Virus record (IMG/VR): IMGVR_UViG_3300034021_001142
Coordinates: 1 to 35,068 of that record
DNA from: a virus
Reading direction: 5' to 3' (one strand)
Length of the DNA stretch: 35,068 nucleotides
A program made the translations under genes and the position numbers. This document shows, one piece after another, positions 1 through 35,068 of this stretch. The notes below the pieces were generated by a model. The model saw nothing but the letters and a program-made list of their open reading frames with translations, was not told the origin of the DNA and searched no databases. Position 1 is the first letter of the stretch. Every line of letters begins with the position of its first letter.

Positions 1-127
1 TTTGCTATCATTGCTATCATTGCTATCATTGCTATCATTGCTATCATTGCTATCATTGCTATCATTGCTATCATTGCTATCATTGCTATCATTGCTATCA
101 TTGCTATCATTGCTATCATTGCTATCA
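1..127. repeat. 9-bp tandem array, unit TTGCTATCA, about 14 copies
   Basis: Fourteen head-to-tail copies fill 2-127. The same array restarts at 34970 and runs to the window end. The extra T before the first unit anchors the overlap at exactly 100 bases. Read on the minus strand the unit encodes Asp-Ser-Asn, so copy-number change would lengthen or shorten a linker without breaking the frame. Confidence 0.95.
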
Positions 128-411
128 AATTGCAGCTCTAAAAATTTACAGCCAATAAGCTCATCAAAACTAAAAGTATTATCCATTTTTAAATTAAAAT
201 CTTCTTTAAATGAGTTTAAATCTTCATAGACAACCCCATTATTTTTCAATGCAAATTGCAAGCAACAAATTAATAAAAGTTTGTTGCTATTACTTAATTG
301 AAGCCAATAGCTTGACTGCATAAAGTGCTTATCCATCTTCCAAAACGTATTTTTTCTGCCTGTTTTATGATGTAGAAACTTTTCCCATTCTCTGATTTTA
401 AAAACTCTCAT
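1..411 (-). CDS. Replication initiator, N-terminal part (continues at 34492-35068)
   Basis: This is the 5' part of a gene broken by the window ends. The ATG at 411 follows a GGGGG ribosome site. The first ~95 residues (start MRVFKIREWEKFLHH) look like the winged-helix N-terminal domain of phage replisome organisers or initiators, with a Trp/Leu-rich helix and a gain-of-helix pattern around WLQLSNSNKLLLICCLQFAL. They are followed by Asp-Ser-Asn repeats encoded by the 9-bp array. Bases 1-100 equal 34969-35068, and removing the overlap keeps the frame, so the full protein is about 295 residues. Initiator function is inferred from the domain pattern and from the helicase-loader-like gene just downstream. 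The true repeat number could be larger than assembled. Confidence 0.7.
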   Translation of the reverse strand, partial: MRVFKIREWEKFLHHKTGRKNTFWKMDKHFMQSSYWLQLSNSNKLLLICCLQFALKNNGVVYEDLNSFKEDFNLKMDNTFSFDELIGCKFLELQFDSNDSNDSNDSNDSNDSNDSNDSNDSNDSNDSNDSNDSNDSK

Positions 412-422
412 TTAACCCCCGT

Positions 423-680
423 TTAAGAATTTATTCTTTTGATTTCCGCAAAACATTCGGCGATTGCGCTCATGTTTTTATCTAACGAAAAATTCATTTT
501 TGCAAATTCAATCGCGTCATGCTCTCTGATTTTTTCGGATAGATATTCGCTGATTTCATTTAATTCCGACCATGCATTTTTTTTTATTAAAGCATCAAAA
601 TTAAATAAAATCTGATTTTTTAACCTTTCTTTTTCAAAAGAATTAATAATTTTAGTATTTCCAAGGCTTTGAATCGCCAT
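423..680 (-). CDS. Small early protein, unknown
   Basis: An 85-residue, mostly helical, charged protein with no family I recognise. Its ATG shares a base with the stop of the preceding 25-residue ORF (TAATG) and is preceded by a GAGGG site. It is the last of five small genes between the early promoter and the replication initiator, so it is an early gene, possibly host-directed. Confidence 0.65.
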   Translation of the reverse strand: MAIQSLGNTKIINSFEKERLKNQILFNFDALIKKNAWSELNEISEYLSEKIREHDAIEFAKMNFSLDKNMSAIAECFAEIKRINS

Positions 681-757
681 TATTTTTTATCCCTCTTTTT
701 TTTTAAAACCCGCTTTAATACACGGGTTTTGATGATTTTCTTTTCTTGCTCTGTCAT
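680..757 (-). CDS. 25-residue basic peptide
   Basis: A very short ORF starting MTEQEKKIIKTR and ending in a Lys/Arg cluster. Its start overlaps the stop of the upstream gene (ATGA) and its stop overlaps the next start (TAATG), and it has an AGGAAAG site. This double coupling is why I call it. The coding sequence also contains an 8-bp inverted repeat (AAAACCCG/CGGGTTTT, 704-729), so the segment could instead serve as a structured spacer. Function unknown. Confidence 0.5.
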   Translation of the reverse strand: MTEQEKKIIKTRVLKRVLKKKRDKK

Positions 758-909
758 TTTTCTTTCCTTACTTGTTTTGTTAAAAACGGCGTTATTACTT
801 GCTCAACCCATGTGTATTTTAGCTTTTTTGAGCAAACATACGCAGATTGTATCGAATAATGCGCGTGACCGCACGTTTGACCAAATTTGCCTGCTTGATA
901 TAAGCTCAT
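754..909 (-). CDS. 51-residue early protein, unknown
   Basis: The frame stays open upstream to 1038, but the ATG at 909 follows a good GAGGTG site, whereas the longer version would overlap most of the next gene. The protein starts MSLYQAGKFGQTCGHAHYSI and has Cys-rich spots (TCGHAHY, YVCSK). No family recognised. It lies in the promoter-proximal early cluster and is coupled to the 25-residue ORF. Confidence 0.55.
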   Translation of the reverse strand: MSLYQAGKFGQTCGHAHYSIQSAYVCSKKLKYTWVEQVITPFLTKQVRKEK

Positions 910-925
910 GATTTCACCTCGTTTT

Positions 926-1204
926 TTAAAATTGATAAAGTAATTTATATAATTCTGGCGTTTGCTCTTCAAGCACTTGTTCCGCTTCCGCGCGCCGTGT
1001 TGCAATTTTATCTTGTACGGTGCCAACAAATAGACCACCCGTTACATAAATTTGAGCTATAATTTGGTAGCAATCAATTTTAAGCATAATATTTTTTGAT
1101 ACAATTTTATACTCTCCTGCGTGGCTTTCAGATTTATCTAAAATTAAATAATAGTCATCTTTTTTGTCGCCGTCTTTTAAATGCTTTGCGTAAAAAGTAT
1201 TCAC
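926..1204 (-). CDS. 92-residue early protein, unknown
   Basis: GTG start with a strong GGGGGTG site that lies inside the end of the preceding ORF. The N-terminal part is beta-rich and charged (KKDDYYLILDKSESHAGEYK); the C-terminal part is helical and acidic (RRAEAEQVLEEQTPELYKLL). No family recognised. It is the second gene behind the early promoter. Confidence 0.65.
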   Translation of the reverse strand: MNTFYAKHLKDGDKKDDYYLILDKSESHAGEYKIVSKNIMLKIDCYQIIAQIYVTGGLFVGTVQDKIATRRAEAEQVLEEQTPELYKLLYQF

Positions 1205-1206
1205 GA

Positions 1207-1335
1207 TTACACCCCCGCAGAATCTAAGTTTGAGTTAATGAAATCTCTATCGAATGACTGAGCGCTATTGTGATTGTCGCGTAATGCGATGATGTCGATA
1301 TCGTAACTGTCTATGTCTATTAAGTCGATTGTCAT
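1207..1335 (-). CDS. First early gene, 42-residue acidic protein
   Basis: The protein starts MTIDLIDIDSYDIDIIALRD and is acidic with alternating Ile/Asp. The ATG lies behind CTGGAGAGA, the same ribosome-site block found before 23488 and 27720. It is the first reading frame of the early transcript from the promoter at 1385-1413; the predicted leader is about 43 bases and begins with a hairpin. Size, acidity and position resemble small host-takeover proteins, but that is inference. No homologue recognised. Confidence 0.6.
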   Translation of the reverse strand: MTIDLIDIDSYDIDIIALRDNHNSAQSFDRDFINSNLDSAGV

Positions 1336-1359
1336 ATTGTCTCTCCAGATTTTTAATTC

Positions 1360-1377
1360 ATCAGCTTAATTGCTGAT
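1360..1377. promoter_or_regulatory. Inverted repeat at early transcript +1
   Basis: ATCAGC (1360-1365) and GCTGAT (1372-1377) form perfect 6-bp arms with a 6-base spacer. The predicted start of the early transcript is ~1378, so the RNA would open with this hairpin. It could stabilise the mRNA or be a repressor operator. Confidence 0.55.
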
Positions 1378-1384
1378 AAAATGC

Positions 1385-1413
1385 ATTATATAGTAATTAT
1401 TTTAATATGTCAA
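1385..1413 (-). promoter_or_regulatory. Early promoter, perfect sigma70 consensus
   Basis: On the minus strand TTGACA (1408-1413), a 17-base spacer and TATAAT (1385-1390). It would drive the small early genes and, through the circle junction, replication genes. The core TTGACATATTA ... TATAATRCATT is shared with the promoter at 29651-29679. Confidence 0.9.
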
Positions 1414-1554
1414 TACATTTTTTAAGATTTTATCACTTTTTTTTAAGTTTGGGTTAATTTTCACTTTTTTATTACGATATGAATTTTATTGTTTATTCAA
1501 GTTTGTATTATTTAACAAGATATTTATTGTTTGAATTATGGAATCATGCAATAC

Positions 1555-1583
1555 TTGTAATTACCACGCGCATCATGTATAAT
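1555..1583 (+). promoter_or_regulatory. Late-operon promoter
   Basis: TTGTAA (1555-1560), 17-base spacer, TATAAT (1578-1583), about 80 bases upstream of the terminase small subunit gene. This is the only strong plus-strand promoter before the packaging genes. Confidence 0.65.
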
Positions 1584-1661
1584 GTTTAATTATTTTATAA
1601 TTCTTTAATGAATTTAAAATTATCATTAGCGGTTTAATTTATTTAAAAAGGAATCTTATTG

Positions 1662-2246
1662 ATGGCTCGCTACAACGCAAAGCATAACGTAGACGACATT
1701 ATAAAAAAATTTGAAGAATGCGCAAACGTAGAAAGCGATAAGTATTCTTTTTATTTTTATGTAGACCAAGTGCTCTATGATTTAAAATTAACTAAGTGCC
1801 AATTATCTGACTATCGCAAAAATGGAAAAGTTAAATCTGTGACGCATGAGCAGACAGACGCGCTTTGCAAAGCTGTAGAGTTTTACAAAATGTCAGCATT
1901 GCATAAAGTTTTAAAAGTCATTAAAGATAATATCATCGTCACTAAAGATCAAAAGCTCAACGAAAAAGCGTTGTCCGCGCTTTTGTCGTCAATCTCATCG
2001 CACTCAGCAAAAATTTATGGATTGAAAGGCGAAGAAGACGAATTAAAGGCGATACAAATCGTGCAGGACGCGTTAAGCGATGAGGGCATAACGTCCGAGG
2101 TGGCAGAAAGGATGGCTAAGCTATTGCAAATTAAAGCTGATATCAGAGATAAAAAAGAAACGGCAAGACGCTTTGAAGCATTTATTAAAATGCAATTAGA
2201 AAGCGGCGAACTTTCGCAAACTCAATTTGACAAGATTATGCAATAA
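1662..2246 (+). CDS. terS: Terminase small subunit (probable)
   Basis: A 194-residue protein directly upstream of the large terminase, sharing one base with it (TAATG). The ATG at 1662 is preferred over the TTG one codon earlier because AAAAGGAA sits at the right distance. It begins MARYNAKHNVDDIIKKFEEC, has a possible helix-turn-helix around LTKCQLSDYRKNGKVKS, and ends in charged helices of the kind that oligomerise in small terminases. In P22-like phages this subunit recognises pac and starts headful packaging. The call rests mostly on position, size and helical make-up. Confidence 0.7.
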   Translation: MARYNAKHNVDDIIKKFEECANVESDKYSFYFYVDQVLYDLKLTKCQLSDYRKNGKVKSVTHEQTDALCKAVEFYKMSALHKVLKVIKDNIIVTKDQKLNEKALSALLSSISSHSAKIYGLKGEEDELKAIQIVQDALSDEGITSEVAERMAKLLQIKADIRDKKETARRFEAFIKMQLESGELSQTQFDKIMQ

Positions 2247-3871
2247 TGGCACAAGCATCTGTCATTAAATCAAAATTAAATAAAGCGTTAAAGATATTGT
2301 CGCAGAACGAAAACAGAAAAAAGCAGTACATTTTTTTTGATAAAGAAAATTGGTCAATTACAATAAAGGACAAAAAGGATGAGACGATTAGATATTTAAC
2401 GATGGATGATGCGCCAACTGCGAAAGAATATATGTATGATTTTGAATCAAAAGAATTGGGAATTATGGGTAGTCGTGGAAGCGCAAAGTCTACAGCATCA
2501 ATAGATAAAATACTTTGGATTGCTTTTTTAAATCCCCCATGCATTGACGGCGTAAAAAAATCTAGATTTAGCGTGAGTCGAGACACTTTTGAAAATTTGA
2601 TGAACACGACGTGGGAAACGATTGTAGACTGGATTGGCTTTGAAGAGATAGGGTTTAAACCATCGCTACACCCAACGCCAACAATAACACTTGACTTTTT
2701 TGACGGACAATGCAGAAATAAAATTGAGCTGTTGTTTTTGTCGTATAATCGCGCGGAGAAGGCGAGCAAAGCTGAATCATTAGAGTTAACTGGCGCATAC
2801 TTTAACGAGCTTAGACATATACCTATTGACGCGTATTATAAAACATCTGGTTCAGTCGGTCGCTATCCATCCATTAAAGAGCGCGGAGCGGGTGAGTACA
2901 TTTCGCAAATATTATTCGACACAAATGCATTTGACAAAAATCATATACTCTATGAGATCTTTGTTAAAGACGAATGGCAAAACATGGTGGGAAAATTCCC
3001 GCAAAAAGAAGCTGGGCTTGCGTTTTATCGACAAGAGGGAGGACTTATTGAAAGCGATGACGGAAATTTTATTGCGAATGAAAGAGCGGATAACATCAAA
3101 AACTTACCAAAAGATTTTTATAAAAATATGGCTATTGGTAAGCCTCGCGAGTTTATATTGTCTCAGATATGCAACAAGTTCGGCGATGATTTAAGCGGCG
3201 AGCGAGTACACCCAGAATACGACCCTACTCTTCATTCTTGCGAGTTTTTGGAGATTAGGCGAGATGCGCCGATCAGTATATTCTGGGACTATGGCGGTGT
3301 TAATGCGTGCTTGGTCGTGCAGTTTTATAACGGCGTTTTGTTTGTAATTAAAGAATTAATCGGCGTTAAAACAGGGCTTAGAAACTTTTGCAAGAACACA
3401 GTCAAAGTATATCTTGACGAAAACAATCTTAATCTGATTGCGTTTTTTGAAGGCGATTGCGCGGATAACTATTCGCATGAGTCGAGCATGTCATCAAGCG
3501 ATATAGTGTTTGAAGAGCTTGGGCGCAAGCCAACAATGGCGGTAACTAACGATATACCCACGCGTATTGCGGCAGTAGATAGATTGATTTTAAAAGAGGC
3601 GTATAAAGGACAGCGCGGACTCATGGTGTCTCGCACTGGTTGCCCTAAGCTACACGAGGGATTGTCAAAGCGGTATACATTAAAGCTTGAAAAGGGCGCA
3701 GATAATACACCTGTTTTAAAACCAAACAAGAATACAATATATTCTCATCCGGCGGACTGCTTGCAATATGCCGCGCTTAGAATAAAAACATTAGAAAAAG
3801 AATCGCGTGATAATTCTCTTGATAGAGCGCCAGTTCCAGGAGCTGGTTATAGCGTACATGGTTATTTATAG
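2246..3871 (+). CDS. terL: Terminase large subunit
   Basis: The 541-residue packaging motor. The N-terminal ATPase has Walker A GSRGSAKST at 75-83 and a Walker-B-like GAYFNEL with Glu188. The C-terminal RNase-H-like nuclease shows acidic residues at D348 (FWDYGG), D404 (EGDC) and D504 (HPADCLQY). Together these support ATP-driven DNA translocation and headful cutting at the portal. Length is close to other P22-type large terminases. It is translationally coupled to terS, and the portal gene follows after 8 bases. Confidence 0.93.
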   Translation: MAQASVIKSKLNKALKILSQNENRKKQYIFFDKENWSITIKDKKDETIRYLTMDDAPTAKEYMYDFESKELGIMGSRGSAKSTASIDKILWIAFLNPPCIDGVKKSRFSVSRDTFENLMNTTWETIVDWIGFEEIGFKPSLHPTPTITLDFFDGQCRNKIELLFLSYNRAEKASKAESLELTGAYFNELRHIPIDAYYKTSGSVGRYPSIKERGAGEYISQILFDTNAFDKNHILYEIFVKDEWQNMVGKFPQKEAGLAFYRQEGGLIESDDGNFIANERADNIKNLPKDFYKNMAIGKPREFILSQICNKFGDDLSGERVHPEYDPTLHSCEFLEIRRDAPISIFWDYGGVNACLVVQFYNGVLFVIKELIGVKTGLRNFCKNTVKVYLDENNLNLIAFFEGDCADNYSHESSMSSSDIVFEELGRKPTMAVTNDIPTRIAAVDRLILKEAYKGQRGLMVSRTGCPKLHEGLSKRYTLKLEKGADNTPVLKPNKNTIYSHPADCLQYAALRIKTLEKESRDNSLDRAPVPGAGYSVHGYL

Positions 3872-3879
3872 GATATTTT

Positions 3880-5850
3880 ATGAGTGAAAAAACAAACCCT
3901 TCAGAATTATTATCAAAGATTAAAGCTTATCGCGCATCGTGGGATGCTATTGCGTCCGCTCAAATTAAAAAAGCTAAGATGGTTGATGCGTACATTAACA
4001 ATCAGGGCGTAGAGGAGTCATGCGTAAGCTTTAAGATAGATAAAGGTACGCAGATTGAGGTATCTACTAACAATCAATTAAGACCTGCACTTAATAGAGC
4101 GGTATCTGATGCGAGAGATTACCAACCCTATTTCTCTTGCGTTCCCGTCAAAGACTCAACGGACTTAAAAGATAAAAAGCTTTTTCAAGCGATACTTGAT
4201 TCGCTTATTTTAGATTCGCGAAATATCTATGAGTTGTATGGAGTTCTTGGAAAGCTTTACGCGAGAAGCTGGGCGGTTATATGCAAAGACATTGATGTGA
4301 TGTTTGATGAGTCGTTAAAGCAAGTTATAAAAGCAATCCGCTTCACAAACATTGAAGATGTTGAGTCTATCTTTTTTGATTCTAATTGCAGAATATCAGA
4401 AGTTAATGCTAAAGGCAGGTTTCAGGGCAGCACAAAATCAATCTCAACTATTGATGAAAACGGCGTAAGTAAACAAGTTGAAACAATAGAGTTCTGGGAA
4501 AAGCAATATGATGATGTTACCTATGTTAAGGTAAAGTCTAACGGTGAAAACAATGCATCTGAATATAAGCGCATTAAAAAAGGCAGTGATTTTAGTGGAA
4601 AGAAATATTTAATAAGGGAGTGTGTGGCAATACGGCATTATGTTTTTGAAGACGACAACTTAATCATTGATGAAGAGTGGGCTTTTTATAATGTAATGCC
4701 GTTTAGTCTTTCTGTCGGGATTGTATCTGATGATTTTAGTGCGAGTAATTCAAGCCGTTTAACAATTACTCCTTGGCTTGAGCATGCCGTGCCTCTCCAA
4801 AAAGGGCTTAACTATGCAATGACGGCGCAACTCTACAATGTTAAAAACAATAGAGGCACTTCAAAGATAATGTATTTGAAAGAATCGCTTAAAGGCGAGG
4901 AAGATACTTGGTCTAAAAGAAATACTTCTGAAACGGATTTGCCATACCACCCAGTTACTATAAATGGGCAGGAAATGATTGTGCCTCCGACCGAGGTGCA
5001 GGCTAACGCGCAAAATAGCGCGGTTTCAGAAGTGGTGCAATCTTATCCGCAGGAAATAAGGAATTCAATTGGCACTGATGTTCAGCAAGATATTGCCTAT
5101 AATAAATCAGGTGAAGCGATAAGACAAACGCAGCTTATTCAATATAAAAACTCAAAGATTATTTTCGATAAGTTCTTGGAATTTCTAGATGATATTGGCT
5201 CTGATATTTGCAAAATGATCCCCGTGGTTTATGACACGCCGCAATATGTTATTATTGATAACTATGGCGATAGTTACGCGCAGTGGATAAACACAACGCT
5301 AGACAATATGATTTCCGACAAAATTGGGAAGTTCGATATTAGAATAGTTGCAGGCTCAAGTAAAGCCTCTTCTAAACAAAAATCATTCTCTGCGTTCTCC
5401 GCGCTTTATCAATTAACGGCAGCCACGCCAATTGCTCAAAATATTGTTTCAAATACAATTGATATGCTTGCATCAAGTCTTGATTGCGAAGAAGCCTCAG
5501 ATATTGCCAAACGACTTAAATTATTGGTTCCCGATGAGGTTATTGCGGTTACTAATGGCGAGCTTGACGAAAAAGAAGTCAAGGCTAAAATGCAACAAGC
5601 TGGCGCAGCGCAAGCGCAAGAACAAAAAGGTCAAATGATGACCCAATTGCAAATTCTTGATAAAGAGGCGCAAGCCAAGATTCTTTCAGGTCAAGGCTCA
5701 CTGCTTCGCGGTCAGGCGGCTATAGCTAAAGTTCAAAATGAGATACCGATTGAAGAGTTAAAATCCGATACGGCAATTGCTGTGCAGGAGCTTAAAAACA
5801 ACCCCGAGGTAGTAATACCTCAATTTAACATAGGAGCAAACAATGAGTGA
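3880..5850 (+). CDS. Portal protein, P22 gp1-like
   Basis: 656 residues; ATG at 3880 behind GGAT. The region NQLRPALNRAVSDARDYQP (68-86) is characteristic of P22-type portals, and the C-terminal ~90 residues are Gln/Ala/Lys-rich helix (AQAQEQKGQMMTQLQILDKE), fitting the portal barrel. The dodecameric portal docks terminase during packaging and later the tail adaptor. The last 8 bases overlap the scaffold gene, as expected for products needed together in procapsid assembly. Confidence 0.9.
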   Translation: MSEKTNPSELLSKIKAYRASWDAIASAQIKKAKMVDAYINNQGVEESCVSFKIDKGTQIEVSTNNQLRPALNRAVSDARDYQPYFSCVPVKDSTDLKDKKLFQAILDSLILDSRNIYELYGVLGKLYARSWAVICKDIDVMFDESLKQVIKAIRFTNIEDVESIFFDSNCRISEVNAKGRFQGSTKSISTIDENGVSKQVETIEFWEKQYDDVTYVKVKSNGENNASEYKRIKKGSDFSGKKYLIRECVAIRHYVFEDDNLIIDEEWAFYNVMPFSLSVGIVSDDFSASNSSRLTITPWLEHAVPLQKGLNYAMTAQLYNVKNNRGTSKIMYLKESLKGEEDTWSKRNTSETDLPYHPVTINGQEMIVPPTEVQANAQNSAVSEVVQSYPQEIRNSIGTDVQQDIAYNKSGEAIRQTQLIQYKNSKIIFDKFLEFLDDIGSDICKMIPVVYDTPQYVIIDNYGDSYAQWINTTLDNMISDKIGKFDIRIVAGSSKASSKQKSFSAFSALYQLTAATPIAQNIVSNTIDMLASSLDCEEASDIAKRLKLLVPDEVIAVTNGELDEKEVKAKMQQAGAAQAQEQKGQMMTQLQILDKEAQAKILSGQGSLLRGQAAIAKVQNEIPIEELKSDTAIAVQELKNNPEVVIPQFNIGANNE

Positions 5851-6625
5851 AAATGAAAATATGCCAATAGTTGCAGAAGCGGCTTTGGATGCCTCGCCAA
5901 CTGCTGGCGCTGTTGAATCGCAAGCAATTGACGAGATGATGCCAAAATCAAAAGCAACAGAGCTTATCAAAAACAAAGTTGCTGAATTAACAAGGAAGCA
6001 TCAATTGGAGCTAGATGCTCTTAAATCGCAAGGCTCATCTGCTCAAGACCCGACGCAAGGCGGAAGGATGATTCCAATTGAGGCGTTACCAGAGATAATG
6101 AAAGAGTTCGCTCCTGACTTAATCGGCAAGCATGAAGAGTCCAAGAAAGCTCAAAAAGACGAGGAAGACAAAAAACGCTCTCAAGAAGACGTTGCTAAGA
6201 GAGCGCAAGAGACGCAGGTAAAAATAAAAAGCCGTCTTGATTCTGACCCTGAATTTCTTGAGCTTATCAAAAACAATGCGGAGTTCATGACAAATTACAT
6301 GAACCCAGAAGACATTATGTCCGAAATGATGAGCTTTCCAAAACCTGACAAAGTAATTGGCGCAGTGCTTTCATCCCCTGATGTGATGATGAAGCTTAAA
6401 GAAATTTCAATGTCTGATAAAAGCGCGCATGGCAAAAAGCTTGATAGAGTGCATTTATATCAAGAAGCCATAGAGAATGAAATGGAAAAGAAAAGCGCGG
6501 GAAGAGGCTATGCTAATGTTGGCAAAGTTTACACTAAAGACATTTCATCAGCTGGAAAATCGAGCAATCCAAACGAATGGAGCGGCAAAGATTTCTTAAA
6601 AAAAGCTGGATTATATAGACAATAA
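5843..6625 (+). CDS. Scaffolding protein
   Basis: A 260-residue, highly charged, helical protein lying between portal and coat, the place of P22 gp8. It begins MSENENMPIVAEAALDASPT, has a Lys/Glu-rich coiled-coil middle (about 100-135) and a basic C-terminal end (GKDFLKKAGLYRQ), similar in layout to P22 scaffold, whose basic C-terminus binds coat. The ribosome site AGGAG lies within the portal gene. The call rests on position, composition and length. Confidence 0.8.
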   Translation: MSENENMPIVAEAALDASPTAGAVESQAIDEMMPKSKATELIKNKVAELTRKHQLELDALKSQGSSAQDPTQGGRMIPIEALPEIMKEFAPDLIGKHEESKKAQKDEEDKKRSQEDVAKRAQETQVKIKSRLDSDPEFLELIKNNAEFMTNYMNPEDIMSEMMSFPKPDKVIGAVLSSPDVMMKLKEISMSDKSAHGKKLDRVHLYQEAIENEMEKKSAGRGYANVGKVYTKDISSAGKSSNPNEWSGKDFLKKAGLYRQ

Positions 6626-6635
6626 GGGGGATTGT

Positions 6636-6896
6636 ATGAGCAAAATAAAACCTTTACACGGCAGAATTGTTATAAAACCTTTGGTTAAAGATGCATTAAG
6701 CGCGGGCGGAATAGTTCTTTCAAGCCAACCATCGGAAAGTCATGACAGAGCTTTGGTAATTGAGGCGGCGGATGATTCTTATGTTAAAAAGGGTGATACC
6801 GTTCTTTACGGTCGGTACTCTTGCATTAGCGTAGAATTAGATGACGAGCCATTATTGATAATCAATGAAAAAGATATTTTAGCAATTATTTCATAA
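6636..6896 (+). CDS. groES: GroES-type co-chaperonin
   Basis: An 86-residue Cpn10 family protein. It starts MSKIKPLHGRIVIKPL (strand 1), carries the GroEL-binding mobile loop with SAGGIVL at 22-28, and ends with KKGDTVLYGRYSC and NEKDILAII as in bacterial GroES. About 10 residues are missing where E. coli GroES has its roof hairpin, so the dome may be more open. It lies between scaffold and coat behind a GGGGG site and probably lids the host GroEL ring during folding of the large coat protein, as T4 gp31 does. Phage GroES genes are known; placement inside the P22 head module is notable. Confidence 0.93.
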   Translation: MSKIKPLHGRIVIKPLVKDALSAGGIVLSSQPSESHDRALVIEAADDSYVKKGDTVLYGRYSCISVELDDEPLLIINEKDILAIIS

Positions 6897-6900
6897 ATGA

Positions 6901-6929
6901 TTGACATTTCTATTATTTCCTGATAATAT
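6901..6929 (+). promoter_or_regulatory. Coat-gene promoter
   Basis: TTGACA (6901-6906), 17-base spacer, TAATAT (6924-6929) with an extended TG one base upstream. It begins four bases after the groES stop and points to the coat gene. Predicted start (~6936) lies in the left arm of the terminator hairpin. Confidence 0.7.
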
Positions 6930-6930
6930 A

Positions 6931-6963
6931 CCCCTACCTGCCTTAATTGGTAGGGGCTTTTGT
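6931..6963 (+). terminator. Rho-independent terminator before coat gene
   Basis: Arms CCCCTACC (6931-6938) and GGTAGGGG (6949-6956) give an 8-bp stem with a 10-base loop, followed by CTTTTGTT. It would stop transcripts coming from the packaging genes, while the promoter at 6901 starts new ones beyond it. Confidence 0.75.
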
Positions 6964-7041
6964 TGGAATAGTAAACCAAATCTTTCTTTCTTTTGAAAAA
7001 AAGAATGTCGCTTATTCGGCGTTAAGAGTAATATTTAGACC

Positions 7042-7066
7042 CCATTTTTATGGGATTGTTTTTTAT
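7042..7066 (+). terminator. Weak hairpin with T-run upstream of coat gene
   Basis: CCCAT and ATGGG form a 5-bp stem with a short T loop, followed by a T-rich stretch just before the coat ribosome site (GGTGA). It could be a leaky terminator, or an mRNA 5' structure tuning coat translation. Confidence 0.35.
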
Positions 7067-7087
7067 TATTTTTTTTGGTGATTTACT

Positions 7088-8659
7088 ATGGGATATCCAA
7101 CTAACCAATTCGTAACGAGCAGTTTCGTTTTAAATACTTCCGTTTCGGGTTTTGCTTCTAACTGTGAATTTGTCGGCGTTGTCAATCAAGACTACAAAGA
7201 GAAAATCGGTCAATTAAATGGCATGCCTACTGGGCAAACTATTTCTGTTCGTAAACCAACTTTTACGCCTGCAACTAAGGGTATTACTGGTACGCTTGCG
7301 CCTGTCGTTCAGCAATTTGAATCAATCGTCGTAGATTATGATGAATACTGGAATGTCATGAAGTCTTATGAGACTGCTGATATTGAGTTAAAGACAAATA
7401 CCGACATTACTCGTTCAGAGTTCTACCAGAATGCTCAAAACATCGCATCCAATGTGAACAACAGAGCGTATGATTACTTAACTTACGGCACAAACTATTA
7501 CCTTGATACTGGTGCAAGCGCAATTACTTGGGATAATATTACGACTGCAAAAGCGCAATTAAGCAATCTTGGCGTAATGCACAACGAGCTTAATATGTTT
7601 GTTTCAAATAACTTGTATCAAACTATTGCAAAAGATGTTGCGATTACTAATAAAAACTTTGACCAGCCTTTAACGCAACTTGCAAATAGATTTTGTGTTG
7701 CCAATAACTACGGCGGGATGAATCAAATTATTAGCTCGACAACTTTGGCGCAAAGAGTTCAAGTTCCTGGAACGATTGAAGGATTAAACTTAACTTTTGG
7801 CTCAATTGTTTCTAACAATGGGAACATTAGCGCGGTGATTAATCTTAATTCAACCGCCGCTGATGGCTCAACATTAGAGCCAGGTGATATTTTAAATTTC
7901 TCTGGAATATTCATGTGCAATCCAGTAACCCATATGTCAACTGGTAAGCTTTTGACATTAACCGTTACTCCTCCATCAAGCGGTGCTGACAATTATGTAT
8001 TGGCTGCTGGTGTATTTGCAAATGTTAATGTAACTTTTGGATTGTCCGCATCTGGCGCAACACAAAATATTACAGCATTGCCAGCTGGTGGTGCTGCGGT
8101 AACTGTTACTTCTGCTCGTCAATCGACATTCATTCTTCCCCCTCAAGGATTTACTTTGGCGTTTGTGAATCAAATGGACTTGTCAACTTTGGCGGTTCCT
8201 GATTTTGGCAAAAGCGGTAACAACCCACTTTCTTTCAACTCAAACCTTTTCACCGAAGAAGGAAGCGCGATGAAAGAAACGGGCATTATAATGCGTACAA
8301 TGTTTGACTCTGATTTATATGCAAGCCAAGCGTTCTATCGTCAAGATGTGTTGCCCGTTTACAAGGCGTTTACTGGGTTAAATTTTGCAATATTAACCAC
8401 TCCAACACCTGCTTCTGTTGAAGCGGCCGCTCTTATGCGGGATGCTAAACGCGCGGAAGCCGCGAACTTAAGAGAATCTGCTGACTTTGTTAAAAATGCG
8501 GCGGCTCTTAAACAGATGCTTTTTGCCGCGGAAGCTGATAAAGCTAAGCACGCCAAAAACGCTGAAGAATACAGAAATGAATTAGCTGGCGCTAATTCTG
8601 AAATCAGTATGCTCAAGCAAGCAATTGCTGAAATTAACAAAAAACTTTTATCTAAATAA
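7088..8659 (+). CDS. Major capsid (coat) protein, P22 gp5-like
   Basis: 523 residues, longer than P22 coat (430). N-terminal MGYPTNQFVTSSFV and the RAYDYLTYGTNYY helix fit the P22-type HK97 fold, with a beta-rich insertion around 235-350 where the I-domain is expected. About 80 extra residues at the C-terminus form an Ala/Glu/Lys coiled coil (AALMRDAKRAEAANLRESAD onward). Expressed from its own promoter at 6901 and closed by a strong terminator at 8680, so its level can be set separately, as suits the most abundant virion protein. Confidence 0.88.
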   Translation: MGYPTNQFVTSSFVLNTSVSGFASNCEFVGVVNQDYKEKIGQLNGMPTGQTISVRKPTFTPATKGITGTLAPVVQQFESIVVDYDEYWNVMKSYETADIELKTNTDITRSEFYQNAQNIASNVNNRAYDYLTYGTNYYLDTGASAITWDNITTAKAQLSNLGVMHNELNMFVSNNLYQTIAKDVAITNKNFDQPLTQLANRFCVANNYGGMNQIISSTTLAQRVQVPGTIEGLNLTFGSIVSNNGNISAVINLNSTAADGSTLEPGDILNFSGIFMCNPVTHMSTGKLLTLTVTPPSSGADNYVLAAGVFANVNVTFGLSASGATQNITALPAGGAAVTVTSARQSTFILPPQGFTLAFVNQMDLSTLAVPDFGKSGNNPLSFNSNLFTEEGSAMKETGIIMRTMFDSDLYASQAFYRQDVLPVYKAFTGLNFAILTTPTPASVEAAALMRDAKRAEAANLRESADFVKNAAALKQMLFAAEADKAKHAKNAEEYRNELAGANSEISMLKQAIAEINKKLLSK

Positions 8660-8679
8660 TTTTTGTTATTAAGCTTGGA

Positions 8680-8700
8680 GGGGGCGAAAGCCCCCTTTTA
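8680..8700 (+). terminator. Strong terminator after coat gene
   Basis: GGGGGC-GAAA-GCCCCC stem-loop (8680-8695) with a GNRA tetraloop followed by TTTTA. The tail genes follow without a clear new promoter, so readthrough probably sets a lower tail-gene level. Confidence 0.85.
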
Positions 8701-8714
8701 TAAGGTTATATTTT

Positions 8715-9386
8715 ATGACGGTTATCGAATTAATACAGTTAGGGCTTGGCGAGATTGGGGTTCAAAGAACCGGATATACAAATGTTGATAGCGATGATTT
8801 CAAAACAAATTTAAAGTATTTCCAACGCTTATGTGATTCAACGAGAAACGATTATCCGTTTACCTCGACTGTTATTTATTCTTCAAATGAATTATCTAAT
8901 ATTGCTTTTGTTTCAATAGATTCCATGGTCTCATCATCTGATGAAAACTGTATTACACCAAGATTTTATATGAGACCTATGTCGTCTCAAGAGTATGCCG
9001 CAATAACTTTTGTAAAAAATTTATCAGGCATACCTAATCAATATTATTTTCAAAAGCCAAATAAGCTTTTTGTTTATCCGCAGCAGGACGGATGGTATTT
9101 TGAGGTAACGGGCAAAATAAACCTTGTTACAGGAATCACCGCGACAACGGACTTGTCATTAATTGGAATACCTGATTTTTACCAAGACTATTTGCTTCTT
9201 GCGTTTGCAGAAAGGGTATGCCCTAAATACACAACATCAATGACACCAGAGCTTAAAAAGTGCCTTGCTGACGCTAAAGACAGGCTTGAGCGCTCATACT
9301 CAACATTAATTAATGTGGTTCAAGCAAATGATGGCGGAATTAGATTCAGACCGAAATATTTACTTAATAATTATCCAGGTCAATAA
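8715..9386 (+). CDS. Head-tail adaptor, P22 gp4-like
   Basis: 223 residues. Start MTVIELIQLGLGEIGVQ and the motif LCDSTRNDYPFT match the gp4/tail-adaptor type that binds beneath the portal ring. Longer than P22 gp4 (166), with extra loops in the middle and a positively charged C-terminus. It occupies the gp4 position directly after coat and shares a base with the gp10-like gene (TAATG). Confidence 0.8.
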   Translation: MTVIELIQLGLGEIGVQRTGYTNVDSDDFKTNLKYFQRLCDSTRNDYPFTSTVIYSSNELSNIAFVSIDSMVSSSDENCITPRFYMRPMSSQEYAAITFVKNLSGIPNQYYFQKPNKLFVYPQQDGWYFEVTGKINLVTGITATTDLSLIGIPDFYQDYLLLAFAERVCPKYTTSMTPELKKCLADAKDRLERSYSTLINVVQANDGGIRFRPKYLLNNYPGQ

Positions 9387-10831
9387 TGGCAATCAATCAA
9401 CAAACAATGGATTTAAAAGAATACTTTATAAACGGAAGCAACCCTTCTGTTCTTTCGCAAGTATCAAAAGAAATGACGCTAAACTACCTGTTGTTTGAGG
9501 ATTGCATGGTTCCTACGCATGGTATAGATTTAGAAAGCGTTCAGGAGCTTCTTGGGGAAATAAACTATATTTATAAGTCGCCTTTTTATGGCGTTTATGT
9601 TTTTACATTAAACCTCGTTAATCAAAACTACGAGATTGATATTTATTTTTTAAACAGCAGCGGTGAATTGGAAAATATTGCTGGGCCGTTTTTAAGTTCA
9701 GGCATAGTCCAAGTTGCTGAAAACAACGCAGAACCTAACACGCAAATTGGATTTGTAACAGGATTGGGATACTACTACATGGTTGACAATGTTGTGACTC
9801 AAATTCCTCAAGGTGAAGACGGATTTACTTTTGCAACACCTAGTTCAATCATAATGATTGATAACATATTTCTTGTGTCCGATTTTGACACTTCTGGAGT
9901 TCAAGCAACGGCGGCAAATAATGCAACAGAATTTCAAGAAAACGTAATATTTTACTACCAATCAGACCCAAGTAAATTAATTTCACTTGCTCGCTCTGAA
10001 AGGGTTGTTTATTTTATCGCCCAATACGGCATTGAAAGATGGACGGTGAGTGGAGGCTTGCAACTTCTTACAAGAGACAGCGTTTATTTTGAATCATACG
10101 GTATTTATTTTAGCAAAAGCTTATCGGCTAAATTAAATTACATTGTAGGAATGTTTTCATCAAGCGATGGAGATCCAAAAGTAATTGTGTATATTGAAGG
10201 AAGCGATAAAGAAAACATAATAAGCACGGCAGGCATTGTTGAAAGAATGCTTTCAATGGGGGATTGCATATCTTCTGATGTCTATGAAATAGATTCTTAT
10301 GTTTATTATGAGGTGGTTTTTGACGGTGTTGGCGTTATAGATTTTGCAACAGGGCAGCAAATAACATACCCTAATGGATATTCGTTTATTTATTGCTTTA
10401 ACAACGGAGAATGGACGGAGTCCACTCAACCAAGGACTCAAGTATGTAGATTTAATGGTATAAACTACGCGGGAACATCAAACAAATTTTATAAAATTAA
10501 AAAGTATTGGAACGACCAAACCAAGTACAGAGTCATGCCTAATGGGTTTTTTTCTAAAGATTTTAAAAATTTTACTGTTGGCGTTACTCGATTTTATTTA
10601 ACCAATCCTCAAAATGACGTGATTCCGCCAGAAGAGCGCTTGGTTCAAATTGGATATAGTGTTGATGGAACAATGAAAGGGCTTCAAAAAGAACAAGAAA
10701 TTGTTGGTAATTCTTATTATTCTTGGGTAACGCGAGCGTTCAATGTAAATAATTTTCAATTTTCAGCAATTCTTTACACAAATACAAATGTTTACTGGAG
10801 GGCTGCTACGGCAGATATTAGATATGGCTAA
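9386..10831 (+). CDS. Tail factor / DNA stabilisation protein, P22 gp10-like
   Basis: 481 residues, close to P22 gp10 (472), and in the same position after the gp4-like adaptor. The protein is rich in beta strands and aromatic residues (YYQSDPSKLISLARSERVVY, FIAQYGIERWTVSG), fitting the beta-propeller nozzle family. It would close the portal channel after packaging and attach tailspikes. Starts at the last base of the previous stop. Confidence 0.82.
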   Translation: MAINQQTMDLKEYFINGSNPSVLSQVSKEMTLNYLLFEDCMVPTHGIDLESVQELLGEINYIYKSPFYGVYVFTLNLVNQNYEIDIYFLNSSGELENIAGPFLSSGIVQVAENNAEPNTQIGFVTGLGYYYMVDNVVTQIPQGEDGFTFATPSSIIMIDNIFLVSDFDTSGVQATAANNATEFQENVIFYYQSDPSKLISLARSERVVYFIAQYGIERWTVSGGLQLLTRDSVYFESYGIYFSKSLSAKLNYIVGMFSSSDGDPKVIVYIEGSDKENIISTAGIVERMLSMGDCISSDVYEIDSYVYYEVVFDGVGVIDFATGQQITYPNGYSFIYCFNNGEWTESTQPRTQVCRFNGINYAGTSNKFYKIKKYWNDQTKYRVMPNGFFSKDFKNFTVGVTRFYLTNPQNDVIPPEERLVQIGYSVDGTMKGLQKEQEIVGNSYYSWVTRAFNVNNFQFSAILYTNTNVYWRAATADIRYG

Positions 10832-11006
10832 GACGCTTAACGATGACACCCCTATTTTACTTCCTCCATCAAAATTATCTAGTTTTAATTCTCAGGTTTC
10901 TAGGGTAGATAATTACCACAAGCAAATGCATGATACTGTAGTCTCTTTAATTGCTTACACGGAATCTCTAACGCTTGAAATAAATAAATTAAAGGAGCGT
11001 ATATAA
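10824..11006 (+). CDS. 60-residue protein with C-terminal coiled coil
   Basis: The ATG at 10824 overlaps the end of the gp10-like gene; a longer frame from 10788 is less likely. Starts MAKTLNDDTPILLPPSKLSS and ends in a heptad helix (SLIAYTESLTLEINKLKERI). P22 encodes its tail needle gp26 and gp14 at this position; this protein is far shorter than gp26 (233) and could be a reduced plug or an assembly factor. Stop overlaps the next start (TAATG). Confidence 0.6.
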   Translation: MAKTLNDDTPILLPPSKLSSFNSQVSRVDNYHKQMHDTVVSLIAYTESLTLEINKLKERI

Positions 11007-11698
11007 TGGCTGGCCCGTTAGACTTTTTATCAGGAAATAATTCCACCGCTTATTCGGATTACGCTAATAACCAAAGGCAGCAAGCGAACAAATATAACCA
11101 GCCAATAAGCCAAGGGTTTGATGCTTGGAGTCAAGCTTTAGATGCGTATTCTCAAAATCTTAAAACGCCAGACCAATTACAGAACGATCTGGCCGCGAAT
11201 TACATACCTTCCGCATACACGCAAACACAGCAAAAATACCTTACGCAAGCGCTTAACAACAATTCAGCAGCAACAGGTAATCTTGGTTCTGGGTATGCAA
11301 ATTATCAGCAAGGAAGCATGGTTGACGACCTTTTATTAAATGGTATGAACAGCTACATAGACAGAGGAATGAGTAACTACAATAATTCATTGGCGGGATT
11401 AAATAGCGGCGGCGCTATTGGAATGAATGCCTTAAACACTCAAACAGGCGTAATGACAGACGCAAACCAAGCAGACTTACAGCAGCAAATAAATAATTCT
11501 CAGGCAACGACAAACGCAATTACAGGTCTTGTGAATATGGGCGCAGGTTTTGCTACAGGTGGTGCGGGCGGAATAAATACGCTTATTGGCCAAATGGGGA
11601 AAAGTGCCATGCCTGGCTTTACGAAACAATTTCAAAACGGTTCTGACATGACTATCAAACAAGCGATTGAAACTTTGAAAAAACAAGGATTAATATAA
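11006..11698 (+). CDS. Ejection/internal virion protein (gp7 position)
   Basis: 230 residues, very rich in Asn, Gln, Gly and Ala (SAATGNLGSGYANYQQGSM), with a glycine-rich hydrophobic stretch near 175-205. First of three genes in the place of P22 gp7, gp20 and gp16, whose products leave the capsid with the DNA and help it cross the envelope. Composition fits a flexible virion protein; I see no enzymatic motif. Coupled on both sides by TAATG. Confidence 0.6.
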   Translation: MAGPLDFLSGNNSTAYSDYANNQRQQANKYNQPISQGFDAWSQALDAYSQNLKTPDQLQNDLAANYIPSAYTQTQQKYLTQALNNNSAATGNLGSGYANYQQGSMVDDLLLNGMNSYIDRGMSNYNNSLAGLNSGGAIGMNALNTQTGVMTDANQADLQQQINNSQATTNAITGLVNMGAGFATGGAGGINTLIGQMGKSAMPGFTKQFQNGSDMTIKQAIETLKKQGLI

Positions 11699-12951
11699 TG
11701 ACCTATTCATCAAGATCTATGTTCGATGTATTGAATGGATTAGACCAAGAAAGCGCTAAAGCAAAAGTTCTTGAAATGCAAGCGCAACGAGGCAAGATTG
11801 AAAACAATAATCTTCCGCTTGTAAATGCAATGAATTTATCTAACGCAGGTCAAACAAACGAATACCAAAGACTTCAAAATGAAAGGTACGGAAGAATCAA
11901 TAAACTTATTGATGAAAATCCCGTTCTTGGAATTTCATCGCTTCTTCCCGCTGGCGGAGGCGGTCAATGGGTGCTTTCTGATACGCTTATAAAATCAAAA
12001 GACCCAAATATGCAAGAAGTTGGAAAGCAAATACAAAGGCAATTAATAGCTGATGTTAATAGAGATGAATCGACAGCGGCAAGAAATTACAATCTTGTAG
12101 ATACTTCTGGCGTGAGAGCGGACACAACAGAGCAAAAAAATCAAGTTAGCGCACAACTTAACGCGATGGGGTACTCTGCGCCACAAATAACTGAAATATT
12201 TAAACGCGGAGACTCCGCAAAAATTGTAAACGAAAAAATAACTCCAGCAGCGTATTTTAATATTCAAGATTTACAAGCGGGTGAAACAAATACGCCTGAA
12301 AACACTGCGGCGGCAGACCAGCAAGGAAACCAATTGCAAGGAACGCTCGAGAAATCAGCAAGAACAGCCACGCAAATAAATAGAGCGCAGTTTGGTAAAC
12401 TTATGGAGTCTGATATTTCAGCAATGGAATCATTATTGCCTACAGTTTCTCAATACACGGGAGTTCAAGGAAAAGCAAAGCTTGCCAGTGATGCCCTTAT
12501 GTCATCACTTGGCCAATCGTCGCCAAGTTATACCGCTTATAGCGCTTATATGAAAAACTTGCTCCCCTCTTATATCGCAAAATACACAAAGTTTACAGGT
12601 CAGTCAATTGATGAAAGGGCGCAACAAAGATTTATTAAAGAAGTTGAGCCTCATATTACAGACACGCCTGAATTGTTTCAAAAAAGGGTTGGGCTTTTAT
12701 TTAAAACTCTTGATGTTGAGCTTCGGCAGCAACAACAAAATGCCTCTGAAGGAACTCGAGGAGAAGCTACTCCGATTGATGCAAATGAAATTATCAATAA
12801 TGTGCTTGATACCTATCAGCAAAATACCGAAGGCTCTGATGGCGAAAATGGAACAATGCAAGTGATTGCACCAGATGGAAAAACAGTTGGTACGATAAAA
12901 TCAAGTGATTGGGCGATGGCTGAAAAAAAAGGGTATAGGAGAGTTGGGTAA
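11698..12951 (+). CDS. Ejection/internal virion protein (gp20 position)
   Basis: 417 residues, helical and Gln-rich, starting MTYSSRSMFDVLNGLDQESA, with long helices at 225-345. Size and position between the other two ejection genes match P22 gp20 (471). These proteins are thought to form a trans-periplasmic channel with gp7 and gp16. No catalytic motif visible. Start and stop both overlap neighbours by one base. Confidence 0.65.
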   Translation: MTYSSRSMFDVLNGLDQESAKAKVLEMQAQRGKIENNNLPLVNAMNLSNAGQTNEYQRLQNERYGRINKLIDENPVLGISSLLPAGGGGQWVLSDTLIKSKDPNMQEVGKQIQRQLIADVNRDESTAARNYNLVDTSGVRADTTEQKNQVSAQLNAMGYSAPQITEIFKRGDSAKIVNEKITPAAYFNIQDLQAGETNTPENTAAADQQGNQLQGTLEKSARTATQINRAQFGKLMESDISAMESLLPTVSQYTGVQGKAKLASDALMSSLGQSSPSYTAYSAYMKNLLPSYIAKYTKFTGQSIDERAQQRFIKEVEPHITDTPELFQKRVGLLFKTLDVELRQQQQNASEGTRGEATPIDANEIINNVLDTYQQNTEGSDGENGTMQVIAPDGKTVGTIKSSDWAMAEKKGYRRVG

Positions 12952-15029
12952 TGGCTGATTCATTTTTTACACCCACAGGAACAATTGACGATTTACCAAA
13001 AAATTCGCAGCAATTTGATGATTTTTTTACGCCATCCAAAAAATTGCTTAAAGAAAAACCGCAGACCACAGCAAATGAAGCAAAAGAAGCTTTTAAGTGG
13101 CTTGGAAAAGAGCTTGCATCGGGTACTTTGACTGGCGCTAAAAACATTGTCAACGGCGTTGGCGCTATTGCTTCTCGTGCGTCAGATGCTTTAAGTAGGT
13201 CTGAATTAGATAAACCAAAAAGCAACGAGCAAGTTCAAGAAATCATCAGCAAAGAATTTACTCCTGTTATCAATTACGATATATACAAAGCTTTTGGGAT
13301 AGAAGACCCATCGCTGATTGCAAAGCTTGCAGAAGGCGTTACAGAATCTGTGCCTTTTGCGTTAGCCCCCGAGGCTATTATTACAAAAGCAGGATTGTTA
13401 AAATCAGGCGTTGCGCCATTTATTGCGAGAGCCGGAATTAGAAGTGGCGCGGGCGTTGGTCAAAATGAAATTATAAGCGCTGGAAAAGGCGAAGATACGA
13501 CAGCTTACGGGAATCTGCTGGCGGCTCTTGGATTTGCGGGTAGCGGGGCTGTCGGTGATATTCTTCCTCTTTCCGCCGCTTCTAAAGTCAATAAAATGAT
13601 TGAGCAAAAGCTCCCTAATGACGCTATAAAGCAAGGAAACAGAGAAGCTAATTTTCCTGATACAGGCAGCATTATAGGAAGCTCCGAAGGCTCAAAATTA
13701 TGGGATAGCTTAAACCACACGCTTTTGAGTCCTTCCAAAAAAATACAATCTGATTTTAACTCTCAACATATTACTGATAAATTTGAAAATGTTAAGGGGG
13801 CTGATAATGAGGCTATTAATATTCATTCTGCATTAATGCCAGAGAAGACATTTAAGAATGAAAAAACAGGGGAAGAAAGACCATATACTATTTCTGATGA
13901 GATAAAAGACGCTTATGTTGCTAACAAAGGAAATTCTGACAAGCTTTATTCTGGGCTTGACGAGTCTCTTGCTCAATATAAAATAGGCTCTAATGAAAAA
14001 TCCGTATCAGCGCAGAAGGCTCGCGATATACTTGTTGAAGCTGAAAATGATGCTTTGTTTGGTGTATCAGACCCAGCACTTAAAAAAGATATTATTGATA
14101 GAGCTAACGCCACATTGAAATCGGAACAAAAGCCACTTGATTACGCTTTAAAAGAATATAGGATAACAAGAGATAAGGCATTTGAAGAAAAAGCAAAAGG
14201 GAATTTGCAGGCTTCCAAACATTACAATGATATTGCTTCTTCTTATCGAAGCGACATTGAAGGCGTTCTTGCTCAAAAATCTCCTGAAACTTTAAAGCAA
14301 TGGAAAAAAGCGGATGATTACTTTCATAATAATATCGTACCATTTCGCGAAAGCACAAAAGTAAATAAGCTTATAAACAATACTTTTGACGAGGCAATGA
14401 GTCCAATGAATATTGCAACTTCCCTTACTAATGGCGAGCATAAACAACTTTTAAGTATTTTGCCAAAAGAAGCCAAAGCAAGAATGCTTGGCGACTTATT
14501 ATTTAGCGGTAAAAGAGTTTCTGATTTTTCTGATGCTGGAGAAGTTGGGGCTGAGATTGCAAAAAACATTTCAAAGGAAAGGTTTGGTCAGAGGATAGAA
14601 GATATTGCAGGCGAGCTTCCTATGTCTCGAATAAAAGAGATTGCAAAAAAATACGCTAGAAACAATGATGTTCTAGGAACAATAAAGGGGGATGTCAAAA
14701 AAGTAGGCGGGAAAGATGGCGATGTTCCGATGGATAAGGCTGAGATATTAAACTGGATTAAAAACACATTTAAAACGCCCACCGCACCTTTTTATACAAG
14801 GCTTTTGGACGCTAAAAAAAATCCAGCCTTACTTGAAAAAGCGTTGGCGGGAGAAAAAATCACACCTTCTGAAATAATGAAAATGCAAAAAGGCAGGGGC
14901 TTTGAGGGTGGCGCGCCTGTTCTTGCGCAAAACATTATTTCTCAATTACTTTCTAAACCAAACGCGACAAGGATTCCAGCAGATTCATTTATAACTGGTC
15001 TTCAAAGTTCAAACAACGAGGGAAAATAA
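12951..15029 (+). CDS. DNA transfer / ejection protein (gp16 position)
   Basis: 692 residues, longer than P22 gp16 (609). The N-terminal part is acidic and contains the repeated DDFFTPSKK/DSFFTPTG motif. Hydrophobic Ala/Gly-rich helices at about 125-215 (ESVPFALAPEAIITKAGLLK) could insert in membranes. The rest is charged helix. It is the last ejection gene, directly before the fibre gene, and probably helps move DNA across the inner membrane. No lysozyme-like residues seen. Confidence 0.7.
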   Translation: MADSFFTPTGTIDDLPKNSQQFDDFFTPSKKLLKEKPQTTANEAKEAFKWLGKELASGTLTGAKNIVNGVGAIASRASDALSRSELDKPKSNEQVQEIISKEFTPVINYDIYKAFGIEDPSLIAKLAEGVTESVPFALAPEAIITKAGLLKSGVAPFIARAGIRSGAGVGQNEIISAGKGEDTTAYGNLLAALGFAGSGAVGDILPLSAASKVNKMIEQKLPNDAIKQGNREANFPDTGSIIGSSEGSKLWDSLNHTLLSPSKKIQSDFNSQHITDKFENVKGADNEAINIHSALMPEKTFKNEKTGEERPYTISDEIKDAYVANKGNSDKLYSGLDESLAQYKIGSNEKSVSAQKARDILVEAENDALFGVSDPALKKDIIDRANATLKSEQKPLDYALKEYRITRDKAFEEKAKGNLQASKHYNDIASSYRSDIEGVLAQKSPETLKQWKKADDYFHNNIVPFRESTKVNKLINNTFDEAMSPMNIATSLTNGEHKQLLSILPKEAKARMLGDLLFSGKRVSDFSDAGEVGAEIAKNISKERFGQRIEDIAGELPMSRIKEIAKKYARNNDVLGTIKGDVKKVGGKDGDVPMDKAEILNWIKNTFKTPTAPFYTRLLDAKKNPALLEKALAGEKITPSEIMKMQKGRGFEGGAPVLAQNIISQLLSKPNATRIPADSFITGLQSSNNEGK

Positions 15030-15032
15030 AAA

Positions 15033-16919
15033 ATGTCTATTGATTTAAAAAAATTTAGATACAATATTTCAAAAAAGTTTAAAAAGAAAACTTTGTCATC
15101 TTCTGTTGGCGTTACTGCGCAAGCTATTTTGTCTCCAGCATTGTTCCCTAGTCTTTTTGATCCAGACACTGGCGAATTTATGGTTGGCGCTGAAATTTAT
15201 TTTTACGAGGAAGACGCGGTAACGCTTCAAGACGTTTATCCATCTCCAGATGGAACAGGAGAGCCTTATCCAAACCCTCTGATTTTAAACTCTTCTGTTG
15301 CAGCAATGCCGCCAATTTATTACCAAGATGCAGCTTATTACATTAAAATTTTTGCAGATGGCGCAACAGACCCAACTTATTCATTTCCTTACGTCCCAAC
15401 AAATTCATCATCAACGATTATAGAAGTGGCGCAAGTAGATGATATGATAGTATCTTCTGGACAAACGCTTAGCGCAACAGATGTAACGCAACTTTCAAAA
15501 GCGGCTACTAATTACACTCTTGGCTCTGGCTTTTTTGTCGACACCGGAACTGCAAACTCTTACGTTGGCGCGAGGGATACTGGCGTTTTATTTGATTTGC
15601 CAAGTCAAGATCAAGATATGGTGTTTTTTTTCAGACCAGAAAATACAAATACAGGCGCATCCACTTTAACAATTCCTTTGGCTGGAGGTGGCTCTATATC
15701 TGGCCCAATATTAAATTCTAGTGATGGCAGTCAGATTTCCGCAGGTCAAATACAAGGAGGTCAAAGCGAATTTTATCAAATGGAACGCTCTAAGGTTAAT
15801 GATTGTTTTTATATAAAAGTTTATCCAGGCTTTTCGCCCGCGGTAAATCCTGGAAATTATTTAATTAACAGTAATTTTTGCATTTGGCAAAGAGGGTCTT
15901 CTTTTACTATAGTTGCAAGTACTTATACTTATACGACTGATAGATGGAGGGCTTATATAGACGGCGGAAGCTTAGTTGTAACGCAAGCGGGGCAGTCTCC
16001 GTATCCCGGGCAAAGCAACAGTCCATATTGCGTTAATTTAAACAGAGCGTCAACGGGCGGAACAAATTTCTTTTTTGAGCAGCCAATTGAAAATCTCCGT
16101 ACGCTTTTTGGTGAAACAGGGACTTTTTTTATAGATTATAAAAACACATTAAACACAGAAACAACTTGTCAAGTCTTGCTTATTCAAAAATTTGGGACAG
16201 GCGGAAGTCCGTCCGCTCAAGTAGACACGGTGATTGGAAATATTACAATAGCGGCATCAGGTTATGGAAGCGCCTATTTTACATTCACTTTGCCGCAATC
16301 TCTTGGAACTTACGGAACAAACAATGATTCAACTTTGCTTTTGTCGCTGCGGTTTGATCCAACAATAGTAACGAATATTAATATATTTAATGTGGCGGTA
16401 TATGCTGGCTCATCTGTCGTGCCTTACTACAATAAACCTATTTCAGAAGAGTTAATTGATTGCCAAAGGTATTATGAGGCTTCTTTTTTCCCAACAGAAC
16501 TTCCTGCGCCAGTCGTCACTACGCTCAGCTCTGGAAACCAATATAATACTAGGCTTTTCAGATGGAACTCAAACGTTTTAGTGAATCCAACTGGAGCCTA
16601 TGATGCGCCATCTCAATTAAATTCACTTGGCGCTCTTGATACGTTTAAGATAGAAAAAAGAGTTGTTCCCAAGGTGACTTGGTACGGATTAACAGGCGCA
16701 CAAAATGTAATTGCTGCAACAGCATACCGTTTTGACGCTATATCACCTGGGCCTGCTTATCAAGATACGGTTTATACGACAAGTGAATTTTCTGTCACGA
16801 CAAGCAGCGCAAGCGAATTTAACACTGGATTTGTTTATACTCCATATCCGGTTGAGTCAAGCCCAGCAATTGGCGGGATATGCTGTCTTTGGACGGCGGA
16901 CGCAGAGTTTTATCATTAA
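15033..16919 (+). CDS. Tail fibre/tailspike with CBM-like domain
   Basis: 628 residues behind a GAGGG site. Residues ~35-125 resemble the P22 tailspike head-binding domain in layout (GAEIYFYEEDAV ... PLILNSSVAAMPPIYY ... YYIKIF). Residues ~275-480 show the fibre/carbohydrate-binding signature LINSNFCIWQRGSSF ... TTDRW followed by jelly-roll strands. The C-terminal ~150 residues are beta-rich. This is the likely receptor-binding protein attached to the gp10-like nozzle. No endoglycosidase residues can be assigned by eye. Confidence 0.8.
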   Translation: MSIDLKKFRYNISKKFKKKTLSSSVGVTAQAILSPALFPSLFDPDTGEFMVGAEIYFYEEDAVTLQDVYPSPDGTGEPYPNPLILNSSVAAMPPIYYQDAAYYIKIFADGATDPTYSFPYVPTNSSSTIIEVAQVDDMIVSSGQTLSATDVTQLSKAATNYTLGSGFFVDTGTANSYVGARDTGVLFDLPSQDQDMVFFFRPENTNTGASTLTIPLAGGGSISGPILNSSDGSQISAGQIQGGQSEFYQMERSKVNDCFYIKVYPGFSPAVNPGNYLINSNFCIWQRGSSFTIVASTYTYTTDRWRAYIDGGSLVVTQAGQSPYPGQSNSPYCVNLNRASTGGTNFFFEQPIENLRTLFGETGTFFIDYKNTLNTETTCQVLLIQKFGTGGSPSAQVDTVIGNITIAASGYGSAYFTFTLPQSLGTYGTNNDSTLLLSLRFDPTIVTNINIFNVAVYAGSSVVPYYNKPISEELIDCQRYYEASFFPTELPAPVVTTLSSGNQYNTRLFRWNSNVLVNPTGAYDAPSQLNSLGALDTFKIEKRVVPKVTWYGLTGAQNVIAATAYRFDAISPGPAYQDTVYTTSEFSVTTSSASEFNTGFVYTPYPVESSPAIGGICCLWTADAEFYH

Positions 16920-16926
16920 AAAAAAG

Positions 16927-16955
16927 ATGAAATTTAAAGTGAATTTTGATATACT
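16927..16955 (+). promoter_or_regulatory. Possible promoter after fibre gene
   Basis: ATGAAA (16927-16932), 17-base spacer and TATACT (16950-16955) with an extended TG. It lies between the fibre gene and the 136-residue gene. The -35 box is weak. Confidence 0.35.
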
Positions 16956-16984
16956 ATTAACTTACTTAACAGGAAAAATTAACG

Positions 16985-17395
16985 ATGACAACTAATTTTC
17001 AAGCCGTTACTTATAACGCACAAACAACGCCAAAAATATACACGGCAAAAATGACTTTCAAAGTAGATCCTACTTTGACGGGGAATGCTGCAGTGCAGGC
17101 TTTTGAAAAAACAGGGTATTTTTTTGCGCTGACGCTGGTATATACGGGAGTTCCAACAACCCCCCCGTGCGTGTGCGTAGATACTGGATCTGTTGATTTA
17201 AATGGCGACCCTATCATAAATCCCATTTATTTTACCGCAAACGGATTGGTTCAACCTGTTTTTGGAAAAGGCGTTTTAAGTAGCGGAAAAGATATCAATG
17301 GAAATGAATACACAACGACATTAGACGGAAGCGCGACATTAGTTGATTATATTGGGTATGGCGGATTTAATAGCATTCCTCAAAACGGAGTTTAA
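16985..17395 (+). CDS. Unknown protein, likely virion or fibre accessory
   Basis: 136 residues starting MTTNFQAVTYNAQTTPKIYT, rich in Thr, Gly and beta-strand pattern, with no charged helices; contains PPCVCVD. The ATG follows AGGAAAAATT. Its place between two fibre-type genes suggests a fibre tip, chaperone or decoration protein, but no family is recognised. Confidence 0.6.
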   Translation: MTTNFQAVTYNAQTTPKIYTAKMTFKVDPTLTGNAAVQAFEKTGYFFALTLVYTGVPTTPPCVCVDTGSVDLNGDPIINPIYFTANGLVQPVFGKGVLSSGKDINGNEYTTTLDGSATLVDYIGYGGFNSIPQNGV

Positions 17396-17400
17396 TTATC

Positions 17401-17547
17401 ATGTTTTTTCCAATTTTAGAATACCAATTTCAACTTTTGCTTTTTAATGAACCGCCATCGCCCGCCAACCAAAATTATTTGTCTGCCGTCAACGGGGACG
17501 CGATTACAACAACTGACAATAAGTATTTCATCATTACTTTAATTTAA
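17401..17547 (+). CDS. 48-residue ORF, unknown
   Basis: Starts MFFPILEYQFQLLLFNEPPS just after the previous stop, with GGAG about 10 bases upstream. The first 15 residues are hydrophobic; the rest is Asn/Thr-rich. It ends 14 bases before the next gene. Could be a minor structural peptide; no family recognised. Confidence 0.4.
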   Translation: MFFPILEYQFQLLLFNEPPSPANQNYLSAVNGDAITTTDNKYFIITLI

Positions 17548-17561
17548 CTTAGGATTTTACA

Positions 17562-18884
17562 ATGAAAAACAGTATCAGTAGCGAAAAAATTATCGAACAA
17601 AAGATAAAAAAATTCTTAGGGAAAAATTCAAAAGAAAACATCGTTAAAAAATCGCCTTTTGTTGCTATCGACAAGAAAAACATACAAGCAAAAGTCCAAG
17701 AAATTTTAGGGGATAAATTTAATAATCGTGTTCGTAAATTAACCGAAAGCGAAAAATCAGGGCTAATTAAAAGCTTGGAATCCATAAAAAGGGAAATAAA
17801 AAAGTTTTCTTCGCTTACGCCGTCAGATAAAAAACAGATTTTAATCGCGAAAAAGAATAAAGTTAAATCAGAACCTGTGGGAGATCTCACGGGCGTTATG
17901 ATCGCAGAATTACCCGTTTACGCAGTAACTTTTTACCCTTTAAATACCCTGTCTTTTCCTTTGCAAAACGAGCAAGATACAACAAACAACAAAGCTTATT
18001 ACAATCTCCCATTTGATCTAAACGGATTTTATTTTTCAACGCCAGCAGGAGCCTATCGTTTTGATACGCTAGATGCCGCAGTCCTTGCCGCAAATGCAGA
18101 AGGTGGCGACTTAATAATCTCATCGTTTTTTTTAGGAATCGCAGAAGGCGATTACACGCTAAATAACGGTGTTGCGTTGCATACCCCAAACACAGGTATA
18201 GGTGGAAGCTTATCAATAAGCGGTGGCTCGCTTTGGTCTCATAATATTTTAGCTGCAAATGTCCTTGACGGAAAGGATGACGCTATAATATATACGGGGA
18301 TTGACGAAATTGGCGCTCTTACCATAAATTGTCGTTATATAGCGGCAGCGGTGCGCGGATTTTTAGCTACAGGCACAGGCAATGTAATAAACATTAGCAC
18401 TGAAAATTGTGGCGGAAATTTTGATTTTAACGACAACCAAAGCACATTAATAATAGTCGGGAGCACTACTTACTTTGGCGGGTTTTCAATTTCGGGCGAT
18501 GCAAACCTTACTTATAATTTCGCATCTACAAAAATGACCCCTGTACCTGCTGTAGCTATTCCAGGCGCACACTGGGATATCTCTCAAGTAAATTATTATT
18601 TATTACCAGGTAGAATGGCATTAATCCAAGGCGCGGTAACATCAACCCAAATTGCAAATGACGACCCAATGTTTGCAATGCCCGCAGGCTTTAAAGCGCA
18701 GGCCACAAACATACAAAGAATGGTAGGAAGCGTTTTAACTGTACCCACTTATGACATAGAATTATCAGGGTCTTCAACGGAAGAAGCTTATGGGATTATA
18801 GGCGCAGTTCCTACATTCGGATTAAATGACGTGGTTAACATTAATTATTTATACAAGCTTAATTTAGATCAAAGCGCAAATTGA
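17562..18884 (+). CDS. Second fibre/spike candidate
   Basis: 440 residues in two unlike parts. Residues 1-~110 are strongly basic helix (KKIIEQKIKK-like, with many Lys and Glu). Residues ~115-440 are beta-rich, with Gly/Asn-rich repeating strands (GGDLIISSFFLGIAEGDYTL, VINISTENCGGNFDFND) suggestive of a beta-helix or fibre trunk. This fits a branching or second receptor-binding fibre, or a secreted factor. The stop TGA lies within the -35 box of a promoter-like signal at 18881. Confidence 0.6.
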   Translation: MKNSISSEKIIEQKIKKFLGKNSKENIVKKSPFVAIDKKNIQAKVQEILGDKFNNRVRKLTESEKSGLIKSLESIKREIKKFSSLTPSDKKQILIAKKNKVKSEPVGDLTGVMIAELPVYAVTFYPLNTLSFPLQNEQDTTNNKAYYNLPFDLNGFYFSTPAGAYRFDTLDAAVLAANAEGGDLIISSFFLGIAEGDYTLNNGVALHTPNTGIGGSLSISGGSLWSHNILAANVLDGKDDAIIYTGIDEIGALTINCRYIAAAVRGFLATGTGNVINISTENCGGNFDFNDNQSTLIIVGSTTYFGGFSISGDANLTYNFASTKMTPVPAVAIPGAHWDISQVNYYLLPGRMALIQGAVTSTQIANDDPMFAMPAGFKAQATNIQRMVGSVLTVPTYDIELSGSSTEEAYGIIGAVPTFGLNDVVNINYLYKLNLDQSAN

Positions 18885-18909
18885 TTTATTTTCAAATATA
18901 AGTTAAAAT
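18881..18909 (+). promoter_or_regulatory. Possible promoter for late small/membrane genes
   Basis: TTGATT (18881-18886), 17-base spacer, TAAAAT (18904-18909); a TATAAT also starts at 18909. The TGA of the upstream gene is inside the -35 box. Confidence 0.45.
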
Positions 18910-18932
18910 ATAATTTTTAAGAGAGATATAAA

Positions 18933-19007
18933 ATGAAGAAAAAGCCTTCTAAAAAAGAACCTGAATTTTTAGAATACGTTAAACCAAGCAAGAGAGGAAA
19001 GAAATAG
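18933..19007 (+). CDS. 24-residue basic peptide
   Basis: MKKKPSKKEPEFLEYVKPSK plus RGKK, behind AAGAGAGA. Its stop overlaps the GTG of the next gene (TAGTG), and its last codons contain that gene's ribosome site, so it may act mainly as a translational coupler. No family recognised. Confidence 0.45.
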   Translation: MKKKPSKKEPEFLEYVKPSKRGKK

Positions 19008-19228
19008 TGGAAAACACAGCAACAGTAATTACAGACGGCGCAAAAGCAGCTATTGACGCTTTGCAAGGTAATTGGCTCGGTACTGTAGAAAACGGCGCAG
19101 AAGCGATTGCCGCCGCTTGTGGGTGGGATTTCTCCTCCATTGGTGACTTAGTATCAAAACTCCAAACAAAGCCTTTAACGCCCGCGCAAGAGGCTTCCGT
19201 ACAAGAGATCTTAAGAAATAGGCATTAA
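19007..19228 (+). CDS. 73-residue Ala-rich protein, unknown
   Basis: GTG start with AGAGGAAAG inside the preceding ORF. Sequence opens MENTATVITDGAKAAIDALQ and has an Ala/Gly-rich amphipathic middle (NGAEAIAAACGWDFSSIGDL). It precedes two membrane proteins where P22-like phages carry lysis genes, so a holin-like or regulatory role is possible but unproven; there is no clear membrane segment. Confidence 0.5.
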   Translation: MENTATVITDGAKAAIDALQGNWLGTVENGAEAIAAACGWDFSSIGDLVSKLQTKPLTPAQEASVQEILRNRH

Positions 19229-19229
19229 G

Positions 19230-19505
19230 ATGGACGAAGAAGAAAAGACAGACGCCGCTTTGATATTCAAGCAAGTGACAAATATGGGAGTTTTAAAACT
19301 ATCCATAGTCTGTCTTTTAATCATTTTAGGGATAATCGGTTATTCTGTAATTACAAAATCGGAAAGTCCAGTTGTGGTTGTGGATGGCAACGACACCCAA
19401 AACCAATGCGTAACACAAGATGAGTTTAATAGCGCAATAGCCTCCATAAACAAAAGATTTTCTAACTTAATAATTCAGGAAAAAACCCATGAAAAAACTA
19501 CTTAA
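19230..19505 (+). CDS. Single-span membrane protein (lysis candidate)
   Basis: 91 residues: a short acidic cytoplasmic N-terminus, one transmembrane helix (about 21-42, VLKLSIVCLLIILGIIGYSV) and a soluble tail of ~48 residues with two-helix character. The topology (N-in, C-out) resembles inner-membrane spanins and some pinholins. The last 17 bases overlap the next gene. Without an endolysin nearby the lysis assignment is a guess. Confidence 0.5.
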   Translation: MDEEEKTDAALIFKQVTNMGVLKLSIVCLLIILGIIGYSVITKSESPVVVVDGNDTQNQCVTQDEFNSAIASINKRFSNLIIQEKTHEKTT

Positions 19506-20034
19506 TATTCTTGATAGATTTGAAAAAATTATTGAGGCATACATACTCCCTGTTCTGTGGCTATTGTCTTTGGGATTGGCGTTATCAATACTTGCCATAA
19601 CAATGTTTGGGTGGGGTATATCTGATATTTGGGCTTCTCCGGCAGCTCAAACAAAGATAAACGAAGGACTAACTTATGTCGTAACAGTATTTATGCTGAT
19701 TTCATGGATGGCAATTGGGGGAACTTTTATTGCATTAAACGCTAAAAAATACAAATGGCTTTTTTATTCTGTGTTTATGCTTTCTAGTTTCACAATGTCT
19801 ATGTACATCGGTTACTCTATAGAGATTCACAATACAGGTTTTGGGCCAGCTCAAGTTTTCGGATTAAGCGCATATGTAACAGCAATCTTATTCACGTTAG
19901 CAACTGCAATAGACAGCGTCATAAAAGGATTTGCTTTGATTTTAACTGGGATTAGTGTTTTGATTTTAAATAAATACGGATTTTCAGTATGTTGGAGTTT
20001 TCTTAAAAACTTGGTTGGCGTTAAACAGAAGTAG
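19489..20034 (+). CDS. Multi-span membrane protein (holin candidate)
   Basis: 181 residues with four to five hydrophobic helices (about 18-45, 62-85, 88-108, 122-143, 146-165) and a short basic C-terminus. Its start lies inside the preceding membrane gene. It is longer than most holins, so it could also be a superinfection-exclusion protein. No family recognised. Confidence 0.55.
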   Translation: MKKLLNILDRFEKIIEAYILPVLWLLSLGLALSILAITMFGWGISDIWASPAAQTKINEGLTYVVTVFMLISWMAIGGTFIALNAKKYKWLFYSVFMLSSFTMSMYIGYSIEIHNTGFGPAQVFGLSAYVTAILFTLATAIDSVIKGFALILTGISVLILNKYGFSVCWSFLKNLVGVKQK

Positions 20035-20040
20035 ATTTAT

Positions 20041-20220
20041 ATGCCAACTTACGAATATAAATGCAATAGATGCGGACATTATTTAAATGCGTCTCAAAAA
20101 ATTAGTGAAACAAAATTGACTGATTGCCCCTCATGTAAAGAATCTTCTCTTGAAAGGCAAATATCAAGAAGTTTTTTTAATTTAAAAGGTAGTGACTGGA
20201 CACCTAAATTCTCTAAATAA
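20041..20220 (+). CDS. FmdB-type zinc ribbon protein
   Basis: 59 residues. MPTYEYKCNRCGH and ISETKLTDCPSCKESSLERQ give the FmdB/Zn-ribbon-8 pattern with two CxxC knuckles (Cys8, Cys11 and Cys29, Cys32). Small FmdB proteins are widespread in bacteria and have no settled function. It is the last gene of the plus-strand block, before the bidirectional terminator, so it may be a late-acquired cargo gene. Confidence 0.8.
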   Translation: MPTYEYKCNRCGHYLNASQKISETKLTDCPSCKESSLERQISRSFFNLKGSDWTPKFSK

Positions 20221-20248
20221 CTTAAAAAAGACCTTATTTATTGATTTT

Positions 20249-20276
20249 AAGGATAGTATACTATCCTTATTTTTTG
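20249..20276. terminator. Bidirectional terminator between convergent blocks
   Basis: A perfect 20-base palindrome, AAGGATAGTATACTATCCTT (20249-20268), followed by ATTTTTT on the plus strand and preceded by AT-rich sequence on the other side. It ends late plus-strand transcription and could stop minus-strand transcripts from the nuclease gene. The remaining ~100 bases to 20382 are AT-rich with nothing else visible. Confidence 0.85.
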
Positions 20277-20382
20277 AAAAATTATAAATAAATAATAGTT
20301 TTTTATTAGTAAATTTCCACGAAATACCACATACTACCGCAAATTTATTTAAAAAAATTATTAGTATTTAAAGAAATTTTAT

Positions 20383-20769
20383 TTATAAAATCAAAAGCTT
20401 AAGATAGTTTTTCGTATCTTCATATTCAATAAACAAATCATCACTTCTTACTGAAAAATATTTCATTAAAACATCTAAGTCATCGCACCAAAAAACACAT
20501 TGACCGCCAAATGAGTTTATTTTTCTCATGACCTCGAATTGGTTTTTTGTAGGCTTGTTTCCTTTAACTTTTAACTCTATCCAATAAGTGACGCTGGGAA
20601 AGCCTATAATACACAAATCAGGAACGCCAGCTAAAACGCCTTGACGCTTTAAATTAACAGCTTCTAGCAGATTTCTGCTTCCGCCGTTTGCATTTGCAAA
20701 TATAAGCTTATCTTTGAATTTAACGCGAAACCATTCAACGAAAGCGGATTGCAGTTGGGATTCTTTCAT
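20383..20769 (-). CDS. VRR-NUC nuclease
   Basis: 128 residues with the VRR-NUC fold motifs: Glu3 in a leading helix, NGGSR (28-32), GVPDL (48-52), IELKVKG (64-70) and Gln77. This family includes Holliday-junction-type and repair nucleases, and stand-alone phage copies are common among replication genes. The catalytic D/E-x-K core looks intact. Its ATG overlaps the preceding stop (ATGA). It is the last gene of the minus-strand block. Confidence 0.88.
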   Translation of the reverse strand: MKESQLQSAFVEWFRVKFKDKLIFANANGGSRNLLEAVNLKRQGVLAGVPDLCIIGFPSVTYWIELKVKGNKPTKNQFEVMRKINSFGGQCVFWCDDLDVLMKYFSVRSDDLFIEYEDTKNYLKLLIL

Positions 20770-20987
20770 GGCTTCCCAATAAATACATTGTTAAACTTTT
20801 TTCCGCATTTAGAACAGAAGCATTTTACAAAGTCTTTTATATTATTGGAGTTTTTTTTAAGTTTTGCTTGAAATTCAACGGAAGAGTCCCCGTCGTAAGA
20901 ATAAACAAAAACGCCGTCAATCAAAACCTGTGGGTCATGTATCCCAAGGCAACATTTAATAGGCTTTTTCTTGAAAAAGTTAAACAT
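20766..20987 (-). CDS. CxGxHD zinc-ribbon small protein (paralogue A)
   Basis: 73 residues with KCCLGIHD near the N-terminus and CFCSKCGKKF near the C-terminus, giving a likely Cys/His zinc site. The same layout appears in the proteins at 21352 and 21561, and it resembles the DUF1660 type of small phage proteins. Function unknown. Coupled to neighbours on both sides. Confidence 0.65.
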   Translation of the reverse strand: MFNFFKKKPIKCCLGIHDPQVLIDGVFVYSYDGDSSVEFQAKLKKNSNNIKDFVKCFCSKCGKKFNNVFIGKP

Positions 20988-21133
20988 TACTTAACCGACT
21001 CTATCTCTTTTGATTTTTTAAAATGCTTGCACATATCATCGAAGTAATAATCCTCATCTTCATGCTCTTTACACATGACTTTAGAGGGTAAAATTACCTC
21101 TTTGCATCCGACCTGTATACAGCGATTTTCCAT
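20987..21133 (-). CDS. 48-residue Cys/His-rich protein
   Basis: Starts MENRCIQVGCKEVILPSKVM and has Cys5, Cys10, Cys21, His24 and a second CKH, a possible zinc site. The stop overlaps the next ATG (TAATG). No clear ribosome site precedes it, and it lies downstream of the terminator at 21261, so expression may depend on readthrough or on a weak promoter around 21150-21230. Confidence 0.45.
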   Translation of the reverse strand: MENRCIQVGCKEVILPSKVMCKEHEDEDYYFDDMCKHFKKSKEIESVK

Positions 21134-21253
21134 GATTCAATAAAAACAATGATTAAGTTGCCATGCTAGCATGCTGACGCTGATTATGCCGTGACTGTGA
21201 AGCCACAGTAAAAACCTAAATTCAAATGGATGGCAAATCATTTCTACCTCAAA

Positions 21254-21327
21254 TTAAAAACCCCATCAATCTTTTTAGTTATCGACGGGGTCAGGTGGTG
21301 TTTTCCCTCTGGAGAGAGATTGAAAAC
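21254..21327 (-). ncRNA. Candidate phage small RNA with anti-Shine-Dalgarno loop
   Basis: A consensus promoter (21334-21362) predicts a start at ~21327, and an intrinsic terminator ends near 21254, giving ~74 nt with no ORF. The 5' end folds as a hairpin, GUUUUC/GAAAAC (21322-21327 with 21300-21305), whose 16-base loop contains UCUCUCUCCAG. This is complementary to CUGGAGAGA, the ribosome-site block of the genes starting at 1335, 23488 (eight bases) and 27720. The layout matches bacterial SD-pairing sRNAs. It could instead be an attenuated leader of the 48-residue gene. Seen: promoter, hairpins, complementarity; inferred: regulation. Confidence 0.6.
21256..21290 (-). terminator. Rho-independent terminator of the small RNA
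   Basis: On the minus strand CCCCGTC (21284-21290) pairs with GATGGGG (21261-21267), with one G-U pair, and is followed by TTTTT. It lies ~60 bases behind the consensus promoter at 21334. Confidence 0.8.
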
Positions 21328-21333
21328 CAGTTA

Positions 21334-21362
21334 ATATTATCATATTTTCAATTATTTGTCAA
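21334..21362 (-). promoter_or_regulatory. Consensus promoter of the small RNA
   Basis: TTGACA (21357-21362), 17-base spacer, TAATAT (21334-21339) with extended TG. It overlaps the last codons of the gene ending at 21352. Confidence 0.8.
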
Positions 21363-21564
21363 TAAAACATCCTTCTATAAGTGCATAACCAAGTTTTTTT
21401 AAAGTATTTTTAACGTCCGTAGGCGCGCCTGGTATTTCTTCCTCATATTTCCTATAGCAATTCCGGCAATATAGACTCAAAATAAGTCTATTGTGTTTTT
21501 TTGAAGACGGAACTACGCAATACACAAAATTATCATGCAATCCAAAAAGACATTTAAAACTCAC
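21352..21564 (-). CDS. CxGxHD zinc-ribbon small protein (paralogue B)
   Basis: 70 residues with KCLFGLHD and YCRNCYRKYE. GTG start overlapping the preceding TGA (GTGA), with GGGGTGAG upstream. Same layout as the proteins at 20766 and 21561, so likely an ancient local duplication. The last codons carry the -35 box of the small-RNA promoter. Function unknown. Confidence 0.65.
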   Translation of the reverse strand: MSFKCLFGLHDNFVYCVVPSSKKHNRLILSLYCRNCYRKYEEEIPGAPTDVKNTLKKLGYALIEGCFIDK

Positions 21565-21779
21565 AACTCACCCCATATTTTAATGAAATCTTCTTTTGTT
21601 TCCAGTTTTTTATCAACAAAAGTTATCTTATATTTTTTGCAGTTTTTGCATTTCAGCCATACTTTTGCAGGGTCTTTATAGAATGCGTATAAGAAAGGAT
21701 CTAAACCATCTAAATTTGGCGAAGGATCGTGAACCGCATACCGCCAATCATGGCCTTTGAATAAGCATTTAAGATTCAT
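21561..21779 (-). CDS. CxGHDW zinc-ribbon small protein (paralogue C)
   Basis: 72 residues starting MNLKCLFKGHDWRY, with KCKNCKKYK as the second knuckle. The ATG at 21779 is chosen over the GTG three codons earlier because AGGTGGGG precedes it. CLFKGHDW ... CKNC resembles the DUF1660 prophage family. Overlaps the preceding stop by four bases. Confidence 0.68.
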   Translation of the reverse strand: MNLKCLFKGHDWRYAVHDPSPNLDGLDPFLYAFYKDPAKVWLKCKNCKKYKITFVDKKLETKEDFIKIWGEL

Positions 21780-21985
21780 CGTCCCCACCTTTTGTTAAAG
21801 TCTATTCTATGGGAATGCCATTTTTTTACAGTTTCTATAGACAGCTCTTTTTTGTTAATAGATTTTTTTAATAGATTTATATGCTCATTGTAAGAAAGGT
21901 TTAACGGATTTATCGATTTATTCGACCTTGATTTCTGAACAAGCGCGCAGAATTTCCTTAATATTTTTTGGCTTTTTCCGCTCAT
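21776..21985 (-). CDS. 69-residue basic helical protein, unknown
   Basis: Starts MSGKSQKILRKFCALVQKSR and is rich in Lys, Arg, Asn and Ser with helix pattern throughout. It is coupled by ATGA to both neighbours. A nucleic-acid-binding role would fit the charge, but no domain is recognised. Confidence 0.55.
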   Translation of the reverse strand: MSGKSQKILRKFCALVQKSRSNKSINPLNLSYNEHINLLKKSINKKELSIETVKKWHSHRIDFNKRWGR

Positions 21986-22788
21986 TCGCTTACCTCAACA
22001 TCAACACCTTCTTTCTCTGCGTAATACGCCTTTAGCTCATCGAGCGTTAAAGTGCATGTTTCTTTGCGAATAGGCCGAACAAACGCAAATGCCATTGAAG
22101 CCCTGAACTCAAATCTATCAATCGATCTAACAAAGGGAGAATTAGTTTCTTCATCTCGAACTCCAGCTAAGTAACCTTTTATCCATTTTTTACCATAATC
22201 TGAAAATTCGCAAAGTTTTCCAAACAGCTTATTCTCAGCCTGTTTTCTTGAAATGTAGTCGTAGTAATCGCGTTCTTTCGTGGCTTCGTAATAAGCCAAT
22301 CTGCTTATAACATCATCGGCAGTATGTCCATCACAAGCAAAGAATCTATCGATTTCTTTACCATTAAAAGCATCCCACAGCCTAATTGGCAAGTGATAAT
22401 CTATAATGCCTTTGTCGGTAGAAATTCCAGCTACAAAATATCCGTCATACATAGTTCCGTCATCATGAAATTTACTTTTATATGATTCTTTTGAGTGCTG
22501 AGACAATGCACAAAATAAGGCATGTCTATGCTCATAAAGTTCATTGAAAGTATGGTAGCCATCGCTAGTATCACCCGTTATTTTCTGTACTATCGGAATT
22601 AAAATAACCTTTACATTTGATGAATATTTTATTGCAAAAGCATCTTCTCTGTGAATGCTAACATCGAGCAATTCTCCTTCTGCCAATGAACAATCGGGAA
22701 TGACTACCACAATTTTCTTCCCAATGTACCTCTTAGCCTCGAGTCTATCCTCTGGCGAGTTAGTCAGTAGTTTGTAGTATTGTGTCAT
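21982..22788 (-). CDS. WDGH-type phage protein
   Basis: 268 residues from the ATG at 22788, which is preceded by GGAG and overlaps the preceding stop (ATGA); the frame is open further upstream but unsupported. Residues ~85-195 carry a domain common in phages: TFNELYEHRHALFCAL, then a Lys-Ser-Lys-His-Asp-Asp-Gly segment, GISTDKGIIDYHLPI, and CDGHTADDVISRL where relatives have WDGH (here the Trp is Cys). The biochemical role is unknown. The C-terminal ~70 residues are helical and acidic. Confidence 0.65.
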   Translation of the reverse strand: MTQYYKLLTNSPEDRLEAKRYIGKKIVVVIPDCSLAEGELLDVSIHREDAFAIKYSSNVKVILIPIVQKITGDTSDGYHTFNELYEHRHALFCALSQHSKESYKSKFHDDGTMYDGYFVAGISTDKGIIDYHLPIRLWDAFNGKEIDRFFACDGHTADDVISRLAYYEATKERDYYDYISRKQAENKLFGKLCEFSDYGKKWIKGYLAGVRDEETNSPFVRSIDRFEFRASMAFAFVRPIRKETCTLTLDELKAYYAEKEGVDVEVSE

Positions 22789-22985
22789 AACACGCTCCAT
22801 ATAAAAGATAAAATTGACATTACAAGTCCTCCGCCGCCAAGAAAAACGCATATCCAGCATAAAATGTCATCGAAAAAATAGAACGTACTCATAGTTTTTC
22901 CATCCAATATCCTGACGGCTAGAATTAAAGAAAAAAAAGAAATAAAAAACCACGCAATTGAAATATTCATTATAGCTGATTTCAT
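22785..22985 (-). CDS. Small two-span membrane protein
   Basis: 66 residues, starting MKSAIMNISIAWFFISFFSL, with two hydrophobic helices (about 6-26 and 38-63) joined by a short polar loop (DGKTMST). Coupled by ATGA to both neighbours. Unknown function; it could be a membrane exclusion factor. Confidence 0.55.
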   Translation of the reverse strand: MKSAIMNISIAWFFISFFSLILAVRILDGKTMSTFYFFDDILCWICVFLGGGGLVMSILSFIWSVL

Positions 22986-23488
22986 ACTTCCCCCTCTGGT
23001 ATTTCTCGGATGAATGACACAAAAAACATATCTTTTATTAAAAATAGTGATTGATTCGCATCTGCTTCATCTACTCGCCTTAAAATTCCTGTCTTCCATC
23101 CGTCACTCCAATATTCAACTTTCTTGTCAATCAAATGCCTAGCCTCATTCGCGTCAGCGTCGGTGTAGATGCGCCCACTACTCCATTTTTTATACATGCA
23201 TTTAATACAATGCTTTGGTTCTCGAGCGCCAATAGCTTCTTCGCAATTGTCACAGTAAGTCGCAGAATTAGCAGCTCTATCAACCGCCGCATTAAACTCT
23301 TCGGCGAGTTTGTCTGCGCAATGATAATTGCATATTTCACCTTCGCATGAACATTCAATCAAAGCTAAACCAAGGTGTAGAATATAAGCCCTGAACCGAT
23401 TTGGACGCTCATTAGTCCCTTTAATGCATATGCTCATACCATCTTTATTAACCCAAACCCCATCACGAATCTTGATAAATTTTTCCAT
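22982..23488 (-). CDS. 168-residue Cys-rich protein
   Basis: Contains two cysteine clusters: CSCEGEICNYHCADKL (about 47-62) and CDNCEEAIG ... HCIKC (about 79-98), the latter a likely zinc ribbon. The C-terminus contains a DUF-like KKVEYWSDGWKTGILRRVDE stretch. The ATG follows CTGGAGAGCTATA, one of the three sites complementary to the candidate small RNA. No specific function recognised. Confidence 0.62.
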   Translation of the reverse strand: MEKFIKIRDGVWVNKDGMSICIKGTNERPNRFRAYILHLGLALIECSCEGEICNYHCADKLAEEFNAAVDRAANSATYCDNCEEAIGAREPKHCIKCMYKKWSSGRIYTDADANEARHLIDKKVEYWSDGWKTGILRRVDEADANQSLFLIKDMFFVSFIREIPEGEV

Positions 23489-23697
23489 TATAGCTCTCCA
23501 GTATATTTTGACAAAAGGCTATTGTAAATAACTTGCTTTCTTCTAACATTTTCTTGAGAAAGTTTATATTGAACATCCATTTCAACTCTTTCTTCGTGAG
23601 TTCTTTCTGCCGTATTAAGCATTCCAAGGTATTGATGATTTTGTTCAGCATCATAAAGCGCCTTAGCCGATTCTACAAGTTCATCTTTTGTTGTCAT
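23488..23697 (-). CDS. 69-residue helical protein, unknown
   Basis: Starts MTTKDELVESAKALYDAEQN and is charged helix throughout; TAATG overlap with the next gene, AGGA upstream. It is the first ORF after the tRNA. No family recognised. The 110 bases upstream to the tRNA hold a weak GCAA/TTGC hairpin with a T-run and nothing else visible. Confidence 0.55.
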   Translation of the reverse strand: MTTKDELVESAKALYDAEQNHQYLGMLNTAERTHEERVEMDVQYKLSQENVRRKQVIYNSLLSKYTGEL

Positions 23698-23807
23698 ATC
23701 AATCCTAATTCTTTAGTTAATAAAATGCACCTTTTATTGCCCAAGCAAGTGCGGCTTGTCGTTTTCACGTCGCTTTCGATTTGCATTAAAAAGCAACGCT
23801 TGCAATA

Positions 23808-23930
23808 TGGTGAGACGGGCAAGATTTGAACTTGCGGAGCCGTGGGAAAAGCGCTCTAATCCCCTAGCTCTTGGGCGCTATATAGGTTACCAACCCTATC
23901 CAATGCCTTAAGCCGCTCAGCCACCGTCTC
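23808..23930 (-). tRNA. Aberrant 123-nt class II (Ser/Leu-like) tRNA gene with CCA
   Basis: The 7-bp acceptor is perfect (GAGACGG 23924-23930 with CCGTCTC 23812-23818), followed by A73 and encoded CCA. The T arm is GCAAG-TTCAAAT-CTTGC (23819-23835). The D arm, GCTGAGCGGCTTAAGGC (23905-23921), is typical of tRNA-Ser. The middle is ~30 bases too long. The best anticodon-like hairpin is ATAGG/CCTAT with the 8-base loop GTTGGTAA, sitting on a TTGG/CCAA helix with a 7-base bulge; a long variable arm (GAGC/GCTC, GGGA/TCCC) follows. If TTGGTAA is the loop, the anticodon reads GGT (Thr codons). Identity cannot be fixed by eye. Confidence 0.75.
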
Positions 23931-23954
23931 ATAAATCAATATCGTCTCTCCGAT

Positions 23955-23960
23955 TGTCAA
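23955..23960 (-). promoter_or_regulatory. Orphan TTGACA box upstream of the tRNA
   Basis: ATGCTTGACAATCGG (upstream end at 23964) matches the -35 area at 32678 in 14 of 15 bases. The expected -10 position holds GATTTA, directly against the tRNA 5' end, so it may be a promoter cut off by the tRNA. Confidence 0.35.
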
Positions 23961-24027
23961 GCATTTTGTTACGATCTAATCGACCCTTTCATTCGCAGCT
24001 TTTGCGAGTGAAATCATTAAATTTAAA

Positions 24028-24186
24028 CTATAAACCAAAAAATCCTTTTAAAAATTCACCCCCTGCTTTAAGGGATTTTCTGCAAGAGCCTATCATTAAA
24101 TCACCGCAATAAGTATCTTGCTTTAGGGTATCAGCAACGCCAATAAGCTGCTTATTACACTTTTTGCAACGTTTCCAAGTAATCAC
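24028..24186 (-). CDS. 52-residue zinc-finger-like protein
   Basis: GTG start overlapping the preceding TGA, with GGAGGGGAT upstream. MITWKRCKKCNKQLIGVADT and Cys27/Cys35 give a four-Cys pattern like small Com-type zinc proteins; the C-terminus is Gly/Phe-rich (GGEFLKGFFGL). Function unknown. Between 23931 and 24027 no gene is seen. Confidence 0.5.
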   Translation of the reverse strand: MITWKRCKKCNKQLIGVADTLKQDTYCGDLMIGSCRKSLKAGGEFLKGFFGL

Positions 24187-24491
24187 ATCCCCTCCGGCGG
24201 TTTTGGAAGTGGATGCCAGTGGGTTACATCTCGCGCTTTTTCAGAAGTGTTAAAATAAAACCATTCCTTAAAATTGTAATCGTAAATGGCAACTGATGAC
24301 CTATCCTGATTTTCCGCTGCAATACTGACGGCATTTGATTGAGGGTATTCTTTAAAGCCAATTTCAGGCAATCGATCGGACACACTAACCCAGCTGTCAT
24401 TTTCAAGCCCATCTCTAAGCTCATCCCTCTGCTCCTTGATGCACTCTGGTCTATCGCAGTAATAGCTGCATGAGTGGATTTGTTCTGTCAT
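24183..24491 (-). CDS. DUF551 protein
   Basis: 102 residues: an N-terminal Cys/His-rich lead (HSCSYYCDRPEC) followed by the DUF551 pattern SWVSVSDRLPE at 33-43 and the closing VTHWHPLPKPPE. DUF551 proteins are common in phages and prophages and have no known function. ATGA overlap with the upstream ATPase gene. Confidence 0.85.
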   Translation of the reverse strand: MTEQIHSCSYYCDRPECIKEQRDELRDGLENDSWVSVSDRLPEIGFKEYPQSNAVSIAAENQDRSSVAIYDYNFKEWFYFNTSEKARDVTHWHPLPKPPEGM

Positions 24492-25015
24492 ATTAACCCC
24501 GTAACATAGTTTTTGTAATTTTCATCAAGGTGGATTACGTTGCAATCCTTTTGCTTAAATGCAAACAAAGAATGACTAACCAATATTATCTGAACCTTTT
24601 TAGAAAGCGTTTTCATATTTTCAAAAAATATCATTTGATTATATAAATCATAATGAGTATCTGCTTCATCGATTAATAACGCCCTGTAAGATTCTTTATC
24701 CTTCTCTATTCTTGAAATAATACTGCCTTCTTTAAAGTTTGTAACTTCTCCCCCAGACATTTTATTATTTTTAGCCCATAAAAGATAAGAATTTTCACCG
24801 TATTTTAGTAAGCCATTTGGAGTTTTTTGTAAATCATAACAAAGTTCGCCATTCCAATATTTGCAATCAGGGTGCTTTTTTAAAATTATCTTCAACAATG
24901 TAGTTTTTCCTATTGCGTTTCCGCCTGTGATAATATTCAACCCACACTTGAAATAATATGATTTTTTCTTAAACAAAGAATGATATTCTTTCGGAATAGA
25001 TATTTTGCCAATCAT
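24488..25015 (-). CDS. Compact ABC-type ATPase
   Basis: Only 175 residues, but with a full set of ABC ATPase motifs: Walker A GGNAIGKTT (31-39), signature MSGGE (86-90), Walker B ALLIDEAD (112-119) and a His switch VSHS (145-148). No coiled-coil arms or extra domain, so it is a minimal head. Relatives act with partners in DNA repair or in anti-phage and retron-linked defence. Here it lies behind a 75-residue protein and an AbiEi-like gene, all coupled by ATGA. Function is open. Confidence 0.8.
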   Translation of the reverse strand: MIGKISIPKEYHSLFKKKSYYFKCGLNIITGGNAIGKTTLLKIILKKHPDCKYWNGELCYDLQKTPNGLLKYGENSYLLWAKNNKMSGGEVTNFKEGSIISRIEKDKESYRALLIDEADTHYDLYNQMIFFENMKTLSKKVQIILVSHSLFAFKQKDCNVIHLDENYKNYVTGLI

Positions 25016-25239
25016 TCAGGTCTTCTCGTTAGTGATTTTTTCCAGTCTTTAGCTTTGTATATCTTCGCAAGGTTAGATATACAAATCCCTGTTGAATAGG
25101 GGGCTTCCCAATACCCATCTTTCACAATAGGTGTATTATAAAAAGCATACCATAACCCGTTGATATTCATAGCTAGATATTTAATCCTCCCTCTTAGAAC
25201 GTCCCAAAGCTCTTTGTCTGTCGCGCTAAAGGTTTTCAT
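25012..25239 (-). CDS. 75-residue protein, unknown (MKTFSATDK start)
   Basis: Starts MKTFSATDKELWDVLRGRIK with aromatic-rich middle (NGLWYAFYNTPIVKDGYWEA). The first 30 bases around its start are repeated 606 bases upstream at the start of a 20-residue ORF. Coupled by ATGA to the AbiEi-like gene before it and to the ATPase after it, so the three are likely co-expressed. No family recognised. Confidence 0.6.
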   Translation of the reverse strand: MKTFSATDKELWDVLRGRIKYLAMNINGLWYAFYNTPIVKDGYWEAPYSTGICISNLAKIYKAKDWKKSLTRRPE

Positions 25240-25243
25240 TTGT
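25214..25243. repeat. Direct repeat, copy 1
   Basis: 30 bases spanning the start of the 75-residue gene, 28 identical to 25820-25849. The two copies bracket the AbiEi-like gene. Confidence 0.9.
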
Positions 25244-25790
25244 GGTTTACCTCAAAATGATAATCAATAAATTTTCCGTTTGGAGATTTTATTTCATCTG
25301 AACAATAAAGAAGTTTTTTTCCTGCGTGCACACCAAAAGGATATATTTCCCCTCTGAATCTGCTTTTTAAGCGAACACACATATTAACAGGTATTTGCTC
25401 TGTTTTGCCTTCGTTATATTCTTTGACAGAATTGCATACATCAAATTTAACTCCAAGACATTTAAGCGCGAAAAATGTATTGTCCATCGGGTCGCCTATT
25501 GGGAATATAAAATCTTTTCCATTTATAGTGCATATTTTTGCGCGGCAATAAATACCGTGACCCATTTTAACTATTAAACCATCATTTTGTAATTTTTTTA
25601 AAGCCCTGTTTAGCCTAAGAGATCCCGCATTTGTTCTAGGGTTAAAAGTTCTAAATTCGTATTCCTCAATTTTTTCATTAATAAACATAAATGGAATTTT
25701 ATACATGAATAATTGCTTTCTTAAAAATACATTTTTAGGAAATAATGAAATAAGGTATTTAAGTTTTTCTACGAAAAATTTATTATTCAT
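25236..25790 (-). CDS. AbiEi/DUF6088-like winged-helix protein
   Basis: 184 residues from the ATG at 25790, which has GAGG upstream. Residues ~45-85 read as a winged helix (GSLRLNRALKKLQNDGLIVK, then MGHGIYCRAK), the pattern of AbiEi-type antitoxins and DUF6088. The following ALKCLGVKFD, EYNEGKTEQIPV and RFRGEIYPFG match the second half of that family. AbiEi proteins are transcription-factor-like antitoxins of abortive infection systems; no AbiEii nucleotidyltransferase is adjacent, but a mini ABC ATPase is two genes downstream. The gene is bracketed by direct repeats. Confidence 0.62.
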   Translation of the reverse strand: MNNKFFVEKLKYLISLFPKNVFLRKQLFMYKIPFMFINEKIEEYEFRTFNPRTNAGSLRLNRALKKLQNDGLIVKMGHGIYCRAKICTINGKDFIFPIGDPMDNTFFALKCLGVKFDVCNSVKEYNEGKTEQIPVNMCVRLKSRFRGEIYPFGVHAGKKLLYCSDEIKSPNGKFIDYHFEVNHK

Positions 25791-25845
25791 AGACAACCTC
25801 TTTAAATCCAATTTGCGGCTTATCTGTCGCGTTAAAGGTTTTCAT
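25783..25845 (-). pseudogene. 20-residue remnant start (MKTFNATDK)
   Basis: MKTFNATDKPQIGFKEVVYE then stop. The first nine residues match those of the gene at 25239 (one change). It is coupled by ATGA to the upstream gene, as the real gene may once have been. It is probably the stump left when the AbiEi-like gene was inserted, though it may still serve as a coupling peptide. Confidence 0.55.
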
Positions 25846-25849
25846 TTGT
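25820..25849. repeat. Direct repeat, copy 2
   Basis: 30 bases, 28 identical to 25214-25243, covering the start codon and first eight codons of the 20-residue ORF. Confidence 0.9.
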
Positions 25850-26162
25850 TCTCCAAGGCCTTAATGATGTTTGGCGTTGCTTCTATAAACCGCCTCTTCT
25901 TCCTTTTTACTTCAAATACTCTACTATCTTGCTCTGATAAATATTTCGAAAGAATTTTTACAGCCTGTCTAACGTAAGCAGGTGTTTTCTTTAGTCTTTC
26001 GTGATGCTCTATAGAGCGTTGTACACCGTAATCTGAAATGTCGCCAACTTTAGGAAATATGTCATCATTCATCATTTCAACGTATTCTTGAGGCTCTTGT
26101 CCTATTTCGCATCTAACCCACGCAACAAGCCTTCTAAGATGATTAAGTTCGTTTGGTTTCAT
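25842..26162 (-). CDS. 106-residue helical protein, unknown
   Basis: Starts MKPNELNHLRRLVAWVRCEI and ends with a basic stretch (KRKKRRFIEATPNIIKAL). The middle, YLSEQDSRVFEVKRKKRRF, is helical. Overlaps the preceding stop by four bases. Possibly nucleic-acid-binding from charge; no family recognised. Confidence 0.58.
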   Translation of the reverse strand: MKPNELNHLRRLVAWVRCEIGQEPQEYVEMMNDDIFPKVGDISDYGVQRSIEHHERLKKTPAYVRQAVKILSKYLSEQDSRVFEVKRKKRRFIEATPNIIKALENK

Positions 26163-26416
26163 ACCTTCTCCCGCAAAAGACTAAGCACAAATTGCTCGTA
26201 GTGGGATTGTAATTTAGAAACGCACTCTTCAAAAGTAGGAAGCTCATCATCAAAAGTCGATGCATCGTGATCGAATAGATTCTGGCAATAGAATCCTTCA
26301 GACAATCCTGATTTTCTAATAAAATATTGAAGGTTTCCGGTTTTTGCAACATATTCACCGTATTCATTCAATTTAAACTCCAGCTTCGGAATCTCGTATT
26401 TTGATAGGTCAGTCAT
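26159..26416 (-). CDS. 85-residue acidic protein, unknown
   Basis: Starts MTDLSKYEIPKLEFKLNEYG. Mixed alpha/beta and acidic, with TFEECVSKLQSHYEQFVLSL as a C-terminal helix. Coupled by ATGA to both neighbours. No family recognised. Confidence 0.58.
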   Translation of the reverse strand: MTDLSKYEIPKLEFKLNEYGEYVAKTGNLQYFIRKSGLSEGFYCQNLFDHDASTFDDELPTFEECVSKLQSHYEQFVLSLLREKV

Positions 26417-26667
26417 AACGATACACTCTCTTGAATAATGGCCTGCAAACGCGCAATTTCTATATCTTTATCCATTAATTTATCATGTAAACATGAAATT
26501 ATCGTTGAATTATTACGCGAACTCAATTCTTCTTCAAGTTTTTTTATTTTTAAATCTTTTTCGTCACCAGAAATAAAAAAATTAAGACGATAATGAATAA
26601 AAAGATAAACGCAAAACGACGCAGACGGAAGAAATCCTACAAAAAATGAAATTAAATTATCACTCAT
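26413..26667 (-). CDS. Membrane-anchored coiled-coil protein
   Basis: 84 residues: one hydrophobic span (about 5-26, LISFFVGFLPSASFCVYLFI) followed by charged coiled coil (KDLKIKKLEEELSSRNN). Topology suggests an inner-membrane anchor with a cytoplasmic or periplasmic helix. It overlaps the upstream gene by 8 bases. Unknown role. Confidence 0.55.
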   Translation of the reverse strand: MSDNLISFFVGFLPSASFCVYLFIHYRLNFFISGDEKDLKIKKLEEELSSRNNSTIISCLHDKLMDKDIEIARLQAIIQESVSL

Positions 26668-27013
26668 CTTTCCATCCCAACAGTTTAGCTATAGCCATTT
26701 TAGTCTCGCCTGATTGCTCAGAGAAGTTTTTGGTTAAGTCCCATTCTATAAAACAACCGCGCTCTATTCTTTTCCCTGAAAAATCAGAAATCATTACATG
26801 CTCAATGAAAATTTTACCGCCTCTTGCGTTTATTTCCATGTCAAAATAAGCAGATAAACCCATCAAAATATGCGCTAGGGTTATTTCCGATCGTGCATCT
26901 ATGGGCTCATTTCCAACTCTATCGCAATAGGTGCAACACCAATCTTCGCCTTCGTTTCGCGTTTCCATCGGACACCCGCACTTTTCCCAAACGAATTGTT
27001 CTAAATCAATCAT
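26660..27013 (-). CDS. 117-residue protein with N-terminal zinc ribbon
   Basis: CGCPMETRN ... CCTYCDR near the N-terminus gives a two-knuckle zinc ribbon. The rest (LAHILMGLSAYFDMEINARG, then LTKNFSEQSGETKMAIAKLL) is a mixed fold I do not recognise. First gene downstream of the outer-membrane protein. Confidence 0.58.
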   Translation of the reverse strand: MIDLEQFVWEKCGCPMETRNEGEDWCCTYCDRVGNEPIDARSEITLAHILMGLSAYFDMEINARGGKIFIEHVMISDFSGKRIERGCFIEWDLTKNFSEQSGETKMAIAKLLGWKDE

Positions 27014-27024
27014 CTTTAGCCTCT

Positions 27025-27720
27025 TTAGAAATTGTACTGTAGACCGATTGTTGTTGATAGTATAGGCATTATTTCTACATTTGATGAAAAGCTAGAGAAT
27101 CCAAACTCATCTGGAGTATTGCCAATTATATAACTTACATCAGCTATAACAGATATATTTCTGTTTAACAAAAATCCTGCGCTTAACCCAAAATCAGGGC
27201 GCATATTTTGAGTGGAAGAAACAGAAGAAAAGTATTTCCCGTCATCTTTAGAGCCATTATTTAAAATATACCCAGTTTCTATACGCTGATATATCTTTGC
27301 AAAACCATAGTTAAATTGAAAAAAATAACGGTTTTGGATATAATATCTATTAAAAAACAAAAACTCAATATCGCTAGAAGAATAGCTTACATTGGATGCG
27401 CCTCCATTAAAAACATAATTTGTCTTAATTGAAGGATTGTATTTTATTTCCGCACCCATTTTAAGATAGGATGGAATTTGATCGGAACCCCACATAATAC
27501 CAATAGACATTTTGTTTGAATACCCTTCGTGAAATGAAGTATTAGGGTTTTGACAGTTTATATATAAACATGACCCGCTAAAAGATTCTGAATTAACGGA
27601 ATTTTGAAGGGTATTTACATAACCAAAATCCCATCCAGCAAAATAATTAACTTGTTGATTTTCAGCAAAACAAGAACTTGCCGTTAAAATTGCAATAGCT
27701 GCAATAATTGTTTTTTTCAT
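27025..27720 (-). CDS. Outer-membrane beta-barrel protein
   Basis: 231 residues from the ATG at 27720, behind CTGGAGAGAAA. The signal peptide MKKTIIAAIAILTASSCFA is followed by alternating strands with aromatic girdles (NRYYIQNRYFFQFNYGFAK) and a C-terminal GLQYNF, the terminal Phe expected for BAM insertion. Eight to ten strands are likely, as in OmpA/Opa-type porins. A cellular surface protein in a phage early block suggests conversion or receptor masking. Its ribosome site is complementary to the candidate small RNA. Confidence 0.8.
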   Translation of the reverse strand: MKKTIIAAIAILTASSCFAENQQVNYFAGWDFGYVNTLQNSVNSESFSGSCLYINCQNPNTSFHEGYSNKMSIGIMWGSDQIPSYLKMGAEIKYNPSIKTNYVFNGGASNVSYSSSDIEFLFFNRYYIQNRYFFQFNYGFAKIYQRIETGYILNNGSKDDGKYFSSVSSTQNMRPDFGLSAGFLLNRNISVIADVSYIIGNTPDEFGFSSFSSNVEIMPILSTTIGLQYNF

Positions 27721-27748
27721 TTTCTCTCCAGTTTTAGTTAATCGCACG

Positions 27749-28144
27749 TTAAAAATTGTTTTCTTCGATGTATTTCAAGAAATCATCGGAGTTAAACTTT
27801 CCTTCATAAATATCATCGATCAAACGCGTCATTCTAACGCCTTTTTCTTGACAATATTTCTTGAAAACATCGCCAAGCTCTGACTTGACGTAAATAGTAA
27901 GCTGCGTTTTATCGCCCTTCCATTTCTTGAGAAGTCGTTTAGCGGTTTCTTTTCTACTTGCATTTGTCGAATGCTTTTTATAAACCCTAACCTCTTTGCC
28001 TTCTGCAAGAAGTTTTTCAACTCTTTTAAGTCTAACCTTTTCATTAATCTTGTCTTTATTCTTATGATAATATTCATAGTTTCTCGCCTTTTTTTCTTCG
28101 GGAGATTCCTTGGATTTTAAAGGCTTCTTTTCGGTTTTTTTCAT
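27749..28144 (-). CDS. Basic protein with ribbon-helix-helix-like C-terminus
   Basis: 131 residues. The N-terminal ~75 are very Lys-rich (ARNYEYYHKNKDKINEKVRL). Residues ~80-115 (QLTIYVKSELGDVFKKYCQE, then KGVRMTRLIDDIYEG) resemble a ribbon-helix-helix DNA-binding unit, with a beta strand then two helices. A regulator or DNA-binding accessory of the recombination genes upstream is plausible. Coupled by TAATG. Confidence 0.6.
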   Translation of the reverse strand: MKKTEKKPLKSKESPEEKKARNYEYYHKNKDKINEKVRLKRVEKLLAEGKEVRVYKKHSTNASRKETAKRLLKKWKGDKTQLTIYVKSELGDVFKKYCQEKGVRMTRLIDDIYEGKFNSDDFLKYIEENNF

Positions 28145-28638
28145 TATTTTATCTCTATTCTGGTATTTTGCTGTAATCTCGCGCCTTGTATTTCTTCACC
28201 AGACTTTAAGTGCTCAAACAATGATTTCTTATCAATATGTCTAATTATTTTTTCGCTAATAAAATTCAGTGGTATAAGGCTTTCATTTTCTATAAAAACG
28301 CTCGGCGGGTTTTTTCTGATAGCTATATCGAACTCAATCCCTTCTACTTTTTCAATCCCTAGGCTATCAAGAGAGTATTTTAAATAATCTTTAAGCTTGG
28401 AGGCTTTTTTGGAAAACCTAACAATCCGATCCTGCATTTCGTCTTGGTATTTTTCCATAGACTGAATTTCAGCCTCAAGATTCTTAATATAAGCCGCAAC
28501 AGCTAGCTGCTTGTCTTTGGCTTCGGACTTTATCCGACCAAACAAATCAAGTCTTTCTTCTTCTGTTAGTTCTACATCACCATTTAAAACGGAATCTAAA
28601 CGCATGACAATTTCAGTAGTAATATTATATAAGTTCAT
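28144..28638 (-). CDS. Gp157 family protein
   Basis: 164 residues with the Siphovirus Gp157 layout: acidic helical start (ELTEEERLDLFGRIKSEAKD), a long coiled coil (IQSMEKYQDEMQDRIVRFSK), then IRKNPPSVFIENESLIPLNF and a closing LKSGEEIQGARLQ. Gp157 proteins are found beside phage single-strand annealing systems and are thought to assist recombination. Fits the Sak4-like ATPase two genes upstream. ATGA overlap with the preceding small ORF. Confidence 0.85.
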   Translation of the reverse strand: MNLYNITTEIVMRLDSVLNGDVELTEEERLDLFGRIKSEAKDKQLAVAAYIKNLEAEIQSMEKYQDEMQDRIVRFSKKASKLKDYLKYSLDSLGIEKVEGIEFDIAIRKNPPSVFIENESLIPLNFISEKIIRHIDKKSLFEHLKSGEEIQGARLQQNTRIEIK

Positions 28639-28775
28639 AACGCCACCTTTTTAGAAAAATAACTTGCCGTCAAAACTGAACTGTCCTCAAAAATACAATC
28701 GTCACCGTCAAAACCTATGCATTTTGGACAAGAATCAACGTCTTTATGCGTACAATTTCTATGAGAATTTTTCAT
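28635..28775 (-). CDS. 46-residue Cys-rich protein between Sak4 and Gp157
   Basis: Starts MKNSHRNCTHKDVDSCPKCI and has four Cys (8, 16, 19, 27) and two His that could bind zinc. Overlaps the ATPase stop and the Gp157 start, both by ATGA, so it is part of the recombination operon. Function unknown. Confidence 0.55.
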   Translation of the reverse strand: MKNSHRNCTHKDVDSCPKCIGFDGDDCIFEDSSVLTASYFSKKVAL

Positions 28776-29620
28776 GAAAACACCTCATTGACTTCTTTTA
28801 TAGCCGCTATTATTTCTTGCTTTTTTGTTGAAAAAGCCGCCATTACGTCTTTATCATCTTTTACTTTAAACTTATTTTTTTCGTAAAGATTTAAAAGCTC
28901 TTGCTCTGTCATGGATTTGTCTATTAAGACATAAATACTAGGTTCTTTCGGTTGTTCTTCGCCTTCGTTTAGCCATTCAAGTATTTCGTTTGCGTGTTTT
29001 TCGGATAGTTTTTCAAATCGGTCTATAAATAATCCCATGCGGTCTTTTGAGCAACTAAAGCTTCCGCCATCATCAAGCCTAAAAACCGTCGTAAACTCAA
29101 AATCAAGACCTTCTCGCTGCTCTGTTTTTAATCCGGTTTTTTTGGGGACTGCTTTTCCGTCTTTTTGCTCAAGTACATAATCAGTTTTTGCTCTGGCCGT
29201 AGCAATTATATGCATATTGGATTGTAAAATAGCTTCAATAAACTTATTGTGTCTAGGCGTAAGCTTAGCCCAGTTTGTATACGAGTTCCCAGTCATTTTA
29301 GAGTGAATATCTAAAACACCGCCATCACCACTCCATTCGTGCGTGACACTGTCAATTATCAAAACGTCATAACCGCTTTTTTCAGCAAACTTAATTGCCT
29401 CAATGTATTTTTCTGGAGTATACGGAGGAAGGAGCTCGCATTCATCAAACGCGAATTTTTTGCCATAGAGTGAGGCGCTGCCTTTTTCAGTATCGATAAC
29501 CGCAATCTTTTTCCCAAGCGTGTTTGCGAGCATCAAAGAAGAGTAAGTCTTTCCGCTGCCGCTAACGCCTTCAAGAAGAAGCCTTAATTTGCTTTTACTT
29601 TTTATTGCTTTTTTAAACAT
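28772..29620 (-). CDS. Sak4-like RecA-fold ATPase (AAA_24)
   Basis: 282 residues. Walker A GVSGSGKT at 18-25, Walker B VLIIDS at 86-91 and the family stretch WSGDGGVLDI ... NWAKLTPRHNKFIEAI identify the phage AAA_24 / Sak4 type, a RecA core without the DNA-repair extensions. Sak4 proteins anneal or pair single strands with SSB. The C-terminal ~80 residues are an added acidic helical part. First gene of the unit started by the promoter at 29651. Confidence 0.85.
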   Translation of the reverse strand: MFKKAIKSKSKLRLLLEGVSGSGKTYSSLMLANTLGKKIAVIDTEKGSASLYGKKFAFDECELLPPYTPEKYIEAIKFAEKSGYDVLIIDSVTHEWSGDGGVLDIHSKMTGNSYTNWAKLTPRHNKFIEAILQSNMHIIATARAKTDYVLEQKDGKAVPKKTGLKTEQREGLDFEFTTVFRLDDGGSFSCSKDRMGLFIDRFEKLSEKHANEILEWLNEGEEQPKEPSIYVLIDKSMTEQELLNLYEKNKFKVKDDKDVMAAFSTKKQEIIAAIKEVNEVFS

Positions 29621-29646
29621 AATTTACCACCTTTTTAACTTAACGA

Positions 29647-29659
29647 ATGTATTATACAT
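29647..29659. promoter_or_regulatory. Inverted repeat over the -10 box (operator candidate)
   Basis: ATGTAT-T-ATACAT, a perfect 6-bp inverted repeat around the TATAAT of the recombination promoter. The adjacent ribbon-helix-helix gene is a possible regulator. Confidence 0.45.
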
Positions 29660-29679
29660 CAATATATCTAATATGTCAA
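29651..29679 (-). promoter_or_regulatory. Recombination promoter, perfect sigma70 consensus
   Basis: TTGACA (29674-29679), 17-base spacer, TATAAT (29651-29656). The stop TGA of the upstream gene lies inside the -35 box. Sequence closely matches the early promoter at 1385. Confidence 0.9.
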
Positions 29680-29903
29680 GTACTTTTCTTAAGAAAGTTA
29701 TGAAATTTTTTCAAAATAATTTTTGTTTCATATTCCTTTCCGTCTTTTGCCTTGTAATTACCCAATAGAACAGCCTCTAAAAACTTTGTTTTAGGCAATC
29801 TTTCTTCATAGCAAAACAAATCAAATTTTTCTAGAATATCTTTATCTACAAGGCAAGTTATTCTGCCGTCTTGCTTTCTCTCTGGTTTGTATAAGTTAGT
29901 CAT
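29676..29903 (-). CDS. Ribbon-helix-helix-like protein
   Basis: 75 residues. A strand (GRITCLVDKDILEKFDLFCY) followed by ERLPKTKFLEAVLLGNY resembles a ribbon-helix-helix or Arc-like fold, which binds DNA as a dimer. Located immediately upstream of the recombination promoter, whose -35 overlaps its stop, it is a candidate regulator of that promoter. The protein at 27749 has a similar C-terminal element. Overlaps the preceding gene by 8 bases. Confidence 0.6.
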   Translation of the reverse strand: MTNLYKPERKQDGRITCLVDKDILEKFDLFCYEERLPKTKFLEAVLLGNYKAKDGKEYETKIILKKFHNFLKKST

Positions 29904-30084
29904 TCTCAGCCTCCACTTCTTCTAATAAACGTGTCAGCGCAATAGCTACTCCAAGCGCTTTTGCTTGCGCTAAAATCTTTTCTTGGAAATCGTTTTCTAG
30001 CTCCGCCAATGTTCTATATCGCGCTACTTCAAACTCTAAAAGAGACTTCATTTTCTCAACTGATATGTTTTTAAGATTTTTCAT
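29896..30084 (-). CDS. 62-residue coiled-coil protein, unknown
   Basis: Starts MKNLKNISVEKMKSLLEFEV and reads as one or two long helices (AKALGVAIALTRLLEEVEAE). ATG follows GGGGTGAAAA inside the upstream ORF, which it overlaps by 14 bases. No family recognised. Confidence 0.55.
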   Translation of the reverse strand: MKNLKNISVEKMKSLLEFEVARYRTLAELENDFQEKILAQAKALGVAIALTRLLEEVEAEND

Positions 30085-30217
30085 TTTTCACCCCATCGCA
30101 ATAATCGTTTTTATTCACATCCCAGCCGCACCAAGTGCATATTCCGCTTAAAACATTAAGCGCATAGTTTTCACGTTTGCATTCGGGACAACGTTCACAC
30201 AGTTTCTTATTGCTCAT
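30071..30217 (-). CDS. 48-residue zinc ribbon protein
   Basis: MSNKKLCERCPECKRENYAL and GICTWCGWD form two knuckles (CxxCxxC and CxxC), a typical small zinc ribbon. Overlaps the ends of both neighbours. Function unknown; one of many such mini-proteins in this block. Confidence 0.6.
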   Translation of the reverse strand: MSNKKLCERCPECKRENYALNVLSGICTWCGWDVNKNDYCDGVKNEKS

Positions 30218-30377
30218 TTAAAAATTCCTTGATATCGGCGAGGACGGTTAAATATTTCTTCGCGATTTCAACGTCCATATTTCTATGAATATCTTCAATG
30301 GCTTTTACTTCAACGGGCTTTAGCGTACCAAGAGCTTCTTCTATTGCCTTGAAAGCGTTATTTAATTCATTGCTCAT
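30207..30377 (-). CDS. 56-residue helical protein, unknown
   Basis: Starts MSNELNNAFKAIEEALGTLK. The ATG at 30377 has GAGGAAAAA upstream, better supported than the extension to 30392. Two helices (EVKAIEDIHRNMDVEIAKKY). Overlaps both neighbours. No family recognised. Confidence 0.55.
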   Translation of the reverse strand: MSNELNNAFKAIEEALGTLKPVEVKAIEDIHRNMDVEIAKKYLTVLADIKEFLNEQ

Positions 30378-30567
30378 CTTGTTTTTCCTCAAAAATAAAG
30401 TCTTCTTCAGTTATGGTGTATTCTGTTTCCCTTTCTGCCTCATAGCCATGTGATGTTTCAAATTCACCACTAATAGCTATTTTTTCACATTTTAAATCCC
30501 GTAGTTTTAAGATATCTTCTATCACTGAATTTAAAAATTCTTCACTCAACCCAATAGCTTTTTTCAC
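30367..30567 (-). CDS. KKAIGLSE-family small protein, copy 1
   Basis: 66 residues from the GTG at 30567 (GAGGTGTGAT upstream). It starts MKKAIGLSEEFLNSVIEDIL and ends near EEDFIFEEKQDEQ. Both ends match the protein at 33274 (27 and 19 identical bases), while the middles are unrelated. Function unknown. Confidence 0.6.
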   Translation of the reverse strand: MKKAIGLSEEFLNSVIEDILKLRDLKCEKIAISGEFETSHGYEAERETEYTITEEDFIFEEKQDEQ

Positions 30568-30568
30568 A

Positions 30569-31225
30569 TCACACCTCAATGCTTTTTTCAGTAAAAATTT
30601 CTATCAGTCTGTCTAACTGAGCAGCCAAAGCAGCCCTAGCAGCATCAGCAGCAGCCAAAGCAGCCCAAGCAGCATCAGCAGCAGCACCAGCATCAGCAGC
30701 AGCCCTAGCAGCATCAGCAGCAGCCCAAGCAGCATCAGCAGCAGCCAAAGCAGCCCTAGCAGCATCAGCAGCAGCCAAAGCAGCCCTAGCAGCAGCCAAA
30801 GCAGCCCTAGCAGCATCAGCAGCAGCCCAAGCAGCATCAGCAGCAGCCAAAGCAGCCCTAGCAGCATCAGCAGCAGCCAAAGCAGCCCAAGCAGCATCAG
30901 CAGCATCAGCACCAGAATCCAATTCTTCTTGAGTGGCGTTACCGTTTGCAAACGCTTCAGCGACATCAAGAGCTTTAATACTGCGATCATCCGTCATTAA
31001 GTGCTGAACTTTTCTAGCAGACCAAACAGCAAACAATCTTAACTCTTTAACCGTTAAAAATTCTTTTCTTAGCAATACCCAATGAATATCATTTTTTGAT
31101 TTTACTTTCTCGCGATATTCTTTGATAAAATTAACAACGCTATCCTCGTAGTCTTCTTTCATTCCAATTTCAATCGGATCGTAACAAGGATTAAGTTCTT
31201 TTATTTGCTGATATGATATTTTCAA
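30569..31225 (-). CDS. Ala-rich repeat protein, possibly immunity-type helical
   Basis: 218 residues from a TTG at 31225 placed after GAGGTG. The N-terminal ~105 residues form an ordinary domain (WVLLRKEFLTVKELRLFAVW ... SIKALDVAEAFANGNATQEE). Residues ~105-200 are built of Ala-rich repeats such as ADAARAALAA and ADAAWAA, encoded by near-identical GC-rich DNA unlike its neighbours. The ending is QLDRLIEIFTEKSIEV. Similar N-terminal/Ala-repeat proteins are widespread in bacteria and phages; role unknown. Repeat number is likely to vary. Confidence 0.65.
   Translation of the reverse strand: MKISYQQIKELNPCYDPIEIGMKEDYEDSVVNFIKEYREKVKSKNDIHWVLLRKEFLTVKELRLFAVWSARKVQHLMTDDRSIKALDVAEAFANGNATQEELDSGADAADAAWAALAAADAARAALAAADAAWAAADAARAALAAARAALAAADAARAALAAADAAWAAADAARAAADAGAAADAAWAALAAADAARAALAAQLDRLIEIFTEKSIEV
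30619..30911. repeat. Ala-coding repeat block (GCAGC/AGCAGC modules)
   Basis: Reiterated modules such as CAGCATCAGCAGCAGCC and AAAGCAGCCCTAGCAGC, locally far richer in G+C than the surrounding DNA. It encodes the Ala-rich helix of the gene on the minus strand and would be prone to slippage. Confidence 0.9.
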
Positions 31226-31226
31226 T

Positions 31227-31610
31227 TTACACCTCAATAAGTTTGTTTTCGATTAGGCTTATTATCGCCATAGCAAGGGAATTAGCGCTGGTTTCATTTA
31301 ACAAATCCATTTCATTAAGTATCTTTTCAAAATCGCGCTCATATTCTTCTCCATCAAAATTTAATGTAGATTTACTTTGAAATAAAATTTCATTGCATTC
31401 CGCCATTGTGAATGCCGAGTAATATTCTAAACGCCCTTTAATCTGATTAAAATCTGGTCTACCAAAAACCAAATTTATATCAAATTCAGTTTCATCATTT
31501 ATTTCTTGGCATTCAATTATCCAATAAAACAAAGACTCTTGCGGCGCACCTAATTCTTTAAGCCGCTTTGATAGTTCTAGCGAAGTTACTTGTTGTTCTA
31601 GTGGAATCAT
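31227..31610 (-). CDS. Conserved phage protein (SLELSKRLKELG type)
   Basis: 127 residues. QVTSLELSKRLKELGAPQES followed by LFYWI is a start I recognise from many phage accessory proteins of unknown function. It ends IENKLIEV with the stop TAA; GAGGTG in these codons is the ribosome site of the next gene. The ATG at 31610 follows AGGAAAATAAATC. Confidence 0.7.
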   Translation of the reverse strand: MIPLEQQVTSLELSKRLKELGAPQESLFYWIIECQEINDETEFDINLVFGRPDFNQIKGRLEYYSAFTMAECNEILFQSKSTLNFDGEEYERDFEKILNEMDLLNETSANSLAMAIISLIENKLIEV

Positions 31611-31622
31611 GATTTATTTTCC

Positions 31623-31790
31623 TTAATTGTTCTGCTCGCAAATATGATAAGCCTTGCTTGCCCAACCTTCTTTGTCTTCAACCTTTTTTCCGATGGATTC
31701 GCATGTTTGTTGCGAATTTACATTGGCAATAGAGTCAACTGAGACGCCCTGACTACTCATAAAAATAATAACCAAAATCCAAGTGGCCAT
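31623..31790 (-). CDS. 55-residue secreted or anchored Cys protein
   Basis: MATWILVIIFMSSQGVSVDS looks like a signal peptide or membrane anchor; the remaining ~35 residues have two Cys (TCESIGKK, HICEQ) that could form one disulphide in the periplasm. TAATG overlap with the SPFH gene, so the two are co-translated and may act together at the envelope. Unknown family. Confidence 0.55.
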   Translation of the reverse strand: MATWILVIIFMSSQGVSVDSIANVNSQQTCESIGKKVEDKEGWASKAYHICEQNN

Positions 31791-32590
31791 TATTTAGCGC
31801 TCATAATAAAAGGTATAGTAGCGCCCGTGTATTGCGGCAAATGCCCGTCCCATTTTGCGATAGCTGCTGTTTGGTTCTCAACCTGTCTTAATTGCAACAA
31901 ATCTGGCGTAATCGCTTGTTTTTGAATATTTAAAGCCGTTGCCTCTGCCTGCGCTTGAACGATTTTTTGTTGAGCCTGTACTTTTATTGCTGCCAAGTTA
32001 TTTTGCTCTGTAAATACCCTTTGCTGGGCTGTGACCTTTGCCTCAATGGCTTGATTAAACTGCGTACTAAATTGAAAATTAGTGATAGAGATTGATTGGA
32101 CATCAATACCATAAGCAGATAGTTTTGTCTGCAACATCTTTTGAATACCATCGCTTACCAATGCTCGTTTATTGATTAAATCTTCTGCGCTAAAATCAGC
32201 CACAACGCTTTTAAAAGTTTCTGACATCGCAGGATCGATAATTGAATTTTCAAAATAGTCAGGGTCGTTACCTATGTTAGAGTAAATCTCAATAGCATTT
32301 TTTGCTCGTAAAGAATAGTTTAACGTGATTTGAGTATCTACCGTTTGAAGGTCGCTTGAGGCAGCCTCACTGTTTGCTTGCGTAGTCAACACGCGTACGT
32401 TGAGTTTATGGACGCTTGCAAATGGATTTAAAAAGTGCATTCCTGGATCTAATGTTACGGGACTAACTTCCCCGAAAAGCGTTACTACGCCCACTTGGCC
32501 TGCACCAATGGTTGATATTGACATTATTCCAAATAATAATACAAAAAAACCAACAGCGCTTATTGATAAATATTTCAAACTTTTATCCAT
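31790..32590 (-). CDS. SPFH/prohibitin-like membrane protein
   Basis: 266 residues: an N-terminal membrane span (about 7-28, ISAVGFFVLLFGIMSISTIG), then the SPFH domain starting VGVVTLFGEVSPVTLDPGMH and FLNPF, with IEIYSNIGNDPDYFEN and the typical DVQSISITNFQFS, then a coiled coil (AQQRVFTEQNNLAAIKVQAQ) with AQAEATA repeats. This is the prohibitin/HflC type, forming ring scaffolds in membranes. A phage copy is a moron under its own consensus promoter (32655), suggesting expression independent of the early genes. ATG follows AAGAGG. Confidence 0.88.
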   Translation of the reverse strand: MDKSLKYLSISAVGFFVLLFGIMSISTIGAGQVGVVTLFGEVSPVTLDPGMHFLNPFASVHKLNVRVLTTQANSEAASSDLQTVDTQITLNYSLRAKNAIEIYSNIGNDPDYFENSIIDPAMSETFKSVVADFSAEDLINKRALVSDGIQKMLQTKLSAYGIDVQSISITNFQFSTQFNQAIEAKVTAQQRVFTEQNNLAAIKVQAQQKIVQAQAEATALNIQKQAITPDLLQLRQVENQTAAIAKWDGHLPQYTGATIPFIMSAK

Positions 32591-32630
32591 GAAAACCTCT
32601 TAATTAAATAGGAAAATATATTTTGTTATT

Positions 32631-32649
32631 CACTATCTTTGTGATAGTG
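32631..32649. promoter_or_regulatory. Inverted repeat at +1 of the SPFH transcript
   Basis: CACTATC (32631-32637) and GATAGTG (32643-32649), 7-bp perfect arms with a 5-base spacer. Predicted +1 is ~32648, so the mRNA would begin with this hairpin. Confidence 0.55.
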
Positions 32650-32654
32650 TGCGC

Positions 32655-32683
32655 ATATTATCACATTCTAGACCAATTGTCAA
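32655..32683 (-). promoter_or_regulatory. SPFH promoter, sigma70 consensus
   Basis: TTGACA (32678-32683), 17-base spacer, TAATAT (32655-32660) with extended TG. The stop of the upstream gene lies in the -35 box. Confidence 0.85.
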
Positions 32684-32940
32684 GCATCTTTTAAAAACTT
32701 TTTTTTGTAATAGAAAGCGGCTTTATAATTATTAAGAGAATCCATTAAGTCGCTTTGATTTTCTCTTAGATTATAATGCGCTCCCGCTCTATTGCGTCTT
32801 ATCATTGCAATCTCGATGTCTTCGCAAGCTTCTAGTAAAAAATTCTCATCATGATTTTTCGCCAACTCAATTTGTATATCAGTAAAGGACTCTTTTAATA
32901 AATCATACCCGAGAAGATTTTCAATGCGCGGTAAACTCAT
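32680..32940 (-). CDS. 86-residue helical protein, unknown
   Basis: Starts MSLPRIENLLGYDLLKESFT and is helical and acidic then basic; RRNRAGAHYNLRENQSDLMD is the most distinctive stretch. It ends in the -35 box of the SPFH promoter. No family recognised. Confidence 0.58.
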   Translation of the reverse strand: MSLPRIENLLGYDLLKESFTDIQIELAKNHDENFLLEACEDIEIAMIRRNRAGAHYNLRENQSDLMDSLNNYKAAFYYKKKFLKDA

Positions 32941-33114
32941 CTATTCCTCGCAATAAGGGCAATTAAAAGCCGTGTTTATTTCTTTGCAGTCTACGCACTC
33001 ACCATCACATTCTTCCCAAGGGTGGTGGATATGCGATTGAATATGCTCAAAAAGCGATTGTGACTTATCGAGCTTTCTGTGATAGGCTCTCGTCTCTAAC
33101 GTTACTCTGTCCAC
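32941..33114 (-). CDS. 57-residue Cys/His-rich protein
   Basis: GTG start behind GGGGG. The C-terminal half has CDGECVDC and NCPYCEE and a SHIHHPWEEC stretch, a likely zinc site. Overlaps the upstream gene by 13 bases and abuts the next ATG. Function unknown. Confidence 0.5.
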   Translation of the reverse strand: MDRVTLETRAYHRKLDKSQSLFEHIQSHIHHPWEECDGECVDCKEINTAFNCPYCEE

Positions 33115-33281
33115 GGTATAGACCCCCTTCTTTCTCCAAGCTCAATGCCTGATGTATTAATTAAAACGTTAATTTCAAAGTTATTTCTTTTTTGAATACC
33201 TAGCATTTCTTCAGTTGTTATTCTGCCAACCATCTCAACAAAAGAAATGTTCATGTTTTTTATTTTAAGCAGATTATCCAT
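33102..33281 (-). CDS. 59-residue protein, unknown
   Basis: MDNLLKIKNMNISFVEMVGR from the ATG at 33281, preceded by GAGGAAAGTG; a longer frame from 33335 would overlap the KKAIGLSE gene more deeply. Contains ITTEEMLGIQKRNNFEINVL. No family recognised. Confidence 0.55.
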   Translation of the reverse strand: MDNLLKIKNMNISFVEMVGRITTEEMLGIQKRNNFEINVLINTSGIELGERRGSIPWTE

Positions 33282-33480
33282 TTTCACTTTCCTCAAAAAT
33301 AAAGTCTTCGTCTTCAAACCAAAAACAGCCGTCAAAATAATTCATATAAAGCTTACTACCACAATTTTTAGAAGCTATAATGTTTTCTATAGTATAATCT
33401 TTCATTTTTTCGTCATTGCCTTTAAAAAATTCATTAAACTTTAATTTCCCTACTTCACTCAACCCAATAGCTTTTTTCAT
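33274..33480 (-). CDS. KKAIGLSE-family small protein, copy 2
   Basis: 68 residues, starting MKKAIGLSEVGKLKFNEFFK and ending DEDFIFEESENG. The first and last ~8 residues match copy 1 at 30367; the middle does not. ATGA overlap with the preceding gene. Unknown function. Confidence 0.6.
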   Translation of the reverse strand: MKKAIGLSEVGKLKFNEFFKGNDEKMKDYTIENIIASKNCGSKLYMNYFDGCFWFEDEDFIFEESENG

Positions 33481-33689
33481 TCACTCGCCCTCACGCCTGC
33501 TGTTTGCTTAATGTCTTCATACCCATAACTGCAAAGCTCTGATAACTCTACAAGCACAGAATCTTTAAAGATGCCTGGATATTGTCTGCGTTCGCTTAAA
33601 TACCACTTAGCCGCTTCTTCTTTGCTAAAAAAGCTGTTAACGTCTTTAATTATGCCGCTAGAACGTTTAATACAATATAGTTTTTTCAC
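33477..33689 (-). CDS. 70-residue protein, unknown
   Basis: GTG start after GAGGGTGATGAG. MKKLYCIKRSSGIIKDVNSF then FSKEEAAKWYLSERRQYPGI, a beta-strand plus helix pattern seen in small phage proteins. No family recognised. Coupled to copy 2 of the KKAIGLSE family. Confidence 0.57.
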   Translation of the reverse strand: MKKLYCIKRSSGIIKDVNSFFSKEEAAKWYLSERRQYPGIFKDSVLVELSELCSYGYEDIKQTAGVRASE

Positions 33690-33693
33690 CTCA

Positions 33694-33870
33694 TCACCCT
33701 CTTAATGATTCTAAATTTTGACAAACAGTTTCTTTAAGCCAATTCAATGCATCCATTCCGCCGCGAGCGCTTTGAGCGCAAATTGACGATTTTGAAAGCG
33801 TTTCTAGTGATTGATTTTTTGTTTCAATCAAGTTAAATAATAGCTCAATATGTATTTTTTCTTCGTTCAT
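33694..33870 (-). CDS. 58-residue helical protein, unknown
   Basis: Starts MNEEKIHIELLFNLIETKNQ behind GGGGAGATAAA; two helices with a short SARGGMDALNWLKETV stretch. Lies between the small membrane gene and the 70-residue gene in the early block. No family recognised. Confidence 0.55.
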   Translation of the reverse strand: MNEEKIHIELLFNLIETKNQSLETLSKSSICAQSARGGMDALNWLKETVCQNLESLRG

Positions 33871-33871
33871 T

Positions 33872-34003
33872 TTATCTCCCCTTTTGTTTAATAAACCAGT
33901 TAGTAAATTTTAGCGCCCCAATTAAAACCACAAGCCCAATGCCACACGAAAAAAGCGTAAGCAATGCCGAGCTAAAAACCATGTAAAAATTATATTGCGT
34001 CAT
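33872..34003 (-). CDS. 43-residue single-span membrane peptide
   Basis: Starts MTQYNFYMVFSSALLTLFSC with one long hydrophobic span (about 7-33) and a basic tail (FIKQKGR). AAAGGAGACAGC is a strong ribosome site. It follows the helicase-loader-like gene. Unknown role. Confidence 0.55.
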   Translation of the reverse strand: MTQYNFYMVFSSALLTLFSCGIGLVVLIGALKFTNWFIKQKGR

Positions 34004-34013
34004 GCTGTCTCCT

Positions 34014-34499
34014 TTAATTCAAACCGCATTCAGCAAGTAATTGTTTTTCGTCTAACCCAAAATGCTTGGCTCTGTTTCTGATAAGCATTTTCGGAATTCC
34101 ACATCCAATTCCAGTTTTTTTAAAATCTATGATATTTTTAATAAAATCCTCATGCGAAGACTCATAAACCACCTGTGGAACATCTCTTCTTTCGATCTGA
34201 GCTTGAAATTCTCTTTTTCTTTCGTCGTCAGCCTTAAACCGCTTAAATAACGCAATAACATCCGCTAAATTGGGTGCGTACTTGCTGTTACCTTCAAAAG
34301 CTAGGTAATTCAACACCCTTTTCATTTGTCCGTCCGTAAACCCCGCTAAAGCCCTTTCCCATATTGCAGCTGCAAATTTCTTTTCTTCCTCGTTTGCGGC
34401 ATCGCTAAAGAGCGGCCCACAGGAATTTCTCAAAAGCCCATTGCCAAAAATGGTATTCAAACCTAGCATCAATTTCTTTAAATCCGCCTTTTTAGTCAA
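34014..34499 (-). CDS. Probable helicase loader, lambda P-like
   Basis: 161 residues from a TTG at 34499 with GGAGG eight bases upstream; it overlaps the initiator's last codons. The pattern of an aromatic/Leu helix, IWERALAGFTDGQMKRVLNY and then KYAPNLADVIALFKRFKADD resembles the lambda P family, in which a (P)P-x-L-x-x-F motif follows the W-x-x-x-L helix. Such proteins load the host DnaB helicase. Coupling to the initiator gene supports this. No ATPase motif is present, so it is not DnaC-type. Confidence 0.5.
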   Translation of the reverse strand: MTKKADLKKLMLGLNTIFGNGLLRNSCGPLFSDAANEEEKKFAAAIWERALAGFTDGQMKRVLNYLAFEGNSKYAPNLADVIALFKRFKADDERKREFQAQIERRDVPQVVYESSHEDFIKNIIDFKKTGIGCGIPKMLIRNRAKHFGLDEKQLLAECGLN

Positions 34500-35068
34500 A
34501 ATCAAGCCCTCCTGTTGACGGTTTATCGAAGATACTCAAGTCTATTCCACTTGATTTTAAAGACCTTATTACATGTAATTCTTTTTGAACGGAAAAATCA
34601 TCCTTCCATCTTTCCCCATTTAACCACCCCTGAGCCATCTTAAAGTATTTCCAATCTTGGCCGCTTTCTTTAAATCCTAAAATAAAGCGTTTTAAACCCT
34701 CTATTATCTCATCCCCGCTATAACCCCTCTCTATGGCCTTAGAAAATGCAACCAAGGCCTCTTTCTTGCCGTTTTTGCGCGGGAAAAAACCCCAGAACTC
34801 ATTAAACTTTTCAAGAATTTCATTTTTACCGACTTTTTCAATTTTTGTAGATATATCAGAACGCGCGCGCGGGGATATATTATTACATATGTTTCCTGGT
34901 AAGTTAATACTTACTGATAGTTTTTTAGTAGTATTAATTTCTTTTTCTTTTGGTTCTTTTCTTTTTCTTTTGCTATCATTGCTATCATTGCTATCATTGC
35001 TATCATTGCTATCATTGCTATCATTGCTATCATTGCTATCATTGCTATCATTGCTATCATTGCTATCA
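34492..35068 (-). CDS. Replication initiator, C-terminal part (continues at 1-411)
   Basis: In frame with 1-411 once the 100-base overlap is removed. After the Asp-Ser-Asn repeats come a basic Lys/Arg/Glu stretch (KRKRKEPKEKEINTTKK) and a C-terminal domain: EILEKFNEFWGFFPRKNGKK, EALVAFSKAIERGYSGDEII, QGWLNGERWKDDF. The FW-x-x-FPRK-x-GKK ... WLNGERW pattern is the conserved C-terminal module of phage replication initiators and is thought to recruit the helicase loader. No DNA polymerase gene is seen, so replication should rely on host enzymes. Confidence 0.75.
   Translation of the reverse strand, partial: DSNDSNDSNDSNDSNDSNDSNDSNDSNDSNDSKRKRKEPKEKEINTTKKLSVSINLPGNICNNISPRARSDISTKIEKVGKNEILEKFNEFWGFFPRKNGKKEALVAFSKAIERGYSGDEIIEGLKRFILGFKESGQDWKYFKMAQGWLNGERWKDDFSVQKELHVIRSLKSSGIDLSIFDKPSTGGLDFD
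34970..35068. repeat. 9-bp tandem array, right-hand copy (window end)
   Basis: Eleven copies of TTGCTATCA ending at the last base. From 34969 on, the sequence equals bases 1-100, so this is the same locus as the left-hand array, seen twice. Confidence 0.95.

Follow-up and report, generated by a model that had tools for sequence, protein, structure and literature searches.

A candidate phage small RNA with a loop complementary to Shine-Dalgarno sites of early genes

What does a phage gain from a consensus promoter that is followed almost at once by a hairpin and a transcription terminator, with no room for a protein? The locus that raises this question (21254-21327) lies in a virus record of 35,068 bases, the whole of which was analysed (the window). 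A 100-nt direct repeat, belonging to a 9-bp array, is found at both ends of the record, which is therefore probably a complete circular assembly. The repeated unit, TTGCTATCA, is arrayed at 1-127 (14 copies) and 34970-35068 (11 copies), with the contig ending inside the array, and could be either iterons or coding sequence for a tripeptide repeat. By its terminase and portal proteins the phage falls near BcepC6B-type podoviruses, with terminase identity of about 27-33%. Structural genes occupy the plus strand at about 1.7-20.2 kb; early genes occupy the minus strand, running leftwards from 35 kb to 20.4 kb and again from 1.3 kb to the end. Among the latter, the gene at 30569-31237 (minus strand) contains extended GCAGCN repeats, spaced at steps of 9 and 12 bp, and apparently encodes an alanine-rich repetitive protein. 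The candidate RNA gene itself flanks, on the 3' side, the early operon begun at promoter P3. Three small minus-strand proteins on either side of it (20766-20987, 21352-21564 and 21561-21788) have similar starts (KCLFG.HD and the like) and look like paralogues.

The promoter of the locus, P4, has its -35 element TTGACA at 21362-21357, the extending TG at 21342-21341 and the -10 element TAATAT at 21339-21334, and the +1 is a G at 21327, 7 nt past the -10 element. Exact sites of the form TTGACA-17-(TATAAT or TAATAT) number five across the genome, where dinucleotide shuffles give 0.02 on average. P1, P2 and P3, which belong to the same class, each stand at the head of an early operon, and a hairpin near +1 is present in the P1 and P2 transcripts and absent from that of P3. 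Among the minus-strand sites of the class, P4 is the only one with a terminator immediately after the promoter. This terminator lies wholly downstream of the P4 +1. At the fifth site, on the plus strand, promoter and terminator (CCCCTACC..GGTAGGGG) overlap such that the +1 falls inside the 5' arm of the terminator; transcripts arriving from upstream would thus stop there, and the promoter's own transcripts would escape. Coordinates of these and other features are collected in Table 1.

Table 1. Features of the candidate RNA locus, related promoters and candidate target sites.
Feature	Position	Strand	Remarks
Predicted small RNA, ~72-74 nt, no ORF	21254..21327	-	+1 to T tract; MFE -24.8 kcal/mol
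Promoter P4: TTGACA, 17-nt spacer, TG-A-TAATAT extended -10	21334..21362	-	Exact motif and spacing
5' hairpin, 6-bp stem GUUUUC/GAAAAC, 16-nt loop	21300..21327	-	-8.4 kcal/mol; loop partly paired internally (UCU/AGA)
Possible antisense stretch UCUCUCCAGA within loop	21308..21317	-	Exact complement of CTGGAGAG(A) sites
Linker ACCACCU, single-stranded; second possible anti-Shine-Dalgarno stretch	21293..21299	-	7-bp complement of 29620 ribosome site
Intrinsic terminator: 10-bp stem, 10-nt loop, TTTTT	21256..21290	-	-12.9 kcal/mol
Possible 34-residue ORF past terminator	21241	-	
48-residue gene past terminator	21133	-	
73-residue gene past terminator	20987	-	
128-residue VRR-NUC-like nuclease gene past terminator	20769	-	
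Promoter P1	1413	-	Precedes gene 1335
Promoter P2	32683	-	Precedes gene 32590
Promoter P3	29679	-	Precedes gene 29620
Fifth promoter, TTGACA-17-TAATAT, extended TG	6901-6956	+	Overlaps intrinsic terminator; before 523-residue gene 7088
Candidate site TCTGGAGAGA, 4 nt before ATG 1335	1340..1349	-	10 bp; hybrid -16.2, net -9.4 kcal/mol
Candidate site CTGGAGAGA, 2 nt before ATG 27720	27723..27731	-	9 bp, hybrid -14.3; best net -8.5 kcal/mol with 8 bp
Weaker candidate site CTGGAGAG before ATG 23488 (168-residue gene)	23494..23501	-	8 bp, structured site; net -4.0 kcal/mol, rank 9
Additional candidate site AGGTGGT before ATG 29620	29626..29632	-	Pairs with linker ACCACCU; net -9.5 kcal/mol

Downstream of P4, the stem of the 5' hairpin begins at +1 and encloses exactly 16 nt (AAUCUCUCUCCAGAGG). 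The stretch ACCACCUGA connects this hairpin to the terminator stem, whose arms CCCCGUCGAU/AUUGAUGGGG are followed by UUUUUAAUUU. One terminator scan skipped this structure owing to its loop length. No ORF is confined to the 74 bases from +1 to the terminator. A preliminary description of the locus had reported the extended consensus promoter, the hairpin with its 16-base loop and the terminator closing about 74 nt without an ORF, and all three elements were recovered as described. Because a strong promoter is followed by a transcription stop some 74 bases on, a short, terminated, non-coding RNA is probably made from this locus. Its U tract of five U is short and unlike a typical Hfq tail, and no Rfam family matched at the gathering score, with weak matches far below the cut-off. 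The loop, which the same description has pairing with ribosome sites, is not fully open in the MFE fold, being partly shut by the UCU/AGA pairing, but CUCUCC is mostly free. Unfolding the full 10-nt loop site costs 5.5 kcal/mol, whereas UCUCUCCA alone opens for 1.9 kcal/mol.

The sequence of the loop provides a clue regarding possible function. The word CTGGAGAG occurs four times on the two strands of the genome, one copy being antisense, within the RNA loop, and the other three lying at Shine-Dalgarno sites. All three sites outside the RNA are on the coding strand and less than 15 nt from a start codon, with the longer form CTGGAGAGA at 1348-1340 and 27731-27723 and CTGGAGAG at 23501-23494. 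Some 8-mer common to three ribosome sites arises in about half of Shine-Dalgarno-aligned permutations and is not rare per se; CTGGAGAG was found at at least three ribosome sites in none of 1000 Shine-Dalgarno-preserving permutations. Perfect complements of 8-9 bp had been proposed for the three sites, and exact matches are indeed present at each, but they are unequal, extending over 10 bp at 1335, 9 bp at 27720 and 8 bp at 23488, the last ranking ninth by energy. A different 8-mer, AAAGGTGG, is also enriched at ribosome sites (29620 and 28638, minus strand), and CCACCU of the linker complements six of its eight bases. As for the genes concerned, 1335 is the first gene of promoter P1 and encodes a 42-residue acidic protein (pI 4.1), while 29620, the first gene of P3, encodes an AAA ATPase (phrog_1366). 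Gene 27720 encodes an exported protein with a signal peptide; the basis for calling it an outer-membrane protein is this signal peptide plus a C-terminal aromatic residue, the predicted structure having a pLDDT of 28.

Interaction scores combining helix energies with the accessibility of both partners were used to rank 60 genes. Gene starts were assigned manually on the basis of ORFs and ribosome sites, so that the ranks depend on these start calls. A separate calculation with unrestricted duplexes was dropped, as it permitted unrealistic long loops. By net energy the ranking was led by 29620, 1335 and 27720 (values in Table 1), followed by 33870 at -7.0 kcal/mol. The energies therefore only partly bear out the earlier proposal of an RNA pairing to three genes: 1335 and 27720 do better than chance, 23488 is weak, and 29620 enters through the linker as a fourth candidate. 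When the 16 loop letters were shuffled, the observed best energy or top-three sum was reached in 1 of 1000 cases. Among 4380 genomic stretches of 36 nt, 3 matched the RNA on the top-three energy sum and 35 on the best single energy, placing its 5' part in the top 0.1% and top 1%, respectively. A C/U-rich loop facing G-rich Shine-Dalgarno sites obtains part of its complementarity for free. Overall, the match between loop and sites exceeds chance for an RNA chosen beforehand, but it is not overwhelming given that it was noticed post hoc with freedom to look anywhere.

These features suggest a mechanism in which the RNA, transcribed from its own strong host-type promoter and stopped at its own terminator, would act in trans. 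Its C/U-rich loop, possibly together with the linker, would base-pair to Shine-Dalgarno sites on early mRNAs of the phage, chiefly those of the first early gene (1335) and of the exported protein (27720). Pairing would block ribosome loading, and the accumulating RNA would damp early gene expression. The sequence itself displays the promoter, the terminator, the hairpin, the lack of an ORF and the exact complementarity, and from these we infer transcription of the RNA, its pairing in the cell, and both the repression and its timing. Trans-acting antisense repression appears the most likely function, with a confidence somewhat short of even.

Other accounts of the same elements have to be weighed. 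P4 may instead drive the genes that follow, with the terminator passing only a fraction of transcripts and the short RNA arising as a by-product. Such an attenuated leader, already raised as the alternative in the preliminary description, would match the operon-heading positions of P1, P2 and P3, and the downstream genes are on the same strand and less than 200 nt away. Read-through expression is conceivable, since the 34-residue ORF, preceded by a GAGGT ribosome site, starts directly past the terminator, though this ORF has no family evidence. Moreover, step-by-step and constrained folds revealed no antiterminator helix competing with the terminator, the RNA contains neither a mutually exclusive helix nor an ORF between +1 and the terminator, and a leader leaves the complementarity of the loop unexplained. 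We retain the leader as the main rival, though a somewhat unlikely one, noting that the two readings are compatible, as a leaky terminator would yield both an sRNA and a leader. Two palindromes, ACTGTGgcttCACAGT and CATGCTAGCATG, lie at 21134-21253 (minus strand) between the terminator and gene 21133 and are possibly operators.

A plainer view is that the terminator serves the upstream P3 operon, accompanied by a 5'-stabilising hairpin and an inconsequential promoter, and that the complementarity is a C/U-rich coincidence without regulatory role. Consistent with this, the 70-residue ORF at 21564-21352 (minus strand) ends within the P4 spacer (stop at 21354-21352), and no other strong terminator intervenes. 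The hairpins near +1 in the P1 and P2 leaders imply that such structures may be a general habit, and other genomic stretches, though few, score as well as the RNA. Nevertheless, a near-perfect extended promoter placed right before an operon terminator would otherwise be pointless, and the rarity of equal pairing among loop shuffles also argues against coincidence, so that we regard this view as improbable. Finally, the RNA might act mainly on host mRNAs or sponge a host RNA, as do several known phage sRNAs (PreS on dnaN, AgvB on GcvB; PMC12197685). The exact sites in the phage's own genome offer a simpler account, and we consider this idea very improbable.

Searches for relatives covered phage DNA and scans with the exported protein, the terminase and the AAA ATPase, and no phage close enough for covariation analysis was found in the collections. 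Degenerate terminase motifs and the RNA sequence itself likewise retrieved no close relative from them. The best identity in the terminase alignment scan was 33% among the matches listed, and tblastn in phages gave no match for the 27720 or 23488 proteins. The promoter-plus-loop pattern returned 45 matches, none in a relative of the phage by tblastn, and just one locus that recurred had a terminator. This phage belongs to a poorly sampled podovirus group.

Returning to antisense repression, a more ambitious form holds that the RNA is dedicated to several targets. In this reading the phage's own early operons (1335, 27720, 29620 and perhaps 23488) carry recurring Shine-Dalgarno sequences that the loop and linker match, and shared ribosome sites would then constitute a post-transcriptional regulon within one phage genome. 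We regard this as rather doubtful. If true, several early genes would be coordinated through a shared ribosome-site sequence, giving a small regulon of this kind in a phage group of which few members have been sampled; the multi-target reading leads to a simple, testable prediction on early gene timing.

The phage antisense RNAs considered for comparison mostly regulate one phage locus or act on host genes. The c4 RNA of phages P1 and P7 blocks translation through loops complementary to the ribosome-binding region of a phage mRNA (PMC12197685), and the candidate described here is similarly a small phage RNA whose loop complements ribosome-binding regions, here as candidate sites. In contrast, c4 governs immunity and the gene for the antirepressor, ant, whereas the candidate targets here are several separate genes; neither a repressor nor an antirepressor was recognised in the phage proteins scanned. 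The sar RNA of phage P22, at 68/69 nt, keeps translation of a phage gene from initiating (PMC12197685) and thus resembles our RNA in its shortness and in the proposed block, but for sar a single target mRNA, ant, is described, while the candidate sites here are spread over several operons at 2 to 15 kb from the RNA gene. LhrC of Listeria can pair with Shine-Dalgarno sequences through a C/U-rich loop as well as through a single-stranded linker (PMC4132741), an arrangement that the RNA here would share with LhrC and other UCCC-motif sRNAs (RsaE, RNAIII). LhrC-type sRNAs, however, are bacterial and multicopy and carry UCCC, whereas the loop here has UCUCUCC and no Rfam match. PreS (~88 nt) and VpdS (~50 nt) are phage-encoded trans-acting sRNAs (PMC12197685), and our candidate is likewise phage-encoded, short and proposed to act in trans; these two come from temperate phages and depend on Hfq, and the U tail of the candidate is short. 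If real, the RNA would add to the known set of antisense RNAs with which phages target ribosome sites.

Follow-up and report, generated by a model that had tools for sequence, protein, structure and literature searches.

A serine-tRNA-like phage RNA with a folded insert at the place of the anticodon arm, and viral RNAs of similar architecture

What might a phage do with an RNA that has the ends of a serine tRNA around a middle that is not that of a tRNA? The question is raised by a tRNA-type gene of 123 nt that is recognised by reading the minus strand at positions 23808-23930 of the viral record IMGVR_UViG_3300034021_001142. The whole stretch of DNA that was analysed, 35,068 nt, is here called the window, and the product of the gene the window RNA. 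Codon supply is the usual explanation for phage tRNAs, and it fails for RNAs that are tRNA-like except for the anticodon.

The record is a 35-kb viral contig with homologues of terminase, portal and tail-fibre proteins, and its genes are those of a tailed bacteriophage. The RNA gene sits between minus-strand ORFs, and neither ARAGORN nor Rfam finds a second tRNA in the record. On the minus strand the order is GAGACGG, U8 G9, the D arm, an A and UUGGAUAGGGUUGGUAACCUAUAUAGCGCCCAAGAGCUAGGGGAUUAGAGCGCUUUUCCCACGGCUCC, followed by GCAAGUUCAAAUCUUGC, CCGUCUC, A and CCA. The parts that make up the tRNA frame, and a sequence just past it, are:

23924 to 23930, minus strand: 5' strand of the acceptor stem, GAGACGG, with 7/7 pairs to 23812-23818
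23905 to 23921, minus strand: D arm of the serine type with a 3-bp stem, GCUGAGCGGCUUAAGGC, read from the sequence
23819 to 23835, minus strand: T arm GCAAG-UUCAAAU-CUUGC, with 5/5 stem pairs and an intact T-loop consensus
23812 to 23818, minus strand: 3' strand of the acceptor stem, CCGUCUC, 7/7 pairs
23808 to 23811, minus strand: discriminator A73 and encoded CCA, read from the sequence
23788 to 23803, minus strand: possible weak terminator GCAA-GCG-TTGC with TTTTT (GCAAGCGTTGCTTTTT), found by eye five bases past the CCA; the terminator scanner omitted it, as the stem is shorter than its required length

An earlier note on this DNA had described perfect tRNA ends on a Ser-like class II body, and both descriptions hold. 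The acceptor and T stems are fully paired, A73 is followed by an encoded CCA, and the serine-type D arm is combined with a long variable arm. Among ARAGORN calls in the loci we collected, 14 of 22 tRNA-Ser have this D-arm pattern; of the 159 tRNAs called as other types a single one has it, a Cys call. Further, the RNA matches the Rfam tRNA model RF00005 over all 71 model positions with 34.7 bits, above the gathering score of 29 (E-value 7.5e-6 in a 301-base search and 2e-7 in a genome search).

The note had proposed ARAGORN and covariance models as a check, and these tools disagree. ARAGORN does not call the gene a tRNA, and a scan of the whole window with the fast Rfam filters misses it, whereas the sensitive Rfam search gives the match above the cut-off. 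A covariance model that found a normal anticodon arm would have pointed to a standard tRNA. What RF00005 aligns as the anticodon stem is UUGG/CCAA, with 25 nt between the strands, and a further 32 nt are inserted in the variable region.

The gene also stands out by composition. Its GC is 54%, compared with 37% in the genome and 35-37% in the flanks. The fold of the whole 123-nt RNA has a z-score of -2.46, which is equalled by 5 of 200 shuffles.

The middle of the RNA is as swollen as the note had claimed: 69 nt, counting the A after the D arm, against the usual ~40 nt. Its GC is 52%, a level reached by 2.7% of genome windows, and taken alone it folds no better than shuffled sequences (z -1.17, p 0.12). 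The following elements are predicted in it:

23900 to 23903, minus strand: 5' strand of an outer helix, UUGG, at the expected start of the anticodon stem; it pairs with 23871-23874 in the Rfam alignment and in a constrained fold
23882 to 23899, minus strand: inner hairpin AUAGG-GUUGGUAA-CCUAU with an 8-nt loop at 23887-23894, from folding and a hairpin search
23875 to 23881, minus strand: 3' bulge of 7 nt, AUAGCGC, between the inner and the outer helix, from the fold
23871 to 23874, minus strand: 3' strand of the outer helix, CCAA, in the Rfam alignment and the constrained fold
23837 to 23870, minus strand: very long variable arm of 34 nt, GAGCU..GGGA..UCCC..GGCUC, from folding

The 8-base loop on a 5-bp stem, the TTGG/CCAA helix with its 7-base bulge and the very long variable arm had all been noticed before, and all are present. 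Apart from the inner hairpin, the middle has no perfect 5-bp hairpin and no 5-bp hairpin with an 8-nt loop. None of these elements forms a canonical anticodon arm, in which a 5-bp stem adjoins position 26 and closes a loop of 7 nt that includes U33. At the place adjoining the D stem no 5-bp stem with a 7-nt loop is found (3/5 pairs), and position 33 is A.

Could the inner hairpin nevertheless decode? The note had suggested four-base decoding or a tRNA that misreads between Ser and Thr, and a functional tRNA with an expanded anticodon loop would agree with the 5-bp stem, the 8-nt loop and the Ser-type body. However, the AUAGG/CCUAU stem starts five nt past the D stem, where the usual distance is one. 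As the hairpin is not stacked on the D stem, its loop would not occupy the anticodon position, and the UUGG/CCAA helix with the 7-nt bulge would shift it further off the decoding site. The codon that misreading would serve, ACC, is also rare in this phage and makes up 9% of the Thr codons in the window. Finally, viral RNAs of the same class, described below, have no anticodons here; what they carry instead are tetraloops, triloops, loops of 9 nt or a pseudoknot. We therefore regard decoding by an expanded loop, in either form, as improbable.

To place the window RNA among other sequences we used the pattern TGGCYGAGNGGNNNAAGGC-N(55-85)-GTTCRAATC, which describes a Ser-type D arm and a T loop separated by an over-long middle. 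In viral contigs it matches 67 loci. Eight of these are ordinary tRNAs, long-armed tRNAs or two tandem tRNAs and were removed, as was the locus L047. This leaves about 53 non-identical RNAs without a canonical anticodon arm, the window RNA counted. Besides the window RNA, at least 45 viral sequences share the ends of tRNA-Ser with a replaced decoding part.

The D arm and the T loop are common to this set by construction, because both were in the search pattern. The acceptor stem was not part of the pattern, yet it has 7/7 pairs in 47 of 53 members, and such full pairing drops to 4.5% if each strand is taken from a different member. Over the acceptor and T stems of 46 distinct cores, 97.7% of the cells are paired. 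In the same cores both sides have changed in 198 cells, against 49 +/- 6 in shuffles, and covariation is scored at 0.82, compared with 0.22 for shuffles and no more than 0.22 with slid partners. This strong covariation means that the set consists of real folded RNAs and not of debris: its members are folded RNAs under selection.

The window RNA fits the definition of the set, with a paired 7-bp acceptor stem, a 5-bp T stem, an over-long middle and no canonical anticodon arm. Its membership rests on architecture. In sequence it is a singleton: there is no DNA match in phage records, and patterns made from each of its halves match nothing in viral contigs. Single-sequence queries to the phage collection give no full-length match. 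The terminase of the phage has only distant relatives among phage records (identity at most ~29%) and no close relative in viral contigs, and the major structural proteins have no close relative in phage records. As the window RNA has no close relative, its middle is without covariation support of its own.

For this reason the main rival explanation is decay: the window copy would be a pseudogene without function, left by a host tRNA(Ser) that was captured and then disrupted in its anticodon and variable region by an insertion or rearrangement. Phages often carry tRNA remnants. Fragments of tRNAs are a known problem in annotation (PMC9897764). A singleton with a middle that folds no better than shuffles would agree with decay. 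On the other hand, all acceptor, D and T positions are intact and the gene includes the CCA, frame and middle alike are far richer in GC than the AT-rich genome, and dozens of viral copies share the layout with strong covariation, which is unexpected for debris. Taken together, we find a pseudogene unlikely, but it is an explanation to be reckoned with.

The dozens of independent contigs with similar over-long RNAs also bear on the possibility that sequencing or assembly has damaged an ordinary class II tRNA. The window RNA does come from a single metagenomic contig. However, such an error would need to place about 30 structured, GC-rich bases exactly inside a tRNA and leave both ends perfect, and we consider it very improbable.

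A processed segment, which the note had also mentioned, could be an intron of the archaeal type, that is, a bulge-helix-bulge insert that is spliced out to leave a functional tRNA. The helix-bulge-helix formed by UUGG/CCAA, AUAGG/CCUAU and the 3' bulge would suit this reading. We removed every single contiguous segment from the middle, requiring a 5-bp stem, U33, R37 and a variable arm in what remained. For the window RNA there are 0 solutions; of the shuffled middles, 7% yield one or more. An intron is unlikely since no single excision produces an anticodon arm; further, position 33 is A and the genes of the contig are those of a tailed bacteriophage.

Cellular genomes provide the relevant comparison, as the same DNA pattern picks up many archaeal intron tRNAs there, which share the over-long middle. 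In bacterial and archaeal genomes it matches at least 118 loci. U33, R37 and a 5-bp anticodon stem occur together in 97 of the 118 cellular matches listed, the majority of them intron tRNAs of archaea or ordinary tRNAs of bacteria, but in 12 of 68 viral ones (window included), and eight of those 12 are ordinary tRNAs. Archaeal intron tRNAs thus keep U33, R37 and the 5-bp stem around the intron, and the window RNA does not. With no adjoining arm and no excision solution it is neither a standard tRNA nor a usual intron tRNA, and the chance that it is spliced appears minimal.

Among the bacterial matches, a few exceptions without a canonical arm come from Prevotellaceae (L146), Streptomyces (L081 and L138) and Ekhidna (L145). 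In the Streptomyces loci L081 (1863-1982, minus strand), L138, L154 and L176 the anticodon arm of an over-long Ser-type tRNA-like sequence is replaced by a hairpin that is very rich in GC; the sequence in L081 adjoins a gene with a TetR-type C-terminal domain. In Bacteroidota/rumen sequences (L002:4048-4278 and L146:5745-6163) a few hundred bases, apparently mostly non-coding, separate a tRNA-like RNA from a second tRNA-like gene after it. This stretch is possibly one larger structured RNA, and it matches no Rfam family other than tRNA.

What, then, replaces the anticodon arm in the viral set? The answer differs between members. In subfamily B (L012, L013, L020, L022, L037, L040, L041, L060 and L061) it is a pseudoknot, formed between the stretch that follows the D stem and the variable-hairpin loop. 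The pairs are compensatory between members (GCAGA/UCUGC, GCAUC/GAUGC, GCAGG/CCUGC, CUAG/CUAG and GUAG/CUAC), and pairing within each member exceeds pairing with other members (permutation p = 0.00025). In L029 and L065 the anticodon place is taken by a 6-bp stem capped by a tetraloop (AAAT/ATTT), and normal tRNAs are clustered around the gene. Subfamily C (L051, L033, L059, L019 and L188) has two helices, outer and inner, with a 3' bulge and with the loop AGNNMAUAG or a close variant.

The window RNA has the helix-bulge-helix layout of subfamily C, and its string CCUAUAUA is in register with L051; the loop motif AGNNMAUAG is absent from it. L051 is also the nearest in shape; the similarity of the two, with p = 0.03 before correction for 57 comparisons, is no more than suggestive. 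The pseudoknot of subfamily B is not found in the window RNA. Its variable arm has a palindrome, AGCGCU, in the loop region, and AGCGC of the bulge could pair with GCGCU of that loop (23850-23854); this pairing uses a different segment from that in subfamily B, is not significant (p = 0.11) and is not claimed here.

A few loci deserve mention on their own. The acceptor stem of the subfamily C member L188 (12242-12374, minus strand) can be extended to 8 bp (CGUGAUCG/CGAUCACG). At L187 (568-640, plus strand) acceptor strand, D arm and inner hairpin make up a 5' half of the subfamily C type with no 3' half nearby, and an ORF begins inside or just past it, either by fusion or by coincidence. L015 and L028 are one 125-nt tRNA-like RNA that occurs twice in the 63-kb contig IMGVR_UViG_3300044707_000482. 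Long frames at L049 and similar loci look like spurious translation of tRNA sequence and were set aside.

Gene neighbourhoods vary over the set. In L012, L020, L049 and L059 the RNA adjoins head, scaffold, packaging, portal or terminase genes, which may hint at a link to packaging in some phages. No neighbour is shared across the set, and other members lie in tRNA arrays or beside regulators.

tRNA-like ends without an anticodon are also a property of tmRNA, and reading frames are found inside some members. A tmRNA-like RNA would have a short reading frame within the tRNA frame. In L019 and L188 the middle does contain a start codon, preceded by a Shine-Dalgarno-like sequence, from which the frame exits through the T arm, and there are stop codons in the hairpin loops of subfamily C. 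In contrast, no start codon in the middle of the window RNA opens a frame that extends beyond the 3' end. Starts and lengths vary among members, and no reading frame is conserved in the set. Further, the window RNA has a complete D arm, unlike tmRNA, and neither ARAGORN nor Rfam calls it a tmRNA. A coding role of this type seems hardly credible.

Among the closest known RNAs is the bacterial tRNA(Ser) (class II, RF00005), with which the window RNA shares the acceptor length, the 3-bp D stem GAGNGGNNNAAGG, the T arm, the long variable arm and CCA. It differs in having no canonical anticodon arm, a middle of 69 nt instead of ~40 and an A as discriminator, a position at which bacterial tRNA(Ser) normally has G73.

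Two groups of phage RNAs of obscure role also invite comparison. RNAC and RNAD of T4 (species 1 and 2) are small stable RNAs adjoining the T4 tRNA cluster, and have been called "RNAs of yet unknown functions" (PMC9697503). RNAC has a complete 3' T arm, CCGGG-UUCGAAU-CCCGG, as does the window RNA, but no Ser-type D arm and no significant match to the Rfam tRNA model. Between either T4 RNA and the window RNA we find no relationship by sequence or model, and the resemblance is confined to the T arm. A comparative set with covariation would make the question of what RNAC and RNAD do, which dates back to early work on T4, testable. GOLLD and ROOL are structured RNAs of phages and prophages that occur near tRNA islands and whose function is unknown (PMC12286853). 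At several hundred nt they are far larger than the window RNA, and neither has an Rfam match in the window or in 25 scanned loci.

In the open literature we found no description of anticodon-less Ser-type phage RNAs; subscription journals and bioRxiv lay outside this search, so the absence is weak evidence. The structure of the viral set is solid, and the class looks undescribed. Annotation tools overlook such genes or label them as odd tRNAs. The recurrence of the layout in at least 45 other viral sequences suggests that RNAs of a kind that borrows the shape of a tRNA for a job other than decoding have largely gone unnoticed in viruses.

How could such an RNA work? The window RNA retains the tRNA parts that host enzymes would recognise, namely the acceptor stem, the elbow formed by the D and T arms, the CCA and a long variable arm. 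With a longer folded insert in place of the anticodon arm it could not decode normally. We infer that it would be transcribed and trimmed like a tRNA, with RNase P acting at the 5' end and the CCA already encoded, and the tRNA frame would presumably give it stability. From there two options can be considered. It may be a mimic that engages a host factor that binds tRNAs, such as SerRS, EF-Tu or a defence enzyme that targets tRNAs, or it may serve as a scaffold, a natural tRNA frame on which the inserted structure is presented. The most economical version would be that processing, stability and recognition by tRNA-binding factors depend on the frame, whereas the insert would be what acts or is displayed.

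SerRS reads the variable arm, the acceptor stem and the elbow of its tRNA and not the anticodon, and since it ignores the anticodon it is a natural candidate partner. The A73 of the window RNA calls for caution here, given the G73 that is normal in bacterial tRNA(Ser).

Weighing these points, our preferred reading of the window element is a phage tRNA(Ser)-like, non-decoding RNA that acts as a functional mimic, a proposal on which we are evenly balanced between belief and doubt. That the anticodon-less group recurs points to mimicry of tRNAs, either directed against host factors such as SerRS, EF-Tu or tRNA-cutting defences or working through them. For the set as a whole we propose, tentatively and with slightly more doubt than belief, that diverse phages encode a widespread, undescribed class of tRNA(Ser) mimics to which the window RNA belongs. 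In this class the frame would be kept by selection, the anticodon arm would have been swapped for a pseudoknot, a tetraloop hairpin or a bulged double helix, and the RNAs would act on host machinery that handles or targets tRNAs.

Some further features of the window may be recorded. Both ends of the contig (1-127 and about 34968-35068) lie in a tandem array of TTGCTATCA and have ~100 bases in common; this may therefore be a complete genome whose contig was broken within the repeat. On the minus strand, the ORF at 30569-31237 contains a long A/W/D/L repeat (AWAALAAADAAR), a low-complexity coding repeat, and is overlapped on the same strand by a Leu-rich ORF. Close by, at 31790-32590 on the minus strand, an SPFH/prohibitin-like protein (phrog_200) is encoded that has 44% identity to its match in Burkholderia phage CSP3.
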